Shown piece by piece: positions 1 through 45,543 of a stretch of 45,543 nucleotides of DNA (position 1 is the stretch's first letter; the number at the start of each line of letters is the position of its first letter). The notes under the pieces are model-generated. The model searched no databases, had not been told where the DNA came from, and saw only the letters and a list, made by a program, of their open reading frames with translations. Position numbers and translations under genes: made by a program. This DNA is from Egibacteraceae bacterium (GTDB lineage: Bacteria > Actinomycetota > Nitriliruptoria > Euzebyales > Egibacteraceae). The stretch covers positions 25,884-71,426 of the forward strand of contig JBBDQS010000154.1 of the NCBI GenBank assembly GCA_040905805.1, in the 5' to 3' direction.

Positions 1-62
1 GCCCCCCCCCCCACACCCGGCACAGCTGAGAATCGCCCTCGCAGGCTCGGGCTATTCACGAG

Positions 63-1991
63 TCAGTCCGGGAGCGGCAGCTCCGCGTACTGGTTGAGCG
101 CCTCGGGGTTCGCCAGCGCGTCCCGGTTGGCCACCGGCTCCCCGGCGATCATGGCGGCGACCGCCTTCTCCACCTTCTTGCCGCTGATCGTGTAGGGCAC
201 GGCGGTCACGGCCACCACGTGGGCCGGCACGTGGCGTGGTGTCGTCGCCGAGCGGATGGTGGCCCGGATGCGCGCGACGAGGTCCGCGTCCAGGTCCGCC
301 CCGCCGGCCAGGACGACGCACAGCACGATCTCGGTGTCCGCCCCGACCGGGCGTCCCACCACCACGGCGTCGGCCACCTCGGGCAGCCCGTCGATCGCCC
401 GGTAGATCTCGGCCGTGCCGATGCGCACCCCGCCGGGGTTCAGGGTGGTGTCGCTGCGCCCGTGGATCACGACACCGCCCTCCGGGCGGATCTCGATGAA
501 GTCCCCGTGGGTCCACACGCCGGGGTGCTGGGCGAAGTACGCGGCGTGGTAGCGGCTGCCGTCGGGGTCGTCCCAGAAGCCGAGCGGCATGGACGGGAAC
601 GGGCGGGTGCAGACGAGCTCGCCCTTCGCGCCGATCACCGGCTTGCCGTCGGCGTCCCAGGCCTCGACGGCCATGCCGAGGCTGCGAGCCTGCAGCTCGC
701 CGCGGCGCACGGGCAGGGTCGGCACCCCCCCGGCGAAGCAGCCGATCAGGTCGGTGCCCCCCGAGACGGAGGCCAGTGGCACGTCGGCGCGGACGTTGGC
801 GTACACCCAGTCGAACTGCTCGGGGGACAAGGGGGACCCGGTGGACAGGACCATCCGCAGGCTCGACAGGTCGGCGAGGTCGGCGGGCCTGACCCCCGCC
901 CGCTCGTTGGCGGTGAGGAACCGCGGGCTCGTCCCGAAATGGGTGACGCGCGCCCGCTCGACCAAGCGCCAGAGGGTCCCGATGTCGGGGTGGGTGGGCG
1001 CTCCGTCGTACAGCACGATCGTGGCCGCGCTGGCCAACGCGGAGACCAGCCAGTTCCACATCATCCAGCCGGTCGTGGTGAACCAGAACACCACGTCGCC
1101 GGGGCGCACGTCGCTGGCCAGCCGGTGCTCGGCGAGATGCTTGACCAGGGTGCCGGCCGTGCCGTGCACGATGCTCTTCGGCGGGCCGGTTGTCCCCGAC
1201 GAGAACAGGATCGCCAGCGGATGGTCCGCGGGCACCTGGGCGAAGACGGGCACGGTGGCGTCACCCGCCAGCAGGTCGTCGTAGCGCAGTCGGCGATGGT
1301 CCGCCAGGTCCGGACCGTCGCCGGTGACCTCGACCACGACGACGTGCTCGATCGCGGGGATCGCGTCCAGGACCGCTCCGACCTTGCCCGCCAAAGGGTG
1401 CAGCCGGCCGTTGTAGCGGTAGCCGTCGGCGACGGCGAGCACCCGCGGCGCGATCTGGCCGAACCGGTCGACGACGCCCTGCGGCCCGAAGTCGGGGGAG
1501 CACGACGACCACACGGCTCCGAGGGCGGCGGTCGCCAGCGCCAGCACGACCGTGGGGACGGTGTTGGGCAGCAGACCGGCGACCCGGTCGCCCGGTGCGA
1601 CCCCGAGCGCGGCCAGGCCCTGCTGCGCGCGCGCCACCCGCCGGCGCAGGTCGGCCCAGGACACCACCTCGTCGGGGCGGTCCTCGCCGGCGGCGACGAT
1701 GGCGGGGGTTTCGTCCTGCCGACGCAGGAGGTTCTCCGCCATGTTCATCCGCGCGTCGGCGAACCATCGGGTGCCCGGCATCCGCGGCTCCCCCATGACC
1801 CTCGAGTACGCCTGGGACGCCACGACCCCGCCGTCGCGCCACACCGCCGCCCAGAACGCCTCCGGCTCGTCGATCGACCACCGCCACAGCTGCGGGTACC
1901 CGACCTCGTGCCCAACGGCGTCCAGGGTGAACCGGTGCAGGAGCGTGGAGCGGATCTGCTCCGTGGACGGTGTCCAGAGGACCGCGCTCAT
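63..1991 (-). CDS. Acetoacetyl-CoA synthetase (acetoacetate--CoA ligase)
   Basis: Cytosolic adenylate-forming ligase, predicted to activate acetoacetate to acetoacetyl-CoA for ketone-body or polyhydroxybutyrate use. At 642 residues it has the length of the family. Seen in the sequence: the AMP-binding loop SSGTTGPPK near residue 263, a hinge region with GRSDTTLNPGGVRIG, and the C-terminal TISGKKVEKAV segment carrying the catalytic lysine. The block GFWDDPDGSRYHAAYF is typical of acetoacetyl- rather than acetyl-CoA synthetases. It diverges from the glutamate dehydrogenase gene with only 48 bp between the starts, so the two promoters must overlap. The specific substrate is inferred from family resemblance. 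Confidence 0.93.
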   Translation of the reverse strand: MSAVLWTPSTEQIRSTLLHRFTLDAVGHEVGYPQLWRWSIDEPEAFWAAVWRDGGVVASQAYSRVMGEPRMPGTRWFADARMNMAENLLRRQDETPAIVAAGEDRPDEVVSWADLRRRVARAQQGLAALGVAPGDRVAGLLPNTVPTVVLALATAALGAVWSSCSPDFGPQGVVDRFGQIAPRVLAVADGYRYNGRLHPLAGKVGAVLDAIPAIEHVVVVEVTGDGPDLADHRRLRYDDLLAGDATVPVFAQVPADHPLAILFSSGTTGPPKSIVHGTAGTLVKHLAEHRLASDVRPGDVVFWFTTTGWMMWNWLVSALASAATIVLYDGAPTHPDIGTLWRLVERARVTHFGTSPRFLTANERAGVRPADLADLSSLRMVLSTGSPLSPEQFDWVYANVRADVPLASVSGGTDLIGCFAGGVPTLPVRRGELQARSLGMAVEAWDADGKPVIGAKGELVCTRPFPSMPLGFWDDPDGSRYHAAYFAQHPGVWTHGDFIEIRPEGGVVIHGRSDTTLNPGGVRIGTAEIYRAIDGLPEVADAVVVGRPVGADTEIVLCVVLAGGADLDADLVARIRATIRSATTPRHVPAHVVAVTAVPYTISGKKVEKAVAAMIAGEPVANRDALANPEALNQYAELPLPD

Positions 1992-2039
1992 GCGGCCATC
2001 GTACGGACATCACCATGCACGGTGTGCGAGGCTGGCCGG

Positions 2040-5000
2040 GTGAGCGATCTTCACGCGGACGCCGATGGCCTCCAGGTGTTGCTGCACCGGATCGCCGAGC
2101 AGCTGGACGGTCGGCGCGCCGAGCTGGTCGCGGGCCTCGCGCGAGCGGCGTACCGCCGGACGGTGGCGGCCCGGACGGCCGAACCGGATCCGTCCGTGAT
2201 CGTCGCGCACCTGGAGGCCGCACTCGATCTCATCGATGCCCGCCCCCCCGGCACGCTGGCCCTGCGGGTCACCACCCCCGAGGAGCCCGCGGAGCCGGGC
2301 CGCCCCCGCAGCGGGACGGTCGTGGAGGTGGCCGTGGAGGACTCACCGTTCCTGCTGTCGACGATCAACGAGGAGCTCGCCCAGCGCGACTTCGAGCTCG
2401 TCGACGTGGCCCACCCGATCGTGGGCGTGGAACGCGGCGAGGACGGCTCGGTGACCAGGATCCTGCCCGCCCGGGACGCCGGCCGCCGCGAGGCATGGAT
2501 CCGCATCGAGCTCGACCGGCCTCTGGAGACCGATGGCCTGGGCGAGCTCGAGGCGGCGCTGCGGACGGTGCTGTCCGACGCGCTGGTGGCCACCGACGAC
2601 TACCAGGCCATGCGCGCCCAGGTGGAGGAGGCGGCGTTCGCCACCCGAGCGAGCGCCGGTGCGCGCTACGGCCCCGAGGAGGTCGACGAGTCGGTGGCGC
2701 TGCTGGACTGGTTGCTCGATGACCACTTCGTGCTGCTCGGCGCCCGCGACTACCGACTCGTCGACACCGACGCCGGCCGAGCGGTGGCCGTGCGTCCCGG
2801 CTCCGGCCTGGGCATCCTGTCCGACGAGTCCTCGTCGACGTTCGCTGAGCCCGTGCCGCTGTCCGACCTTTCCGCGGGGCTGCGCCGGCGCATCGAAGGC
2901 GGCGACCTGCTGCTCGTGTCCCGCACGAACCGGACCAGCACGGTCCACCGACGGGAGCGGATGATCTACGTCGGCGTGAAGATGGTGGGCGGCGACGGGG
3001 AGATCGAGGGTGAGTTCCGCTTCCTCGGGCTGTTCGCACAGAAGGCGTTCGCCCAGGCGTCGAGCTCGCTCCCGGTGCTGCGCCGCAAGCTGCGCACGAT
3101 CCTGGAGTGGGAGGACATCGTCGAGCACTCCTACGAGGAGCGCGCGCTGCGCACCATGTTCGAGGCGCTGCCCAAGCACGAGCTCTTCCAGGCGGACACC
3201 GCCGAGCTGCACGCCCAGCTGATGGAGATGCTCGGCGCGCAGAGCCGGCAGGACGTCCGGGTGCTGTGCCGCACCGACCGGCGCAGCGCGTCGGTGCTGG
3301 TGATCGTCCCCCGCGACCGGTTCAGCGCCAGGATCCGCAAGCGCATCCAGCAGCTGCTGGTCACGGCGTTTCGAGCCGACACGATCGACTACCACCTGTC
3401 GATCACCGACAGCGACCAGGCGGTGCTGCACTTCGTCCTGCACGTCGGCGACACCCTGCCGCCGGTCGCGACCGACGCGCTGGAGCGCGAGATCGCGGAG
3501 ATCACCCGGACCTGGGAGGACGACCTGGCCGCGGAGCTGGAGCGGGCGTACGGGGACCGCGACGGGCGTCGCCTCGCCGCCGCCTACGCCGGCGCGTTCC
3601 CGCCCGGCTACACCGACGCCAAGCCGGCCACCGAGGCGGTCGCCGACATCATCGAGCTGGAGCAGCTCGAGGTCGTGCGGATGGCCCTGCGGCCGTCGCC
3701 GGACCCTGCCGCGGACCCCCCGCTGCGGTTCATGCTCTACAAGGCCGGGCCGGGCGTGGAGCTGTCGACGTTCCTGCCGATCCTGGAGAGCCTCGGTCTG
3801 ACGGTGGTGGAGGAGGTCCCCCATCGGCTCGCGCTGGCGAACCGGTCGGGAGGGGATGTGACGCTGCACGACTTCGGTGTGCGGACGGCGGCGAGCGTCA
3901 CCGTGGACGTCGCCCGGGACGGCCCGCGGCTGGCGGCGGCGGCCCGCGCGGTCTGGGACGGCCGTGCGGAGGGCGACACCCTCAACCATCTGGTGCTGCA
4001 CGCGGGCCTGGACTGGGATGACGTCACGGTCCTGCGCGCCTACCGCCGCTACCGGCGTCAGGTGGGAACGACCTTCACGGAGGCCTACCAGGCCCAGGCG
4101 CTGGTGGCGCACCCCGACGTCGCCCGCGGGCTCATGGAGCTGTTCGCGGCGCGGTTCGAGCCGGACGTCGACGGCCGGGACGTGCGGGTGGACGAGGCCC
4201 GTGACCGGGTGCTGGCCGGCCTCGACGCCGTGGAACGTCTTGACGCCGACCGCATCCTGCGCGGCGTCCTCGGGCTCGTCGACGCCACCCTGCGGACCAA
4301 CCGCTACCGCACGGGCCGCACCAGCCTGACCTTCAAGATGGACAGCTCCCGGGTGCCGGGCATGCCGAAGCCCGTCCCGTCCGTGGAGGTGTTCGTCTAC
4401 GCCCCCGAGATGGAGGGCGTGCACCTGCGGGGGGGCCACGTGGCGCGGGGCGGCATCCGGTGGAGCGACCGCCAGGAGGACGTGCGCACCGAGGTGCTCG
4501 GGCTCATGAAGGCCCAGATGGTGAAGAACGCCGTGATCGTGCCGACCGGCTCCAAGGGCGGTTTCGTGCTGAAGCGGCCTCCGTCGGAGCCGAGCGCCCT
4601 GCGACCCGAGGTGCACCGGCTGTACCAGCACTACATCCGCGGGTTGCTCGACGTCACGGACAACGTCGTGGGCGAGCGCTGCGTCCCGCCGACTGGGGTC
4701 ACCCGCCACGACGGCGACGACCCGTACCTGGTCGTCGCAGCCGACCGCGGCACGGCCACGTTCTCCGACACCGCCAACGCGATCAGCGAGGAGTACGGGT
4801 TCTGGCTGGGCGACGCCTTCGCGTCGGGCGGGTCAGCCGGCTACGACCACAAGGCGATGGGCATCACCGCACGGGGGGCGTGGGTCGCGGTGCAGGGCCA
4901 TTTCCGCGAGCTGGACATCGACGTCCAGACCGAACCGATCACCGTGCTCGGCATCGGGGACATGTCCGGCGACGTCTTCGGTAACGGGCTGCTGCAGAGC

Positions 5001-6842
5001 AGCGCGGTGCGCCTGGTCGCGGCGTTCGACCACCGCCACATCTTCATCGACCCGGACCCCGACCCCGCGGTGGGTTACCGCGAGCGGCAGCGGATGTTCG
5101 AGCTGGTGGGCTCGTCCTGGGCCGACTACGACCCGTCGGCGATCAGCCCCGGCGGAGGGGTCTGGTCGCGGACGGCGAAATCGGTGCCGCTGCCGGAGGC
5201 GGTGCGCGCCATGCTGAGCACCGACGAGCAGGCCATGAGCCCGCCCGACCTCATCCGTGCGCTGCTCGGCACGCCGGTCGACCTGCTCTTCGCGGGCGGG
5301 ATCGGGACCTTCGTGAAGTCCAGCCTGGAGAGCGACGCCGACGTGGGGGACCGCGCCAACGACGCGATCCGCATGGACGCCACCGCCCTCGGCGCCCGCG
5401 TGGTGGGGGAGGGGGGCAACCTCGCGATGACCCAGCGGGCGCGCATCGAGTACTCGCGCCGGGGCGGGCACTGCAACACCGACGCGATCGACAACGTCGC
5501 CGGGGTCGACACGTCCGACCGCGAGGTCAACCTGAAGATCCTGTTGCGGACCGCGATCGACCATGGACGGCTCGACCGCGGCGACCGCGACGAACTCCTG
5601 GCGGCGATGACGGACGAGGTCGGCGAGCAGGTCCTGCGCGACGTGTACCTGCAGGTCTCGGCGATCAGCCGGGAGGTCGCCGACAGCGAGCACGCCATGG
5701 TCGCCTACGACCACCTCATGGAGGAGCTGTCCGACGAGGGGCGGGCGCCGGTGAGCCGGCTCGACCGCGACGTCGAGGCGCTGCCCTCGACCGCGGAGAT
5801 GCAGCGGCGTCGGGCCGCGGGCGCGGGGCTGACCCGCCCGGAGCTGTCCGTCCTGCTCGGCTACGCCAAGGTCGAGCTGGCCGATGCCCTGCTGGCGTCC
5901 TCGCTGCCCGACTGGCCACCCCTCGAGGCGGGGCTGTCCATCTACTTCCCCGCCCTGGTCTCCGACCGCTTCGCCGACCTGCTCGGTCAGCACCGGCTGC
6001 GGCGCGAGCTGGTCGCCACGGTCGTGGCCAACGACCTCGTCAACCGCATGGGCATCACCTACGTCAGCCGGACCCGCCAGGAGCTCGGGTCCGCGACGGA
6101 CGAGGTGGCTGCCGCCTACTGGGCCGCCCGCACGGTGACCGACGCCGACGCGCACTGGCGTGCGGTGGAGGCGCTGGACCAGACCGCCACGCCGGCTCTG
6201 CAGCGCGAGCTCGCGGCCGAGGTCGTGACCCTGGTCGACGTGGTCACCCGCGGCTACCTCCGGCCGGCCGAGCCAGCCGACCTCACCGACACCATCGGGC
6301 GTGACCGGGCGGCGTTCACCACGCTGATGGCGTCGATGGCCTCGCTCGGATCACCGGGCCGGCTCGGCGTCCGCCGCGGGCGCATCGACCGCTACGTGGA
6401 CCTCGGTGTCGACGAGGAGCTCGCGGACCGCATCGTCACCGCGTCGGAGCTCACGTTCGTGCACGACGTGGCGACGGTCGCGCGCTTCAGCGGGTGGTCG
6501 GTGCCCGCCGTCGCGGAGGTCTTCCTCACGCTTTCCGAGCTGCTGCCGTTCGACGTGCTGGCCGCGCGCGTCGAGCAGGTGCCGGCCGAGAGCCACTGGG
6601 AACGCTGGCAGATGCGCGGGCTCACCGATGACCTGCGCGACCTGCGCCGGCGGACCGCGGCCCGCGCCATCCGCGAGGGTCCGCCGACCACTGCGGTCGA
6701 GACCGCCGAGCGGTTCCTGGCCACCCGCACGCCGGCGAGCACCCGCGTCGACGCTCTCGTCCGCCGTCTGCAGGCCGAGCCCGACGCGGGCCTGGAGGGT
6801 GTCGCGGTCGCCGTACGTGCCCTCCACGAGCTGCTGGACTGA
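2040..6842 (+). CDS. gdh: NAD-dependent glutamate dehydrogenase, large (about 180 kDa) type
   Basis: Oxidative deamination of glutamate to 2-oxoglutarate and ammonium, linking amino-acid catabolism to the TCA cycle (citrate synthase lies immediately downstream, convergent). The reading frame is open far upstream, but sequence of protein character begins at the GTG at 2040 (VSDLHADADGLQ), giving 1600 residues, the normal length of this family. An N-terminal ACT-like regulatory region comes first. The catalytic core follows, with KNAVIVPTGSKGGFVLK near residue 830 and the NAD-binding part with GARVVGEGGNLAMTQRARIE near residue 1115, then a helical C-terminal domain. Start choice is moderately sure; identity is very sure. 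Confidence 0.95.
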   Translation: MSDLHADADGLQVLLHRIAEQLDGRRAELVAGLARAAYRRTVAARTAEPDPSVIVAHLEAALDLIDARPPGTLALRVTTPEEPAEPGRPRSGTVVEVAVEDSPFLLSTINEELAQRDFELVDVAHPIVGVERGEDGSVTRILPARDAGRREAWIRIELDRPLETDGLGELEAALRTVLSDALVATDDYQAMRAQVEEAAFATRASAGARYGPEEVDESVALLDWLLDDHFVLLGARDYRLVDTDAGRAVAVRPGSGLGILSDESSSTFAEPVPLSDLSAGLRRRIEGGDLLLVSRTNRTSTVHRRERMIYVGVKMVGGDGEIEGEFRFLGLFAQKAFAQASSSLPVLRRKLRTILEWEDIVEHSYEERALRTMFEALPKHELFQADTAELHAQLMEMLGAQSRQDVRVLCRTDRRSASVLVIVPRDRFSARIRKRIQQLLVTAFRADTIDYHLSITDSDQAVLHFVLHVGDTLPPVATDALEREIAEITRTWEDDLAAELERAYGDRDGRRLAAAYAGAFPPGYTDAKPATEAVADIIELEQLEVVRMALRPSPDPAADPPLRFMLYKAGPGVELSTFLPILESLGLTVVEEVPHRLALANRSGGDVTLHDFGVRTAASVTVDVARDGPRLAAAARAVWDGRAEGDTLNHLVLHAGLDWDDVTVLRAYRRYRRQVGTTFTEAYQAQALVAHPDVARGLMELFAARFEPDVDGRDVRVDEARDRVLAGLDAVERLDADRILRGVLGLVDATLRTNRYRTGRTSLTFKMDSSRVPGMPKPVPSVEVFVYAPEMEGVHLRGGHVARGGIRWSDRQEDVRTEVLGLMKAQMVKNAVIVPTGSKGGFVLKRPPSEPSALRPEVHRLYQHYIRGLLDVTDNVVGERCVPPTGVTRHDGDDPYLVVAADRGTATFSDTANAISEEYGFWLGDAFASGGSAGYDHKAMGITARGAWVAVQGHFRELDIDVQTEPITVLGIGDMSGDVFGNGLLQSSAVRLVAAFDHRHIFIDPDPDPAVGYRERQRMFELVGSSWADYDPSAISPGGGVWSRTAKSVPLPEAVRAMLSTDEQAMSPPDLIRALLGTPVDLLFAGGIGTFVKSSLESDADVGDRANDAIRMDATALGARVVGEGGNLAMTQRARIEYSRRGGHCNTDAIDNVAGVDTSDREVNLKILLRTAIDHGRLDRGDRDELLAAMTDEVGEQVLRDVYLQVSAISREVADSEHAMVAYDHLMEELSDEGRAPVSRLDRDVEALPSTAEMQRRRAAGAGLTRPELSVLLGYAKVELADALLASSLPDWPPLEAGLSIYFPALVSDRFADLLGQHRLRRELVATVVANDLVNRMGITYVSRTRQELGSATDEVAAAYWAARTVTDADAHWRAVEALDQTATPALQRELAAEVVTLVDVVTRGYLRPAEPADLTDTIGRDRAAFTTLMASMASLGSPGRLGVRRGRIDRYVDLGVDEELADRIVTASELTFVHDVATVARFSGWSVPAVAEVFLTLSELLPFDVLAARVEQVPAESHWERWQMRGLTDDLRDLRRRTAARAIREGPPTTAVETAERFLATRTPASTRVDALVRRLQAEPDAGLEGVAVAVRALHELLD

Positions 6843-6850
6843 CGCGTCAG
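6839..6850. repeat. 12-bp palindrome holding both stop codons of a convergent gene pair
   Basis: CTGACGCGTCAG is a perfect palindrome. Its left TGA is the glutamate dehydrogenase stop (6840-6842) and its right TCA is the citrate synthase stop read from the other strand. The two genes are separated by only four bases, so there is no room for a conventional terminator. Confidence 0.8.
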
Positions 6851-8133
6851 CGCTGGTCTATGGGCACGTAGTCGCGTCTGGTGGCGCCGGTGTAGATCTG
6901 GCGCGGCCGGTTGATGCGGGTGTGGGGGTCCTCCTTCATCTCCTTCCACTGGGCGATCCATCCCGGGATCCGCCCGATGGCGAAGAGCACGGGGAACATG
7001 TTGAGGGGCAGCCCCATCGCCCGGTAGATCAGCCCGGAGTAGAAGTCGACGTTGGGGTACAGCTTGCGCTCGACGAAGTAGTCGTCGGACAGCGCGGTCT
7101 CCTCCAGGCTGCGGGCGATCTCGAAGAGCGGGTCGTCGCCGACGAGCTTGGCGATGACCCGATCGGCGGTCTCCTTGATGATCTTCGCCCGGGGGTCGTA
7201 GTTCTTGTAGACGCGGTGCCCGAATCCTGGGAGGCGGAAGGGGTCGTCCTTGTCCTTGGCGCGGCGGACGAAGGTCTCGACGTCGTCGTCGGAGGCCTGG
7301 ATCTGGAGGAGGGTCTCCACGACATCCTGGTTGGCGCCGCCGTGCAGGGGCCCCCACAGCGCGGTGATGCCCGCGGAGATGGAGCCGTACAGGTTCAGGT
7401 GGCTGGAGCCGACCATGCGCACGGTCGACGCGGAGCAGTTCTGCTCGTGGTCGGCGTGGAGGATGAAGAGCAGCGTGAGCGCGCGGGCCACCTCGGGGTC
7501 CACCTCGTAGGGCTCGGCCGGGACCGCGAACATCATGTGCAGGAAGTTCTCCGCGAAGCCGAGGGCGTTGTTGGGGTAGATGTAGGGCATCCCGATGGAC
7601 GTCTTGTAGGCCCAGGCCGCGACCGTGGGCAGCTTGGCCATCAGCCGGTAGATGGAGACCTCGACGTCTTCCGGCTTGGAGGGGTCGTAGCGGTCCTGGT
7701 AGAAGGTCGAGAGGGCGCACACCGCGGAGGCGAGGATGGCCATGGGGTGGGCGTCGGTGGGGAAGGCGTCGAAGAACCGGCGCATGTCCTCTCGCAGCAG
7801 GGTGTGGCGGGTGATGTTGTGGCTGAACAGCGCAAGCTGGTCGGCCGTCGGCAGCTCCCCGTGGATGACCAGGTAGGCGGTCTCCAGGAAGGTGGAGTGC
7901 TCCGCCATCTGCTCCAGCGGGTAGCCGCGGTAGCGCAGGATCCCGGCCTCCCCGTCGATGAACGTGACCGCGCTCGTGACCGAGCCGGTATTGATGTAGG
8001 CAGGGTCGTAGGTGACGTGCCCGGTGTCGCGGCGCAGGTTGGTGATATCGAACGCTCGCTCCCCCTCTGACCCCGTGATGAAGGGGGCTTCGAAGGTCTG
8101 CCCGTCGAACACGATGCGTGCGTGGTCGCTCAT
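6847..8133 (-). CDS. gltA: Citrate synthase, type II
   Basis: Condenses oxaloacetate and acetyl-CoA to citrate, the entry step of the TCA cycle. The 428 residues match the hexameric type II enzymes. Visible catalytic regions are LHADHEQNCSAS and GPLHGGANQD (active-site histidines) and GFGHRVYKNYDPRA. The start ATG at 8133 is preceded by GAGG at a suitable distance. It is transcribed toward the glutamate dehydrogenase gene, and the stops of the two lie within one palindrome. The upstream neighbour on the same strand ends 63 bp before it, so a promoter must lie in or near 8134-8196, although I see no convincing hexamers. Confidence 0.96.
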   Translation of the reverse strand: MSDHARIVFDGQTFEAPFITGSEGERAFDITNLRRDTGHVTYDPAYINTGSVTSAVTFIDGEAGILRYRGYPLEQMAEHSTFLETAYLVIHGELPTADQLALFSHNITRHTLLREDMRRFFDAFPTDAHPMAILASAVCALSTFYQDRYDPSKPEDVEVSIYRLMAKLPTVAAWAYKTSIGMPYIYPNNALGFAENFLHMMFAVPAEPYEVDPEVARALTLLFILHADHEQNCSASTVRMVGSSHLNLYGSISAGITALWGPLHGGANQDVVETLLQIQASDDDVETFVRRAKDKDDPFRLPGFGHRVYKNYDPRAKIIKETADRVIAKLVGDDPLFEIARSLEETALSDDYFVERKLYPNVDFYSGLIYRAMGLPLNMFPVLFAIGRIPGWIAQWKEMKEDPHTRINRPRQIYTGATRRDYVPIDQR

Positions 8134-8196
8134 GTACCCATCCTCGGCCCTCGGTGGTGTTTCCTGGGGCAGAGCGTACCCCCGGCACCCAGGCTG

Positions 8197-9258
8197 TTAA
8201 TAGGGATTGGCGGCCTCGGCGAAGGCCGGATCGAGGTCCTCGGCACGCTCGCCCGGAAACGAGACGGTGGCGGGGTTGCCGTCGGAGACGTAGCGCTGGT
8301 CGGGGTTGTCCTGGAACCACTGGAGCCAGAACTCCGAGCCGTAGTTGGCCTCCCCGCCGTCCCAGCTCGATGAGCGGATGCGCGGGATCGCCAGGGGATC
8401 GAACTCCGAGGAGTAGGGCGACGGGGCGGGTCCGGCGCCGACGAGCAGCACGCCCGCATGGGCGTACGGGTCTCCCTCGTGCTCACCCGCGTAGGCGAGG
8501 TCCCGCGGGTCCGGCCAGATCCCCAGCGGCAGCGACAGCGTGACGACCTCCGCCTCCGGCACGTGGTCGGTGATCACGCGCGCGCCGAGGGCGAGCTCGC
8601 GGCGCACGTCGGCTGCGCTCGCCTGGCCGAGGTTCGCGTGACGCAGCGTGTGGTTGCCCAGCTCGAACCCATGCTCGTGCAGCCAGGTCAGCAGGGGTCC
8701 GCTCTCCGCGACGCCGAACGGGCCGGCGTTGATGTAGAGCGAGGCGACCGGGTCGGCGTCCTCCCAGGTCGCCGCGACGTCCATGAGGATCCCGATCGCG
8801 GTGTCGGGATCGACCTCGCCGGCGGGCGTCAGCGCGAACTGCTCACTGCTGGAGTCGTCGAACGTCAGCGCGACGGGCGTTGTCCCCGCCGGCACGTGGA
8901 TCTCGCCGCGCACGAGATCGACCACGCGTACGGGGCGGTAGCCGGCGTCGTACAAACCCTCGAGCTCCGCGCGGAACTCCTCAGGCGAGCGGTCGTACTC
9001 ACCACCACCGCCGTCGGTGACGCGGTGGTGCATGATGACGGGGATCTGGCCGAGCTCGTTGGCCTCGACCGATGCCGGGTCAACCGGGGGGTCCGTCTGC
9101 TCCGGGGTCGTCTCGACCGCCGGCGCGTCCGGGTCGGCGGGCGCCGGACCGGTCGCTGTCGGCGCCCCCTCGTCCGCTTGGCAGGCCCCGAGGGCCAGCG
9201 CAGCGGCGCAGAGGATGATGATCGCCCGACGTGCCACAGGGGATTCCTTGCTCGTCAT
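8197..9258 (-). CDS. Polysaccharide deacetylase-family (CE4-like) lipoprotein
   Basis: Predicted membrane-anchored extracellular lipoprotein of 353 residues. The ATG at 9258 (MTSKESPVARRA) gives a signal peptide ending in a LGAC lipobox with Cys26; the upstream in-frame extension is not protein-like. A Pro/Ala/Asp-rich linker follows. The NodB-like fold is indicated by ALTFDDSSSEQF (the metal-binding aspartates) and GNHTLRHANL (the HxxxH metal site). These proteins remove N-acetyl groups from cell-wall or extracellular polysaccharides; the actual substrate is unknown. It diverges from an exported putative glycoside hydrolase, which suggests a joint role in envelope glycan turnover. Confidence 0.85.
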   Translation of the reverse strand: MTSKESPVARRAIIILCAAALALGACQADEGAPTATGPAPADPDAPAVETTPEQTDPPVDPASVEANELGQIPVIMHHRVTDGGGGEYDRSPEEFRAELEGLYDAGYRPVRVVDLVRGEIHVPAGTTPVALTFDDSSSEQFALTPAGEVDPDTAIGILMDVAATWEDADPVASLYINAGPFGVAESGPLLTWLHEHGFELGNHTLRHANLGQASAADVRRELALGARVITDHVPEAEVVTLSLPLGIWPDPRDLAYAGEHEGDPYAHAGVLLVGAGPAPSPYSSEFDPLAIPRIRSSSWDGGEANYGSEFWLQWFQDNPDQRYVSDGNPATVSFPGERAEDLDPAFAEAANPY

Positions 9259-9400
9259 TTGAACTTGCTCATATCGGCTGGAACCGGCAGGATAGCGCTC
9301 CTGCAAGTCGCCCCGTTCCGTGGGGCCGTTGCCGGGCGCCGAGACCCCGATGCCCGTGTCCGTACCGTGCCCCGTTGGGTTCGCGCCCTCGAGGATCGCC
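9259..9400. promoter_or_regulatory. Divergent promoter region between two secreted-protein genes
   Basis: The 142-bp interval separates the start codons of the deacetylase lipoprotein (-) and the DUF4015 protein (+). Both promoters must lie here, but I could not assign convincing -35/-10 pairs by eye. Confidence 0.5.
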
Positions 9401-11020
9401 ATGACCGCTCGTGTCCGGCTCACCACCCGCGGACGTGCCGCCATCGGTACGTTCGGCGCTGGCGTCGGCCTGGGCATCGCGCTGAGCCTGCAGACGGGCA
9501 TGGTGGCGTTCGCCGCCGACGGTCCCAACGGTGGCGCCGTCCTCGGCCAGGCCGCGCTGCCGGACCTGGAGTTCCGGGTCGAGGTTCGGCGATTCCTCGG
9601 CATGGACGGCGCTGAGCTGCACCTGGGCGACGAGGACGTCACCGACCGCGCGGAGATCCAGGACGACGTCGTGGTCTACCGCCCGGAGGACCTGCCCGAC
9701 GGCAGCTACACGCTGGTGCTCACCGTTGACGGGGGGTTCCCGTTCGGTGCCGCACGCCAGCAGTGGGACTTCACGATCGACACGGCGCCCCCGGCGCTCG
9801 CGGTCACCGAGCCCGCCGAGGAGGTCGAGCCGGGCGAGCCGGTCACCATCGCCGGAACGGTGGACCCCGACGTGACGCTGCTGGCCGACGGCACGGCGGT
9901 CCCCGTCGAGGACGGCCGGTTCAGCCTCGACATGGCGGAGGCGCCCGAGGCGCCAGTGGTGTTCACCGCCACCGACCCGCTCGGCAACGTCGCCGAGGAG
10001 GGGTTCGTCGTCCCGGTGGCGCGTGCCCGCCCCGATGCGGTCCGCGCGGTCCACATGACGGCCTACTCATGGGTCACCCCGAGCCTTCGCGACCCGGTCC
10101 TTCAGATGATCGCCGAGGGCAAGATCAACACGGTCGAGCTCGACCTCAAGGACGAGTCGGGCGACATCGGATACGACTCGCAGATCCCGCTCGCGCAGGA
10201 GATCGGGGCGTCCAGGGGGATCTACGACCTCGACGAGGCCCTCGCCGAGCTGCATGCCCTCGACGTGCACGTGATCGGTCGGATCGTGGCGTTCCGCGAC
10301 CCGATCCTCGGCGACGCGATGTGGGAGCGCGGGGAGCGCGACCAGGTCCTGCAGACGGCGGACGGCAGCCGCTACGCGGGGTACGGCGGGTTCACCAACT
10401 TCGCGCATCCCGCGGTGCGCCAGTACAACATCGACATCGCCGTCGAGGCGGCCGAGGCGGGGATCGACGACATCCTCTACGACTACGTCCGCCGGCCCGA
10501 CGGCAGGCTGGAGAACCTGGTGATCCCCGGCTTGGAGAACTCCTGCGAGGTGCTGGAGAGCGATGGGTGCACCCCGGAGAACTCGGTCGTGGCCTTCCTG
10601 GCGGAGAGCCGTACGGCACTCGAGCCCCACCGGGTCTGGCACGGTGCGTCGGTCTACGGCATCGCCTCGGACCGTCCCACCGAGATCGCCCAGGACATCC
10701 CGGGCATGGCGGCGTACACCGACTACATCGCGCCGATGGTCTACCCGTCCCACTGGGCGCGCGGGGAGTTCGACGTCGCCGACCCGAACAACCAGCCCTA
10801 CGACATCGTGCACCGCTCCGTCGGGGCATTCCTGGAGGTGGTGGAGGGCACGGAGACCCGCATCGTGCCGTGGCTGCAGGACTTCAGCCTCGGCGTCAGC
10901 TACGGCCCCGAGCAGGTCCGTGCGCAGATCGATGCCGCCGCCGATGCCGGGACGGACGAGTGGATCCTCTGGTCAGCGAGTGTGCGCTACACGACCGACG
11001 CCATCGACCCTCAGGAGTAG
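9401..11020 (+). CDS. Exported putative glycoside hydrolase (DUF4015 / COG1306 type)
   Basis: Protein of 539 residues. The ATG at 9401 (MTARVRLTTRGR) begins a Sec-type signal peptide with a likely cut after AFA near residue 38. Two small beta-rich modules resembling bacterial Ig-like domains follow (ending around residue 205). The C-terminal TIM-barrel-like domain contains TVELDLKDESGDIGYDS, DVHVIGRIVAFRD, DILYDYVRRPDGR and YIAPMVYPSHWARGEF, the hallmark segments of DUF4015 proteins. The family is predicted to act on cell-wall or capsular glycans, but the substrate is not established. The stop lies four bases from that of the convergent small membrane-protein gene. Confidence 0.85.
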   Translation: MTARVRLTTRGRAAIGTFGAGVGLGIALSLQTGMVAFAADGPNGGAVLGQAALPDLEFRVEVRRFLGMDGAELHLGDEDVTDRAEIQDDVVVYRPEDLPDGSYTLVLTVDGGFPFGAARQQWDFTIDTAPPALAVTEPAEEVEPGEPVTIAGTVDPDVTLLADGTAVPVEDGRFSLDMAEAPEAPVVFTATDPLGNVAEEGFVVPVARARPDAVRAVHMTAYSWVTPSLRDPVLQMIAEGKINTVELDLKDESGDIGYDSQIPLAQEIGASRGIYDLDEALAELHALDVHVIGRIVAFRDPILGDAMWERGERDQVLQTADGSRYAGYGGFTNFAHPAVRQYNIDIAVEAAEAGIDDILYDYVRRPDGRLENLVIPGLENSCEVLESDGCTPENSVVAFLAESRTALEPHRVWHGASVYGIASDRPTEIAQDIPGMAAYTDYIAPMVYPSHWARGEFDVADPNNQPYDIVHRSVGAFLEVVEGTETRIVPWLQDFSLGVSYGPEQVRAQIDAAADAGTDEWILWSASVRYTTDAIDPQE

Positions 11021-11024
11021 GAGA

Positions 11025-11366
11025 CTAGGCCGCGCCCTGGCGCCGCAGCAGCTCCCGCGCCGCATCCTCGGAGAGCGCCCCCTCGGTGAATCTGCAGATG
11101 CTGGCCACCGCCTCCTCGGTCGTGACCAGGTCGGCGGCGATGGCCTCACGTAGCTTGGTGACGTGCTCGGCGAGGGCGGCCTCGTCGACCGGCTTGGTCG
11201 GCCGGCGGGGCTTGGGCCGGGCTCGGGGCTGGGGGCGCGGGGCCCGGGCGGGCCGGGGTTCACGAGCCGGTCGGGGCGCCTCGGGGTCGTGTCGTGCGTC
11301 GTGGATGGACTTGGCGATCAGCACCACCACGACGATGATGACGGTGAGCACGATGAAGATCGGCAT
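11025..11366 (-). CDS. Small single-pass membrane protein with Pro/Arg-rich linker
   Basis: Hypothetical protein of 113 residues starting at ATG 11366 (MPIFIVLTVIIVVVVLIAKS). Residues 2-20 form one transmembrane helix. A basic Pro/Ala/Arg-rich linker occupies residues 26-60. A short helical C-terminal domain (VDEAALAEHVTKLREAI ... ALSEDAARELLRRQ) follows; its size and placement recall SHOCT-like oligomerisation modules, but I cannot confirm this. The upstream in-frame extension lacks protein character. No function is assigned. Confidence 0.6.
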   Translation of the reverse strand: MPIFIVLTVIIVVVVLIAKSIHDARHDPEAPRPAREPRPARAPRPQPRARPKPRRPTKPVDEAALAEHVTKLREAIAADLVTTEEAVASICRFTEGALSEDAARELLRRQGAA

Positions 11367-11616
11367 GGTGGTCGCACCTTTTCCCGGTTCGGGTCTCACG
11401 GCGGTCCGGTCCTGCGCTGCGCGTCCCGCGCCGCAAGGATGAGTCCCCCGCTCGCTCCTGCGATTGTGGCACGCCTGCGCGCCCACCTCGACCGCATCTC
11501 CCCGCCGACCGAGGCGGCCGAGGCGGCTGGGCGCCTGGGCGGGCGGTGCGAGCGGCGCTGCCGCCCTATGCCGTGCGGTGGCTGCGGCAGGACCGGTAGC
11601 GGGGCGTGGCGTGCTG

Positions 11617-12567
11617 CTACCGGGGGACGGTCACGAGCGGGGGGCGTTCCAGGATCTCGACCATGCGGTGGCGCTCGGTGACGCGACCATTGTCGGTGCG
11701 TTCGAACTGCGTGTAGGCGTGGGGCAGCGCATCGGCCAGGGTGGCCCGCTGCGCCTCGCACAGCCGGCGCATGGCGACCTGCGCGATGGCGTAGGCCATG
11801 ACGGACAGGTCCGCCAGGGGCTGGTTGCGGTGGATGCGCTCGCCGAGGTCGACCTGCGCGATGGCGTCCCGGCCGACGTGGCCGAGGGCGTCGACCAGCA
11901 GCCCGAGCTCCACCCCGTACCCGGTGAAGAACGGCAGCGCCTCCAGCAGGGCCCGACGGCCCGCGTACTCCCCGGCCAGCGGTTGGACGAGGCCGGCCAG
12001 CTCGGGCCAGAAGAGGTTCAGGAGGGGCCGGGCGAGCAGCTCGGTGACCCGCCCGCCGCCGGAACGGTCGATGCCGCCGTCGGTGGCCAGCGGCCGGTCG
12101 TAGAAGCCCTTGACGAGATGGATGTCGGGGTCGGCCAACAGCGGGCCGAGCAGTCCCCAGACGAAGCGGGCGTCGGGGTTGCGGATATCGGCGTCGACGT
12201 ACACGACGAGGTCGCCGGAGGTCACCGACAGGCCGCGCCAGAGCGCATCGCCCTTGCCCTGGGTGGCCCCGAACTGGGCCAGGAGCCCGCTGTCCTGGAG
12301 CACGTGCGCCCCGGCTTCGGTGGCGCTCACGGCCGTGCTGTCGGTGGACCCGCCGTCGATGACCACCACCTCGTCGACCAGGCGCCCGCGCAGGGAGCCG
12401 ATGGCCTCCACCATCGCCCCGATGGTGGCCTCCTCGTTGCGGGCGGGCAGCACCACGCTGACGGTGGTCCCCGCGGCCGCTTTGCGCCGGCTCAGCTCAG
12501 CGACGTCGAACTGGCCGCAGGCGAACGTGCGATCGCGGAACCAGCCCGGCCCGTCGCGGCTGATCAT
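11617..12567 (-). CDS. gpgS: Glucosyl-3-phosphoglycerate synthase
   Basis: GT-A fold retaining glucosyltransferase (GT81) that transfers glucose from an NDP-glucose donor to 3-phosphoglycerate, the first step to glucosylglycerate and, in some actinobacteria, methylglucose lipopolysaccharides. At 316 residues it matches mycobacterial GpgS. Motifs visible: SVVLPARNEEATIG near residue 37, VVIDGGSTDST, VYVDADIRNP (metal-binding DxD-type), GKGDALWRG, and VQPLAGEYAGRR with FFTGYGVELGLLVDALG in the acceptor region. Its ATG overlaps the stop of the upstream cupredoxin gene (ATGA), so it is translated as the last gene of the cytochrome oxidase operon. No glucosylglycerate phosphatase gene is visible nearby. 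Confidence 0.93.
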   Translation of the reverse strand: MISRDGPGWFRDRTFACGQFDVAELSRRKAAAGTTVSVVLPARNEEATIGAMVEAIGSLRGRLVDEVVVIDGGSTDSTAVSATEAGAHVLQDSGLLAQFGATQGKGDALWRGLSVTSGDLVVYVDADIRNPDARFVWGLLGPLLADPDIHLVKGFYDRPLATDGGIDRSGGGRVTELLARPLLNLFWPELAGLVQPLAGEYAGRRALLEALPFFTGYGVELGLLVDALGHVGRDAIAQVDLGERIHRNQPLADLSVMAYAIAQVAMRRLCEAQRATLADALPHAYTQFERTDNGRVTERHRMVEILERPPLVTVPR

Positions 12568-13190
12568 TGCACCTCGAGGGTGCCCTCCATGCCGGCCGCA
12601 CGGTGGCCGGGGACGCTGCAGTAGTAGGTGTAGGCGCCGGCTGCGAGCTCAAGGGTGCCGGTGCCGGTCTCCCCGCCGTCGGCCTCGACGACCAGCGTGT
12701 CGCCCGCCTCCTCCACGGTCACGTCGTGCAAGGCCGCACCCTGATTGTCGAGGAAGAACGTGACCTCGCCGGCCTCGCCGGTCTCCGGAGCCTGCTCGAA
12801 GTCGATGTCCACGGCGACGAACACCAGCGCCCCCTCGGGGGCCTCGGCGCCCGTCTCGCCCTCGGCGCCCGCCTCGGCGGCGTGCTCCTCCTCGTGCTCG
12901 ATCGGACGGATGCCGGCGGCGGCCCCGGCGGCGCCCGCGGCGGTCACCCCCACCATCGCGACCACCAGCCCGATGCCGAGCGCCTGGGACGACACGTGTG
13001 GACGCGCCGCCACCATGCCCGCGAGCACGAGCACGTAGCTCGCGACGAGCAGGGCGAGGAACACCGCGCCCACACTGGAGATGGCGAGGAAGATGCGCGA
13101 GAGGCTGAACGCGAACAGGCCGAACGCGGCGAGGGCCCCCACGGGCAACATGAGCGGGACGAACACCCGCGCGCGGAAGTCCTGGTTCAT
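12564..13190 (-). CDS. Membrane-anchored cupredoxin (plastocyanin-like)
   Basis: Protein of 208 residues starting at ATG 13190 (MNQDFRARVFVPLMLPVG). Three hydrophobic helices occupy roughly residues 10-30, 36-58 and 70-92. A Glu/Ala-rich linker leads to a C-terminal type 1 copper domain with all four ligands visible: His in ALHDVTV, Cys and His in YYCSVPGH, and Met in AAGMEG. It probably acts outside the membrane, either passing electrons to the oxidase or carrying copper for its assembly. Both ends overlap neighbours by ATGA (ctaG upstream, gpgS downstream), so it is an integral part of the operon. Confidence 0.85.
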   Translation of the reverse strand: MNQDFRARVFVPLMLPVGALAAFGLFAFSLSRIFLAISSVGAVFLALLVASYVLVLAGMVAARPHVSSQALGIGLVVAMVGVTAAGAAGAAAGIRPIEHEEEHAAEAGAEGETGAEAPEGALVFVAVDIDFEQAPETGEAGEVTFFLDNQGAALHDVTVEEAGDTLVVEADGGETGTGTLELAAGAYTYYCSVPGHRAAGMEGTLEVQ

Positions 13191-14053
13191 TCGGTCCTCG
13201 TGGTCGACTGGAGTGTGGCGGCTTCGGTGTCGCCCTGTAGATCGCGCCAGTACAGGGCGTCGGGCCCGCCGGACTCGCTCTCGCTCGCCCAGCGGAAGAA
13301 CAGCACGGCGATGGTGCCCCAGAGGATCAGGCCTCCACCGATCTTCATCAGCAGTCCGGCGATCTGCTGGTCCTCGATCACCGTCATGAACGCCCACAGC
13401 CGCGGCGCCTCCGCGTAGGCGGGGTACAGCGGACCTTCGGAGAAGGTCAGGAACGACGCCGGTACCGTCGGCACGATCGAGTGCGCGAAGAGGTAGGCCA
13501 TGCGCCCCGGGTAGGTCAGGTGCGGCAGCTCTGGCAGCGGCGACAGCACCGGCCACCACAGCACCACGCCGAGCACGACGGTGGCGACGTGGAGGGCGAG
13601 GTGGAAGGCGGCGACACGCACGGATGCGTCGACGACGGCCGGCCAGTGCGTGGCGGCGATGAACGCGTTCACGGTCACGAGGGCGACCAGCGGCTTGGTC
13701 AGCAGGCGTGCCGTGGACCACACGGGGGCGGGGCGCAGGAGACGCCGCCACAGCCATCCGGGGGTGCCCAGGATCAGCAGCGGTGGGGCCGCGTACAGGA
13801 ACAGCATGTGCTGGACCATGTGCACGCTGAACAAATAGTCCTCCGCGATGCCGTGGATCGGCCAGTCGGAGGCGATCCACAGGACCGCGACGCCGGCGAA
13901 GAAGCACAGCCGCTGATGGGCGGTGGCGGCCTGGCGCCCCGGTGCATGCGAGGGCCCCCACGCCGACAGCGTGTACAGGTAGCCACCGACCAGGGCGACC
14001 GCGAGCAGCCACGCGTCCGGGTGCGGCTGCCAGGAGAAGGCGTCGGCGGGCAT
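13187..14053 (-). CDS. ctaG: Cytochrome c oxidase assembly factor CtaG (caa3 type)
   Basis: Polytopic membrane protein of 288 residues. The start is ATG 14053 (MPADAFSWQPHPDAW); the longer open frame upstream is only a shadow of ctaE and ctaF. Family hallmarks seen are PIHGIAEDYLFSVHMVQHMLF, APPLLILGTPGWLWR, LWWPVLSPLPELPHLTYPGRM and FAHSIVPTVPASFL. CtaG proteins of this type are needed to form active caa3 oxidase, probably through copper insertion into subunit I. The gene starts five bases after the ctaF stop and overlaps the cupredoxin start by ATGA. Confidence 0.9.
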   Translation of the reverse strand: MPADAFSWQPHPDAWLLAVALVGGYLYTLSAWGPSHAPGRQAATAHQRLCFFAGVAVLWIASDWPIHGIAEDYLFSVHMVQHMLFLYAAPPLLILGTPGWLWRRLLRPAPVWSTARLLTKPLVALVTVNAFIAATHWPAVVDASVRVAAFHLALHVATVVLGVVLWWPVLSPLPELPHLTYPGRMAYLFAHSIVPTVPASFLTFSEGPLYPAYAEAPRLWAFMTVIEDQQIAGLLMKIGGGLILWGTIAVLFFRWASESESGGPDALYWRDLQGDTEAATLQSTTRTE

Positions 14054-14058
14054 GGGGG

Positions 14059-14367
14059 TCAGGCCTGGATCATCTGGGCGGAGAGGAACATCGTGGCGAC
14101 GACGATGCCGAAGACCGTGGCCGCGAGGGCGAGCCCCACCATGAAGACCCGCCGGAAGAAGGTGTGGTCGAAGCGCAGGTGCATGAACCACGCGACCACC
14201 AGCAGGAACTTCACGACGGTGAGGAACAGCAGTGCCGGGACCGCCACCGTGCGCACGACCGGCGCGAAGTAGAGCGCCACCTCGAGGGCGGTCAGGACCG
14301 CGAGGATGACGCCGATCATGACGTACTCGCTGACGCCGGGATGCCAGCCGTGCTCGGACTCTGCCAT
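14059..14367 (-). CDS. ctaF: Cytochrome c oxidase subunit IV
   Basis: Small membrane protein of 102 residues with three predicted helices (about residues 16-36, 40-62 and 74-96). The segment VVKFLLVVAWFMHLRFDH is the signature of prokaryotic subunit IV. It supports assembly or stability of the heme-copper oxidase and is not catalytic. It sits between ctaE (six bases upstream) and ctaG (five bases downstream), the usual order in caa3 operons. Confidence 0.9.
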   Translation of the reverse strand: MAESEHGWHPGVSEYVMIGVILAVLTALEVALYFAPVVRTVAVPALLFLTVVKFLLVVAWFMHLRFDHTFFRRVFMVGLALAATVFGIVVATMFLSAQMIQA

Positions 14368-14373
14368 GGTCGA

Positions 14374-14988
14374 TTACTCCGCGGGGATGAGGTACACGAC
14401 GGTGAACAGGACGATCCACACGATGTCGACGAAGTGCCAGTACAGGCCGATGCTCTCCACGGTGCCGGCATGGGAGGGGGTGAGCCGGCCGGTCAGGGAC
14501 GCGGCCCAGATGCCGAGCAGCATGAGGATGCCGACGGCCACGTGGACCCCATGAAAGCCGGTCAGCACGAAGAACGACGAGGAGAAGGCGCTGGTGGTCA
14601 GCCCGAAACCCTCCTCGACGAAGAACGTGAACTCGTAGATCTGCCCGGCGAGGAAGACCGAGCCCATGCCCGCGGTCGCCAGGGTCCAGACCCGGAAGCG
14701 GCGCATGTCCCCACTCTGGACGGCGGCCAGAGCCAGCACCATGCCGAGCGAGGACATGAGCAGGATGAACGTCGACACCGAGGTGAAGGGGATGTCGAAG
14801 ATCTCGCTCGGTCCCGGACCGTCCGCGGTGCGGTCGAGGTAGATGAGGTAGGTGGAGATCAGCGCCCCGAAGAACAGGCACTCGGAACCGATGAGGCTCC
14901 ACATCCCCATCTTCTCGTTGGACAGCCCGAGGCTGGTGTGGTGGGCGTCCTCCCCGCGCTCTGCGGGCTGGATCGTCGCGTCAGCCAC
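14374..14988 (-). CDS. ctaE: Cytochrome c oxidase subunit III
   Basis: Membrane subunit of 204 residues with five predicted helices. Seen: EKMGMWSLIGSECLFFGALI at the N terminus, GFHGVHVAVGILMLL and SIGLYWHFVDIVWIVLFTVVY at the C terminus, both conserved in subunit III and lining the lipid-filled cleft near the proton entry of subunit I. The start ATG abuts the ctaD stop directly, so translation is coupled. The short five-helix form is normal for actinobacterial caa3 oxidases. Confidence 0.93.
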   Translation of the reverse strand: MADATIQPAERGEDAHHTSLGLSNEKMGMWSLIGSECLFFGALISTYLIYLDRTADGPGPSEIFDIPFTSVSTFILLMSSLGMVLALAAVQSGDMRRFRVWTLATAGMGSVFLAGQIYEFTFFVEEGFGLTTSAFSSSFFVLTGFHGVHVAVGILMLLGIWAASLTGRLTPSHAGTVESIGLYWHFVDIVWIVLFTVVYLIPAE

Positions 14989-16905
14989 TTAGTGCTCCTC
15001 CGCGCTCGGTTCGAGGGCCCACCCGAAGAGGCCGGCGATCGTGATGACGCCGCCGACGGCGATCAGGATGGGGGTGAACAGGACGCCGTACGCCATGATC
15101 GGCATGCCGAATGCGGCGACCAACGGGTAGTACGACGGGTCGGGCATGTGGATGTCGTGCGCCACGTCGCCCGCGTCGGCCCCTGCCTCGCCGGACCCGC
15201 CGGACGGCACCCGCAGCGGCGTGCGGCTCGGGTCCCCGGACGCGTACTTGCGGTTCCAGAAGTCGTCGCGTGTGCGCACCACGGGGACCTCGTTGAAGTT
15301 GTGCACCGGGGGTGGGGAGGTCGTGGACCACTCCAGGGTGCGGGCGTCCCAGGGGTCGTCGCCCGCGGGCAGGCCGCCCTTGCGGCTCTTCAGCACGTTG
15401 ATGACGAACACCAGGAAGCCGAGCGCGATCATGTAGCCGCCGACCGTGGCGACGAGATTCCAGAGGTTCCACCCCATGCCGTCGGGATAGGTCGCGACCC
15501 GGCGCGGCATGCCCTGCAGGCCGAGGACGTGCATCGGGCCGAAGGCCAGGTTGAAGCCGACGAGCATGAGCCAGAAGTGCAGCTTGCCGAGCCGCTCGTC
15601 CATCATCCGGCCCTTGACCTTCGGGAACCAGTAGTAGAAGCCGGCCATCAGCCCGAAGACGGCGCCGCCGAACATCACATAGTGGAAGTGGGCGACCACG
15701 TAGTAGGTGTCGGTCTGCTGGTAGTTGTGGGGCACGATGGCGTGGGTGACCCCGGACAGCCCGCCGATGGTGAACATCGCCACCATCCCGATGGCGAAGA
15801 GCATGGGGGTGCGAAAGCGGATCTGGCCGCCCCACATCGTCCCGAGCCAGTTGAAGATCTTGATGCCCGTCGGCACGGCGATGAACATCGTGGACAGCGC
15901 GAACGCGGCGTTGGCCACGGGGCCGAGACCGACCGCGAACATGTGGTGGGCCCACACGCCCCAACCCATGAAGCCGATCGCGATGCCCGAGAAGACGATC
16001 GCGGTGTAGCCGAACAGCGGCTTGCGGCTGAAGACGGGCAGGACCTCGCTGATGATCCCGAACGCCGGCAGGATGATGATGTACACCTCGGGATGGCCGA
16101 AGAGCCAGAACATGTGCTGCCAGAGCACCGGGTCACCGCCCAGGGCAGGGTTGAAGAAGTTCGCCCCGTAGCCGATGTCGAACATCAGCTGCCACAGGGC
16201 CACGCCGATGACCGGCATGGCGAACAGCATGAGCACGCTGGTCACCAGGGTCATCCAGATGAACACCGGCATGCGCATGAGCGTCATCCCCGGGGCGCGC
16301 ATGTTGAGGATGGTGACGATGAAGTTGACGGCGCTGGCCAGCGACGCGATGCCCGCCAGCTGCAGTCCCAGCGAGTAGAACATCATCCTGGCGCTCTGCT
16401 CGCTGGCGAAGCCGAGCGTCTCCCCGAGGGGGTCACCGCCGAGGACGTTCAACGGGGCGTAGGCGAACCAGCCGCCGTCGGGGGCGCCGCCCAGCAACAC
16501 GCTGGAGTACAGGAAGATGCCGGCGAACAGGAACACCCAGTAGGACAGGGCGTTCAGGCGGGGGAAGGCGACATCGCGCGCGCCGATCATGAGCGGCAGC
16601 AGGTAGTTGAAGGCTGCGGACCCCAGCGGCATGACCCCGAAGAAGATCATGGTCAAGCCGTGCATCGTGAACAGCTGGTTGTACTGGTCGCGGGTCAGGA
16701 ACGCCATGTCCGGGCTGGACAGCTGCGTGCGCAGCAGCAGCGCCTCGATACCGCCCAGCGAGAAGAACAGGAACGCCGTGGCGAAGTAGAGGATGCCGAT
16801 CTTCTTGTGGTCGATCGTGGTGAACCAGCTGCCGAAGCCGGTGGTGGCCTTCGGGCGGCGGAAGGCACTCCCGCCGGTCGTTGGCTGCTCTTGGGTCGTG
16901 GTCAC
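14989..16905 (-). CDS. ctaD: Cytochrome c oxidase subunit I (caa3 type)
   Basis: Catalytic heme a/a3-CuB subunit of the terminal oxidase, 638 residues with at least twelve helices. Ligand motifs seen: TMHGLTMIFF (heme a His), WLFGHPEVYIIILPAFG (CuB His and cross-linked Tyr, near residue 270), WAHHMFAVG (two CuB His) and YYVVAHFHYVMFGG (heme a3 and heme a His). A hydrophilic stretch near the C terminus (EVPVVRTRDDFWNRKYASGD) is followed by two more helices. The start is GTG at 16905; a 12-codon ORF ends inside this start codon. The reaction is oxygen reduction coupled to proton pumping. Confidence 0.96.
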   Translation of the reverse strand: MTTTQEQPTTGGSAFRRPKATTGFGSWFTTIDHKKIGILYFATAFLFFSLGGIEALLLRTQLSSPDMAFLTRDQYNQLFTMHGLTMIFFGVMPLGSAAFNYLLPLMIGARDVAFPRLNALSYWVFLFAGIFLYSSVLLGGAPDGGWFAYAPLNVLGGDPLGETLGFASEQSARMMFYSLGLQLAGIASLASAVNFIVTILNMRAPGMTLMRMPVFIWMTLVTSVLMLFAMPVIGVALWQLMFDIGYGANFFNPALGGDPVLWQHMFWLFGHPEVYIIILPAFGIISEVLPVFSRKPLFGYTAIVFSGIAIGFMGWGVWAHHMFAVGLGPVANAAFALSTMFIAVPTGIKIFNWLGTMWGGQIRFRTPMLFAIGMVAMFTIGGLSGVTHAIVPHNYQQTDTYYVVAHFHYVMFGGAVFGLMAGFYYWFPKVKGRMMDERLGKLHFWLMLVGFNLAFGPMHVLGLQGMPRRVATYPDGMGWNLWNLVATVGGYMIALGFLVFVINVLKSRKGGLPAGDDPWDARTLEWSTTSPPPVHNFNEVPVVRTRDDFWNRKYASGDPSRTPLRVPSGGSGEAGADAGDVAHDIHMPDPSYYPLVAAFGMPIMAYGVLFTPILIAVGGVITIAGLFGWALEPSAEEH

Positions 16906-16940
16906 TGGTCGCCCCCAGGGATGCGGAACACGAGGCTCAT
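16902..16940 (-). CDS. 12-codon leader-like ORF overlapping the ctaD start
   Basis: An ATG at 16940 is preceded by AGGAG six bases upstream and encodes MSLVFRIPGGDQ. Its TGA stop overlaps the GTG start of ctaD (GTGA). The ORF has the better ribosome binding site of the two starts, so ctaD may be read mainly by re-initiating ribosomes. Whether the peptide accumulates is unknown. Confidence 0.45.
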   Translation of the reverse strand: MSLVFRIPGGDQ

Positions 16941-16963
16941 GGCGATCTCCTGTCGCACGGTGC

Positions 16964-18076
16964 TCACTCGAGGGTCTGCAGGTACTCGACGAGGGCGTCG
17001 ACCTGGTCGTCGGGGAGACCGAGGTCAGGCATCTGCGCGCCCGGCTTGATCTCCGACGGGTTGCGCAGCCACGCCGCGAGCGTCTCGTCGTCGTCGTTGT
17101 CGAAGATGCCGCCCGCGAACACCTCGCGGCTCGCGAAGTGCGTCAGGTTGGGCCCGACCCGCTGGTCGTTGTTCTCCGGGTGGCCCTCGATGACGTGGCA
17201 GGCGACGCAGTGCACCCCGAACAGCTCCTGGCCCTCGGCAGCCAGGCCCTCCAGGTCGGTGCCTGCCGGCTGCGACTGCGCGGCGAGCCAGCCGTCGAAG
17301 TCCTCGGTGGTGTGCGTCACGACCTCGAAGCGCATCTCGGCGTGGGCGAGGCCGCAGAACTCCGCGCACTGGCCCGGGTACCGCTGCCCGGGCTCCTCGG
17401 CCTCCAACCGCATGATGCGCTCGTAGCCGGGGATGACGTCCTGCTTGCCGGCGAGGCTCGGGACCCAGAAGCTGTGGATCACGCCGGCCAGCGACTGGTC
17501 GCTGCGTGACCCCGTCGGGTCAGCCTCGTCGTAGCTGTCGGGGATCGCCGGGCTGAGCGACTCCATCTGCAGGCGCACCGGCCGGTCGACCGGGATGTGC
17601 AGCTCGTTGGCGGTGACCACCCCCTGCCCCTCGTCGCCGAGGTACTGGAACTCCCACCAGAACTGCTTGCCGATGACGCGGACCTGGAGGGCCTCCTCGC
17701 CCGGGTCCTCCGCGAGGGCGAAGATGCCCCCGATGGTCGGCACGGCGATGACCGCAAGGACCAGCGCGGGGATGGCCGTCCAGATGAGCTCCAGGCGGGT
17801 GTTGCCGGCCACCTGCTTCGGGGGGTCGGTCTGGCCGCGATCGCGGAACCGGACCACCGCCACGATGATGGCTCCCTGCACCAGGATGAAGACGCCCACG
17901 GCGATGGGGAACACCAGGTCCCACAGCCGGTCCTGCGATCGGGCGATGGGGCCCTGCGGGTCGAGGGCGCTCTGGGGGAACTCCCCGGCCGTGTCGCCGC
18001 CGATGGCGCAGCCGCTGACCACCAACACGGCCCCCAGCAGCAGCCCCCAGCCCACGAGGCGGCGTCGAGCCCTCAT
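16964..18076 (-). CDS. ctaC: Cytochrome c oxidase subunit II fused to cytochrome c
   Basis: Electron-entry subunit of the caa3 oxidase, 370 residues. The N terminus has a lipoprotein-type signal (VVSGC, Cys23), then two membrane helices (about residues 50-75 and 95-118). The CuA domain shows IHSFWVPSLAGKQD, PGQCAEFCGLAHAEM with the two cysteines, His and Met. A C-terminal class I cytochrome c domain carries CVACH and the axial Met in AQMPDLGL. The fusion means no separate cytochrome c is needed for the last step. The start ATG at 18076 is preceded by GGAGG. It is the first gene of the leftward operon that ends with gpgS. Confidence 0.95.
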   Translation of the reverse strand: MRARRRLVGWGLLLGAVLVVSGCAIGGDTAGEFPQSALDPQGPIARSQDRLWDLVFPIAVGVFILVQGAIIVAVVRFRDRGQTDPPKQVAGNTRLELIWTAIPALVLAVIAVPTIGGIFALAEDPGEEALQVRVIGKQFWWEFQYLGDEGQGVVTANELHIPVDRPVRLQMESLSPAIPDSYDEADPTGSRSDQSLAGVIHSFWVPSLAGKQDVIPGYERIMRLEAEEPGQRYPGQCAEFCGLAHAEMRFEVVTHTTEDFDGWLAAQSQPAGTDLEGLAAEGQELFGVHCVACHVIEGHPENNDQRVGPNLTHFASREVFAGGIFDNDDDETLAAWLRNPSEIKPGAQMPDLGLPDDQVDALVEYLQTLE

Positions 18077-18368
18077 CTCTCCTCCGTGTTCAGCAGACGA
18101 CGAGCAGGAAACAACTCAGGCAGGGTGGCGGCGCACATCCTGCCCTGGGTTCCTTACGCAGACTCAAGACCGGTTGACTTGTTCGGCGCCAAGGGGATGG
18201 CGCGCACCGCTCGCCGCTAGTGTGGCATGGACGGCGGCCGGACACGAAATGCCGTCCCCGGAAGTGCTCCGCCGGTGGCGGTCTCCTACGCTGATCCACC
18301 CTCGACGACGGGGAAGTCCACCCGCGCCACCTCGTTGCCGTCCGCGTCGAGCACCAGCTGGTAGCCCT
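18077..18368. other. Promoter-containing gap upstream of the cytochrome oxidase operon
   Basis: No intact gene is seen. The part nearest ctaC must hold the operon promoter, but hexamers are not clear. The distal part (18286-18368), read on the minus strand, encodes LEGYQLVLDADGNEVARVDF, which looks like a displaced C-terminal tail of the neighbouring hibernation-factor-like gene. Confidence 0.4.
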
Positions 18369-18932
18369 CTAGGACACCCCTTGCTTGCGCTTGTTGACGG
18401 CGTCGTCGATCAGGCGCCACAGCTGCTCGCGCACCTCCATGAGCGCCGCCCTCATGTCGGGCTCCTTCGACGTGGCCACGAGCGGCGCGAAGTGCGGCAA
18501 CCCGCACTCCAGGGTCACCTTCTGCGACGTCGTGTCCCGCTCCTTGACGGTCAGCAGGAGGTCCGTGCCGTCAGCGGGGAAGCGCTGCAGGCGCCGGTCG
18601 AGCTTCTCCAGCCGCTGCACCACCCGGTCCCGCTCGGCGGCGGTGAAGCCGTCTCCCAGGCGCAGCTGGGCGAGGGACGCCCGGCCGGTGTCCTCGTCCT
18701 CCTTGCCTGCACCGGTGCCCAGCCCGAGCTCCTCGACGTCGAGCTTGCGCAGACGTTGCCGGATGAGCTCCCCGGAGAGGCCGGTGGCCTCCTGCACCAC
18801 GTCCACCAGTCCGGAGAAGTCGTCGCCGATGACCTCGAGCTTCTGGCGATCGACCTCGGGGAACTCCTGCAGGACGAAGGGGCGCAGCGCGGTGAAGTGG
18901 CGTTCCCATACCCGGGGGGTGAGGGGGCGCAT
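18369..18932 (-). CDS. Ribosome hibernation factor-like (HPF/RaiA family) protein, C terminus possibly frameshifted
   Basis: Protein of 187 residues from ATG 18932 (MRPLTPRVWERHFTAL). The first half is helical and unrecognised. The second half (RLQRFPADGTDLLLTVKERD, then KVTLECGLPHFAPLVATSKE and DMRAALMEVREQLWRLIDDA) has the beta-beta-beta-alpha pattern and charged helix of ribosome-associated HPF/RaiA proteins, which bind the 30S decoding site in resting cells. The frame stops at QGVS just after a run of four G (minus strand). One extra G would continue into LEGYQLVLDADGNEVARVDF and end at 18286. The family assignment is an inference from pattern; moderate certainty. Confidence 0.6.
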   Translation of the reverse strand: MRPLTPRVWERHFTALRPFVLQEFPEVDRQKLEVIGDDFSGLVDVVQEATGLSGELIRQRLRKLDVEELGLGTGAGKEDEDTGRASLAQLRLGDGFTAAERDRVVQRLEKLDRRLQRFPADGTDLLLTVKERDTTSQKVTLECGLPHFAPLVATSKEPDMRAALMEVREQLWRLIDDAVNKRKQGVS

Positions 18933-18972
18933 CGATGTCTCCTCTGTCGAGCCGTTCTGCGGGTGTCCTGGG

Positions 18973-18978
18973 TACAGT
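18973..18978 (+). promoter_or_regulatory. Candidate -10 element upstream of the membrane-protein gene
   Basis: TACAGT lies 46 bp before the ATG at 19025. A strong Shine-Dalgarno sequence GAGGAGG stands six bases upstream of that ATG, and it decides the start over the GTG at 19022. No clear -35 is seen. Confidence 0.35.
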
Positions 18979-19024
18979 GCTGCCCTGACTCGCCGCATCG
19001 CACACCTGCCCGAGGAGGCCTGTG

Positions 19025-19510
19025 ATGGCTGACACCCCGCTCCCACCGCCTCCTTCCGCCCCGAACGGCCAGGTGCCCCCGCCCCCGGCGCCTGCCAGGC
19101 GACCGCCCCCTGGAGCGGGAGTCAGCCGGGTCGTCGTGTGGGTCGTCGTCGGTCTCGTCGTCGTGGTCGCCGGGTGCAGCACGGTGCTGTACGTCGGTGG
19201 CTCACGGCTCGTGCGCACGGCAAGGGCGCCGGTCGACACGGCCAACGAGTTCCTGGACGGGGTCCGCGCCGGGGGGCCGGCGGCGGCCGGCCGCGAGGTG
19301 TGCCCCGGCGCCTTCGAGCTGGCGGACGAGCTCGCGACATCGGAGGGGCAGCACCTGTCAGAGGTCCACGTCGCCGGCAGCGGGACCGCGGCCGTGTCGG
19401 GCACCGTGACCCTGGCGGGGGGGCGGACCAGGCCCCTCACCGTCGAGCTGCGCCGCCTCGACGACGGCTGGTGCGTGTCCGCGACCCGGTTCGAGACCGC
19501 TCCAGGCTAG
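19025..19510 (+). CDS. Proline-rich single-pass membrane protein
   Basis: Hypothetical protein of 161 residues. Residues 1-35 are Pro-rich and presumably cytoplasmic; a hydrophobic helix (VVVWVVVGLVVVVAGCSTVLYV) follows at about residues 38-60, then an extracellular domain of about 100 residues with RAPVDTANEFLDGVRAGG and a beta-rich end (TVELRRLDDGWCVSATRF). The layout resembles actinobacterial proteins with a small DUF4878-like NTF2-type domain; this is a guess from shape only. It ends 30 bp before the GNAT-dUTPase gene on the same strand, so they may be cotranscribed. Confidence 0.65.
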   Translation: MADTPLPPPPSAPNGQVPPPPAPARRPPPGAGVSRVVVWVVVGLVVVVAGCSTVLYVGGSRLVRTARAPVDTANEFLDGVRAGGPAAAGREVCPGAFELADELATSEGQHLSEVHVAGSGTAAVSGTVTLAGGRTRPLTVELRRLDDGWCVSATRFETAPG

Positions 19511-19540
19511 GACGCCGCCCGCCGACCGCCCCGAGGTGCC

Positions 19541-20524
19541 GTGCCCGACATCCGACGCAACCCAGACCTTGACGACGCGTTGGCCGACGGTCTGGTCATG
19601 CTGTGGGCTGCGGTGTCCAACGCCGGCGGCGCGGTGGGGTTCGTGCCGCCGGTCACGGGGGCCGAGGTGCGACCGGTGGCCGAAGCGGCGTTCGGGCGGG
19701 TGCGCGCCGGTGTCGACGACCTCGTGGTCGCCTACGAGGGCCAGACGCCGGTCGGGCTCGGTTTCCTCGCCACCAACGACTGGGCCCTGGCCCGGCACTG
19801 GGGCGTCGTCAAGCGTCTGCAGCGCCACCCCGACCACCGCGGGCGGGGGGTCGGCAGGGTGCTGCTCGCCGAGCTCGAGGCCGCGGCCCGCGATCGGGGA
19901 CTGGGCCGTCTCGTCCTGACCGTGCGCGGGGGCACCGGGCGCGAGGGGTTCTATCTGGCTGCGGGGTTTCGGATGGACGCGCGGCTGCCGGGACGGATCC
20001 GGGTCGGCGACCACGACGTGCGGGAGGAGCTGGTGATGTCCAAGGTGCTCGATGGTGACGACCCGGTGGCACCGGGCTCGCCGGGCTCGCCGGCGACCTT
20101 GGAGGTCCGCCGGCTCGACCCGGGGCTCGCGCTGCCGTCCTACGCCCACCCCGGGGACGCCGGTCTGGACCTGGCAGCCCGGGAGCCGGTGACCCTCGGG
20201 CCGGGGGAGCGGGCGGTCGTGCCGACGGGCGTGGCCGTCGCGGTGCCGCCGGGCTGCGTGGGGCTCGTGCACCCGCGGTCGGGCCTGGCCGCCCGGTGCG
20301 GGCTCGGGATCGTGAACGCACCGGGGACCATCGACGCCGGCTACCGCGGGGAGATCAAGGTCGTGCTGATCAACCTCGACCCGCGGCAGACGATCACCCT
20401 GGCCCGGGGCGACCGTATCGCCCAGCTGCTCGTGCAGCGGGTCGAGGCGGTGACCGTCACCGAGGTCGCCGAGCTGGCGCCGACCCCCCGCGGTCAGGCT
20501 GGCTTCGGCTCCACCGGTCCCTGA
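19541..20524 (+). CDS. dut: GNAT acetyltransferase fused to dUTPase (Dut)
   Basis: A single open frame of 327 residues from GTG 19541. Residues 1 to about 165 form a GNAT domain: the acetyl-CoA loop [15 protein letters not shown] is near residue 92 and [16 protein letters not shown] near residue 135. A Gly/Ser/Pro linker follows. Residues 180-327 are a complete trimeric-type dUTPase with all five motifs: [41 protein letters not shown] and the P-loop-like [10 protein letters not shown]. dUTPase removes dUTP and supplies dUMP. The acetyltransferase substrate is unknown. I see no stop or frameshift at the junction. A fusion of these two activities is not an arrangement I recognise. Confidence 0.92.
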
Positions 20525-20579
20525 TCGCCGATCGCTGCATCGTCGGCTGCGTCGGCCGCGTGAGATCGCCGGCCAAGGC

Positions 20580-20608
20580 TTGCACCGCAGGGCTGCGTGC
20601 GGCACGAT
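20580..20608 (+). promoter_or_regulatory. Candidate promoter of the tRNA-Gly gene
   Basis: TTGCAC (20580-20585) and CACGAT (20603-20608) are spaced by 17 bp and would start transcription a few bases before the mature tRNA 5' end at 20620. Confidence 0.4.
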
Positions 20609-20619
20609 TGCAGAGTCAC

Positions 20620-20692
20620 GCGGACGTGGCGCAGCTGGTAGCGCGCCACCTTGCCAAGGTGGAGGTCGCGGGTTCGAATCCCGTCGTCCGCT
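20620..20692 (+). tRNA. tRNA-Gly (anticodon GCC)
   Basis: Full cloverleaf by eye: acceptor GCGGACG paired with CGTCCGC, anticodon stem CCACC/GGTGG around TTGCCAA with GCC at 20653-20655, and T arm GCGGG-TTCGAAT-CCCGT. The discriminator base is U and CCA is not encoded. Confidence 0.95.
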
Positions 20693-20729
20693 CTGCTCCA
20701 CCACGGTTCGCCGCACCGTGGCGGTGCGG

Positions 20730-21200
20730 TCACATCCGGCAGGTCGCCAGTCCGCGCTTCTCCAGGTACTGCTGGTGGTAGTCCTCGGCCAGGTGGAACG
20801 GCGGTGCCGGCGCGATCTCGGTGACGATCGCCTTGCGGTAGCGACCCGAGGCGGAGACCGCGGCCTTGGACGCCTCGGCAGCCTTCTCCTGCACCTCGTC
20901 GTGCACGAAGACCACCGAGCGGTACTGCGTGCCCACGTCGGGGCCCTGGCGGTCGCGCTGGGTGGGGTCGTGGGCCTCCCAGAAGACCGCGAGCAGCTCC
21001 TCGTAGCTCACCCGCGCCGGGTCGTAGGTCACGGCAACGACCTCGGCGTGGCCGGTGCGGCCCGTGCACACCTGTTGGTAGGTCGGCTGATCGGTCGTGC
21101 CCCCCGCGTAGCCGACGGCGGTGGCGCTCACCCCCCGGACCTGGCGGAACGCCGCCTCCACACCCCAGAAGCAGCCGGCGCCGAACATCGCTGTCTCCAT
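20730..21200 (-). CDS. msrA: Peptide-methionine (S)-S-oxide reductase
   Basis: Repairs methionine-S-sulfoxide in oxidised proteins, using thioredoxin. The 156-residue protein starts at ATG 21200 ([13 protein letters not shown]), preceded by GAGGAGG. The catalytic motif GCFWG is at residues 8-12 and the fold-defining GYAGG, TGHAEVV, YRSVVF and AEDYHQQYL segments are present. A resolving cysteine is visible near the end (LATCRM). It is convergent with the tRNA-Gly gene and shares its strand with the NADP reductase gene upstream, from which it is separated by only 41 bp, so the two may be cotranscribed. Confidence 0.95.
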
Positions 21201-21241
21201 GCGCGAACCTCCTCGTCGGGTGGTGCCATCCACCGTACTGC

Positions 21242-22258
21242 CTACATGTTGGAGGAGTGTCCGGGAAAGAGCTTGGCGTCAGGGTCGATGGCGATGGCGG
21301 CGTTGTTGACCGCGGTCGCCGCCTCCCCGAAGCCCACCGAGATGAGCTTGACCTTGCCCGGATAGTCCGTGATATCGCCTGCGGCGAAGATGCGCGGCAG
21401 GTTCGTCGCCATGTCCGTGTCGACCAGCAGCGAGCGCTTGTCCTGGTCCAGCCCCCAGCGCTTCAGCGGGCCGATGTCGGCCTTGAAGCCCAGCGCGGCG
21501 ACGATGGCCTGGACCTTCAAGGTCTCGCGCTCGTCGGTCTTGTTGTTGAAGACCTCGACGGCGGTGACCTCGTCGACCCCGTGGATCTTGGCGACTTCGG
21601 TGAACGTCAGCACCCGCGCCTCGGAGTCCATGACCTGCTGCACGGTGTGCTCGTGGGCCCGGAACCGATCGCGCCGGTGGGCCAGCGTCACGCTGGCGGC
21701 GATGCCCTGCAGGTTCAGCGCCCAGTCGAACGCGCTGTCGCCGCCCCCGACGATCAGGACGTCCTTGCCCTCCATCACATCGAGCTTGGGGACGAAGTAG
21801 ACCAGGCCGTCCCCGTCGAAGTCCTCGGCCGCGGGCAGCGGCTTCGGGGTGAAGGTGCCGATCCCCCCCGTGATGAGGATCGCTCTGGCGTGCACCCGCG
21901 CGCCCCTGTGGCTGGTGACCGTCATGGTCTCGTCGTCGTGGCGCTCCAGCTCCTCCGCGCGGTGGCCGAGCACGTAGGTGGGTTTGAACTGGCTGGCCTG
22001 CTCCACGCAGTTGTCGATGAAGTCCTGGCCCTTGATGGACGGGAACCCACCGATGTCGAAGATCAGCTTCTCGGGGTACATGGCCGCGACCTGCCCACCG
22101 GGCTCGGGCAGCGAGTCCATGATGGCGGTCGTCAGGCCGCGGAAGCCCGCGTAGTAGGAGCCGTACAGGCCCGCCGGCCCGGCGCCGATGATCAGCAGGT
22201 CGACCTCGATCGTCTCGTCACCCCCGCTGGTCACCGGGGCAGGGGCCGTGTCGCTCAC
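21242..22258 (-). CDS. Ferredoxin/flavodoxin--NADP+ reductase, thioredoxin-reductase-like (type 2)
   Basis: FAD- and NADP(H)-binding oxidoreductase of 338 residues. The FAD motif [13 protein letters not shown] is near residue 24, the NADP motif [14 protein letters not shown] near residue 165, and the C-terminal FAD segment [15 protein letters not shown] near residue 295. The CxxC pair of true thioredoxin reductases is missing, which points to the TrxR-like ferredoxin-NADP reductases. I chose GTG 22258, preceded by AAAGGA; the ATG at 22273 would add five residues but lies within a tandem repeat. A 16-bp direct repeat stands immediately upstream. The electron partner is not apparent in the window. 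Confidence 0.88.
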
Positions 22259-22269
22259 GCCGCATCCTT

Positions 22270-22301
22270 TCACAAGATGGTCTGGTCACAAGATGGTCTG
22301 G
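22270..22301. repeat. Two tandem 16-bp direct repeats upstream of the NADP reductase
   Basis: TCACAAGATGGTCTGG occurs twice in perfect head-to-tail order (22270-22285 and 22286-22301), ending 12 bp before the chosen start codon. The position suits an operator or a leader element, or a recent slippage duplication. Confidence 0.8.
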
Positions 22302-22353
22302 ACCCCTACGCTAACGCCCCGTGGTCCCCGGGGGCATCCCCCCAGGGCGGGAA

Positions 22354-24561
22354 TCAGCGGGCGAGCTGGTCAAGCTGCCAGTGCTGGAAGGAGCTCAGGG
22401 CCGCGTGGCCGCCGAGCAGCGTCACGCGGGCGAGCCCGCGCCCCGCCCGGTCGGCCAGGAAGGCGCTGGCGTGGGGATCACGGTGGACGTCGGTGCCCGG
22501 CACGATCATGAGCAGCTGGCGGCGCTTGGCGGCGAGCGGCCCACCGGCCAGGGCGTCGGGGAAGCGCTCGCCGAGCGCGACCACCAGCCCGCTGTCGTCG
22601 AGCTCGGGGATCTGCGGCTGTGCCCACTCGTTCACCCGCGCGGCCGTGGCGTACCGGGACGGGCCGAAGACGCGGGTGACCAGGTAGCCCTCCCGGCGCA
22701 GCTCGTCCACCACGCCCTCGCCGACGGCCGCCGCCCCACCGGCCACCACGACCTCGGTCGTGCCGGCCTCCTCCAAGGCCGTGAGCGTCGAGGTCGGCAG
22801 AGCGTCCGAGCTGGTCAGCAGGATGGGCATCCCGAGCATCCCGGCGGGTCCGGAGGCGGACAGCGCGTCGGGGAACGCCCCGCCGACCACCAGAAACGCC
22901 CGGGGGTGGCCCGCCCCCAGCTCCTCGGCGATGGCCGCTGCGGTGGCGTACCGGTCGCGCCCGGCAACCCGGCGTACCTGGTAGCTGCTCGCCAGGCGGG
23001 ACTGGACCCCGGCGCCGATGGCGTTACTGCCGCCGAGCAGCGTCACGCTGGTGGGACGCAGCGCCGCCAGCGCGAGCAGGGTCTCCTGGGGCAGGTCGCC
23101 CTGTTCGGTCAGCAGCAGCGGCGCGTTCCGCCGGACCGCCAGCGGTCCGCCGGCGAGCGCGTCGGCGAAGGTGGCCTGGGTGGCCAGGAAGACCTCTTGG
23201 GCACCGTTGGGATGCGACTCCCGGGCGATGGCCGCGGCCGTGCCGGCGCGGGAGGCGCCGGCAAGCCGATCCGAGGCGTCGAAGTCGTAGGCGTGGTGCA
23301 CGAACAGCCCCGTGGCGACCGGACGCAGCGCCGCGTCACAGCACGCCCGGTTGCGCAGCGCGCCGTCGGTGACCATCTGCGTCGACCCGCCCCCGTCCAG
23401 GGCCAGGCCGTCGACCGCGCCCATCTGGCGCAGGAGGTGCGCCAGCTCGTGCATGGTCATGCCGACCGAGTAGCCGGGTCGGCGCCCGTCCACGGTGACG
23501 AGCAGCACGCGGCCGTCCGCGGTCCGCCCGATCGCCGACCGGGGATGGCGCACGTCGGAGTGCGTGCCGGGGGAGAAGCCCTCCGTCTCCCAGGTGCTCG
23601 GGTCCGTGCGCTCGCCGTCGCGGACGATCAACGGACCCGCCGCCAGCCCGTGGCGGATCTGGCCCCAGAGCCCGCCGTCGGTGTGCTCGGGCTGCAGGCC
23701 CACCCGGACGACCGCGCTGCTGCCGGCGGCCGCGCCGGAGAACTGCGTCGCGTGGTCGCCGTGGGACACGATCACCGCGCCCCCCGCCGGGATCGTGGCG
23801 CTGCCCTCCCCGACCTGGACCGAGCTGACCGTGCCCTGGGCCGAGCCGCTCGGGCGGGGCGCGAGCCCGGCGACCACGAACGCGCGCACCGGCAGGGTGG
23901 CGGTCTCGTCGCGGAGCGCCCGCACGTTCACGGTCGCCCCGAACGCCGGCGTGTACACGAAGCTGGCGTGGTTGCCGTCGGGGGCGGGCGGCGTATCGGC
24001 GTGGTAGCGGTTGACGCCGTTCAGACGGACCGGGGAGGCGGTGCCCACGGCCACGTCCTGGTTCGAGGCCAGCCGGTCCATGATCAGCTGGCCGTCGGGG
24101 AGGCTGGCCACCGTCCCGCGCGGCCCGCCGCCCTGGGTCTGGGCCTCAGACTGCAGCAGGTGGTCCACGGCGAAGAAGCCGTTGGGGTCCCCGACCGGGT
24201 TGGACAGCCAGAACCCGCCGTTGATGCCGGCCACGCCGCCATCGGGCAGCAGCCGGGCGCCCATCGCCGGCACGCTCTCCACACCCGGGACCCTCCCCTG
24301 CCCCAGGTGCGGGCGCAGCTCCAGGGACTGGTCGGTGGCCTGGAACTCCAGGACGTTCGCGACGGCGGGCCGGCCGTCGTCCAGCCGCAGGGAGAGGTGC
24401 CGGCGGTCCAGTCCGGGGAACACCGGGATGCGGTGCTCGTCCACGGTCGTGGAGGCGCCCGTGACCGTCCCCGACAGGGCACCCGCCGGCGCGGTGACGG
24501 GCGCCAGGGTGAGGGCGGCCACCACGGCAAGCGGCAGGCAGCGGGCAAGACAGCGACGCAC
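22354..24561 (-). CDS. Secreted phosphodiester glycosidase (NAGPA-like) with three cell-wall-binding (CWB2) repeats
   Basis: Predicted exported protein of 735 residues. GTG 24561 is preceded by GGAG six bases upstream and begins a signal peptide (VRRCLARCLPLAVVAALTLA). Residues about 60-420 resemble the phosphodiester glycosidase / exopolysaccharide family (GINGGFWLSNPVG, HPRSAIGRTADGRVLLVTVD and the hallmark LALDGGGSTQMV). Three CWB2 modules follow from about residue 430, each with an R-YATA/AGTAAAIA start and a FADALAGGPLA or FPDALS core, which anchor proteins to anionic wall polymers. The gene diverges from the XdhC-family gene. Probable role is in envelope glycan metabolism; substrate unknown. 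Confidence 0.88.
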   Translation of the reverse strand: MRRCLARCLPLAVVAALTLAPVTAPAGALSGTVTGASTTVDEHRIPVFPGLDRRHLSLRLDDGRPAVANVLEFQATDQSLELRPHLGQGRVPGVESVPAMGARLLPDGGVAGINGGFWLSNPVGDPNGFFAVDHLLQSEAQTQGGGPRGTVASLPDGQLIMDRLASNQDVAVGTASPVRLNGVNRYHADTPPAPDGNHASFVYTPAFGATVNVRALRDETATLPVRAFVVAGLAPRPSGSAQGTVSSVQVGEGSATIPAGGAVIVSHGDHATQFSGAAAGSSAVVRVGLQPEHTDGGLWGQIRHGLAAGPLIVRDGERTDPSTWETEGFSPGTHSDVRHPRSAIGRTADGRVLLVTVDGRRPGYSVGMTMHELAHLLRQMGAVDGLALDGGGSTQMVTDGALRNRACCDAALRPVATGLFVHHAYDFDASDRLAGASRAGTAAAIARESHPNGAQEVFLATQATFADALAGGPLAVRRNAPLLLTEQGDLPQETLLALAALRPTSVTLLGGSNAIGAGVQSRLASSYQVRRVAGRDRYATAAAIAEELGAGHPRAFLVVGGAFPDALSASGPAGMLGMPILLTSSDALPTSTLTALEEAGTTEVVVAGGAAAVGEGVVDELRREGYLVTRVFGPSRYATAARVNEWAQPQIPELDDSGLVVALGERFPDALAGGPLAAKRRQLLMIVPGTDVHRDPHASAFLADRAGRGLARVTLLGGHAALSSFQHWQLDQLAR

Positions 24562-24678
24562 GGCGGGCTCCAGGGCTGAGCGGTGACGGGTGATGGTCAG
24601 TGTCCCCCATAGACGCCGGCGAGCCGTGCACCGGTACGGGCTGCGCATCGGGGGGGACCGGGTACGCTGCCGGCACCG

Positions 24679-25455
24679 ATGGATGTCTTCGATGCGCTCA
24701 GCCGTTCCCGGGCCCGTGGCGAGCAGGCGGTGCTGGTCACCGTCCTGGAGGTCGAGGGGGATGCGCCGAGCCACCGGGGCGCCAAGCTGGTCGTCGGCGC
24801 CGAGGGCATCATCGCGGGCACCCTCGGGTGCTCGGAGTTCGACGCGGCGGGTGCGGAGCTGGCCGCCGAGGCCGTGGGGCAGGACGCGCCGGTGCGCCGG
24901 CGGCTGACCTTCCCCCACCACCGTCAGGAGCGCGCGATCGAGCTGTTCGCCGAGCTCCACCGCCCTGAGCCGGCGGTCCTCGTCATGGGCGCGAACCCGG
25001 TGGGAAGGGCGATCGCCGAGCTGGCGCACGTGGTGGGGCGGCGGGCCGTCCTGGTCGCGCCCGGGGGCGCGGTCTCGGTGCGCGGCGGCATCGAGGTCCG
25101 CGCCGACGACCCCGGGCGGTTCCTGCTCGCGGCGCCACCCGGTCGCACCGACGCGCTGGTGGTGAGCGACCACGACGCCCTCTGGGTGGACGAGGTGCTG
25201 CGGGTGGCGCTCGCCAGCGACGCGTTCTTCGTGGGGATGCTCGGCAGCCGCCGTCACGCTCCCCAAGCCGTGCGCAGGCTGCGCGACGCCGGCGTGCCCG
25301 AGCCGCACCTGCGGCGCCTGCGCTCGCCCTGCGGACTGGACATCGGCAGCCGGACACCGGGTGAGATCGCGCTGTCCGTCGTCGCCGAGATCGTGGCCGC
25401 CGAGCGGGGCCGTGACGGCAGCCCGCTGGGTCTTGACTGGTCGTCGGACGCTTGA
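24679..25455 (+). CDS. XdhC/CoxI-family protein
   Basis: 258 residues starting at ATG 24679. The N-terminal XdhC domain (VLEVEGDAPSHRGAKLVV) and the C-terminal Rossmann domain (VLVMGANPVGRAIAELA near residue 100, ending with SPCGLDIGSRTPGEIALSVVAEI) are both complete. Family members bind and sulfurate the molybdenum cofactor for xanthine dehydrogenase or CO dehydrogenase. No molybdenum hydroxylase lies in the window, so the client is unknown. The stop is convergent with a small ORF and otsA on the other strand. Confidence 0.88.
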   Translation: MDVFDALSRSRARGEQAVLVTVLEVEGDAPSHRGAKLVVGAEGIIAGTLGCSEFDAAGAELAAEAVGQDAPVRRRLTFPHHRQERAIELFAELHRPEPAVLVMGANPVGRAIAELAHVVGRRAVLVAPGGAVSVRGGIEVRADDPGRFLLAAPPGRTDALVVSDHDALWVDEVLRVALASDAFFVGMLGSRRHAPQAVRRLRDAGVPEPHLRRLRSPCGLDIGSRTPGEIALSVVAEIVAAERGRDGSPLGLDWSSDA

Positions 25456-25464
25456 CCGTCGAGG

Positions 25465-25551
25465 TCAGCCCTCCCCGGTCAGCAGGGTTCGCCAGCGGTC
25501 GGGGGTCAGCTCCGCGGGCGCCGTGGCGAGGAAGTCTGTGAGAACCTCCAC
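25465..25551 (-). CDS. Possible 28-residue ORF downstream of otsA
   Basis: Minus-strand frame from GTG 25551 reads EVLTDFLATAPAELTPDRW and ends at the TGA at 25465. The composition looks protein-like and the open frame extends back to overlap the otsA stop (AGKPEGF precedes it). It could be a short coupled gene or a displaced otsA tail. No family is recognised. Confidence 0.25.
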   Translation of the reverse strand: MEVLTDFLATAPAELTPDRWRTLLTGEG

Positions 25552-25564
25552 GAAGCCCTCAGGT

Positions 25565-27018
25565 TTACCGGCGACGCGCCGCGGCCGCCCGGAGGGTGTG
25601 GCGCTGGGCGTTGAGCCACTGGTCGGGGGCGCCGAGCCGGGCCGCGGTCCGCAGGGTCTCGGCGCGCCTGGCGCGCTCGGCGGACTCCATGGTCAGCGCC
25701 GCGTGGAGGGCCTCGGCCTGACCGTCGACGTCGTAGGGGTTCACGAGCAGGGCACCGCCGGCCAGGACCGAAGCGGCCCCGGCAGTGCGGGACAGGACCA
25801 CGACACCGTCTCGGGTGTTCAGCACGGGGCCTTCCTTGGCGACGAGGTTCGTGCCGTCGATCACCGGGTTGGCGAACAGGACGTCGAAGCGCTGCAGGGC
25901 CGCGACGGCTCGCGGGTAGTCGTCACCCACGAACAGGGTGAGGGCTTCGTCCCCGAAGCGCTCCCGGATGCGCGCCGCCACCTCCCGGCAGGACCCGAGG
26001 TAGTCCCGGTAGGCGTCGACGCCCTGGCGGGAGGGGTTGAGGTGGGCGTAGTGCCAGACGCGCCCGCGGTGCTCGGGGTGGCGTTCGAGGAGCAGCTCGT
26101 AGGCGCGCAGCCCCCGCAGGATGTTCTTGGACAGGTCGGTACGGTCGACGCGCAGCAGCATCCGCCGTCCGTCGGCTTGCGCGTCGAGGTCCGCGCCGGC
26201 CGCCGCGACCGGCGCCGACGTCGCCGACGAGGCCAGGTCGGCCTCGTCCACGCCGAGCACGAAGTCGGTGACCTGGGTGCGGCGATCGTCGAGCCGGACG
26301 GCATCCCCGTCGATGGTCGCACCGAGCACGCTTGCCGCGCACCGCCGGAACGCGGCTGCCCACACCGGCGAGGAGAACCCGATGACGTCGGCGGCCAGCA
26401 GGCCCCGCACGACCTCCTCGACCATGCGGTCGGGCAGGCGGCGCAGGGCGTCGGGGTCGACCCACGGGGTGTGCATGTAGTGCAGCAGTTGCACCCCCGG
26501 CAGTCGCTCGCGCACCGCCTGTCCTGCGGTGCACAGGTGGTAGTCCTGCAGGAGCACCTCGGCCTGTCCGTCGTACTGGGCCGCGGGGGGGGGGGGGGGC
26601 CGCCCACGGCCGACGCCACAGCGGTGTTGACCGGCAGGTAGCCCTCGTCCCACTGCACGGGCCACCCCACAGCCGTGGGCTCGACCGGGGACGCCCACAG
26701 CTCGTGCAGGGTGAACCAGAGCAGGCGGTTGGCGACCTCGTTGTAGTAGGCATCGAACCGCGACCCGACATCGAGCAGGCGCAACCGCAGGTGGGACCCG
26801 TCCGCGTCCACGTCGAAAGGCGCTTGGGGGTGCGCGGCGGCGACCCGCCGGTCGGTCTCGCTCAGCGCCACCGACACCCACGTGCCGGGCTCGCTCTGCA
26901 GGGCGCCGCCAAGCGCCGTGACGAGCCCGCCGAAGCCGCGCTTGGCCACGAGCTCGTCGTCCACAGCCTTCCAGCTCACGGGCCCGCGGTTGCTCGCGAC
27001 CACCAGTCCGTCACCCAT
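25565..27018 (-). pseudogene. otsA: Trehalose-6-phosphate synthase (OtsA), interrupted by a frameshift at a 15-base homopolymer
   Basis: GT20 enzyme making trehalose-6-phosphate from a nucleotide-glucose and glucose-6-phosphate. ATG 27018 gives MGDGLVVASNRGPVSW, RGFGGLVTALGGAL and WDEGYLPVNTAVASAVGG. The frame is then lost inside a C15 run (minus strand). The adjacent frame continues with VLLQDYHL, LLHYMHTPWVDPDALR, VIGFSSPVWAAAFRR, VDRTDLSKNILRGLRAYE and FANPVIDGTNLVAKEGPVLN to the stop at 25565. One added C restores a 484-residue protein of normal family length. All conserved blocks are otherwise intact. The cause may be a sequencing error, phase variation or recent mutation. The start overlaps the end of the upstream lipoate-ligase-like gene by 8 bases. 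Confidence 0.88.
26585..26599. repeat. Homopolymer run of 15 G (C on the coding strand) inside otsA
   Basis: The longest mononucleotide run in the window, coding for a Pro-Pro-Pro stretch between the two conserved halves of OtsA. Runs of this length slip readily during replication and during sequencing. Confidence 0.9.
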
Positions 27019-27694
27019 GGGCGCGCAGGCTACTACCGACCGCGTCCATGATCCGCGCGTCGGTGGGCGGCGGGTCGACCAGGTCGTCGAGTCCCACCGC
27101 GCTGGCGGCGACCTCGGCGTCGTCGGGATCCGCGCCGAGCGCCGCGAGCAGCCGGGCCGGGCGCCAGCGGCGCAGCAGACCGCACTGCACGAGCGCGCCC
27201 TGCCGCCGCCGGCGCTGCGCCAGCCCGACGAGCTTGCGGGCTCCGGCAGTGACCTCGCCCCTGCCAAGCGTGGCGTAGCACACCGCGGCGAGCAGCTGCT
27301 CACGCGCGTCGCCCTGGCGGCGGGCTGCGGCGGGCCCGCGGTGGACCGCGAGGTCCCTCACCCCGATGGCGCGCAGCGCGCCCGCCCAGGACGCACCCAC
27401 GGGCGTGAACACGGCGCCCGGCCCGCCCTCCAGCCACGGGTGCCCGGCCGGGATGAGCACGTCCAGGCAGAGCAGATCGGCGTCCATCAGCACCGCGCCT
27501 CCGCCGGAGTGCCGGGCTACCACGGGCAGGCCCGTGGCGGTCCGCAGCGTGCGCTGTCCGCGTCCGAGGACCAGTGCGGGCCGGGTGGCGCGGTACCAGC
27601 GCAGCGTGGGCACGGGCTCGTCGGCGAGTGACTCGAGCAGCGCCACCCCGCGGTCGAGCAGCGCCGCGGGATCGGCCACCTCGAACGCCAGCAC
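27011..27694 (-). CDS. Lipoate-protein ligase A-like (BPL/LplA/LipB superfamily) protein
   Basis: 227 residues from GTG 27694, the only usable start downstream of the last in-frame stop. Family motifs: ALVLGRGQ near residue 40, ARHSGGGAVLMDADLLCLDVL near residue 60 (the substrate-binding GGG loop) and TAGARKLVGLAQRRRRQGALVQ near residue 150 with the conserved lysine. Such proteins attach lipoate or octanoate to acyl-carrier domains of 2-oxoacid dehydrogenases, but amidotransferase and non-catalytic relatives exist, so the exact reaction is open. The stop overlaps the otsA start by eight bases. Confidence 0.75.
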   Translation of the reverse strand: MLAFEVADPAALLDRGVALLESLADEPVPTLRWYRATRPALVLGRGQRTLRTATGLPVVARHSGGGAVLMDADLLCLDVLIPAGHPWLEGGPGAVFTPVGASWAGALRAIGVRDLAVHRGPAAARRQGDAREQLLAAVCYATLGRGEVTAGARKLVGLAQRRRRQGALVQCGLLRRWRPARLLAALGADPDDAEVAASAVGLDDLVDPPPTDARIMDAVGSSLRAHG

Positions 27695-27728
27695 GCGCCA
27701 CGAGCGGCGCCCCGCGGTGGCCGGTGGG

Positions 27729-28037
27729 TCAGCCGACGTCCTTCACCATGCCGAACTTGTCCTCGTAGTTGGTCATGTTGGTGTTGAGGGCCCGGATGAT
27801 CTTGCCGACCATCGTGGGCGCCACTTTGACCCGGCTGATCACGTCGGCCTGCACCTTGCCGTCCTGGCCGCCCGGCACCACCTGGCAGAAGTCGAGGGTG
27901 AACTCGTGGGGGGAGTGGCTGACGACGAGGAAGTTGGCGTAGACGCCGTGCTTCTTGGCGTCGTCGACCTTCACGTTGATCTGCTGGTTGCCACCCTGCT
28001 GGCCCTCGCCCTGGCCGCCGCTCTCGGGATCGCTCAT
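27729..28037 (-). CDS. DUF3467-family protein
   Basis: Small soluble protein of 102 residues. A Gly/Gln-rich N-terminal tail (residues 1-20) precedes a compact beta-rich domain with YANFLVVSHSPHEFTLDFCQ, ISRVKVAPTMVGKIIRALN and NMTNYEDKFGMV, the conserved features of DUF3467. Function unknown. The ATG at 28037 is preceded by GGAGG-type sequence. It may be cotranscribed with the lipoate-ligase-like gene and otsA, since the next start is 34 bp after its stop. Confidence 0.85.
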   Translation of the reverse strand: MSDPESGGQGEGQQGGNQQINVKVDDAKKHGVYANFLVVSHSPHEFTLDFCQVVPGGQDGKVQADVISRVKVAPTMVGKIIRALNTNMTNYEDKFGMVKDVG

Positions 28038-28107
28038 GAGGTCTCCTCCAGTTGTGGGCGTCGGAACGCGCCCGGCATCACGGCTCGGATCCTAGAGGGG
28101 GCGGGCG

Positions 28108-28113
28108 TACACT
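28108..28113 (+). promoter_or_regulatory. Candidate -10 element of the tRNA-Val gene
   Basis: TACACT lies 9 bp before the mature tRNA 5' end at 28123. No convincing -35 is seen. Confidence 0.35.
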
Positions 28114-28122
28114 CGGGCGACC

Positions 28123-28196
28123 GGGCGCTTAGCTCAGCTGGCGAGAGCGCTTGCCTTACACGCAAGAGGTCGCAGGTTCGAGCCCTGCAGCGCCCA
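28123..28196 (+). tRNA. tRNA-Val (anticodon TAC)
   Basis: Cloverleaf by eye: acceptor GGGCGCT paired with AGCGCCC, D arm with AGCTCAGCTGGCGAGAGC, anticodon stem CTTGC/GCAAG enclosing CTTACAC with TAC at 28157-28159, T arm GCAGG-TTCGAGC-CCTGC. Discriminator A; CCA not encoded. It marks the border between compact core genes and the gene-poor region to the right. Confidence 0.95.
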
Positions 28197-28236
28197 CGGA
28201 ACACCGGTTGACCAGCATCCCGCAAGGGTGCCATGT

Positions 28237-28402
28237 CGGACACTTTCCCGACCGGACTCACCATAGCGTGGACGATTCCCCGAATTCGTCGGCACGAGTG
28301 GCTCCGACATACCATCCTCTTTAGGGTCTATCGGGCGGGTTTGCCGAGGGCCGAAGCGGCGAAGTGTCCGAGCTACCGTGAGTGGCACCGGCCAAGTGTC
28401 CG
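28237..28402. repeat. CGGACACTT motif: one forward and two inverted copies
   Basis: CGGACACTT lies at 28237-28245, and its reverse complement AAGTGTCCG at 28362-28370 and 28394-28402. The outer pair encloses 148 bp with no gene. This looks like the terminal repeats of a small non-autonomous element, but no target duplication was identified. Confidence 0.4.
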
Positions 28403-29242
28403 CGCTCCCAGGCGACCGGCCGAGACAGGGTGTCGCGACTGCGGCCGCAGCAACCGTCGGGGAGCCGCCGCACCCGCAGGGTGCCCCGGCGCCCGCCGAA
28501 GTCGTCGACGGGCTGTCAGGGCTTGAGGCTGCCCTCGACCGCCGGCGCGCCGGGATCTCGCAAGTCGCATCGGAACCCCGCCGCTGCCGCGGTCGATCTG
28601 TGGTCTTGGAGGAGACCATCGACATGGCCGAATGTGTCCTCGCCGACCGCGAACGCGTCCTCGGGACTGACCTCGCCCCCCGCGGGTCTGCCCCGCCAAG
28701 AGGCCACGGACGCACCGGGCCGGTCCTGGAGCCGCAGACGGCACCGCCGAGCCCGCCAGGCACCTGCTCAGCCGGCCCACCGTCGCCGCGTCGACCCCAT
28801 GCACATGACCAGGTGCGCCACACCGACCTGACGACGACCGCGAGATGGACATGATCCACCGGATCGGCCTGCTGGTTGCCGCCCTTGCACGCCGTCGTGG
28901 GCCGCGACGTCCAGACCATCGCGCTGTGGTGTCGGCGCCTGCATCGCCTGCGCGCGCACCTGCCGTGTGTCAGCGCTCGACTCACCACCCGAGTCCCCTG
29001 AGAACCAGGGCCCCACCTCGGGACCCTCCTCCCGCCCGTGACCGGAGCGGGCCCGGGGTGTCCGGGGTCCGGCGGACCTTGCACGGCTCTTCCCTCGAAG
29101 CGGCTCGACCGGGCCTCACGCTCCGCAGAACCCGGGCGAAGAGCAGCGTGGCAGGAGGGCCGGGTCGGCAAAATGTCGTTTCCCGGGGCTACCCGCACGC
29201 CGGCCCACGGCCCGGTTCTCGTAGATCTTCGGGTCCACGCCC

Positions 29243-29312
29243 GGTTACCGGCCGGTAGATTGGGTCTCAGCGACATATCTGTCCCTCCCACCCCATCTAC
29301 CGCCGGGTAACC
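29243..29312. repeat. 22-bp imperfect inverted repeat with 26-nt loop
   Basis: Arms 29243-29264 and 29291-29312 match at 19 of 22 positions (core GGTTACC...CGGTAGAT). The left arm contains the perfect palindrome TACCGGCCGGTA. It could be a hairpin of an RNA, a protein-binding site or the end of a lost mobile element. No T tract follows on either side, so a simple terminator is unlikely. Confidence 0.7.
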
Positions 29313-29715
29313 TGCGTGCGGGCGCTGGGTTGGCGGATGCGGGAACCGTAAGAGTTCCGTGGGGACCGGTAGTCGGGGTGGTCATTCACGGACGGCTTGA
29401 CTGCTGGTTCCATCGCCGGGTGTGGCCTGCGGGCCGTGGGCCGCATCCCGCTTGCGGCGCGGCCGATAGTGCCGCGTGGCGATGCCTGCGGTTCGGACCT
29501 CACGGCTGCGAGTTCCGCCCTCGCCGGGGAGGCGGGAAATCGACGGCTGCCGTTGCGTCACGCTTCGTAGCGTCCCCCGGAGATGCGTCCCCGGCCCGGT
29601 GCTGGTGGCCCTCGTCACAGCACAACGGCGTCTGGCTGCGGGTGACGTCCCGGTGGCGCTCGAGGCTCTCCTCGACGGTCTGCGCGTTGCACGGCGCGGT
29701 GTCGGGGTAACTCGC

Positions 29716-29993
29716 TCATCGCTGGCCCTCCTCGTCCTCGATGCCGAGGAGCTGCGCGCTGCGCTGCATCGCCGCGTCCATCCGGCGGCAGTTCTCCTGA
29801 CCGCCGCGTCCCGCAGCGTGCGCAGGGCGCCCAGGGCCGCGTCGATGACCTCGAGGATCTGGCCTGTGGCCGCGGTGTCCCGCTCGTCGTGGTCGAGCCA
29901 CGCGGTCAGCTCGAGGACGGCGCCGGCGGAGCTGTCGATGGCGCCGGGGCACTTGTCCAAGGCCGCGTCGAGCCGCTCGTGCAGCGGTCCCAC
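29716..29993 (-). pseudogene. Small frameshifted hypothetical gene
   Basis: From GTG 29993 the minus strand reads GPLHERLDAALDKCPGAIDS, then AVLELTAWLDHDERDTAATG and LEVIDAALGALRTLRDA, a helical, acidic protein-like sequence. The frame then degenerates and the neighbouring frame continues with NCRRMDAAMQRSAQLLGIED up to the TGA at 29716. A single-base shift near 29790 would join them into a protein of about 92 residues. It starts 29 bases after the vapC stop, on the same strand. No family is recognised; it could alternatively be two short overlapping genes. Confidence 0.4.
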
Positions 29994-30021
29994 GTCGCCG
30001 CCCGTCCGCCGCGCGCCGGGT

Positions 30022-30408
30022 TCAGGGGACCAGCACCTCGACGTCGTAGCGGCCGAGGGCTGGATCGGCACTGAGGATGGCCAGCCCGAGCTGCTGGGCC
30101 TGCGCGACGAGGAGCCGATCGAAGGGATCGCGATGGTGTGCGGGGAGCCCGGCCACGGCCAGGGCATGCGAGTGCTCGACGGGCAGGCCCCCGACGAGGA
30201 GCCGGCGCATCGCCATGGGCACGTACTCCGCTGGTTCAGCCGGCAGCGGCAGCTTGCCGAGGGCGTGCTTGATGGCGATCTCCCAGGACGAGGCGGACGA
30301 GAGGAGGCGCGTCGTCGATGGCTCTGCGACGAGCTGCTCGTGCTCGCCGAGCCGCTCAGGGCAGGCGACGGCCCAGAGGAAGGCATGGGTGTCCAGCAGC
30401 AGCCTCAC
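30022..30408 (-). CDS. vapC: PIN-domain toxin (VapC family)
   Basis: Type II toxin, a metal-dependent RNase of 128 residues. Visible PIN features: LLLDTHAFLWAV at the N terminus with the first catalytic Asp, SSASSWEIAIKHALGKL in the middle with Glu, and HHRDPFDRLLVAQAQ near residue 92 with the later acidic pair, then ILSADPALGRYDVEVLVP at the end. The subgroup with THAFLW and WEIAIK is typically paired with Phd-type antitoxins, as here. The start overlaps the antitoxin stop by four bases (ATGA). Confidence 0.92.
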   Translation of the reverse strand: MRLLLDTHAFLWAVACPERLGEHEQLVAEPSTTRLLSSASSWEIAIKHALGKLPLPAEPAEYVPMAMRRLLVGGLPVEHSHALAVAGLPAHHRDPFDRLLVAQAQQLGLAILSADPALGRYDVEVLVP

Positions 30409-30638
30409 GACGTGAAGGTGTCGAGGACGTCGTCCGGCAAGGGGGCGTCGAAGTCGTCCGGCACGCGCAGACGGTCCCGGTCGAACCCCATCTCGGGGCG
30501 CCCGCCGACGCGCGGGGGGACGAGCCTGGCCACCACCTGGCCGCGCCGGGTGATCGTGATCTCCTCACCGCTGCTGACGAGGCGCAGCAAACCGCTGAGG
30601 TTGGTCTTCGCCTCATGGACACCGACTGACCTAGTCAT
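30405..30638 (-). CDS. Phd/YefM-type antitoxin partner of VapC
   Basis: 77 residues from ATG 30638. The N-terminal DNA-binding part (SVGVHEAKTNLSGLLRLVSSGEEITITRRGQVVARLV) is the classic Phd/YefM fold, and the C-terminal 30 residues (RVPDDFDAPLPDDVLDTF) are the acidic, flexible toxin-binding tail. It would neutralise VapC and repress the operon. A TAAACT hexamer ends seven bases before the ATG, which predicts a leaderless mRNA. A direct repeat overlaps the start codon. Confidence 0.9.
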   Translation of the reverse strand: MTRSVGVHEAKTNLSGLLRLVSSGEEITITRRGQVVARLVPPRVGGRPEMGFDRDRLRVPDDFDAPLPDDVLDTFTS

Positions 30639-30650
30639 CAACCTAGTTTA
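30629..30650 (-). promoter_or_regulatory. Promoter/operator of the Phd-VapC operon
   Basis: Minus-strand TAAACT (30645-30650) is a plausible -10. The direct repeats AACTAGGT (30641-30648) and GACTAGGT (30629-30636), 12 bp apart, overlap the predicted transcription and translation start, the usual place for autorepression. Confidence 0.5.
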
Positions 30651-30705
30651 ACAGCATGCCGTCGTGCTGTGCGACCATCGTGCCGCCGGTATTCGGCCCC
30701 CACCT

Positions 30706-32184
30706 CTATCGGTCGGCACCGTCGGCCTTGGCGCGCTCGACCACGAGCTGGCCGACCTGCCGGCCGGCATCCAGGCTGACGTTGTCGTAGCGCCAGTGGA
30801 TGCCGGCGTAGAGGCGGGAGATCGCCTGTTCCTCGGCCCGCTCGCGGAAGTCCTCGGCGCGGTCGGGCAGCAGGTAGGACAGCACGGACTCGGCGGCGCC
30901 GCCGTACCCAGCGCTGCCCGACGGGTAGGCGGGGAAGCGGGGTGTCGGCCAGTCGGCCCGCCACTCCGGGTCCAGTCCGAGGTCGCGGATGGCGTTCTCC
31001 GGGCGGGAGCCCCAGTAGGCGAACTTGGCGTCCCAGGCCGCCAGGGCCGCGTCGTCCAGCGCCATGGTCAGCAGCGCCAGTCCCCGGGCGCTGCGCGGGG
31101 TGGTGAGGTCGGCGGCACGGATGTCCTTCAGTGCCTCGCGGATGACGATCCCCCCGGGCAGAGGGGTGCCCTCGTCGCCCTCCCAGAACATGGCGATCGA
31201 CAGCTGCTCGGGCGTGAGGTTCTCCTTGATCTCGACCAGCTCCTCGGCGGCCTCGACGAACTCCGGGCTGCCGTATGCCGGTGGTGGCGGCGGGCGGAAC
31301 ATGTCGGTTGAGGGCAGCACCCAGGTGTCCCAGGTCGCCGCCAGCGGGTCGTCGGGCAGGACCACCCGGCCTGGTGGGGGCTCCCAGAACTCCGGGCCCC
31401 CGCCGATGCCCTCGGGGCGCGTGCCGTCCCACTCCACGTCGGACCCGTCGGTCTGCGCCCTGGCGATGACCCCCTCGGCCACCTGCCGCCCGAGCTCCAG
31501 GCCGACGCCGACGTCGCTGCGGGTCGCTGCCCCGGCGACGACGCGTGACTGGCCGGCCTCCTCGGCCAGCATGTCCAGGCGCGGCGCGGGCCGGTCGGGG
31601 TAGAGGTGGGCGATCACCCTCGAGGCGGCGCCAGCGACCGCGGCGTGCTCGGAGGGGTAGGAGGGGTCGGGGCCCGGGTCGGCCCGCCGCTGCACGCCGT
31701 CCACGTCGGGGGCGGGGCGGTTGTAGACGTACTTCCAGTGCCACGCCGCCAGGACCGCGTCGTACATCGCCACGTGCACCAGCGCGTAGTTGCGCGTGGA
31801 CCGCGGCACCTGCTTGGAACGCTCGGAGAGGATCTCCAGCATCATCTCGGTCCACGGTGCGCCGGGGACCTCGGATCCCCACCGCTCGATCGCGGCGAGC
31901 ACCGCCGCGGGGGGGTCCTCGGCCAGCTGGGCGATCTCGGCGAGCTCGGCCTCCGCTTCAGGGGAGCCGTCCTCGGGCGGTGGGGGGACCGCGATGTCCT
32001 CGGCTGAGTCGAGCACCCAGGTGTCCCACTGGCCGGCGGTGGGCTCGGCGACCCGCTCGGCCCCGGCCTCCTCGTCCCCGTCGCAGGCCGCCAGGGCCAG
32101 GCCGACCGCCAGCGCGAGGAAGCCGGCGGTCAGCGGGCGGCCTCGTCGACGGCCTCCCCGGTGTACGCGCGCAGCCATGACCAC
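30706..32184 (-). CDS. Vanadium haloperoxidase / PAP2-superfamily lipoprotein with duplicated halves
   Basis: About 492 residues from GTG 32184, which has GGGGA at good spacing; ATG 32178 is an alternative. A lipoprotein signal ends in LALAAC. Two homologous halves are visible: each begins with a WDTWVL...PPPP...GSPE block and carries parts of the PAP2 triad. The first half has KYVYNRP and PSYPSEHA but SRVVAGAATRSD where the second His is expected. The second half has KFAYWGSRP and SRLYAGIHWRYD, but PSGS where PSGH is expected. Family members are haloperoxidases or acid phosphatases; whether this one is active is uncertain. Confidence 0.8.
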   Translation of the reverse strand: MVMAARVHRGGRRRGRPLTAGFLALAVGLALAACDGDEEAGAERVAEPTAGQWDTWVLDSAEDIAVPPPPEDGSPEAEAELAEIAQLAEDPPAAVLAAIERWGSEVPGAPWTEMMLEILSERSKQVPRSTRNYALVHVAMYDAVLAAWHWKYVYNRPAPDVDGVQRRADPGPDPSYPSEHAAVAGAASRVIAHLYPDRPAPRLDMLAEEAGQSRVVAGAATRSDVGVGLELGRQVAEGVIARAQTDGSDVEWDGTRPEGIGGGPEFWEPPPGRVVLPDDPLAATWDTWVLPSTDMFRPPPPPAYGSPEFVEAAEELVEIKENLTPEQLSIAMFWEGDEGTPLPGGIVIREALKDIRAADLTTPRSARGLALLTMALDDAALAAWDAKFAYWGSRPENAIRDLGLDPEWRADWPTPRFPAYPSGSAGYGGAAESVLSYLLPDRAEDFRERAEEQAISRLYAGIHWRYDNVSLDAGRQVGQLVVERAKADGADR

Positions 32185-32499
32185 GTGATTCCCCTTTGCC
32201 GCCTGACCCCGGCGTACTGCCGGCGCCGGACCCGCAGGTCGCGAAGCCATTGCCGCTTGACCACAGTTGATCCGTGCCCAAGGTCATAGCGAGAACTCGG
32301 GTTTGACGACGATGAAGGAGCCACCGTGGGGGCCCGGCGTGGGCGCGTGACGGTCGGTCGGGCGCACCGGGTCCCCCACCCGGTCGTGGGTGCGGTCGTG
32401 GGAGTCTGGCTCCTGCGCGCTCCAGTCGGTCCGATGACACGACAGGGGCAGCGAGCCAAGCGTCAGGGGCTCCCAGCCGGCGTGGCCGAGGACTCCGCG
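32185..32499. other. Intergenic region upstream of the haloperoxidase-like gene
   Basis: 315 bp with no supportable gene. It must carry the promoter of the leftward PAP2 gene and the 3' end of the metal-binding lipoprotein transcript. A small GC-rich inverted repeat (CCGGGT and ACCCGG near 32370-32383) is visible, too weak to call a terminator. Confidence 0.4.
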
Positions 32500-33522
32500 T
32501 TATCCGGTCGGGACAACGGCGTCCAGGGGTGACGCATCGCCGCCGAGACCCTCGGTGATGGCGCGCGCGTTCTCCAGCATCATGCCGATGTAGCTGTGGG
32601 CGGGGTCGCCGGGTTCGCCGGGGAACGTGTCGTCGGACAGGTCGCCGATGTAGGTCGCCCCGGTCTCGGCGGCGATCGTGCCGAGCACGTCGCTCGGGAA
32701 CTCGCGCGCGCCGAACACGGCGGGCACGCCCTGGGCGTTGATCTCGTCGACGATGGCGCGGACCTCCGCGGCGGACGGCTCGGCGTAGTCGGAGGGCTGG
32801 ATCGCGTCGATGTGCTCCAGGCCGTAGCGCGGCGCGTAGTACGTCCAGGAGTCGTGGTAGCTCACGAGGACGCGGCTGTCCTGGGGGATCGTGGCCGTGG
32901 CCTCCAGGATGGCCGCGTCGAGCGCCGCGAGCTCGGCGGTGTAGGCCGCGGCGTTGACCCGGTAGGTCTCCGCGCCCTCGGGGTCGACGTCTGCCAGCGC
33001 GTCGGCGATGTGGCCGACGTAGGCCATGGCATGCGTGACGTCCATCCAGACGTGGGGGTTCGGCGCCGCATCGCCGTCGTCGTGGGTATGGGTGTTGGTG
33101 TCGCCGCCGTGGGTGTGGCCCCCATCCCCGAGGATGATGTCGTCGGCGGCGAGAGCCAGGTCTGCCAGCGTCACGATCGGGGCGCCCTCGGGCAGGTTCG
33201 TCTCCGCCAGCGCCACAGCAGCGTCGTTGAGGCCCAGGCCGTTGCCGAGGAACAGGTCCGCCTCGCTCATGGCGATGGCGTCCTGTGGCGTCGGCTCGAA
33301 CGTGTGGGAGTCGCCCGCGGCGACCAGGGAGCGCACCTCCCCGCGGTCGCCCAAGACCTGCCGCGCCAGGTCGGTGATCGGGTCGACGGTCGTCAGCACT
33401 AACAGGCCCGGCCCCGGGGCCTGCTCGCGTGCGGCCTCGGGGGTCTGCTCGCCCGCGGGGGTCGCACCGCAGGCCGCAGCCAGTAGCAGCGTCACGAGCA
33501 GCGGAGCGAGGAAGCGGCGCAT
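32500..33522 (-). CDS. Zinc/manganese ABC transporter substrate-binding lipoprotein (ZnuA/TroA family)
   Basis: 340 residues from ATG 33522 (MRRFLAPLLVTLLLAAAC), a lipoprotein signal. The cluster A-I metal-binding fold is shown by VLTTVDPITDLARQVLGDRG, GDSHTFEPTPQD (ligand His), NPHVWMDVTHAM (second His), LVSYHDSWTYYA and VFGAREFPSDVL. A His/Asp-rich loop (GGHTHGGDTNTHTHDDGD) just before NPHVWM points to zinc rather than manganese, although this is not decisive. No permease or ATPase gene lies next to it, so its transporter must be elsewhere. A repeat-containing promoter lies upstream. Confidence 0.9.
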   Translation of the reverse strand: MRRFLAPLLVTLLLAAACGATPAGEQTPEAAREQAPGPGLLVLTTVDPITDLARQVLGDRGEVRSLVAAGDSHTFEPTPQDAIAMSEADLFLGNGLGLNDAAVALAETNLPEGAPIVTLADLALAADDIILGDGGHTHGGDTNTHTHDDGDAAPNPHVWMDVTHAMAYVGHIADALADVDPEGAETYRVNAAAYTAELAALDAAILEATATIPQDSRVLVSYHDSWTYYAPRYGLEHIDAIQPSDYAEPSAAEVRAIVDEINAQGVPAVFGAREFPSDVLGTIAAETGATYIGDLSDDTFPGEPGDPAHSYIGMMLENARAITEGLGGDASPLDAVVPTG

Positions 33523-33544
33523 GGTCGTGCCCTTCTGCGGAGTA

Positions 33545-33576
33545 TTGTCTGTTGCGAATAGGTTGCGACAACTGTA
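33545..33576 (-). promoter_or_regulatory. Candidate metal-responsive operator at the lipoprotein promoter
   Basis: GTTGCGA is repeated at 33551 and 33562 (11-bp period, one helical turn), inside an interrupted dyad TTGTC-N17-GACAA (33545-33571). The minus-strand hexamer TACAGT (33571-33576) is a plausible -10, which would put the transcription start inside the repeats. Zur- or DtxR/MntR-type control is inferred from the target gene, not from a match to a known box. Confidence 0.45.
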
Positions 33577-33625
33577 CTCGGCGGTGTGCCACCGCGCCAG
33601 GCAGTGACTAGAGTTGCGGCCAGTC

Positions 33626-34801
33626 ATGGCCAGTTTCGACCGTCTCGCCGACTGGGTCGCGCTCGTTGACCTGCTCTACCCCGAGCGCGACGCCGCGGAC
33701 TGGGACGCCACCGGTCTGCAAGTCGGTGACCCGAGCGACTCCGTCTCCCGGGTGCTGGTCTGCCTCGACGCCACCGACGCGACCCTTGACGAAGCGGCCC
33801 GGCAGGGCTGCGAGCTCGTCCTCACCCATCACCCGCTGCTGTTCCGGCCCCTGGCAGCGCTCACCCCGCGTACCGCCGCGGGGCGGGTGGCGCTGCACGC
33901 CGCTCGCCAGGGCATCAGCGTCCTGGCCGCGCACACCAACCTCGACGCGGCTGCCGACGGCACCACCGCTCCGATCGTGGAGGCGCTCGGGATGGTGGAC
34001 GCCCGGCCCCTCGTGCCCCAGGGTGGACGGGCCCCCCGCCCCGTCAAGCTCGTGACGTTCGTGCCCGCCGCGGACACCACGGCGGTGCTCGCGGCGCTGT
34101 CAGCCGCCGGCGCCGGGGTCATCGGCGAGTACGACCAGTGCTCCTTCCGCGTCGCCGGCACCGGCACCTTCCGGCCATCCGAGGTCGCCAACCCCACGGC
34201 CGGCGAGCGCGGTCGGCTGAACGAGGAGGCCGAGGACCGCCTGGAGGTCGTCGTCCCGCCCCACCGCCTGGAGGCGGTGGTGGACGCACTGGTGGGCGCC
34301 CACCCCTACGAGGAGGTGGCGTACGACCTCTACCCGCTCCTGGCGCCGCCTGCGGGCGCGCACGGCCCGGGCCTGGGGCGGGTCGGTGATCTGCGCGAGC
34401 CCACGGCGCTGCGCGCGCTCGTGGACCGCCTGGCCACCGCGCTGCCGGCCCCGTTCCTCCGCGTGGCCGGCGACCTCGACCGGCGCATACGCCGGGTCGC
34501 GGCCTGCGGGGGTGCCGGGGACAGCCTCATCGACGCGGCCGTCGCCGCCGGGGCCGAGCTGTACGTGACCGGGGACCTTCGCCACCATCCGGTGCTCGAC
34601 GCGCTGACCATGGGTCTGGCGGTGATCGACGCCGGTCATGCGGCCACGGAGGCCGCGGCGCTGCCCGCTTTGCGCGCGACCCTGGCACAGGCTGCCTCCG
34701 TCAACGGCCTGTCGGCGACGCTGGTAGCGTCGTCCCTCCCGACGGAGCCTTGGGTTGCCCACACCCCGCCCGAGGCGCCCGCGACGGAAGGACTACGGTG
34801 A
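33626..34801 (+). CDS. Nif3-like dinuclear metal centre protein
   Basis: 391 residues from ATG 33626. Conserved metal ligands are visible in CELVLTHHPLLF near residue 75 and LAAHTNLDAAADG near residue 112 in the N-terminal half, and in AVIDAGHAATEAAALPAL near residue 340. The insert between the halves (residues about 135-240, including GAHPYEEVAYDLYPL) is the PII-like domain of longer Nif3 proteins. The molecular role is poorly known. There is no good ribosome binding site; TAGAGT lies 11 bp before the ATG, so the mRNA may be leaderless. It overlaps the next gene by GTGA. Confidence 0.9.
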   Translation: MASFDRLADWVALVDLLYPERDAADWDATGLQVGDPSDSVSRVLVCLDATDATLDEAARQGCELVLTHHPLLFRPLAALTPRTAAGRVALHAARQGISVLAAHTNLDAAADGTTAPIVEALGMVDARPLVPQGGRAPRPVKLVTFVPAADTTAVLAALSAAGAGVIGEYDQCSFRVAGTGTFRPSEVANPTAGERGRLNEEAEDRLEVVVPPHRLEAVVDALVGAHPYEEVAYDLYPLLAPPAGAHGPGLGRVGDLREPTALRALVDRLATALPAPFLRVAGDLDRRIRRVAACGGAGDSLIDAAVAAGAELYVTGDLRHHPVLDALTMGLAVIDAGHAATEAAALPALRATLAQAASVNGLSATLVASSLPTEPWVAHTPPEAPATEGLR

Positions 34802-35532
34802 TCTCGGCCACTCCCGAGGAGCAGCGCACCCTCCTCGACCTGCAACGCGTCGACACGACAATCCGCCAGCTGGAGCATCGCCGGGCCCACCTGCCAGAAC
34901 AGCAGGCACTCGACCAGAACGCCGACACCCTGTCGCGGGTTCGCGGCGAGCACGCCGACGCCCGCGAGCGCCTCGACCAGCTGAACCGGGCCCAGATGCG
35001 GCTGGAGAGCGAGATCGCCACCGTCGACGCGCGCCGCAAGTCGGAGGAGGGCCGGATGTACTCGGGTTTGATCACCTCGGAGAAGGAGGTGCAGGCCCTG
35101 CGCGGCGAGATCTCCTCCCTGAAGCAGCGCAAGGGCGACCTGGAGGACAGCCTGCTGGAGGTGATGCAGGAGCTCGAGGATGTCGAGTCCCTGGTCGCCA
35201 CCCTGGACGAGCGCCAGGAGGAGCTCTCCGGCAACGTCGCCGGGCTGGAGCAGGGCCGCGACGAGGCGTCGCGCGACCTCGACGCCGAGCTGGCGGAGCG
35301 CCGGCAGGAGCGCACGCAGCTGGCCGCCGGCCTGCCCGTCGAGGTGGGGGAGTACTACGAGGAGCTGCGGGACCGCAAGGACGGCATCGCCGTGGCGGAG
35401 CTCGTCGGGCGCACCTGCCAGGGCTGCCGCCTGGAGCTCACGGCGGTGGAGTTCGAGGATGCGCACGAGCGCGCCCGCAAGGGGCTGGCCCGCTGTGAGC
35501 AGTGCGGGCGGATCCTCGTCCCGACCGGGTGA
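34798..35532 (+). CDS. Coiled-coil protein with C-terminal C4 zinc ribbon
   Basis: 244 residues from GTG 34798, with GGAAGGA at good spacing and the start overlapping the Nif3 stop. Residues about 10-185 are a long heptad-rich coiled coil (for example LDLQRVDTTIRQLEHRRAHL and ISSLKQRKGDLEDSLLEVMQ). The end is a zinc ribbon with CQGC and CEQC about 33 residues apart. The combination Nif3, this zinc-ribbon family and rnpB is a common actinobacterial neighbourhood. Members are thought to bind nucleic acid; the function is not settled. Confidence 0.88.
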   Translation: MISATPEEQRTLLDLQRVDTTIRQLEHRRAHLPEQQALDQNADTLSRVRGEHADARERLDQLNRAQMRLESEIATVDARRKSEEGRMYSGLITSEKEVQALRGEISSLKQRKGDLEDSLLEVMQELEDVESLVATLDERQEELSGNVAGLEQGRDEASRDLDAELAERRQERTQLAAGLPVEVGEYYEELRDRKDGIAVAELVGRTCQGCRLELTAVEFEDAHERARKGLARCEQCGRILVPTG

Positions 35533-35601
35533 CCACACCATGCGGCGCCTGGTACCGACCCGCTGACCACGCCATCTGGTCGCACGGCCACGCCTGAGGC
35601 G

Positions 35602-35633
35602 CAAGCTTTCCCGCGCCGGCGCGGGAAAGCTTG
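35602..35633. repeat. Perfect 32-bp palindrome between the zinc-ribbon gene and rnpB
   Basis: CAAGCTTTCCCGCGCC is followed immediately by its exact reverse complement. It could form a very stable hairpin terminating the nif3 transcript, although no T tract follows, or a protein-binding site. Nothing else between 35533 and 35737 looks coding. Confidence 0.85.
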
Positions 35634-35737
35634 GGACACGGCGGGTTCTCGCTTGGCGAAGCCTCGATGACCCGACGAGAATCCTGCGCCCGTCTCCCCG
35701 CAGGCTCCACGGCGCCCGCGGGGGTACGCTTGGCGTT

Positions 35738-36112
<375 letters not shown>

Positions 36113-36195
36113 CTTTTACCCCCCCTGACCTGCGGAAACGTGTTTATAGGGGGCGCTTGGCTCACACCTGGCCCACGGGACTCGGCGAGGACCGA

Positions 36196-37307
36196 GTCCA
36201 CGGCGTGTCTCGCCTGGACCACGTCGCGCAGACCGGTGCGGGCGGGCAGGTGCAGGTGCAGGTGCAGGTCCAGGGTCCCTGCGCGGCCAGCGAGCAGCAA
36301 CGGCTGGAGTGCGCCGCCTCCTGGTCGGTCGCACCCGACGCGCCGGTGGCCGTGGGCGTTGCGGCTGCGCACCGGCGACCTCACCGCCGGGACCTACGAG
36401 CTGGCGGTGCCTCTGGCCGCCGGTGACGACGCGGCGCCTGCACCCCCGATTCACTCACCTACACCGTCACTGCCATCACCGGCGCAGACGGTGAGGGCAC
36501 CGGTCCTCCTGCGGACCCGCAGCGGACCGACGTCGTGCTCGTCGCCGAGCCCGCGCGCGTGCCGCCGGGCGGCACCGTCACGCTGGTCATCCACAACCGG
36601 CGCGACGAGCGGCTCGGCTACGGACTGGCCTACACACTGGAGCGCTGGGACGGCCACGCTTGGACTGCTGTGCCCACCCAAGGGTGGAAAGGGCCTGCGC
36701 TGCTGGTTGAACCGGGCGGCGTCTCCGCCCCCCAGGAGATCCCCGTGCCGCCCACAGACGGGTGGTACCGCGTCACCAAGACTGTCCAGGCCGCGGCGGA
36801 ATCCGCGGAGGACATCGTCGGGCACGCCCGCCTCGAGGTCGCAGCCGCCCTGCTCCAGCCCAGGCCAGGCGAGGACTTCGTCGTCTTGGCCGCGGCCGCC
36901 GCCACCCATGCGGGCGCCCCGGGCCCGTCTACGCCGTGGCGGTGCCCGCTGACCTTGCGGACACCCTGACCGCCGTGGCTACACGCATCGAACCTGCTCC
37001 AACCCACCCTCAGCCCGACTCGAGCCCCCAGGGGAGCTGCGCCTCCACCGAATCCGTGCCGTTTTCCATGTACGTCCACTGTGGCGTGGAAGCCGCGCAG
37101 ATCGACGGGCGCTGGTGGGAGGTCATCGAGCCGCTCTACCGCGACGACCAGCCAGGCCTGGGTCCGCCCCCCGGATGGTCCGACCCCGAACAGGACGGGG
37201 TGCTCACCCGGCTCGGACCTGAGCTCGCCGAGTTCCGGGCCCCCCATGGCGCTGTCGTCCAGCTGCGCCCCAGAAACGTCGACGCACCACCACGGATCTG
37301 CCGATGA
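36196..37307 (+). pseudogene. Decayed gene for a secreted protein with an Ig-like domain, at least three frameshifts
   Basis: Protein-like segments follow one another in changing frames. Frame 1 reads QVQVQVQVQGPCAASEQQRL; frame 2 (from about 36360) reads LRTGDLTAGTYELAVPLAAG; frame 1 again (from 36448) reads DSLTYTVTAITGADGEG and VPPGGTVTLVIHNRRDERLG with the Ig-like continuation TLERWDGHAWTAVPTQGW; frame 3 (from about 36917) reads VYAVAVPADLADTLTAVATR and ESVPFSMYVHCGVEAAQIDG up to RNVDAPPRICR. The last part resembles actinobacterial proteins ending in a GWSDPEQDGVLT-type block. The segments may represent one protein or two adjacent ones. Function unknown. Confidence 0.6.
36247..36270. repeat. 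Hexanucleotide tandem repeat (CAGGTG)3 CAGGTC
   Basis: Four six-base units in the 5' part of the decayed gene, coding for alternating Gln-Val, compatible with a beta strand. It may mark slippage. Confidence 0.75.
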
Positions 37308-37573
37308 CCCGAAACCCGCGAAGAGGCGCAGGACCGACCCGATACACGCTGCTGCCAATGGGCGGAGGCTCTGCAGCGTTGCGTTGCGCCTCCCACGGCT
37401 GTTCAGGCGTCAAGCAACAATCACGAGATATCCGCGGGCGTTCGGTGGTTCCAGCAGTCCTCGCAACCTTCGCAGATCCGCCGGCATCGGTAGCTACCAT
37501 CGAGGGCCGAGGAAGCGCCCGCTGGCCTCGTTGACTGCGTACCTTCGGGCCAAGGACCGTGCTGGGGCGCTCT

Positions 37574-37855
37574 TCAGTCGCGGGGCCAGCGCTGCGCGCC
37601 GTGCAGGATGCGGAGGATGACCACAGCCGCCGGTTCGAGGCGGTAGACCACGAGGTACGGGGTGCCTACGACGGCCAACTCGCGGGTGCCGGCGACTCGC
37701 CCCGACCGCGCCATCGCTGGGTAGTCGGCGAGCCGTCCCACCGCGGCGTGCATGGCATCCCCCATGTCGAGGGCCGCCCGCGGGTTGTGCTCAGCGATCC
37801 ATTCGAGTTGGACCGCGAGGCTCTGTTCGGCCTCAGGCAGCCACTCGACCCTCAC
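37574..37855 (-). CDS. RelE/ParE-family toxin
   Basis: 93 residues. Starts with RVEWLPEAEQSLAVQLEWIA, then AAVGRLADYPAMARSGRVAG, RELAVVGTPYLVVYRLE and the terminal VILRILHGAQRWP block, the standard order of RelE/ParE toxins of the subtype with a C-terminal Arg. These proteins cleave ribosome-bound mRNA or poison gyrase; the ParE-like start makes the second possible, and I cannot decide. The ATG overlaps the antitoxin stop (ATGA), so translation is coupled. Confidence 0.9.
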   Translation of the reverse strand: MRVEWLPEAEQSLAVQLEWIAEHNPRAALDMGDAMHAAVGRLADYPAMARSGRVAGTRELAVVGTPYLVVYRLEPAAVVILRILHGAQRWPRD

Positions 37856-38148
37856 GCAGTCCGACCGGCTGCGCGCCGCTCCAGCTCAGCCCGCTGCTGG
37901 CGCCAACTCGAGAGCACCCGATCATGGGGGATGCGATCAACCGTTGGATCGACGGCCTCGCGGACCGCGTGCTCGACCTCGCTACGGAACCAGGCATCGT
38001 GTCCCTGCGATTCGTGCCAACGCTGAACCGCATCGCGCATGAGCACGCGGAGAAGCTGCGCTGCCGTGTGCTCCTGGGCTGCTGCTACCTCAGCGAATGC
38101 CGCCTTGAGTGCGTCGTCGACGCGAAACGTGAAGGTGCTGTCAGCCAT
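37852..38148 (-). CDS. RHH-type antitoxin partner of the RelE/ParE toxin
   Basis: 98 residues. STFTFRVDDALKAAFAEVAA is a ribbon-helix-helix DNA-binding start, followed by a long helical region and a C-terminal charged segment (RVLSSWRQQRAELERRAAG) that would wrap the toxin. It is expected to repress its own operon. Two overlapping palindromes lie 31-45 bp upstream of the ATG. It is convergent with nothing intact: the decayed P-type ATPase begins about 76 bp away on the other strand. Confidence 0.85.
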   Translation of the reverse strand: MADSTFTFRVDDALKAAFAEVAAAQEHTAAQLLRVLMRDAVQRWHESQGHDAWFRSEVEHAVREAVDPTVDRIPHDRVLSSWRQQRAELERRAAGRTA

Positions 38149-38178
38149 GGCGCGCCCCCATCCGGTGTCTTCGTAGCG

Positions 38179-38193
38179 ATGTACATGTTAACA
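38179..38193 (-). promoter_or_regulatory. Overlapping palindromes at the RHH-RelE/ParE promoter
   Basis: ATGTACAT (38179-38186) and TGTTAACA (38186-38193) are perfect 8-bp palindromes sharing one base. The minus-strand TAACAT across their join could be the -10. The arrangement suits binding of an RHH dimer pair. Confidence 0.45.
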
Positions 38194-38224
38194 CAAGCTG
38201 CCGTAGGGGTCTTGCACGTGCGGC

Positions 38225-38817
38225 GCCATCAACGCGGGCACCCGGGTGGAGGTCCGTGCCGCGGCCACCGCGGCAGGCAGCACCTACGCCGGCCTGGTCC
38301 GTCTGGTCGAGCAGGCGCAGACCGAACGCGCCCCGTTCGTGCGGCTGGCCGATCGCGCAGCCGGCGTGTTCGTGCCGATCACGCTGCTGGTGGCGGGACT
38401 GGCGTGGGCGTGGTCGGGAGATCCCGTGCGGGCACTGACCGTCCTCGTCGTCGCCACCCCCTGCCCGTTGATCCTGGCGACCCCGATCGCGATCACGGCT
38501 GGGATCTCCCGGCTGGCCAGGCGTGGGGTGATCGTCAAGGGCGGTGGGGCCCTGGAGACCCTGGCCCGCGCCGAGTACGTGCTGCTGGACAAGACCGGAA
38601 CGGTCACCTCGGGGCGCCGCGACTGGTCGAGGCGGTGCCCTTCGACGGGGCCGACCCCGACGAGGTGCTGCGTCTGGCGGCTGGACCAGTGTCCGCCCAC
38701 GTGTTCGGCGCACCGATCGTGCACGAGTCACGGGCGAGGGGTCTGGAGCTGAGCCTCCCCACAGAGGTGGACGAGAGCCCGGGGGCCGGCATCGCCGGAC
38801 TCGTCGATGTCGCGGCC
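38225..38817 (+). pseudogene. Truncated, frameshifted heavy-metal P1B-type ATPase
   Basis: Fragment of about 195 residues out of the usual 650 or more. It begins inside the actuator domain (INAGTRVEVRAAATAAGSTY), passes through two membrane helices with the ion-site motif ATPCPLILATPIAITAG, and reaches the phosphorylation motif LLDKTGTVTSG. A single-base shift near 38615 moves the sequence to the next frame (RLVEAVPFDGADPDEVLRLA, then LELSLPTEVDESPGAGIAGL), where it ends. The metal-binding N terminus, most of the P domain and the N domain are missing. It is flanked by two toxin-antitoxin pairs, consistent with an eroded accessory region. Confidence 0.85.
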
Positions 38818-38981
38818 GGCGGCAGTCAGCATCCGCCGCACCACCTGGCGCCGGTGGGCGGCGTAGGTCAGGACATCGCTCGGGCAGCACCCACCGACGC
38901 ATCGCCACCGGAGGCTCACCCGTGGCGCGGGTGAAGTTCAAAGAGCGCAACGTGCAAGCGCCCTCCCGGGGTGTCGTGCTG

Positions 38982-38987
38982 TATACT
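38982..38987 (+). promoter_or_regulatory. -10 element of a leaderless antitoxin mRNA
   Basis: TATACT ends seven bases before the ATG at 38995, so transcription would start at or next to the start codon; no Shine-Dalgarno sequence is present. The imperfect repeat GTGCTGTATAC-TGTGCTGTATG spans it. Confidence 0.6.
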
Positions 38988-38994
38988 GTGCTGT

Positions 38995-39216
38995 ATGTCA
39001 GCGACGAGGACCCAGGTCTACCTTTCCGAGGAGCAGCGCCGTCGGATCGACGCCCTGGCCGAGGCCGAGGGCGTGACCCTTGCCGAGATTGTGCGCCGGG
39101 CGCTGAACGCATACTTCGCCGACGTGCACGCGGACCCAAGCGCGGCACTCGCAGCGACGTTCGGCGCAGATCCCGATGCCCGCAATCCCGACCGCGACGA
39201 ATGGGCTCATGCCTGA
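38995..39216 (+). CDS. RHH-type antitoxin (VapB/CopG-like)
   Basis: 73 residues from ATG 38995. SATRTQVYLSEEQRRRIDAL followed by VTLAEIVRRALNAYF is a textbook ribbon-helix-helix DNA-binding domain. The short C-terminal tail (ATFGADPDARNPDRDEWAHA) would bind the toxin. It overlaps the following PIN-domain toxin gene by eight bases. A TATACT element seven bases upstream predicts leaderless translation, as in the Phd-VapC pair of the same region. Confidence 0.9.
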   Translation: MSATRTQVYLSEEQRRRIDALAEAEGVTLAEIVRRALNAYFADVHADPSAALAATFGADPDARNPDRDEWAHA

Positions 39217-39556
39217 CGTCCTGGTCGACACCGACCTGTTCGTCGACCACCTGCGGGGCGCGGCTGAGTTGAGGCCAGGCAAACACCGCCTGCACTACTC
39301 GGTCATCACCCGCGCCGAGCTGTTCGCCGGGAGCTCGGCGACAGCTCAGATCTCCCAGCTGCTCGCCCCGTTCCGCGAACTCCCTGTTAACCGGGCTATC
39401 GCCGAGCGTGCGGGTCGCATCAAGCGTGGGAGCGGTTTGCGCATGCCCGACGCGCTGATCGCAGCGACGGCCCTGGAGCAGGGTCTGAGCCTGGCGACCC
39501 GCAACCGCCGCCACTTCCAACCCGTACAGGGGCTGCGCCTACGCGCGTTGCGGTGA
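39209..39556 (+). CDS. vapC: PIN-domain toxin (VapC family)
   Basis: 115 residues from ATG 39209. Catalytic features: VLVDTDLFVDHLRG with the first Asp pair, YSVITRAELFAGS with Glu, and GLRMPDALIAATALEQGLSLAT with the distal Asp, then RNRRHFQPVQGLRL. This is the DTDLFVD subgroup, which is usually an RNase acting on tRNA or rRNA. It overlaps the antitoxin by eight bases, so the two are translationally coupled. It differs clearly from the VapC at 30.0 kb, so the two pairs are not recent duplicates. Confidence 0.92.
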   Translation: MPDVLVDTDLFVDHLRGAAELRPGKHRLHYSVITRAELFAGSSATAQISQLLAPFRELPVNRAIAERAGRIKRGSGLRMPDALIAATALEQGLSLATRNRRHFQPVQGLRLRALR

Positions 39557-39793
39557 GGGCGTTCGTGCGGCTCCACGAGAGCCATGTCCGCCTTCCTCGC
39601 CGACCTCAAAGCTCTCGGCGTCGAGGTGGAGGGCGATCTCGGTCAGCGTCTCGACGCCGATGTTGGCCACCCACAGGGCGGAGTCGTCGGGCAGGACGTG
39701 GGCCATGTGGGCGGTCTCCTGCGGGCGCTCCACCGCGGGGTCCTCGCCGGCCCCGCATGCGGTGACAGCCAGAGCGAGCGCGGCGATCCTCAC
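39539..39793 (-). CDS. Short lipoprotein-like ORF, probably a truncated gene
   Basis: GTG 39793 gives a short signal with lipobox (VRIAALALAVTAC) followed by GAGEDPAVERPQETAHMAHV and DDSALWVANIGVETLTEIAL, which is protein-like. The last 25 residues (GHGSRGAARTPSPQRA) look like out-of-frame read-through, and the ORF runs 18 bases into the 3' end of vapC on the other strand. This suggests a lipoprotein gene cut by the insertion or rearrangement that brought in the toxin-antitoxin pair. No family is recognised and no good ribosome binding site is seen. Confidence 0.4.
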   Translation of the reverse strand: MRIAALALAVTACGAGEDPAVERPQETAHMAHVLPDDSALWVANIGVETLTEIALHLDAESFEVGEEGGHGSRGAARTPSPQRA

Positions 39794-40000
39794 GAGCAGT
39801 CTGTCTGTGGGGCAGGGTGTCCTCCCCGTTGGTGGTGCCGACCACCGCAGTCGTAGCGAACCCCGCGCCGCGATCGCCACCAACCGACTCCCAGCGGGGG
39901 TTGAAACCGTAGTTGCCGAAGCGGCGGGTCGGGACGCTCGACGATGGCTTGCCGCTCCTGGCGGGTGGTTGCCGGTCAAGCCCGATAGCGTGTGTCGCCC

Positions 40001-43000
40001 ATGCGGGAACGCGAGCTGCCACCAGGCCGGTACGACGCGGTCGTCGACCGCCGGCTTGCGGAGCTGGCCGCGCGGCTCGCCGGGCGGGCCTGGACCGACG
40101 ACCTCGACCCGGGCGAGCAGCCGACCCGCCTGGCGCACCACGTCGCCGACGTGCTGGCCCGCGCGCTGGGGATGCTCGACGACGCGGAGCGGCTGACGCT
40201 GGTCAACGAGCTCGTCGAGCGCATCGGCGAGGCCCACGCCGCGGTCCCCGGCCCGCCACGGCGCTTGGAGGCTGTCACAGCGCACGGAGTCGCCCGACCG
40301 CCCGCGGCGCCGGACATCCCCCTGTCCGCGCACGACCTGCTCGTCAACGCCCGCGGCGAGCCGCACCTCGCGGCCGAGCTGAAGAAGGAGCTCGCCTCCG
40401 CCGACCAGGTGGACCTGATCGTGGCGTTCGTGCGCTGGTACGGCGTGCGCCTGATCATCGACGAGCTCCAGGCCGCGACCGCCCGCGGCGTCCCCGTCCG
40501 GCTTTTGACCACGACCTACACCGCTTCCACCGAGGCCCGCGCGCTCGACGAGCTGTCCCGCCGCGGCGTCGAGATCCGCGTCTCCTACGACACCGCGGTC
40601 ACCCGCCTGCACGCCAAGTCGTGGATCTTCCACCGCGACTCGGGGTTCGGCACCGCCTACGTCGGCTCGTCCAACCTCACCCGCACGGCGATGATGGACG
40701 GTCGCGAGTGGAACGTGCGGCTGTCGCAGGCCAGCGCCGACGTGCTGTTCGCCAAGGTCGCCACGGTCTTCGACGCCCAGTGGGAGTCCGGCGACTACGA
40801 GCCCTACGACCCGCAGCGCTTCGCCGCCGCGACCGCGGCCGTGCGCGCACCCGACGCCGAGTCGGCCCTGTCAGGGCTCACCCTGAGGCCCTGGCCCTAC
40901 CAGGACGAGATCCTCGACGCGCTCACCGTGCAGCGCGACGTCCACGGATCGACGCGCAACCTCGTCGTCGCCCCCACCGGCACGGGCAAGACCGTGGTCG
41001 CCGCCCTGGACTACCAGCGGCTGGTGGCCGGCCACGGCGACCTGAGCCTGCTGTTCGTCGCCCACCGCGAGCAGATCCTCCGGCAGTCGCGGCGCACCTT
41101 CCGGGAGGCGCTCGGCGACGGGTCCTTCGGCGAGCTGCTCGTCGGCGGGCACCGTCCCACCGCCGGCCGCCACGTCTTCGCCTCGATCCAGACCCTGTCG
41201 TCGCCCGAGGCGCGCGGCCTCCTCGGCGACGCCTTCGACGTCGTGGTCGTCGACGAGTTCCACCACGCCGAGGCCGCCACCTACCGGCGGCTGCTCGACA
41301 GCCTTGATGCGCGCTGGCTGCTGGCGCTGACCGCCACGCCCGAACGCGCCGACGGCCTGGACATCCGCCGCTGGACCGACGGGCGCACCGCCTTCGACAT
41401 GCGCCTGTGGCACGCCCTGGACCGCCAGCTGCTCGCCCCCTTCCAGTACTTCGGCATCGCCGACGTCGTGGACTACTCGACGGTGCGCTGGCAGGCCGGC
41501 CACTACGACCTCGGCGACCTCGGCGCCCTGCTCACCGGTGACGACGCCCGCGACCGGCTGGTCGTGCGCCAGGTCGAGCGCATCGTCGGCGACCCCCGCC
41601 GGATGCGCGCGCTGGGGTTCTGCGCCACCGTCGAGCACGCCCACGCGATGGCCGCGCTGTTCGACCGGGTCGGCTGGCCGGCGGTGCCGATCGACGCGAC
41701 GACCGCCCAGCACGACCGCGAGCGCCACCTCGCCGCGCTGCGCGCGGGGGAGCTCGCCGCGATCTTCTCCCGCGACGTGTTCAACGAGGGCGTGGACATC
41801 CCCGAGGCCGACACGATCCTGCTGCTGCGCCCCACCGAGTCGGTGACCGTGCACCTCCAGCAGCTCGGCCGCGGGCTGCGCCGCCACCGCGACAAGGACG
41901 TGTGCACGGTCCTGGACTTCGTCGGCCAGCACCGCCGCGAGTACCGGCTTGACCTGCGGCTGCGGGCGATGACCGGGATCTCGCGCCGCGAGCTCGTCGC
42001 GGCCGCCGAGCAGGGCTTCCCCTACCTGCCCTCGGGCTGCCACCTCGAGCTCGACCGCCAGGCCCGCGAGTGGGTCGTGGCCCACCTCAAGGAGGCGGTG
42101 CTGGTCAACCGCCGGGCGCTGACGCGCGAGCTCGGGCTGCTGGCCGCCCAGCAGGAGCGACAGGTCGCGCCGCCGCTGGCGACGTTCCTCGACGAGGCGG
42201 GCGTGGAGCTGGCCGACGTCGCCAAGGTCGGCGGGTGGGCGGGCCTGCGGCGTGCCGCCGGGCTGGAGCAGCGCCCCGCCGGCGCGCACGAGGCCACCCT
42301 GGCGAAGGGCGTCGGCCGCGTGCTGCACCTCGACGACGTCGAGCGCCTCGAGCAGCTGGCGTCGTGGCTGCGCGCCGGCCGGCCGCCGGTGCCCGCCGAC
42401 GACCGCCAGCGGCACCTCGCGTGGATGTTCCTGGTCACCATGTGGACCCTGCGCGCCGCGCCCGACGACCTCGACGCGGCCTGGCGCGGGCTGTTCGACG
42501 CGCCAGCGGTCCTCGACGAGCTGGTCGAGACCCTGCCGTTGCTGCGTGAGCGCATCGCGCGGCCGTCGATACCGCTGCCCGACGCCGAGGTGCCCTTGCG
42601 GTTGCACGCGACGTACGCGCGCGACGAGATCCTCGCCGCGTTCGGGCGGCTCGTGCCGGGGGTGCGCTACAGCCACCAGGCGGGCCCGTGGTGGCACGAG
42701 CCCGCCCGGACCGAGGTGCTGTTCATCACCCTGGCCAAGACCGAGCAGCACTACTCGCCGACGACCCTGTACCGCGACTACGCGATCAGCCGCGAGCTGT
42801 TCCACTGGGAGTCGCAGAACGCCACCCGGGTCGACTCGCCCGCCGGCCGGCGCTACCTCGAGCAGCGCCGCAACGGGGTGCGCATCCTCCTCGCCGTGCG
42901 GACCGCGCCGAAGGACCCGTGGGGCGCCACCCGCCCCTACGTACTGCTCGGCCCCGCCGACTACGTCGAGCACCGCGGCGAGCGGCCCATCGCGATCACC

Positions 43001-43063
43001 TGGCGGCTGCGCAACCCGATCCCCGCCGACCTCTACGAGGAGTTCAAGGTCGCGGCGGCATGA
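40001..43063 (+). CDS. PLD-nuclease / superfamily 2 helicase / DUF3427 protein
   Basis: 1020 residues from ATG 40001. An N-terminal helical region (about 1-115) precedes a phospholipase D-type nuclease domain with RLHAKSWIFHRD near residue 204 and YVGSSNLTRTAMMDG. A DEAD/DEAH helicase follows: Walker A APTGTGKT near 326, DEFH near 417, ALTATPER, and motif VI QQLGRGLRRH near 622. The C-terminal 380 residues match the DUF3427 region, with TEVLFITLAKTEQHYSPTTL and FHWESQNATR near the end. Proteins of this build occur in defence and mobile regions and probably cut or remodel nucleic acid; no specific system can be named. There is only one PLD motif, so it may need to dimerise. Confidence 0.9.
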   Translation: MRERELPPGRYDAVVDRRLAELAARLAGRAWTDDLDPGEQPTRLAHHVADVLARALGMLDDAERLTLVNELVERIGEAHAAVPGPPRRLEAVTAHGVARPPAAPDIPLSAHDLLVNARGEPHLAAELKKELASADQVDLIVAFVRWYGVRLIIDELQAATARGVPVRLLTTTYTASTEARALDELSRRGVEIRVSYDTAVTRLHAKSWIFHRDSGFGTAYVGSSNLTRTAMMDGREWNVRLSQASADVLFAKVATVFDAQWESGDYEPYDPQRFAAATAAVRAPDAESALSGLTLRPWPYQDEILDALTVQRDVHGSTRNLVVAPTGTGKTVVAALDYQRLVAGHGDLSLLFVAHREQILRQSRRTFREALGDGSFGELLVGGHRPTAGRHVFASIQTLSSPEARGLLGDAFDVVVVDEFHHAEAATYRRLLDSLDARWLLALTATPERADGLDIRRWTDGRTAFDMRLWHALDRQLLAPFQYFGIADVVDYSTVRWQAGHYDLGDLGALLTGDDARDRLVVRQVERIVGDPRRMRALGFCATVEHAHAMAALFDRVGWPAVPIDATTAQHDRERHLAALRAGELAAIFSRDVFNEGVDIPEADTILLLRPTESVTVHLQQLGRGLRRHRDKDVCTVLDFVGQHRREYRLDLRLRAMTGISRRELVAAAEQGFPYLPSGCHLELDRQAREWVVAHLKEAVLVNRRALTRELGLLAAQQERQVAPPLATFLDEAGVELADVAKVGGWAGLRRAAGLEQRPAGAHEATLAKGVGRVLHLDDVERLEQLASWLRAGRPPVPADDRQRHLAWMFLVTMWTLRAAPDDLDAAWRGLFDAPAVLDELVETLPLLRERIARPSIPLPDAEVPLRLHATYARDEILAAFGRLVPGVRYSHQAGPWWHEPARTEVLFITLAKTEQHYSPTTLYRDYAISRELFHWESQNATRVDSPAGRRYLEQRRNGVRILLAVRTAPKDPWGATRPYVLLGPADYVEHRGERPIAITWRLRNPIPADLYEEFKVAAA

Positions 43064-43127
43064 CGAGCGGCCGCGGGGCGGCGCGCCGGTCTGTGGACTG
43101 GAGGTCCGGAAAGCACCGACGGGCTGG

Positions 43128-43946
43128 CTAGGCCGAGGGTTGCCAGGCGGTGGTACTGGCCGAGGCCATTGCGGCCGTCACCCCACTGAGCCCCGCTGCG
43201 AGCAGCCACCATGCCGTGTAGCGAATGAAACGCGGCTTCGTGCGGCGCAGCGTCTCATGGCCGATCACCGCGAGCGTGGCCCAGACGATGATGCTCAACA
43301 AGTCGACATGCTGGAACGGCGCCGGGACGGGCGCGGACCACAGCGATACCGCGTTGACGAGCCAGACCAGGGCGGCCACCCCCACCGCCAAGCGACGCAA
43401 CCGGGTTGTCGTCGGGGATGGCGCGTGGTGCTCGGAGTGGTAGGTGCCGTCGGGGCACATGACCACCCACGTCAACCCGCGGGGGAACCCGCGCACCCGC
43501 GGCGGGGGACCGCACCAGGTGTGGGGGCGTCGCTCGTGACACCGCCAGCGCCAGCGGGCGCGCCGCCACACGTGGCCCATATAGTCGCCTGCTGACGGTG
43601 TTGGCTGCCGGTACCCGGTGGCCTGCGCCTCCTCGGGCTCACCCCAGCCACTCGTACCGGACGGGCCGCGGGCACCCGCGCCGTTCGGTGGGGGGCCGGG
43701 ATCGCTGCGCAGCGAGTCGGTGTCGCGGTCGCGCCGCTCGCGGGCGAGCCGGGCATCTGTGACCTGTCGTCGCTCCGCAGTCGCGATCTGCTCGTAGGCG
43801 AGGTTGATCCTCGTCATGCGGGCGCGGTCGGGCTGGCGGTGGCTGTCGGGGTGGTGGCGCCGGATCAGCTCCCTGCGGCGTGCGACGATCCTTGCGAGGT
43901 CGGCGTCCTCGTCGACGCCGAGGACGGCGTACGGGTTGCCCGTCAT
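43128..43946 (-). CDS. Membrane-anchored J-domain protein
   Basis: 272 residues from ATG 43946. Residues 4-60 are a J domain (NPYAVLGVDEDADLARIVAR) with the HPD motif at 32-34, needed to stimulate an Hsp70 ATPase. A Pro/Gly-rich linker and a Trp/Arg/Cys-rich patch (RARWRWRCHERRPHTWCGPP) follow. Three hydrophobic helices at the C terminus (about 190-270) would anchor it in the membrane. No DnaK or GrpE gene is nearby. The start overlaps the stop of the upstream 294-residue gene by ATGA, so the two products are probably made together. The type is a class III J protein of unknown client. Confidence 0.8.
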   Translation of the reverse strand: MTGNPYAVLGVDEDADLARIVARRRELIRRHHPDSHRQPDRARMTRINLAYEQIATAERRQVTDARLARERRDRDTDSLRSDPGPPPNGAGARGPSGTSGWGEPEEAQATGYRQPTPSAGDYMGHVWRRARWRWRCHERRPHTWCGPPPRVRGFPRGLTWVVMCPDGTYHSEHHAPSPTTTRLRRLAVGVAALVWLVNAVSLWSAPVPAPFQHVDLLSIIVWATLAVIGHETLRRTKPRFIRYTAWWLLAAGLSGVTAAMASASTTAWQPSA

Positions 43947-44827
43947 CGGCCCGACGTGGCGCTCGGGTTCGCCGGCGCCCGGACTGGTCCATGCCAGGCG
44001 ACGACCTGCCAGGGCTCGTGTCGGATTCGCGCGCTCTCGGGCGAGTGGTGCCAGAGCGCAGGGCCGGCCATCCCGCTGGCGTACGGCACGCCGCGTGAGG
44101 CCTCGGCGAAGGAGACCCAGTGGCCATCGAAGAGGTAACAGCTGTACCGCTCTTCGTAGCGGTTCGCGACGATGGCCGTGGTGGCATGCAGGCCGGCGCG
44201 CTCCGGCATCCGCCCCCTTGATACGAACGGTTCCAGCAGGTGACGCTGGGTGCCCGCCGGCAGGTTCCCCAGGTATGGCGCGACGTCGACCGGGACGTAG
44301 CGAGCGGTGCCCGCGGCGAGCTGCAGCCCGGCTCTGTCGGGCCGGCCGCCCGCCGGGGCGCCCGTGTGAGGTCGACCCGCGCTCAAGTGGGCCGAGCGAA
44401 TCCGTGTGCCGTCCACCGGCCGCGCCCACCGGGTTCCTCCCCATGAGGCCCCCGTGCGATCGTCTAGGGCGGTGGTGGTCCCGGTGGCGACGGCGAGCCC
44501 GCCCTTGCCGAAGAGCCAGAGATCGTAGGTCGCGCACCCCTGTACGGGGCGTGCGGCTGCAGTGTGGTCGACCCGGCAGTGCCGATATCGTCGTGCGGCG
44601 CGCGTGCGCCAGTCGCGGATCGGCGGTCCCGCGACCTGCTCGGCCCATGCTCGGAGGTCGGCTGGCAGCAACGCCCAGCTGTCTTCCTCGGTCAGGGTCC
44701 TGGCCGAGTACTCCATGGGGGACCCCGTCAGTGCCCCGTCCCACTCCCGTGCGGACGGAACATCGCTTGACTGTTCGATCTCGCCGGAACGTCGCGTTCT
44801 GCGGAATCGCTCGAGGCCTGATGCCAT
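43943..44827 (-). CDS. Unrecognised 294-residue soluble protein, coupled to the J-domain protein
   Basis: The start is ATG 44827 (MASGLERFRRTRRSGEIEQS), preceded by AGGAGG; an upstream ATG at 44875 has no such site. No membrane helix or signal is seen. The middle contains WLFGKGGLAVATGTTTALDD and WARPVDGTRIRSAHLS, the C-terminal half PVDVAPYLGNLPAGTQRHLL, ERYSCYLFDGHWVSFAEASR and GPALWHHSPESARIRHEPWQ. I recognise no family. Two cysteines (HCRVDH and GCATYD) and many Trp and His are present. It is the first gene of a two-gene unit transcribed toward the helicase gene. Confidence 0.7.
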   Translation of the reverse strand: MASGLERFRRTRRSGEIEQSSDVPSAREWDGALTGSPMEYSARTLTEEDSWALLPADLRAWAEQVAGPPIRDWRTRAARRYRHCRVDHTAAARPVQGCATYDLWLFGKGGLAVATGTTTALDDRTGASWGGTRWARPVDGTRIRSAHLSAGRPHTGAPAGGRPDRAGLQLAAGTARYVPVDVAPYLGNLPAGTQRHLLEPFVSRGRMPERAGLHATTAIVANRYEERYSCYLFDGHWVSFAEASRGVPYASGMAGPALWHHSPESARIRHEPWQVVAWHGPVRAPANPSATSGR

Positions 44828-44917
44828 CCAAGGTCCTCCTCTGCCCGGTCGTGGGCGGTTTGGACCGTAGGCCATGGTTGACGCACGTTCTGCCCGCTAC
44901 GGAAGATCCTGTGGATA

Positions 44918-45111
44918 ACGGGGGTGCCGTGGATCGGCAGTGCTCCGCCGGCATTGGTGTGCGTGCGCGGCAGCGTCACCTTCCATACACCCGGCGGCGA
45001 CGTCGAGCTCAGCGCCGGTGACCGTCTGGAGCGCAAGCCGCACACCCGCACAGCGCGACGGTCGGTGCCGAGGGCGTCACCTGTGTGGAGGCGGCAGCCG
45101 GGGCGGCGTGA
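44918..45111 (+). pseudogene. Truncated, frameshifted cupin-domain gene
   Basis: The plus strand reads APPALVCVRGSVTFHTPGGD and VELSAGDRLE in one frame and then PHSATVGAEGVTCVEAAAG in the next, joined near 45033. Together they make the C-terminal two thirds of a small cupin domain (the G-D-x-x-x-P-P-H-x-x-H pattern is split at the shift). The N-terminal strands are missing. Its TGA overlaps the GTG start of the next small gene, so the two were probably once translationally coupled. Confidence 0.6.
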
Positions 45112-45239
45112 CCGACACCCACGCCCCCATCTGCCCCTCGTGCGGGGTCACGGCCCTGCCGGGCGCAGCGGTGGGGATCCCCGCCGCGTTCGTCTGCGAC
45201 AACCCCGACTGCGAGGCGTTCAGCGAAGCGGTGCGCTGA
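45108..45239 (+). CDS. Small zinc-ribbon-like protein (43 residues)
   Basis: GTG 45108 encodes TDTHAPICPSCGVTALPGAA and ends VCDNPDCEAFSEAVR. The CxxC and CxxxxC pairs, 20 residues apart, suggest a single zinc-binding ribbon. It is too short to contain anything else. The start overlaps the stop of the decayed cupin gene (GTGA). Function unknown. Confidence 0.5.
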   Translation: MTDTHAPICPSCGVTALPGAAVGIPAAFVCDNPDCEAFSEAVR

Positions 45240-45364
45240 AGTGGCGACATGTGGTGCTCGCGACGTGCTGATCGCCCACCTGCGCGGACACCCCCAGGCG
45301 TCTTCTCCCCAGGCCAGCGGCGGGGTGCTTGCCGCGATGCTGCGGGTCGGGCCATGCTGGGCGC

Positions 45365-45543
45365 ATGACGACCGCTGAGCCCGTGCGCACCCGGCCGCTG
45401 TACCGGTGGGAGTACGAGGCGCTCGGCGAGCAGGGCTACTTCGCCGACGAGAAGGTCGAGCTGCTCGACGGGCGCATCGTGCTCGCCGCCGACGAGGGCA
45501 GCCCGCACGCGGCGGTCCTCCGACGGCTCAACCGGATCCTGAT
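45365..45543 (+). CDS. Uma2-family (DUF820) putative endonuclease, N-terminal part only
   Basis: ATG 45365 opens a frame that runs off the window after 59 codons. The visible part reads YRWEYEALGEQGYFADEKVE, then LLDGRIVLAADEGSPHAAVL, matching the beginning of Uma2/DUF820 proteins (the YEALxExGxFxxxRVELLDGxI pattern and SPxHA). These have a restriction-endonuclease-like fold and are abundant in cyanobacteria and actinobacteria, but their role is not established. The catalytic PD-(D/E)xK residues would lie beyond the window. Confidence 0.8.
   Translation, partial: MTTAEPVRTRPLYRWEYEALGEQGYFADEKVELLDGRIVLAADEGSPHAAVLRRLNRIL

Follow-up and report, generated by a model that had tools for sequence, protein, structure and literature searches.

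Is the run of 15 cytosines that breaks an otsA-like reading frame a phase-variable switch, or is it an error in the recorded sequence? We addressed this question in the window, i.e., the whole 45,543-nucleotide stretch of DNA analysed here, which lies within contig C154 of the draft genome of an Egibacteraceae bacterium (3,614,802 bases in 166 contigs). An earlier note on this DNA had claimed a C15 tract that shifts the otsA frame, and the sequence as given bears this out. G15 on the forward strand, corresponding to C15 on the minus (coding) strand, occupies exactly positions 26585-26599 and is the longest homopolymer of the window. The next longest G run has 7 bases, and the sole other run of more than 7 is a C11 at 2-12. 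Depending on their order, Markov models of the window predict 2e-5 to 8e-4 G runs of at least 15 within it. The gene and its tract are laid out as follows.

26600 to 27018, minus strand: GT20 (OtsA-like) gene, N-terminal part of 139 codons and 2 further bases, beginning MGDGLVVASNRGP (open frame, PF00982)

26585 to 26599, minus strand: C15 tract, judged very probably an assembly or sequencing artefact (run position, genome-wide runs, relatives, repeat control)

25565 to 26584, minus strand: GT20 gene, C-terminal part, read in the frame that follows the tract, with the VDRTDLSKN and DGTNLVAKE blocks retained as judged by eye (open frame, PF00982)

The upstream frame is open from an ATG at 27018 to position 26600, and the downstream half has an open frame from 26584 onward, in a different phase. 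As the 2 spare bases of the upstream half are followed by the 15 bases of the tract, the two halves of the gene are out of frame, while the reading frames on either side of the tract are free of other damage. The assembly as given therefore contains a long, frame-shifting homopolymer within a coding frame, which is one of the marks of a contingency locus.

The otsA label of the earlier note is to be taken loosely. The C-terminal part matches PF00982 (Glyco_transf_20) with an E value of 3.4e-64, and the N-terminal part does so with 1.9e-6, below the gathering score. The best solved relative of the orthologue from the congener is 5lqd, a trehalose-phosphate synthase. In contrast to these likenesses to OtsA, the NCBIfam OtsA model TIGR02400 gave the congener orthologue 243.8 bits and the C-terminal part in the window 201.9 bits, well below the cut-off of 564.85. 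A second GT20 gene of the same genome (G000:C83:4467-5429, L130) reached 489.3 bits, also under the cut-off, and by these model scores it is closer to canonical OtsA than the window gene. Given this second gene, trehalose synthesis could persist even if the break were real. On the same strand nearby lie, among others, genes for a lipoyl-ligase-like protein, a DUF3467 protein and a cell-wall-binding/NAGPA protein; a scan of eight neighbouring proteins detected no trehalose phosphatase. Rfam searches also placed an RNase P RNA of class A (35740-36112) and two tRNAs (20620-20692 and 28123-28196) in the window.

Orthologues of the gene were searched for in 31 genomes, comprising its own (G000) and 30 relatives. 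A match was found in 27 of the 31, that is in 26 of the 30 relatives, with none detected in relatives G002, G017, G018 and G022. Results showed that the frame is open through the tract position in all 26 relatives with an orthologue. None of these orthologues carries the tract, the longest C/G run in the open frame being of 4-7 bases, and the 13 named loci that were compared likewise lack it (some of them are identical in sequence, e.g., L038 and L112). The earlier note had proposed checking relatives for a poly-C tract. Retention in relatives, as expected of a contingency locus, was observed in 0 of the 26, which speaks against phase variation.

The tract does lie between conserved blocks, as had been claimed, in the linker that joins the VN and DYHL blocks. 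This linker measures 22 residues in the congener, whose orthologue shares 80% identity across the C-terminal part, and 17-25 residues in the loci compared, a range that excludes one spurious longer pattern match in L110. In the window, counted by hand from both frames, it consists of 20 residues plus the part encoded by the tract. The earlier suggestion that one extra C would yield an intact gene was correct as to the frame, but the linker would then have 26 residues and exceed that of every relative compared; for the congener's linker length, about 4 bases would suffice in place of the 15. Because a 26-residue linker is unmatched in relatives, bases appear to have been overwritten or inserted rather than one base miscounted, and, as far as these sequence comparisons go, the error at the tract is probably an overwriting of bases and not a single-base miscount.

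Long G/C runs recur throughout this draft, with 57 of at least 9 bases and 45 of at least 10. For runs of exactly 9, the count does not exceed what Markov estimates predict by chance, so the anomaly is confined to the long runs. For runs of at least 15, we observed 15 against 0.006-0.13 expected genome-wide under the Markov models of the window. The excess is not shared by the closest relative, as the only congener, G001, has no G/C run of at least 10 anywhere in its genome vs. 45 here. Among 60 relatives, 55 have at most 8 runs of this length. The five outliers (351 runs in G036, 61 in G016, 26 in G028, 20 in G006 and 17 in G017) belong to three families, and their excess is probably the same kind of artefact. 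As the outliers are scattered in this way, the patchy excess seems to reflect individual data sets rather than lineages.

Sequence around each of the 57 runs was fetched, giving 47 clusters and 128,450 bases. Of the 12 N-gaps in these bases, 11 lie no more than 60 bases from a run of at least 10, and such neighbourhoods make up a small share of what was fetched. Contig ends were met in 6 of the 47 clusters, and contig C8 starts with G49. The runs thus cluster at gaps and contig ends. The otsA tract, however, lies near neither, which counts against reading it as an artefact. The other long run of the window does border a gap.

2 to 12, plus strand: C11, the second long run (borders an N10 scaffold gap, replaces the hairpin arm in a repeat copy)

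13 to 26, plus strand: core motif ACACCCGGCACAGC of a dispersed repeat, serving as internal control (motif search, fold)

The N10 gap ends immediately before the window start and is followed by the C11 (L099), which is an artefact of the same kind as that to which we assign the C15 tract. As to the polarity of the runs, plain 3′ poly-G read tails of two-colour sequencing predict, on the plus strand, G to the left and C to the right of gaps. Instead, 1 G and 4 C runs were observed on the left and 5 G and 3 C runs on the right, a pattern that does not fit this simple model. Fold-back runs, in which G is followed by C, are present among the clusters and suggest messier junk sequence.

Several of the G/C runs adjoin the repeat motif, which offers an internal control. 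Allowing at most one mismatch, the motif has 88 matches in its own genome vs. 7 for the reversed control. All matches were read, and 87 are distinct by their downstream sequence. In 47 of these 87 a hairpin arm stands directly 5′ of the motif, the hairpin being GGCGGTCGC-TGC-GCGACCGCC, and in 14 a poly-C of 7 to 19 bases stands in place of that arm. The remaining matches comprise 9 with a gap within 25 bases, 3 at contig ends and 14 others, about half of which are plain chance matches. When only the family rows labelled by pattern were counted (n = 66), the arm was present in 39, poly-C in 12, a gap in 9, a contig end in 3 and something else in 3. The repeat folds as a strong hairpin (L135, z -2.82). 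Relative G003 has 80 matches of the same hairpin, yet only one run of at least 10 in its whole genome, which indicates that the element does not itself include poly-C. In the genome under study, poly-C occupies the place of the hairpin arm; the runs replace known sequence here, as they do at locus L060 when compared with the congener (see below).

The repeat itself is palindromic; a hairpin, GGCGGTCGCTGCGCGACCGCC, is followed by the ACACCCGGCACAGC motif and then by a second, imperfect inverted repeat, and it occurs in dozens of copies (13-26 of the window, L132-L211). Across the 31 genomes searched, the hairpin was counted 59 times in its own genome, 80 times in G003, 27 times in G005, not at all in congener G001 and 0-1 times in the others. 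A RAYT (Y1) transposase that could be associated with the family (PF01797) gave no match in its own genome, and Rfam gave no match at two loci with repeat copies.

A second case within a coding gene was found at L060, where a G16 breaks the frame. The congener orthologue of this gene is 74% identical at the DNA level and has, at the position of the tract, a perfect short hairpin, GGGGTC-GTA-GACCCC. L060 shares the signature of the otsA tract, as in both a run in a coding gene is out of frame and longer than the congener's sequence. For a further tract, L074, no real orthologue match was found in the congener. We also scored the frame across runs by GC3 contrast. Only 6 of the 47 clusters were scorable, with 3 out of frame and 3 in frame, the other 41 being short, weak, without an ORF or on opposite strands; for comparison, of the 144 random 12-mers of the window that could be scored, 8 were out of frame. 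The excess of out-of-frame runs is suggestive only, and the in-frame coding runs (3 of the 6 scorable clusters) are probably natural. At L068 a G12 (1498-1509) reads in frame, by eye, as a glycine stretch within a gene that we take to be rsmI-like, and this run is likely natural. Folding gave no comparable signal for the otsA locus. The site as written forms no strong DNA hairpin (z +1.26; the true bases may differ), and the congener stretch at the same position folds no better than most shuffles (z -0.67). The otsA site is marked by neither a gap nor a contig end nor a strong hairpin, and its assignment therefore rests on the accompanying runs and on the relatives.

These data can be set against three other accounts of the tract. 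If phase variation were real, the C tract would slip in replication and toggle the GT20 enzyme. The tract is long enough for hypermutability, its halves are otherwise undamaged with the in-frame length one slip away, and poly-G/C switches are well known elsewhere, as excerpts of PMC8355987 describe. As in the phase-variable tracts of Campylobacter and Neisseria, a G/C homopolymer lies inside a coding frame; unlike in those, the tract is conserved in no relative, and the same assembly has similar runs beside its gaps, at contig ends and at the hairpins of its repeat. Against switching speak also the congener, free of such long runs throughout its genome, and the product, a metabolic enzyme of a family with a second gene in this genome. 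Among the best literature matches listed, titles and opening lines of abstracts do not join phase variation with otsA. We therefore consider real switching very unlikely. Likewise, it is hardly credible that an environmental actinobacterium related to Nitriliruptorales/Euzebyaceae toggles an OtsA-like glycosyltransferase by a real slipping tract that is one of dozens newly arisen and absent in its congener.

A plain miscount, in which a long tract is real and only the number of its C residues was recorded wrongly, draws on the error-prone length of homopolymers (PMC11140927, in excerpt) and on the frame being restored by one base. It would, however, leave a linker of 25 or 26 residues vs. the congener's 22 and a range of 17-25 in other relatives compared, and no relative has a tract to miscount; we regard it as improbable to a high degree. 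A real, recent frameshift that killed the GT20 gene is extremely improbable. The second, more OtsA-like gene could make the window gene dispensable, but neither half shows further damage, and such a death would not account for the assembly's other runs of at least 10 bases, of which there are 44.

The earlier note had left the choice between phase variation and sequencing error. Of the two, it is error that is strongly favoured by the run excess, the gaps and contig ends, the repeat, L060 and the relatives. Because dozens of runs stand at assembly gaps and hairpins in this draft and none occurs in the nearest relative, we conclude that the C15 tract is, with high probability, a sequencing or assembly artefact that is absent, as written, from the organism's DNA. 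Where sequencing or assembly was difficult, often at GC-rich hairpins, the stretch would have been written as G or C homopolymers, and these would overwrite or displace the true bases. We infer that the otsA tract arose like the other runs of the assembly; one such event may have struck the variable VN-DYHL linker of the OtsA-like GT20 gene, giving the appearance of a frameshift.

The cause presumably lies in two-colour chemistry with its dark G. In two-channel sequencing G is unlabelled (excerpt of PMC11140927), and poly-G tails are common enough for NovaSeq and NextSeq data to be trimmed with fastp (excerpt of PMC12527978). The runs resemble this Illumina artefact in being false G homopolymers, or C on the other strand, and differ from it in the departure of their polarity beside gaps from the read-tail model. 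Among the literature matches listed, none describes a directly comparable case of poly-G at the hairpins of an assembly.

For the organism, this conclusion removes a false lead, namely a C15 tract that would not be a real feature. The GT20 gene is most likely intact in the cell, with a few ordinary codons at the tract position, as in the congener. Repeat copies and a congener together provide a simple internal test by which spurious homopolymers can be distinguished from contingency loci in GC-rich drafts, and, as 5 of the 60 relatives show a similar excess of runs, frameshifts beside such runs in public drafts merit the same check.

Follow-up and report, generated by a model that had tools for sequence, protein, structure and literature searches.

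The window, by which we mean the whole stretch of 45,543 nucleotides of Egibacteraceae DNA that was analysed, carries on its minus strand two genes which the sequence supports as a translationally coupled unit. The first encodes a predicted soluble protein, P0001, which has no relative in the genomes, phages, plasmids and viral contigs searched, and the second encodes P0002, a J-domain protein with three predicted C-terminal membrane helices. Our preferred reading, tentative and held at a little below an even chance, is that of a lineage-restricted accessory pair in which P0002 would be a membrane-anchored class C co-chaperone and P0001 most likely its dedicated client or regulator.

Results

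Two coupled genes on the minus strand

The window is the end of a contig of 71,426 bases, and the source genome comprises 3.6 Mb in 166 contigs. The contig stops 716 bases beyond the start of P0001, at window position 45543. The two ORFs run from 44827 to 43943 (P0001) and from 43946 to 43128 (P0002), and Table 1 lists these and the associated features. At the junction, with the sequence CCGATGACG, the TGA of P0001 overlaps the ATG of P0002 as ATGA. Directly 5' of P0001 we found AGAGGAGGACCTTGG-ATG, which contains the ribosome-binding site AGAGGAGG, and an AGGAGG at a comparable position precedes only 7 of the 815 ATGs in the window. Both the overlap and the strong ribosome-binding site of the first gene, as given in the original prediction, are therefore confirmed by the sequence. 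A scan for promoters and terminators found nothing, as is expected from the consensus used at 72% GC.

Table 1. Coordinates of the gene pair, its signals and the neighbouring helicase gene in the window.
Feature	Position	Strand	Basis
P0001, soluble orphan protein, 294 aa, first of the pair	43943..44827	-	ORF; AGAGGAGG 7 nt before ATG; codon frame -1; no membrane helix predicted; no family; no relative
P0002, class C (type III) J-domain protein, 272 aa, three predicted C-terminal membrane helices	43128..43946	-	Pfam DnaJ; HPD; hydropathy; model
ATGA start/stop overlap of P0001 and P0002	43943..43946	-	sequence
Ribosome-binding site AGAGGAGG and spacer, upstream of P0001	44828..44842	-	sequence
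PLD-helicase-DUF3427 protein, SauUSI-like type IV restriction	39992..43063	+	Pfam; PADLOC mREase_IV, E 1.1e-252

Since long open frames arise easily at 72% GC, frame use was tested by a codon model trained on the clear genes of the window. Frame -1 is the best in every window across P0001, and frame -2 is the best in nearly all windows of P0002, with one tie near 43380-43559; the change from -1 to -2 falls where the genes overlap. The scores, 0.02 bits per codon for P0001 and 0.09 for P0002, are positive but weak and lie well below those of the native-looking genes of the window. Such weak codon bias is common for imported or young genes.

P0002 is a J-domain protein with a predicted membrane anchor

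Residues 4-63 of P0002 match the Pfam DnaJ model (PF00226, E 9.3e-9, 35.7 bits against a cut-off of 27.8). The HPD motif is intact (HHPD, residues 31-34) and lies between helices 13-31 and 41-80 of the single-sequence structure model. Hydropathy gives three membrane helices, 186-204, 211-229 and 245-263, in agreement with the helices 178-202, 216-233 and 238-266 of the structure model, whose confidence is moderate. Therefore, the intact HPD and the three C-terminal membrane helices described in the original prediction both stand, the helices as predicted ones. P0002 has neither the zinc finger nor the CTD of DnaJ, and the NCBIfam DnaJ models score far under their cut-offs. With a J domain as its only domain match and a predicted membrane anchor, P0002 belongs with the class C membrane J proteins.

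Arg and Lys are found on the N-terminal side of helix 1 and in the loop between helices 2 and 3, with none in the other loop or at the C-terminus. According to the positive-inside rule, charged flanks mark the cytosolic side, and the J domain is therefore predicted to be cytosolic, where DnaK is. No relatives were found for the tail of P0002 outside the J domain, as was the case for P0001, and a search of the whole protein against plasmids and viral sequences returned nothing.

P0001 has no relatives in the sets searched

P0001 matches no family in Pfam, NCBIfam or PADLOC, which agrees with the earlier statement that the partner of P0002 belongs to no known family. Relatives were sought in the order (30 genomes), in the class (66 genomes) and in the phylum, the last with about 790 genomes, of which 396 were spread across it and 394 came from a further class; these searches returned only the query itself or spurious matches. 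The best match in the phylum (L020, E 1.6e-4), for example, sits in an amidohydrolase-like gene. The GTDB-wide scan, IMG/VR, phages and plasmids likewise contained no relative; those of the scans that used short peptide patterns would detect only close relatives. In all the sets searched, the P0001-P0002 pair occurs once, in one fragmented genome.

Comparison with the PDB gave two weak matches, both at chance level. Two PHROG matches at the C-terminus (phrog_14001, E 0.0096, and phrog_15405, E 0.036, both in region 215-283) were rejected as chance matches because the same profile also hits 3 of 198 genomes at E <= 0.01. No internal duplication was found. A divergent alpha/beta-hydrolase was also considered and rejected; P0001 lacks a GxSxG motif and does not match the J-coupled hydrolases of the lineage described below. 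Hydropathy predicts no membrane helix, effector signatures such as those of nucleases, NTPases or NACHT proteins are absent, and the single-sequence model (pLDDT 32) has no interpretable fold.

The pair lies in an accessory region

The helicase gene of Table 1 is convergent with the pair and does not belong to the same operon. The region also contains a VapBC-like pair and a ParDE-like pair, so its description as an accessory region with a nuclease-helicase and toxin-antitoxin genes holds by Pfam and PADLOC. Between both toxin-antitoxin pairs lies a P-type ATPase fragment (38246-38752) that covers only positions 81-181 of the E1-E2 ATPase model (E 4.5e-19). On the other strand, immediately upstream of P0001 at about 44945-45106, is a cupin-like fragment without its 5' part, which reads CVRGSVTFHTPGGDVELSAGDRL, a frameshift, SATVGAEGVTCVEAAAGAA and a stop; it was recognised by eye and has no Pfam match. 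At 45329-45543 a possible Uma2-family gene begins and is truncated where the contig ends; its Pfam match is weak (E 0.055), and the sister genome has similar DNA in several places. From the toxin-antitoxin pairs and the gene remnants we conclude that the region is accessory and partly decayed.

The adjacency of the pair to defence genes was examined via the helicase. Homologues with E below 1e-100 are present in 15 of the 66 genomes of the class, and no protein like P0001 or P0002 was found near them at any of 12 loci of the class, within flanks of up to about 8 kb, some of the contigs being short. One of these 12 homologues is 83% identical to the helicase of the window. The adjacency of helicase and pair is therefore not conserved, and the helicase is probably an independent, unrelated tenant of the accessory region. 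In the sister genome the helicase gene is on a 5-kb contig with its C-terminal end cut off, and the empty-site comparison is thus uninformative. The location in one region with the helicase and toxin-antitoxin pairs is weak evidence of a shared function.

Other J proteins of the lineage are coupled to an upstream gene

Genomes of this bacterial family encode another J protein, whose gene follows an alpha/beta-hydrolase gene in the same orientation. The two lie side by side at six loci (L010, L015, L069, L070, L071 and L072), one of which, L072, is in the source genome itself, at C131. Membrane helices are predicted in the J proteins of L010, L014, L015 and L069, and the hydrolase and J genes overlap, or nearly so, at L010 and L015. 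At two other loci (L005 and L007), a short soluble J-domain protein adjoins a thioredoxin-like gene (WCGPC). Because J proteins stand beside an alpha/beta-hydrolase both in relatives and in the source genome, J proteins are ordinary here. Coupling of a membrane J protein to a gene upstream is likewise nothing unusual in the lineage, and that gene can differ in kind.

Discussion

The preferred reading draws on the J-domain match with its HPD motif, the three predicted helices and their flanking charges, the ATGA overlap, the ribosome-binding site and the switch of codon frame. Further support comes from the coupling of other J proteins with membrane helices to a different upstream gene in the lineage, from the orphan status of P0001 and of the P0002 tail, and from the weak codon bias. 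Under this reading, soluble P0001 would be translated just before P0002 from the same message. The J domain of P0002 would face the cytosol and stimulate DnaK, and Hsp70 activity would be concentrated on the cytosolic side of the membrane. P0001 would then be a dedicated client or regulator of P0002; alternatively, P0002 may serve membrane clients. We infer the recruitment of DnaK from what HPD motifs generally do, and gene order hints, weakly, at an interaction of P0001 with P0002. Counting against the preferred reading are the single occurrence of the pair and the P0001 model without an interpretable fold, and it leaves the linker of P0002 and zone 135-175 out of account. The original prediction proposed a membrane co-chaperone made together with a client or effector; the intact membrane J protein and the coupled genes were recovered, and for the role of P0001 as client or effector gene order is the whole of the evidence.

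If the link between the partners is true, the pair would illustrate, on a small scale, a co-chaperone produced jointly with its own client, and could help in studying how membrane J proteins acquire their specificity. At present it is an orphan pair in a single fragmented genome, and makes no open question directly testable.

The strongest competitor, which we consider possible but rather unlikely, is that P0001 merely travels with P0002 in translation, either joined to it by chance or as a de novo or decaying gene, and that P0002 alone is functional as a local recruiter of DnaK. The lack of relatives of P0001 among the genomes of the phylum that were searched, the weak codon bias and the ATPase and cupin-like remnants nearby all fit this, but a gene of that kind would not readily explain the strong ribosome-binding site, the exact ATGA overlap, the absence of stop codons and a codon signal along nearly all of P0001.

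It is improbable that the pair is a defence or toxin module, with P0001 as an effector that the membrane J protein restrains or, alternatively, switches on upon phage infection. The accessory region, in which a type IV restriction-like helicase accompanies two toxin-antitoxin pairs, would suit such a module, and there is a precedent in bNACHT25, whose phage sensing in E. coli needs the host DnaJ (PMC12169576). Against it, PADLOC matches no family for either P0001 or P0002, 12 loci have the helicase homologue and lack the pair, no copies are found in phages, plasmids or viral contigs, and P0001 has none of the effector signatures sought. The earlier suggestion of a defence or stress module is thus not borne out. 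A slightly less probable and very doubtful variant is that P0001 founds an undescribed family, as an effector or sensor under a dedicated membrane-tethered J protein, which would make the pair a chaperone-gated accessory module for stress or defence.

That the two genes are instead one protein of 608 aa from the ATG at 44954 is highly implausible: the P0002 frame is open up to that position, and composition shuffles reach at most about 362 aa (95% level), but throughout 43980-44880 each window of the codon model scores better in the frame of P0001 than in that of P0002, and the J domain would begin only at residue 337, behind an Arg/Gly/Pro-rich segment.

Comparison with known systems

DjlA has a single N-terminal membrane helix and a C-terminal J domain. 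As a class C (type III) protein it resembles P0002 in having an HPD-containing J domain without the zinc-finger/CTD body of DnaJ, and a membrane tether so that Hsp70 acts there. In P0002, by contrast, the J domain is N-terminal, followed by three predicted C-terminal helices, and the tail is without detectable relatives.

Among papers linking J proteins to phage defence, only those on bNACHT25 and on phage J proteins proved relevant. What the pair would share with bNACHT25 is the involvement of a J protein in a defence pathway (PMC12169576); however, bNACHT25 is a NACHT protein that uses the host's own DnaJ, whereas P0001 has no NACHT or other known domain. Phage RB43 encodes an accessory J-domain protein that acts through DnaK (PMC3486835). 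Both this protein and P0002 are accessory J proteins, but that of RB43 is phage-encoded and P0002 has no phage relatives among those searched. The helicase of the window is like SauUSI, a modification-dependent restriction enzyme that combines a PLD nuclease, a P-loop helicase and DUF3427 in one chain (PMC3874153), in having this domain architecture, and its homologues occur without the pair.

Further counterparts are the hydrolase-coupled membrane J proteins of the lineage. As in P0002, their J domain is N-terminal and of the same type (RRHHPD, RxNxAY), several of them have membrane helices towards the C-terminus, and a gene on the same strand lies upstream. In contrast, the alignment is confined to the J domain (E 1.1e-6) with no homology in the membrane tail, and their upstream gene is a hydrolase with GHS/GYSxGG, to which P0001 has no match. 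Since the J domain is all that they have in common, P0002 is a separate, divergent J protein, and the conserved coupling of hydrolase and J protein is a better subject for co-chaperone and client studies than the P0001-P0002 pair.
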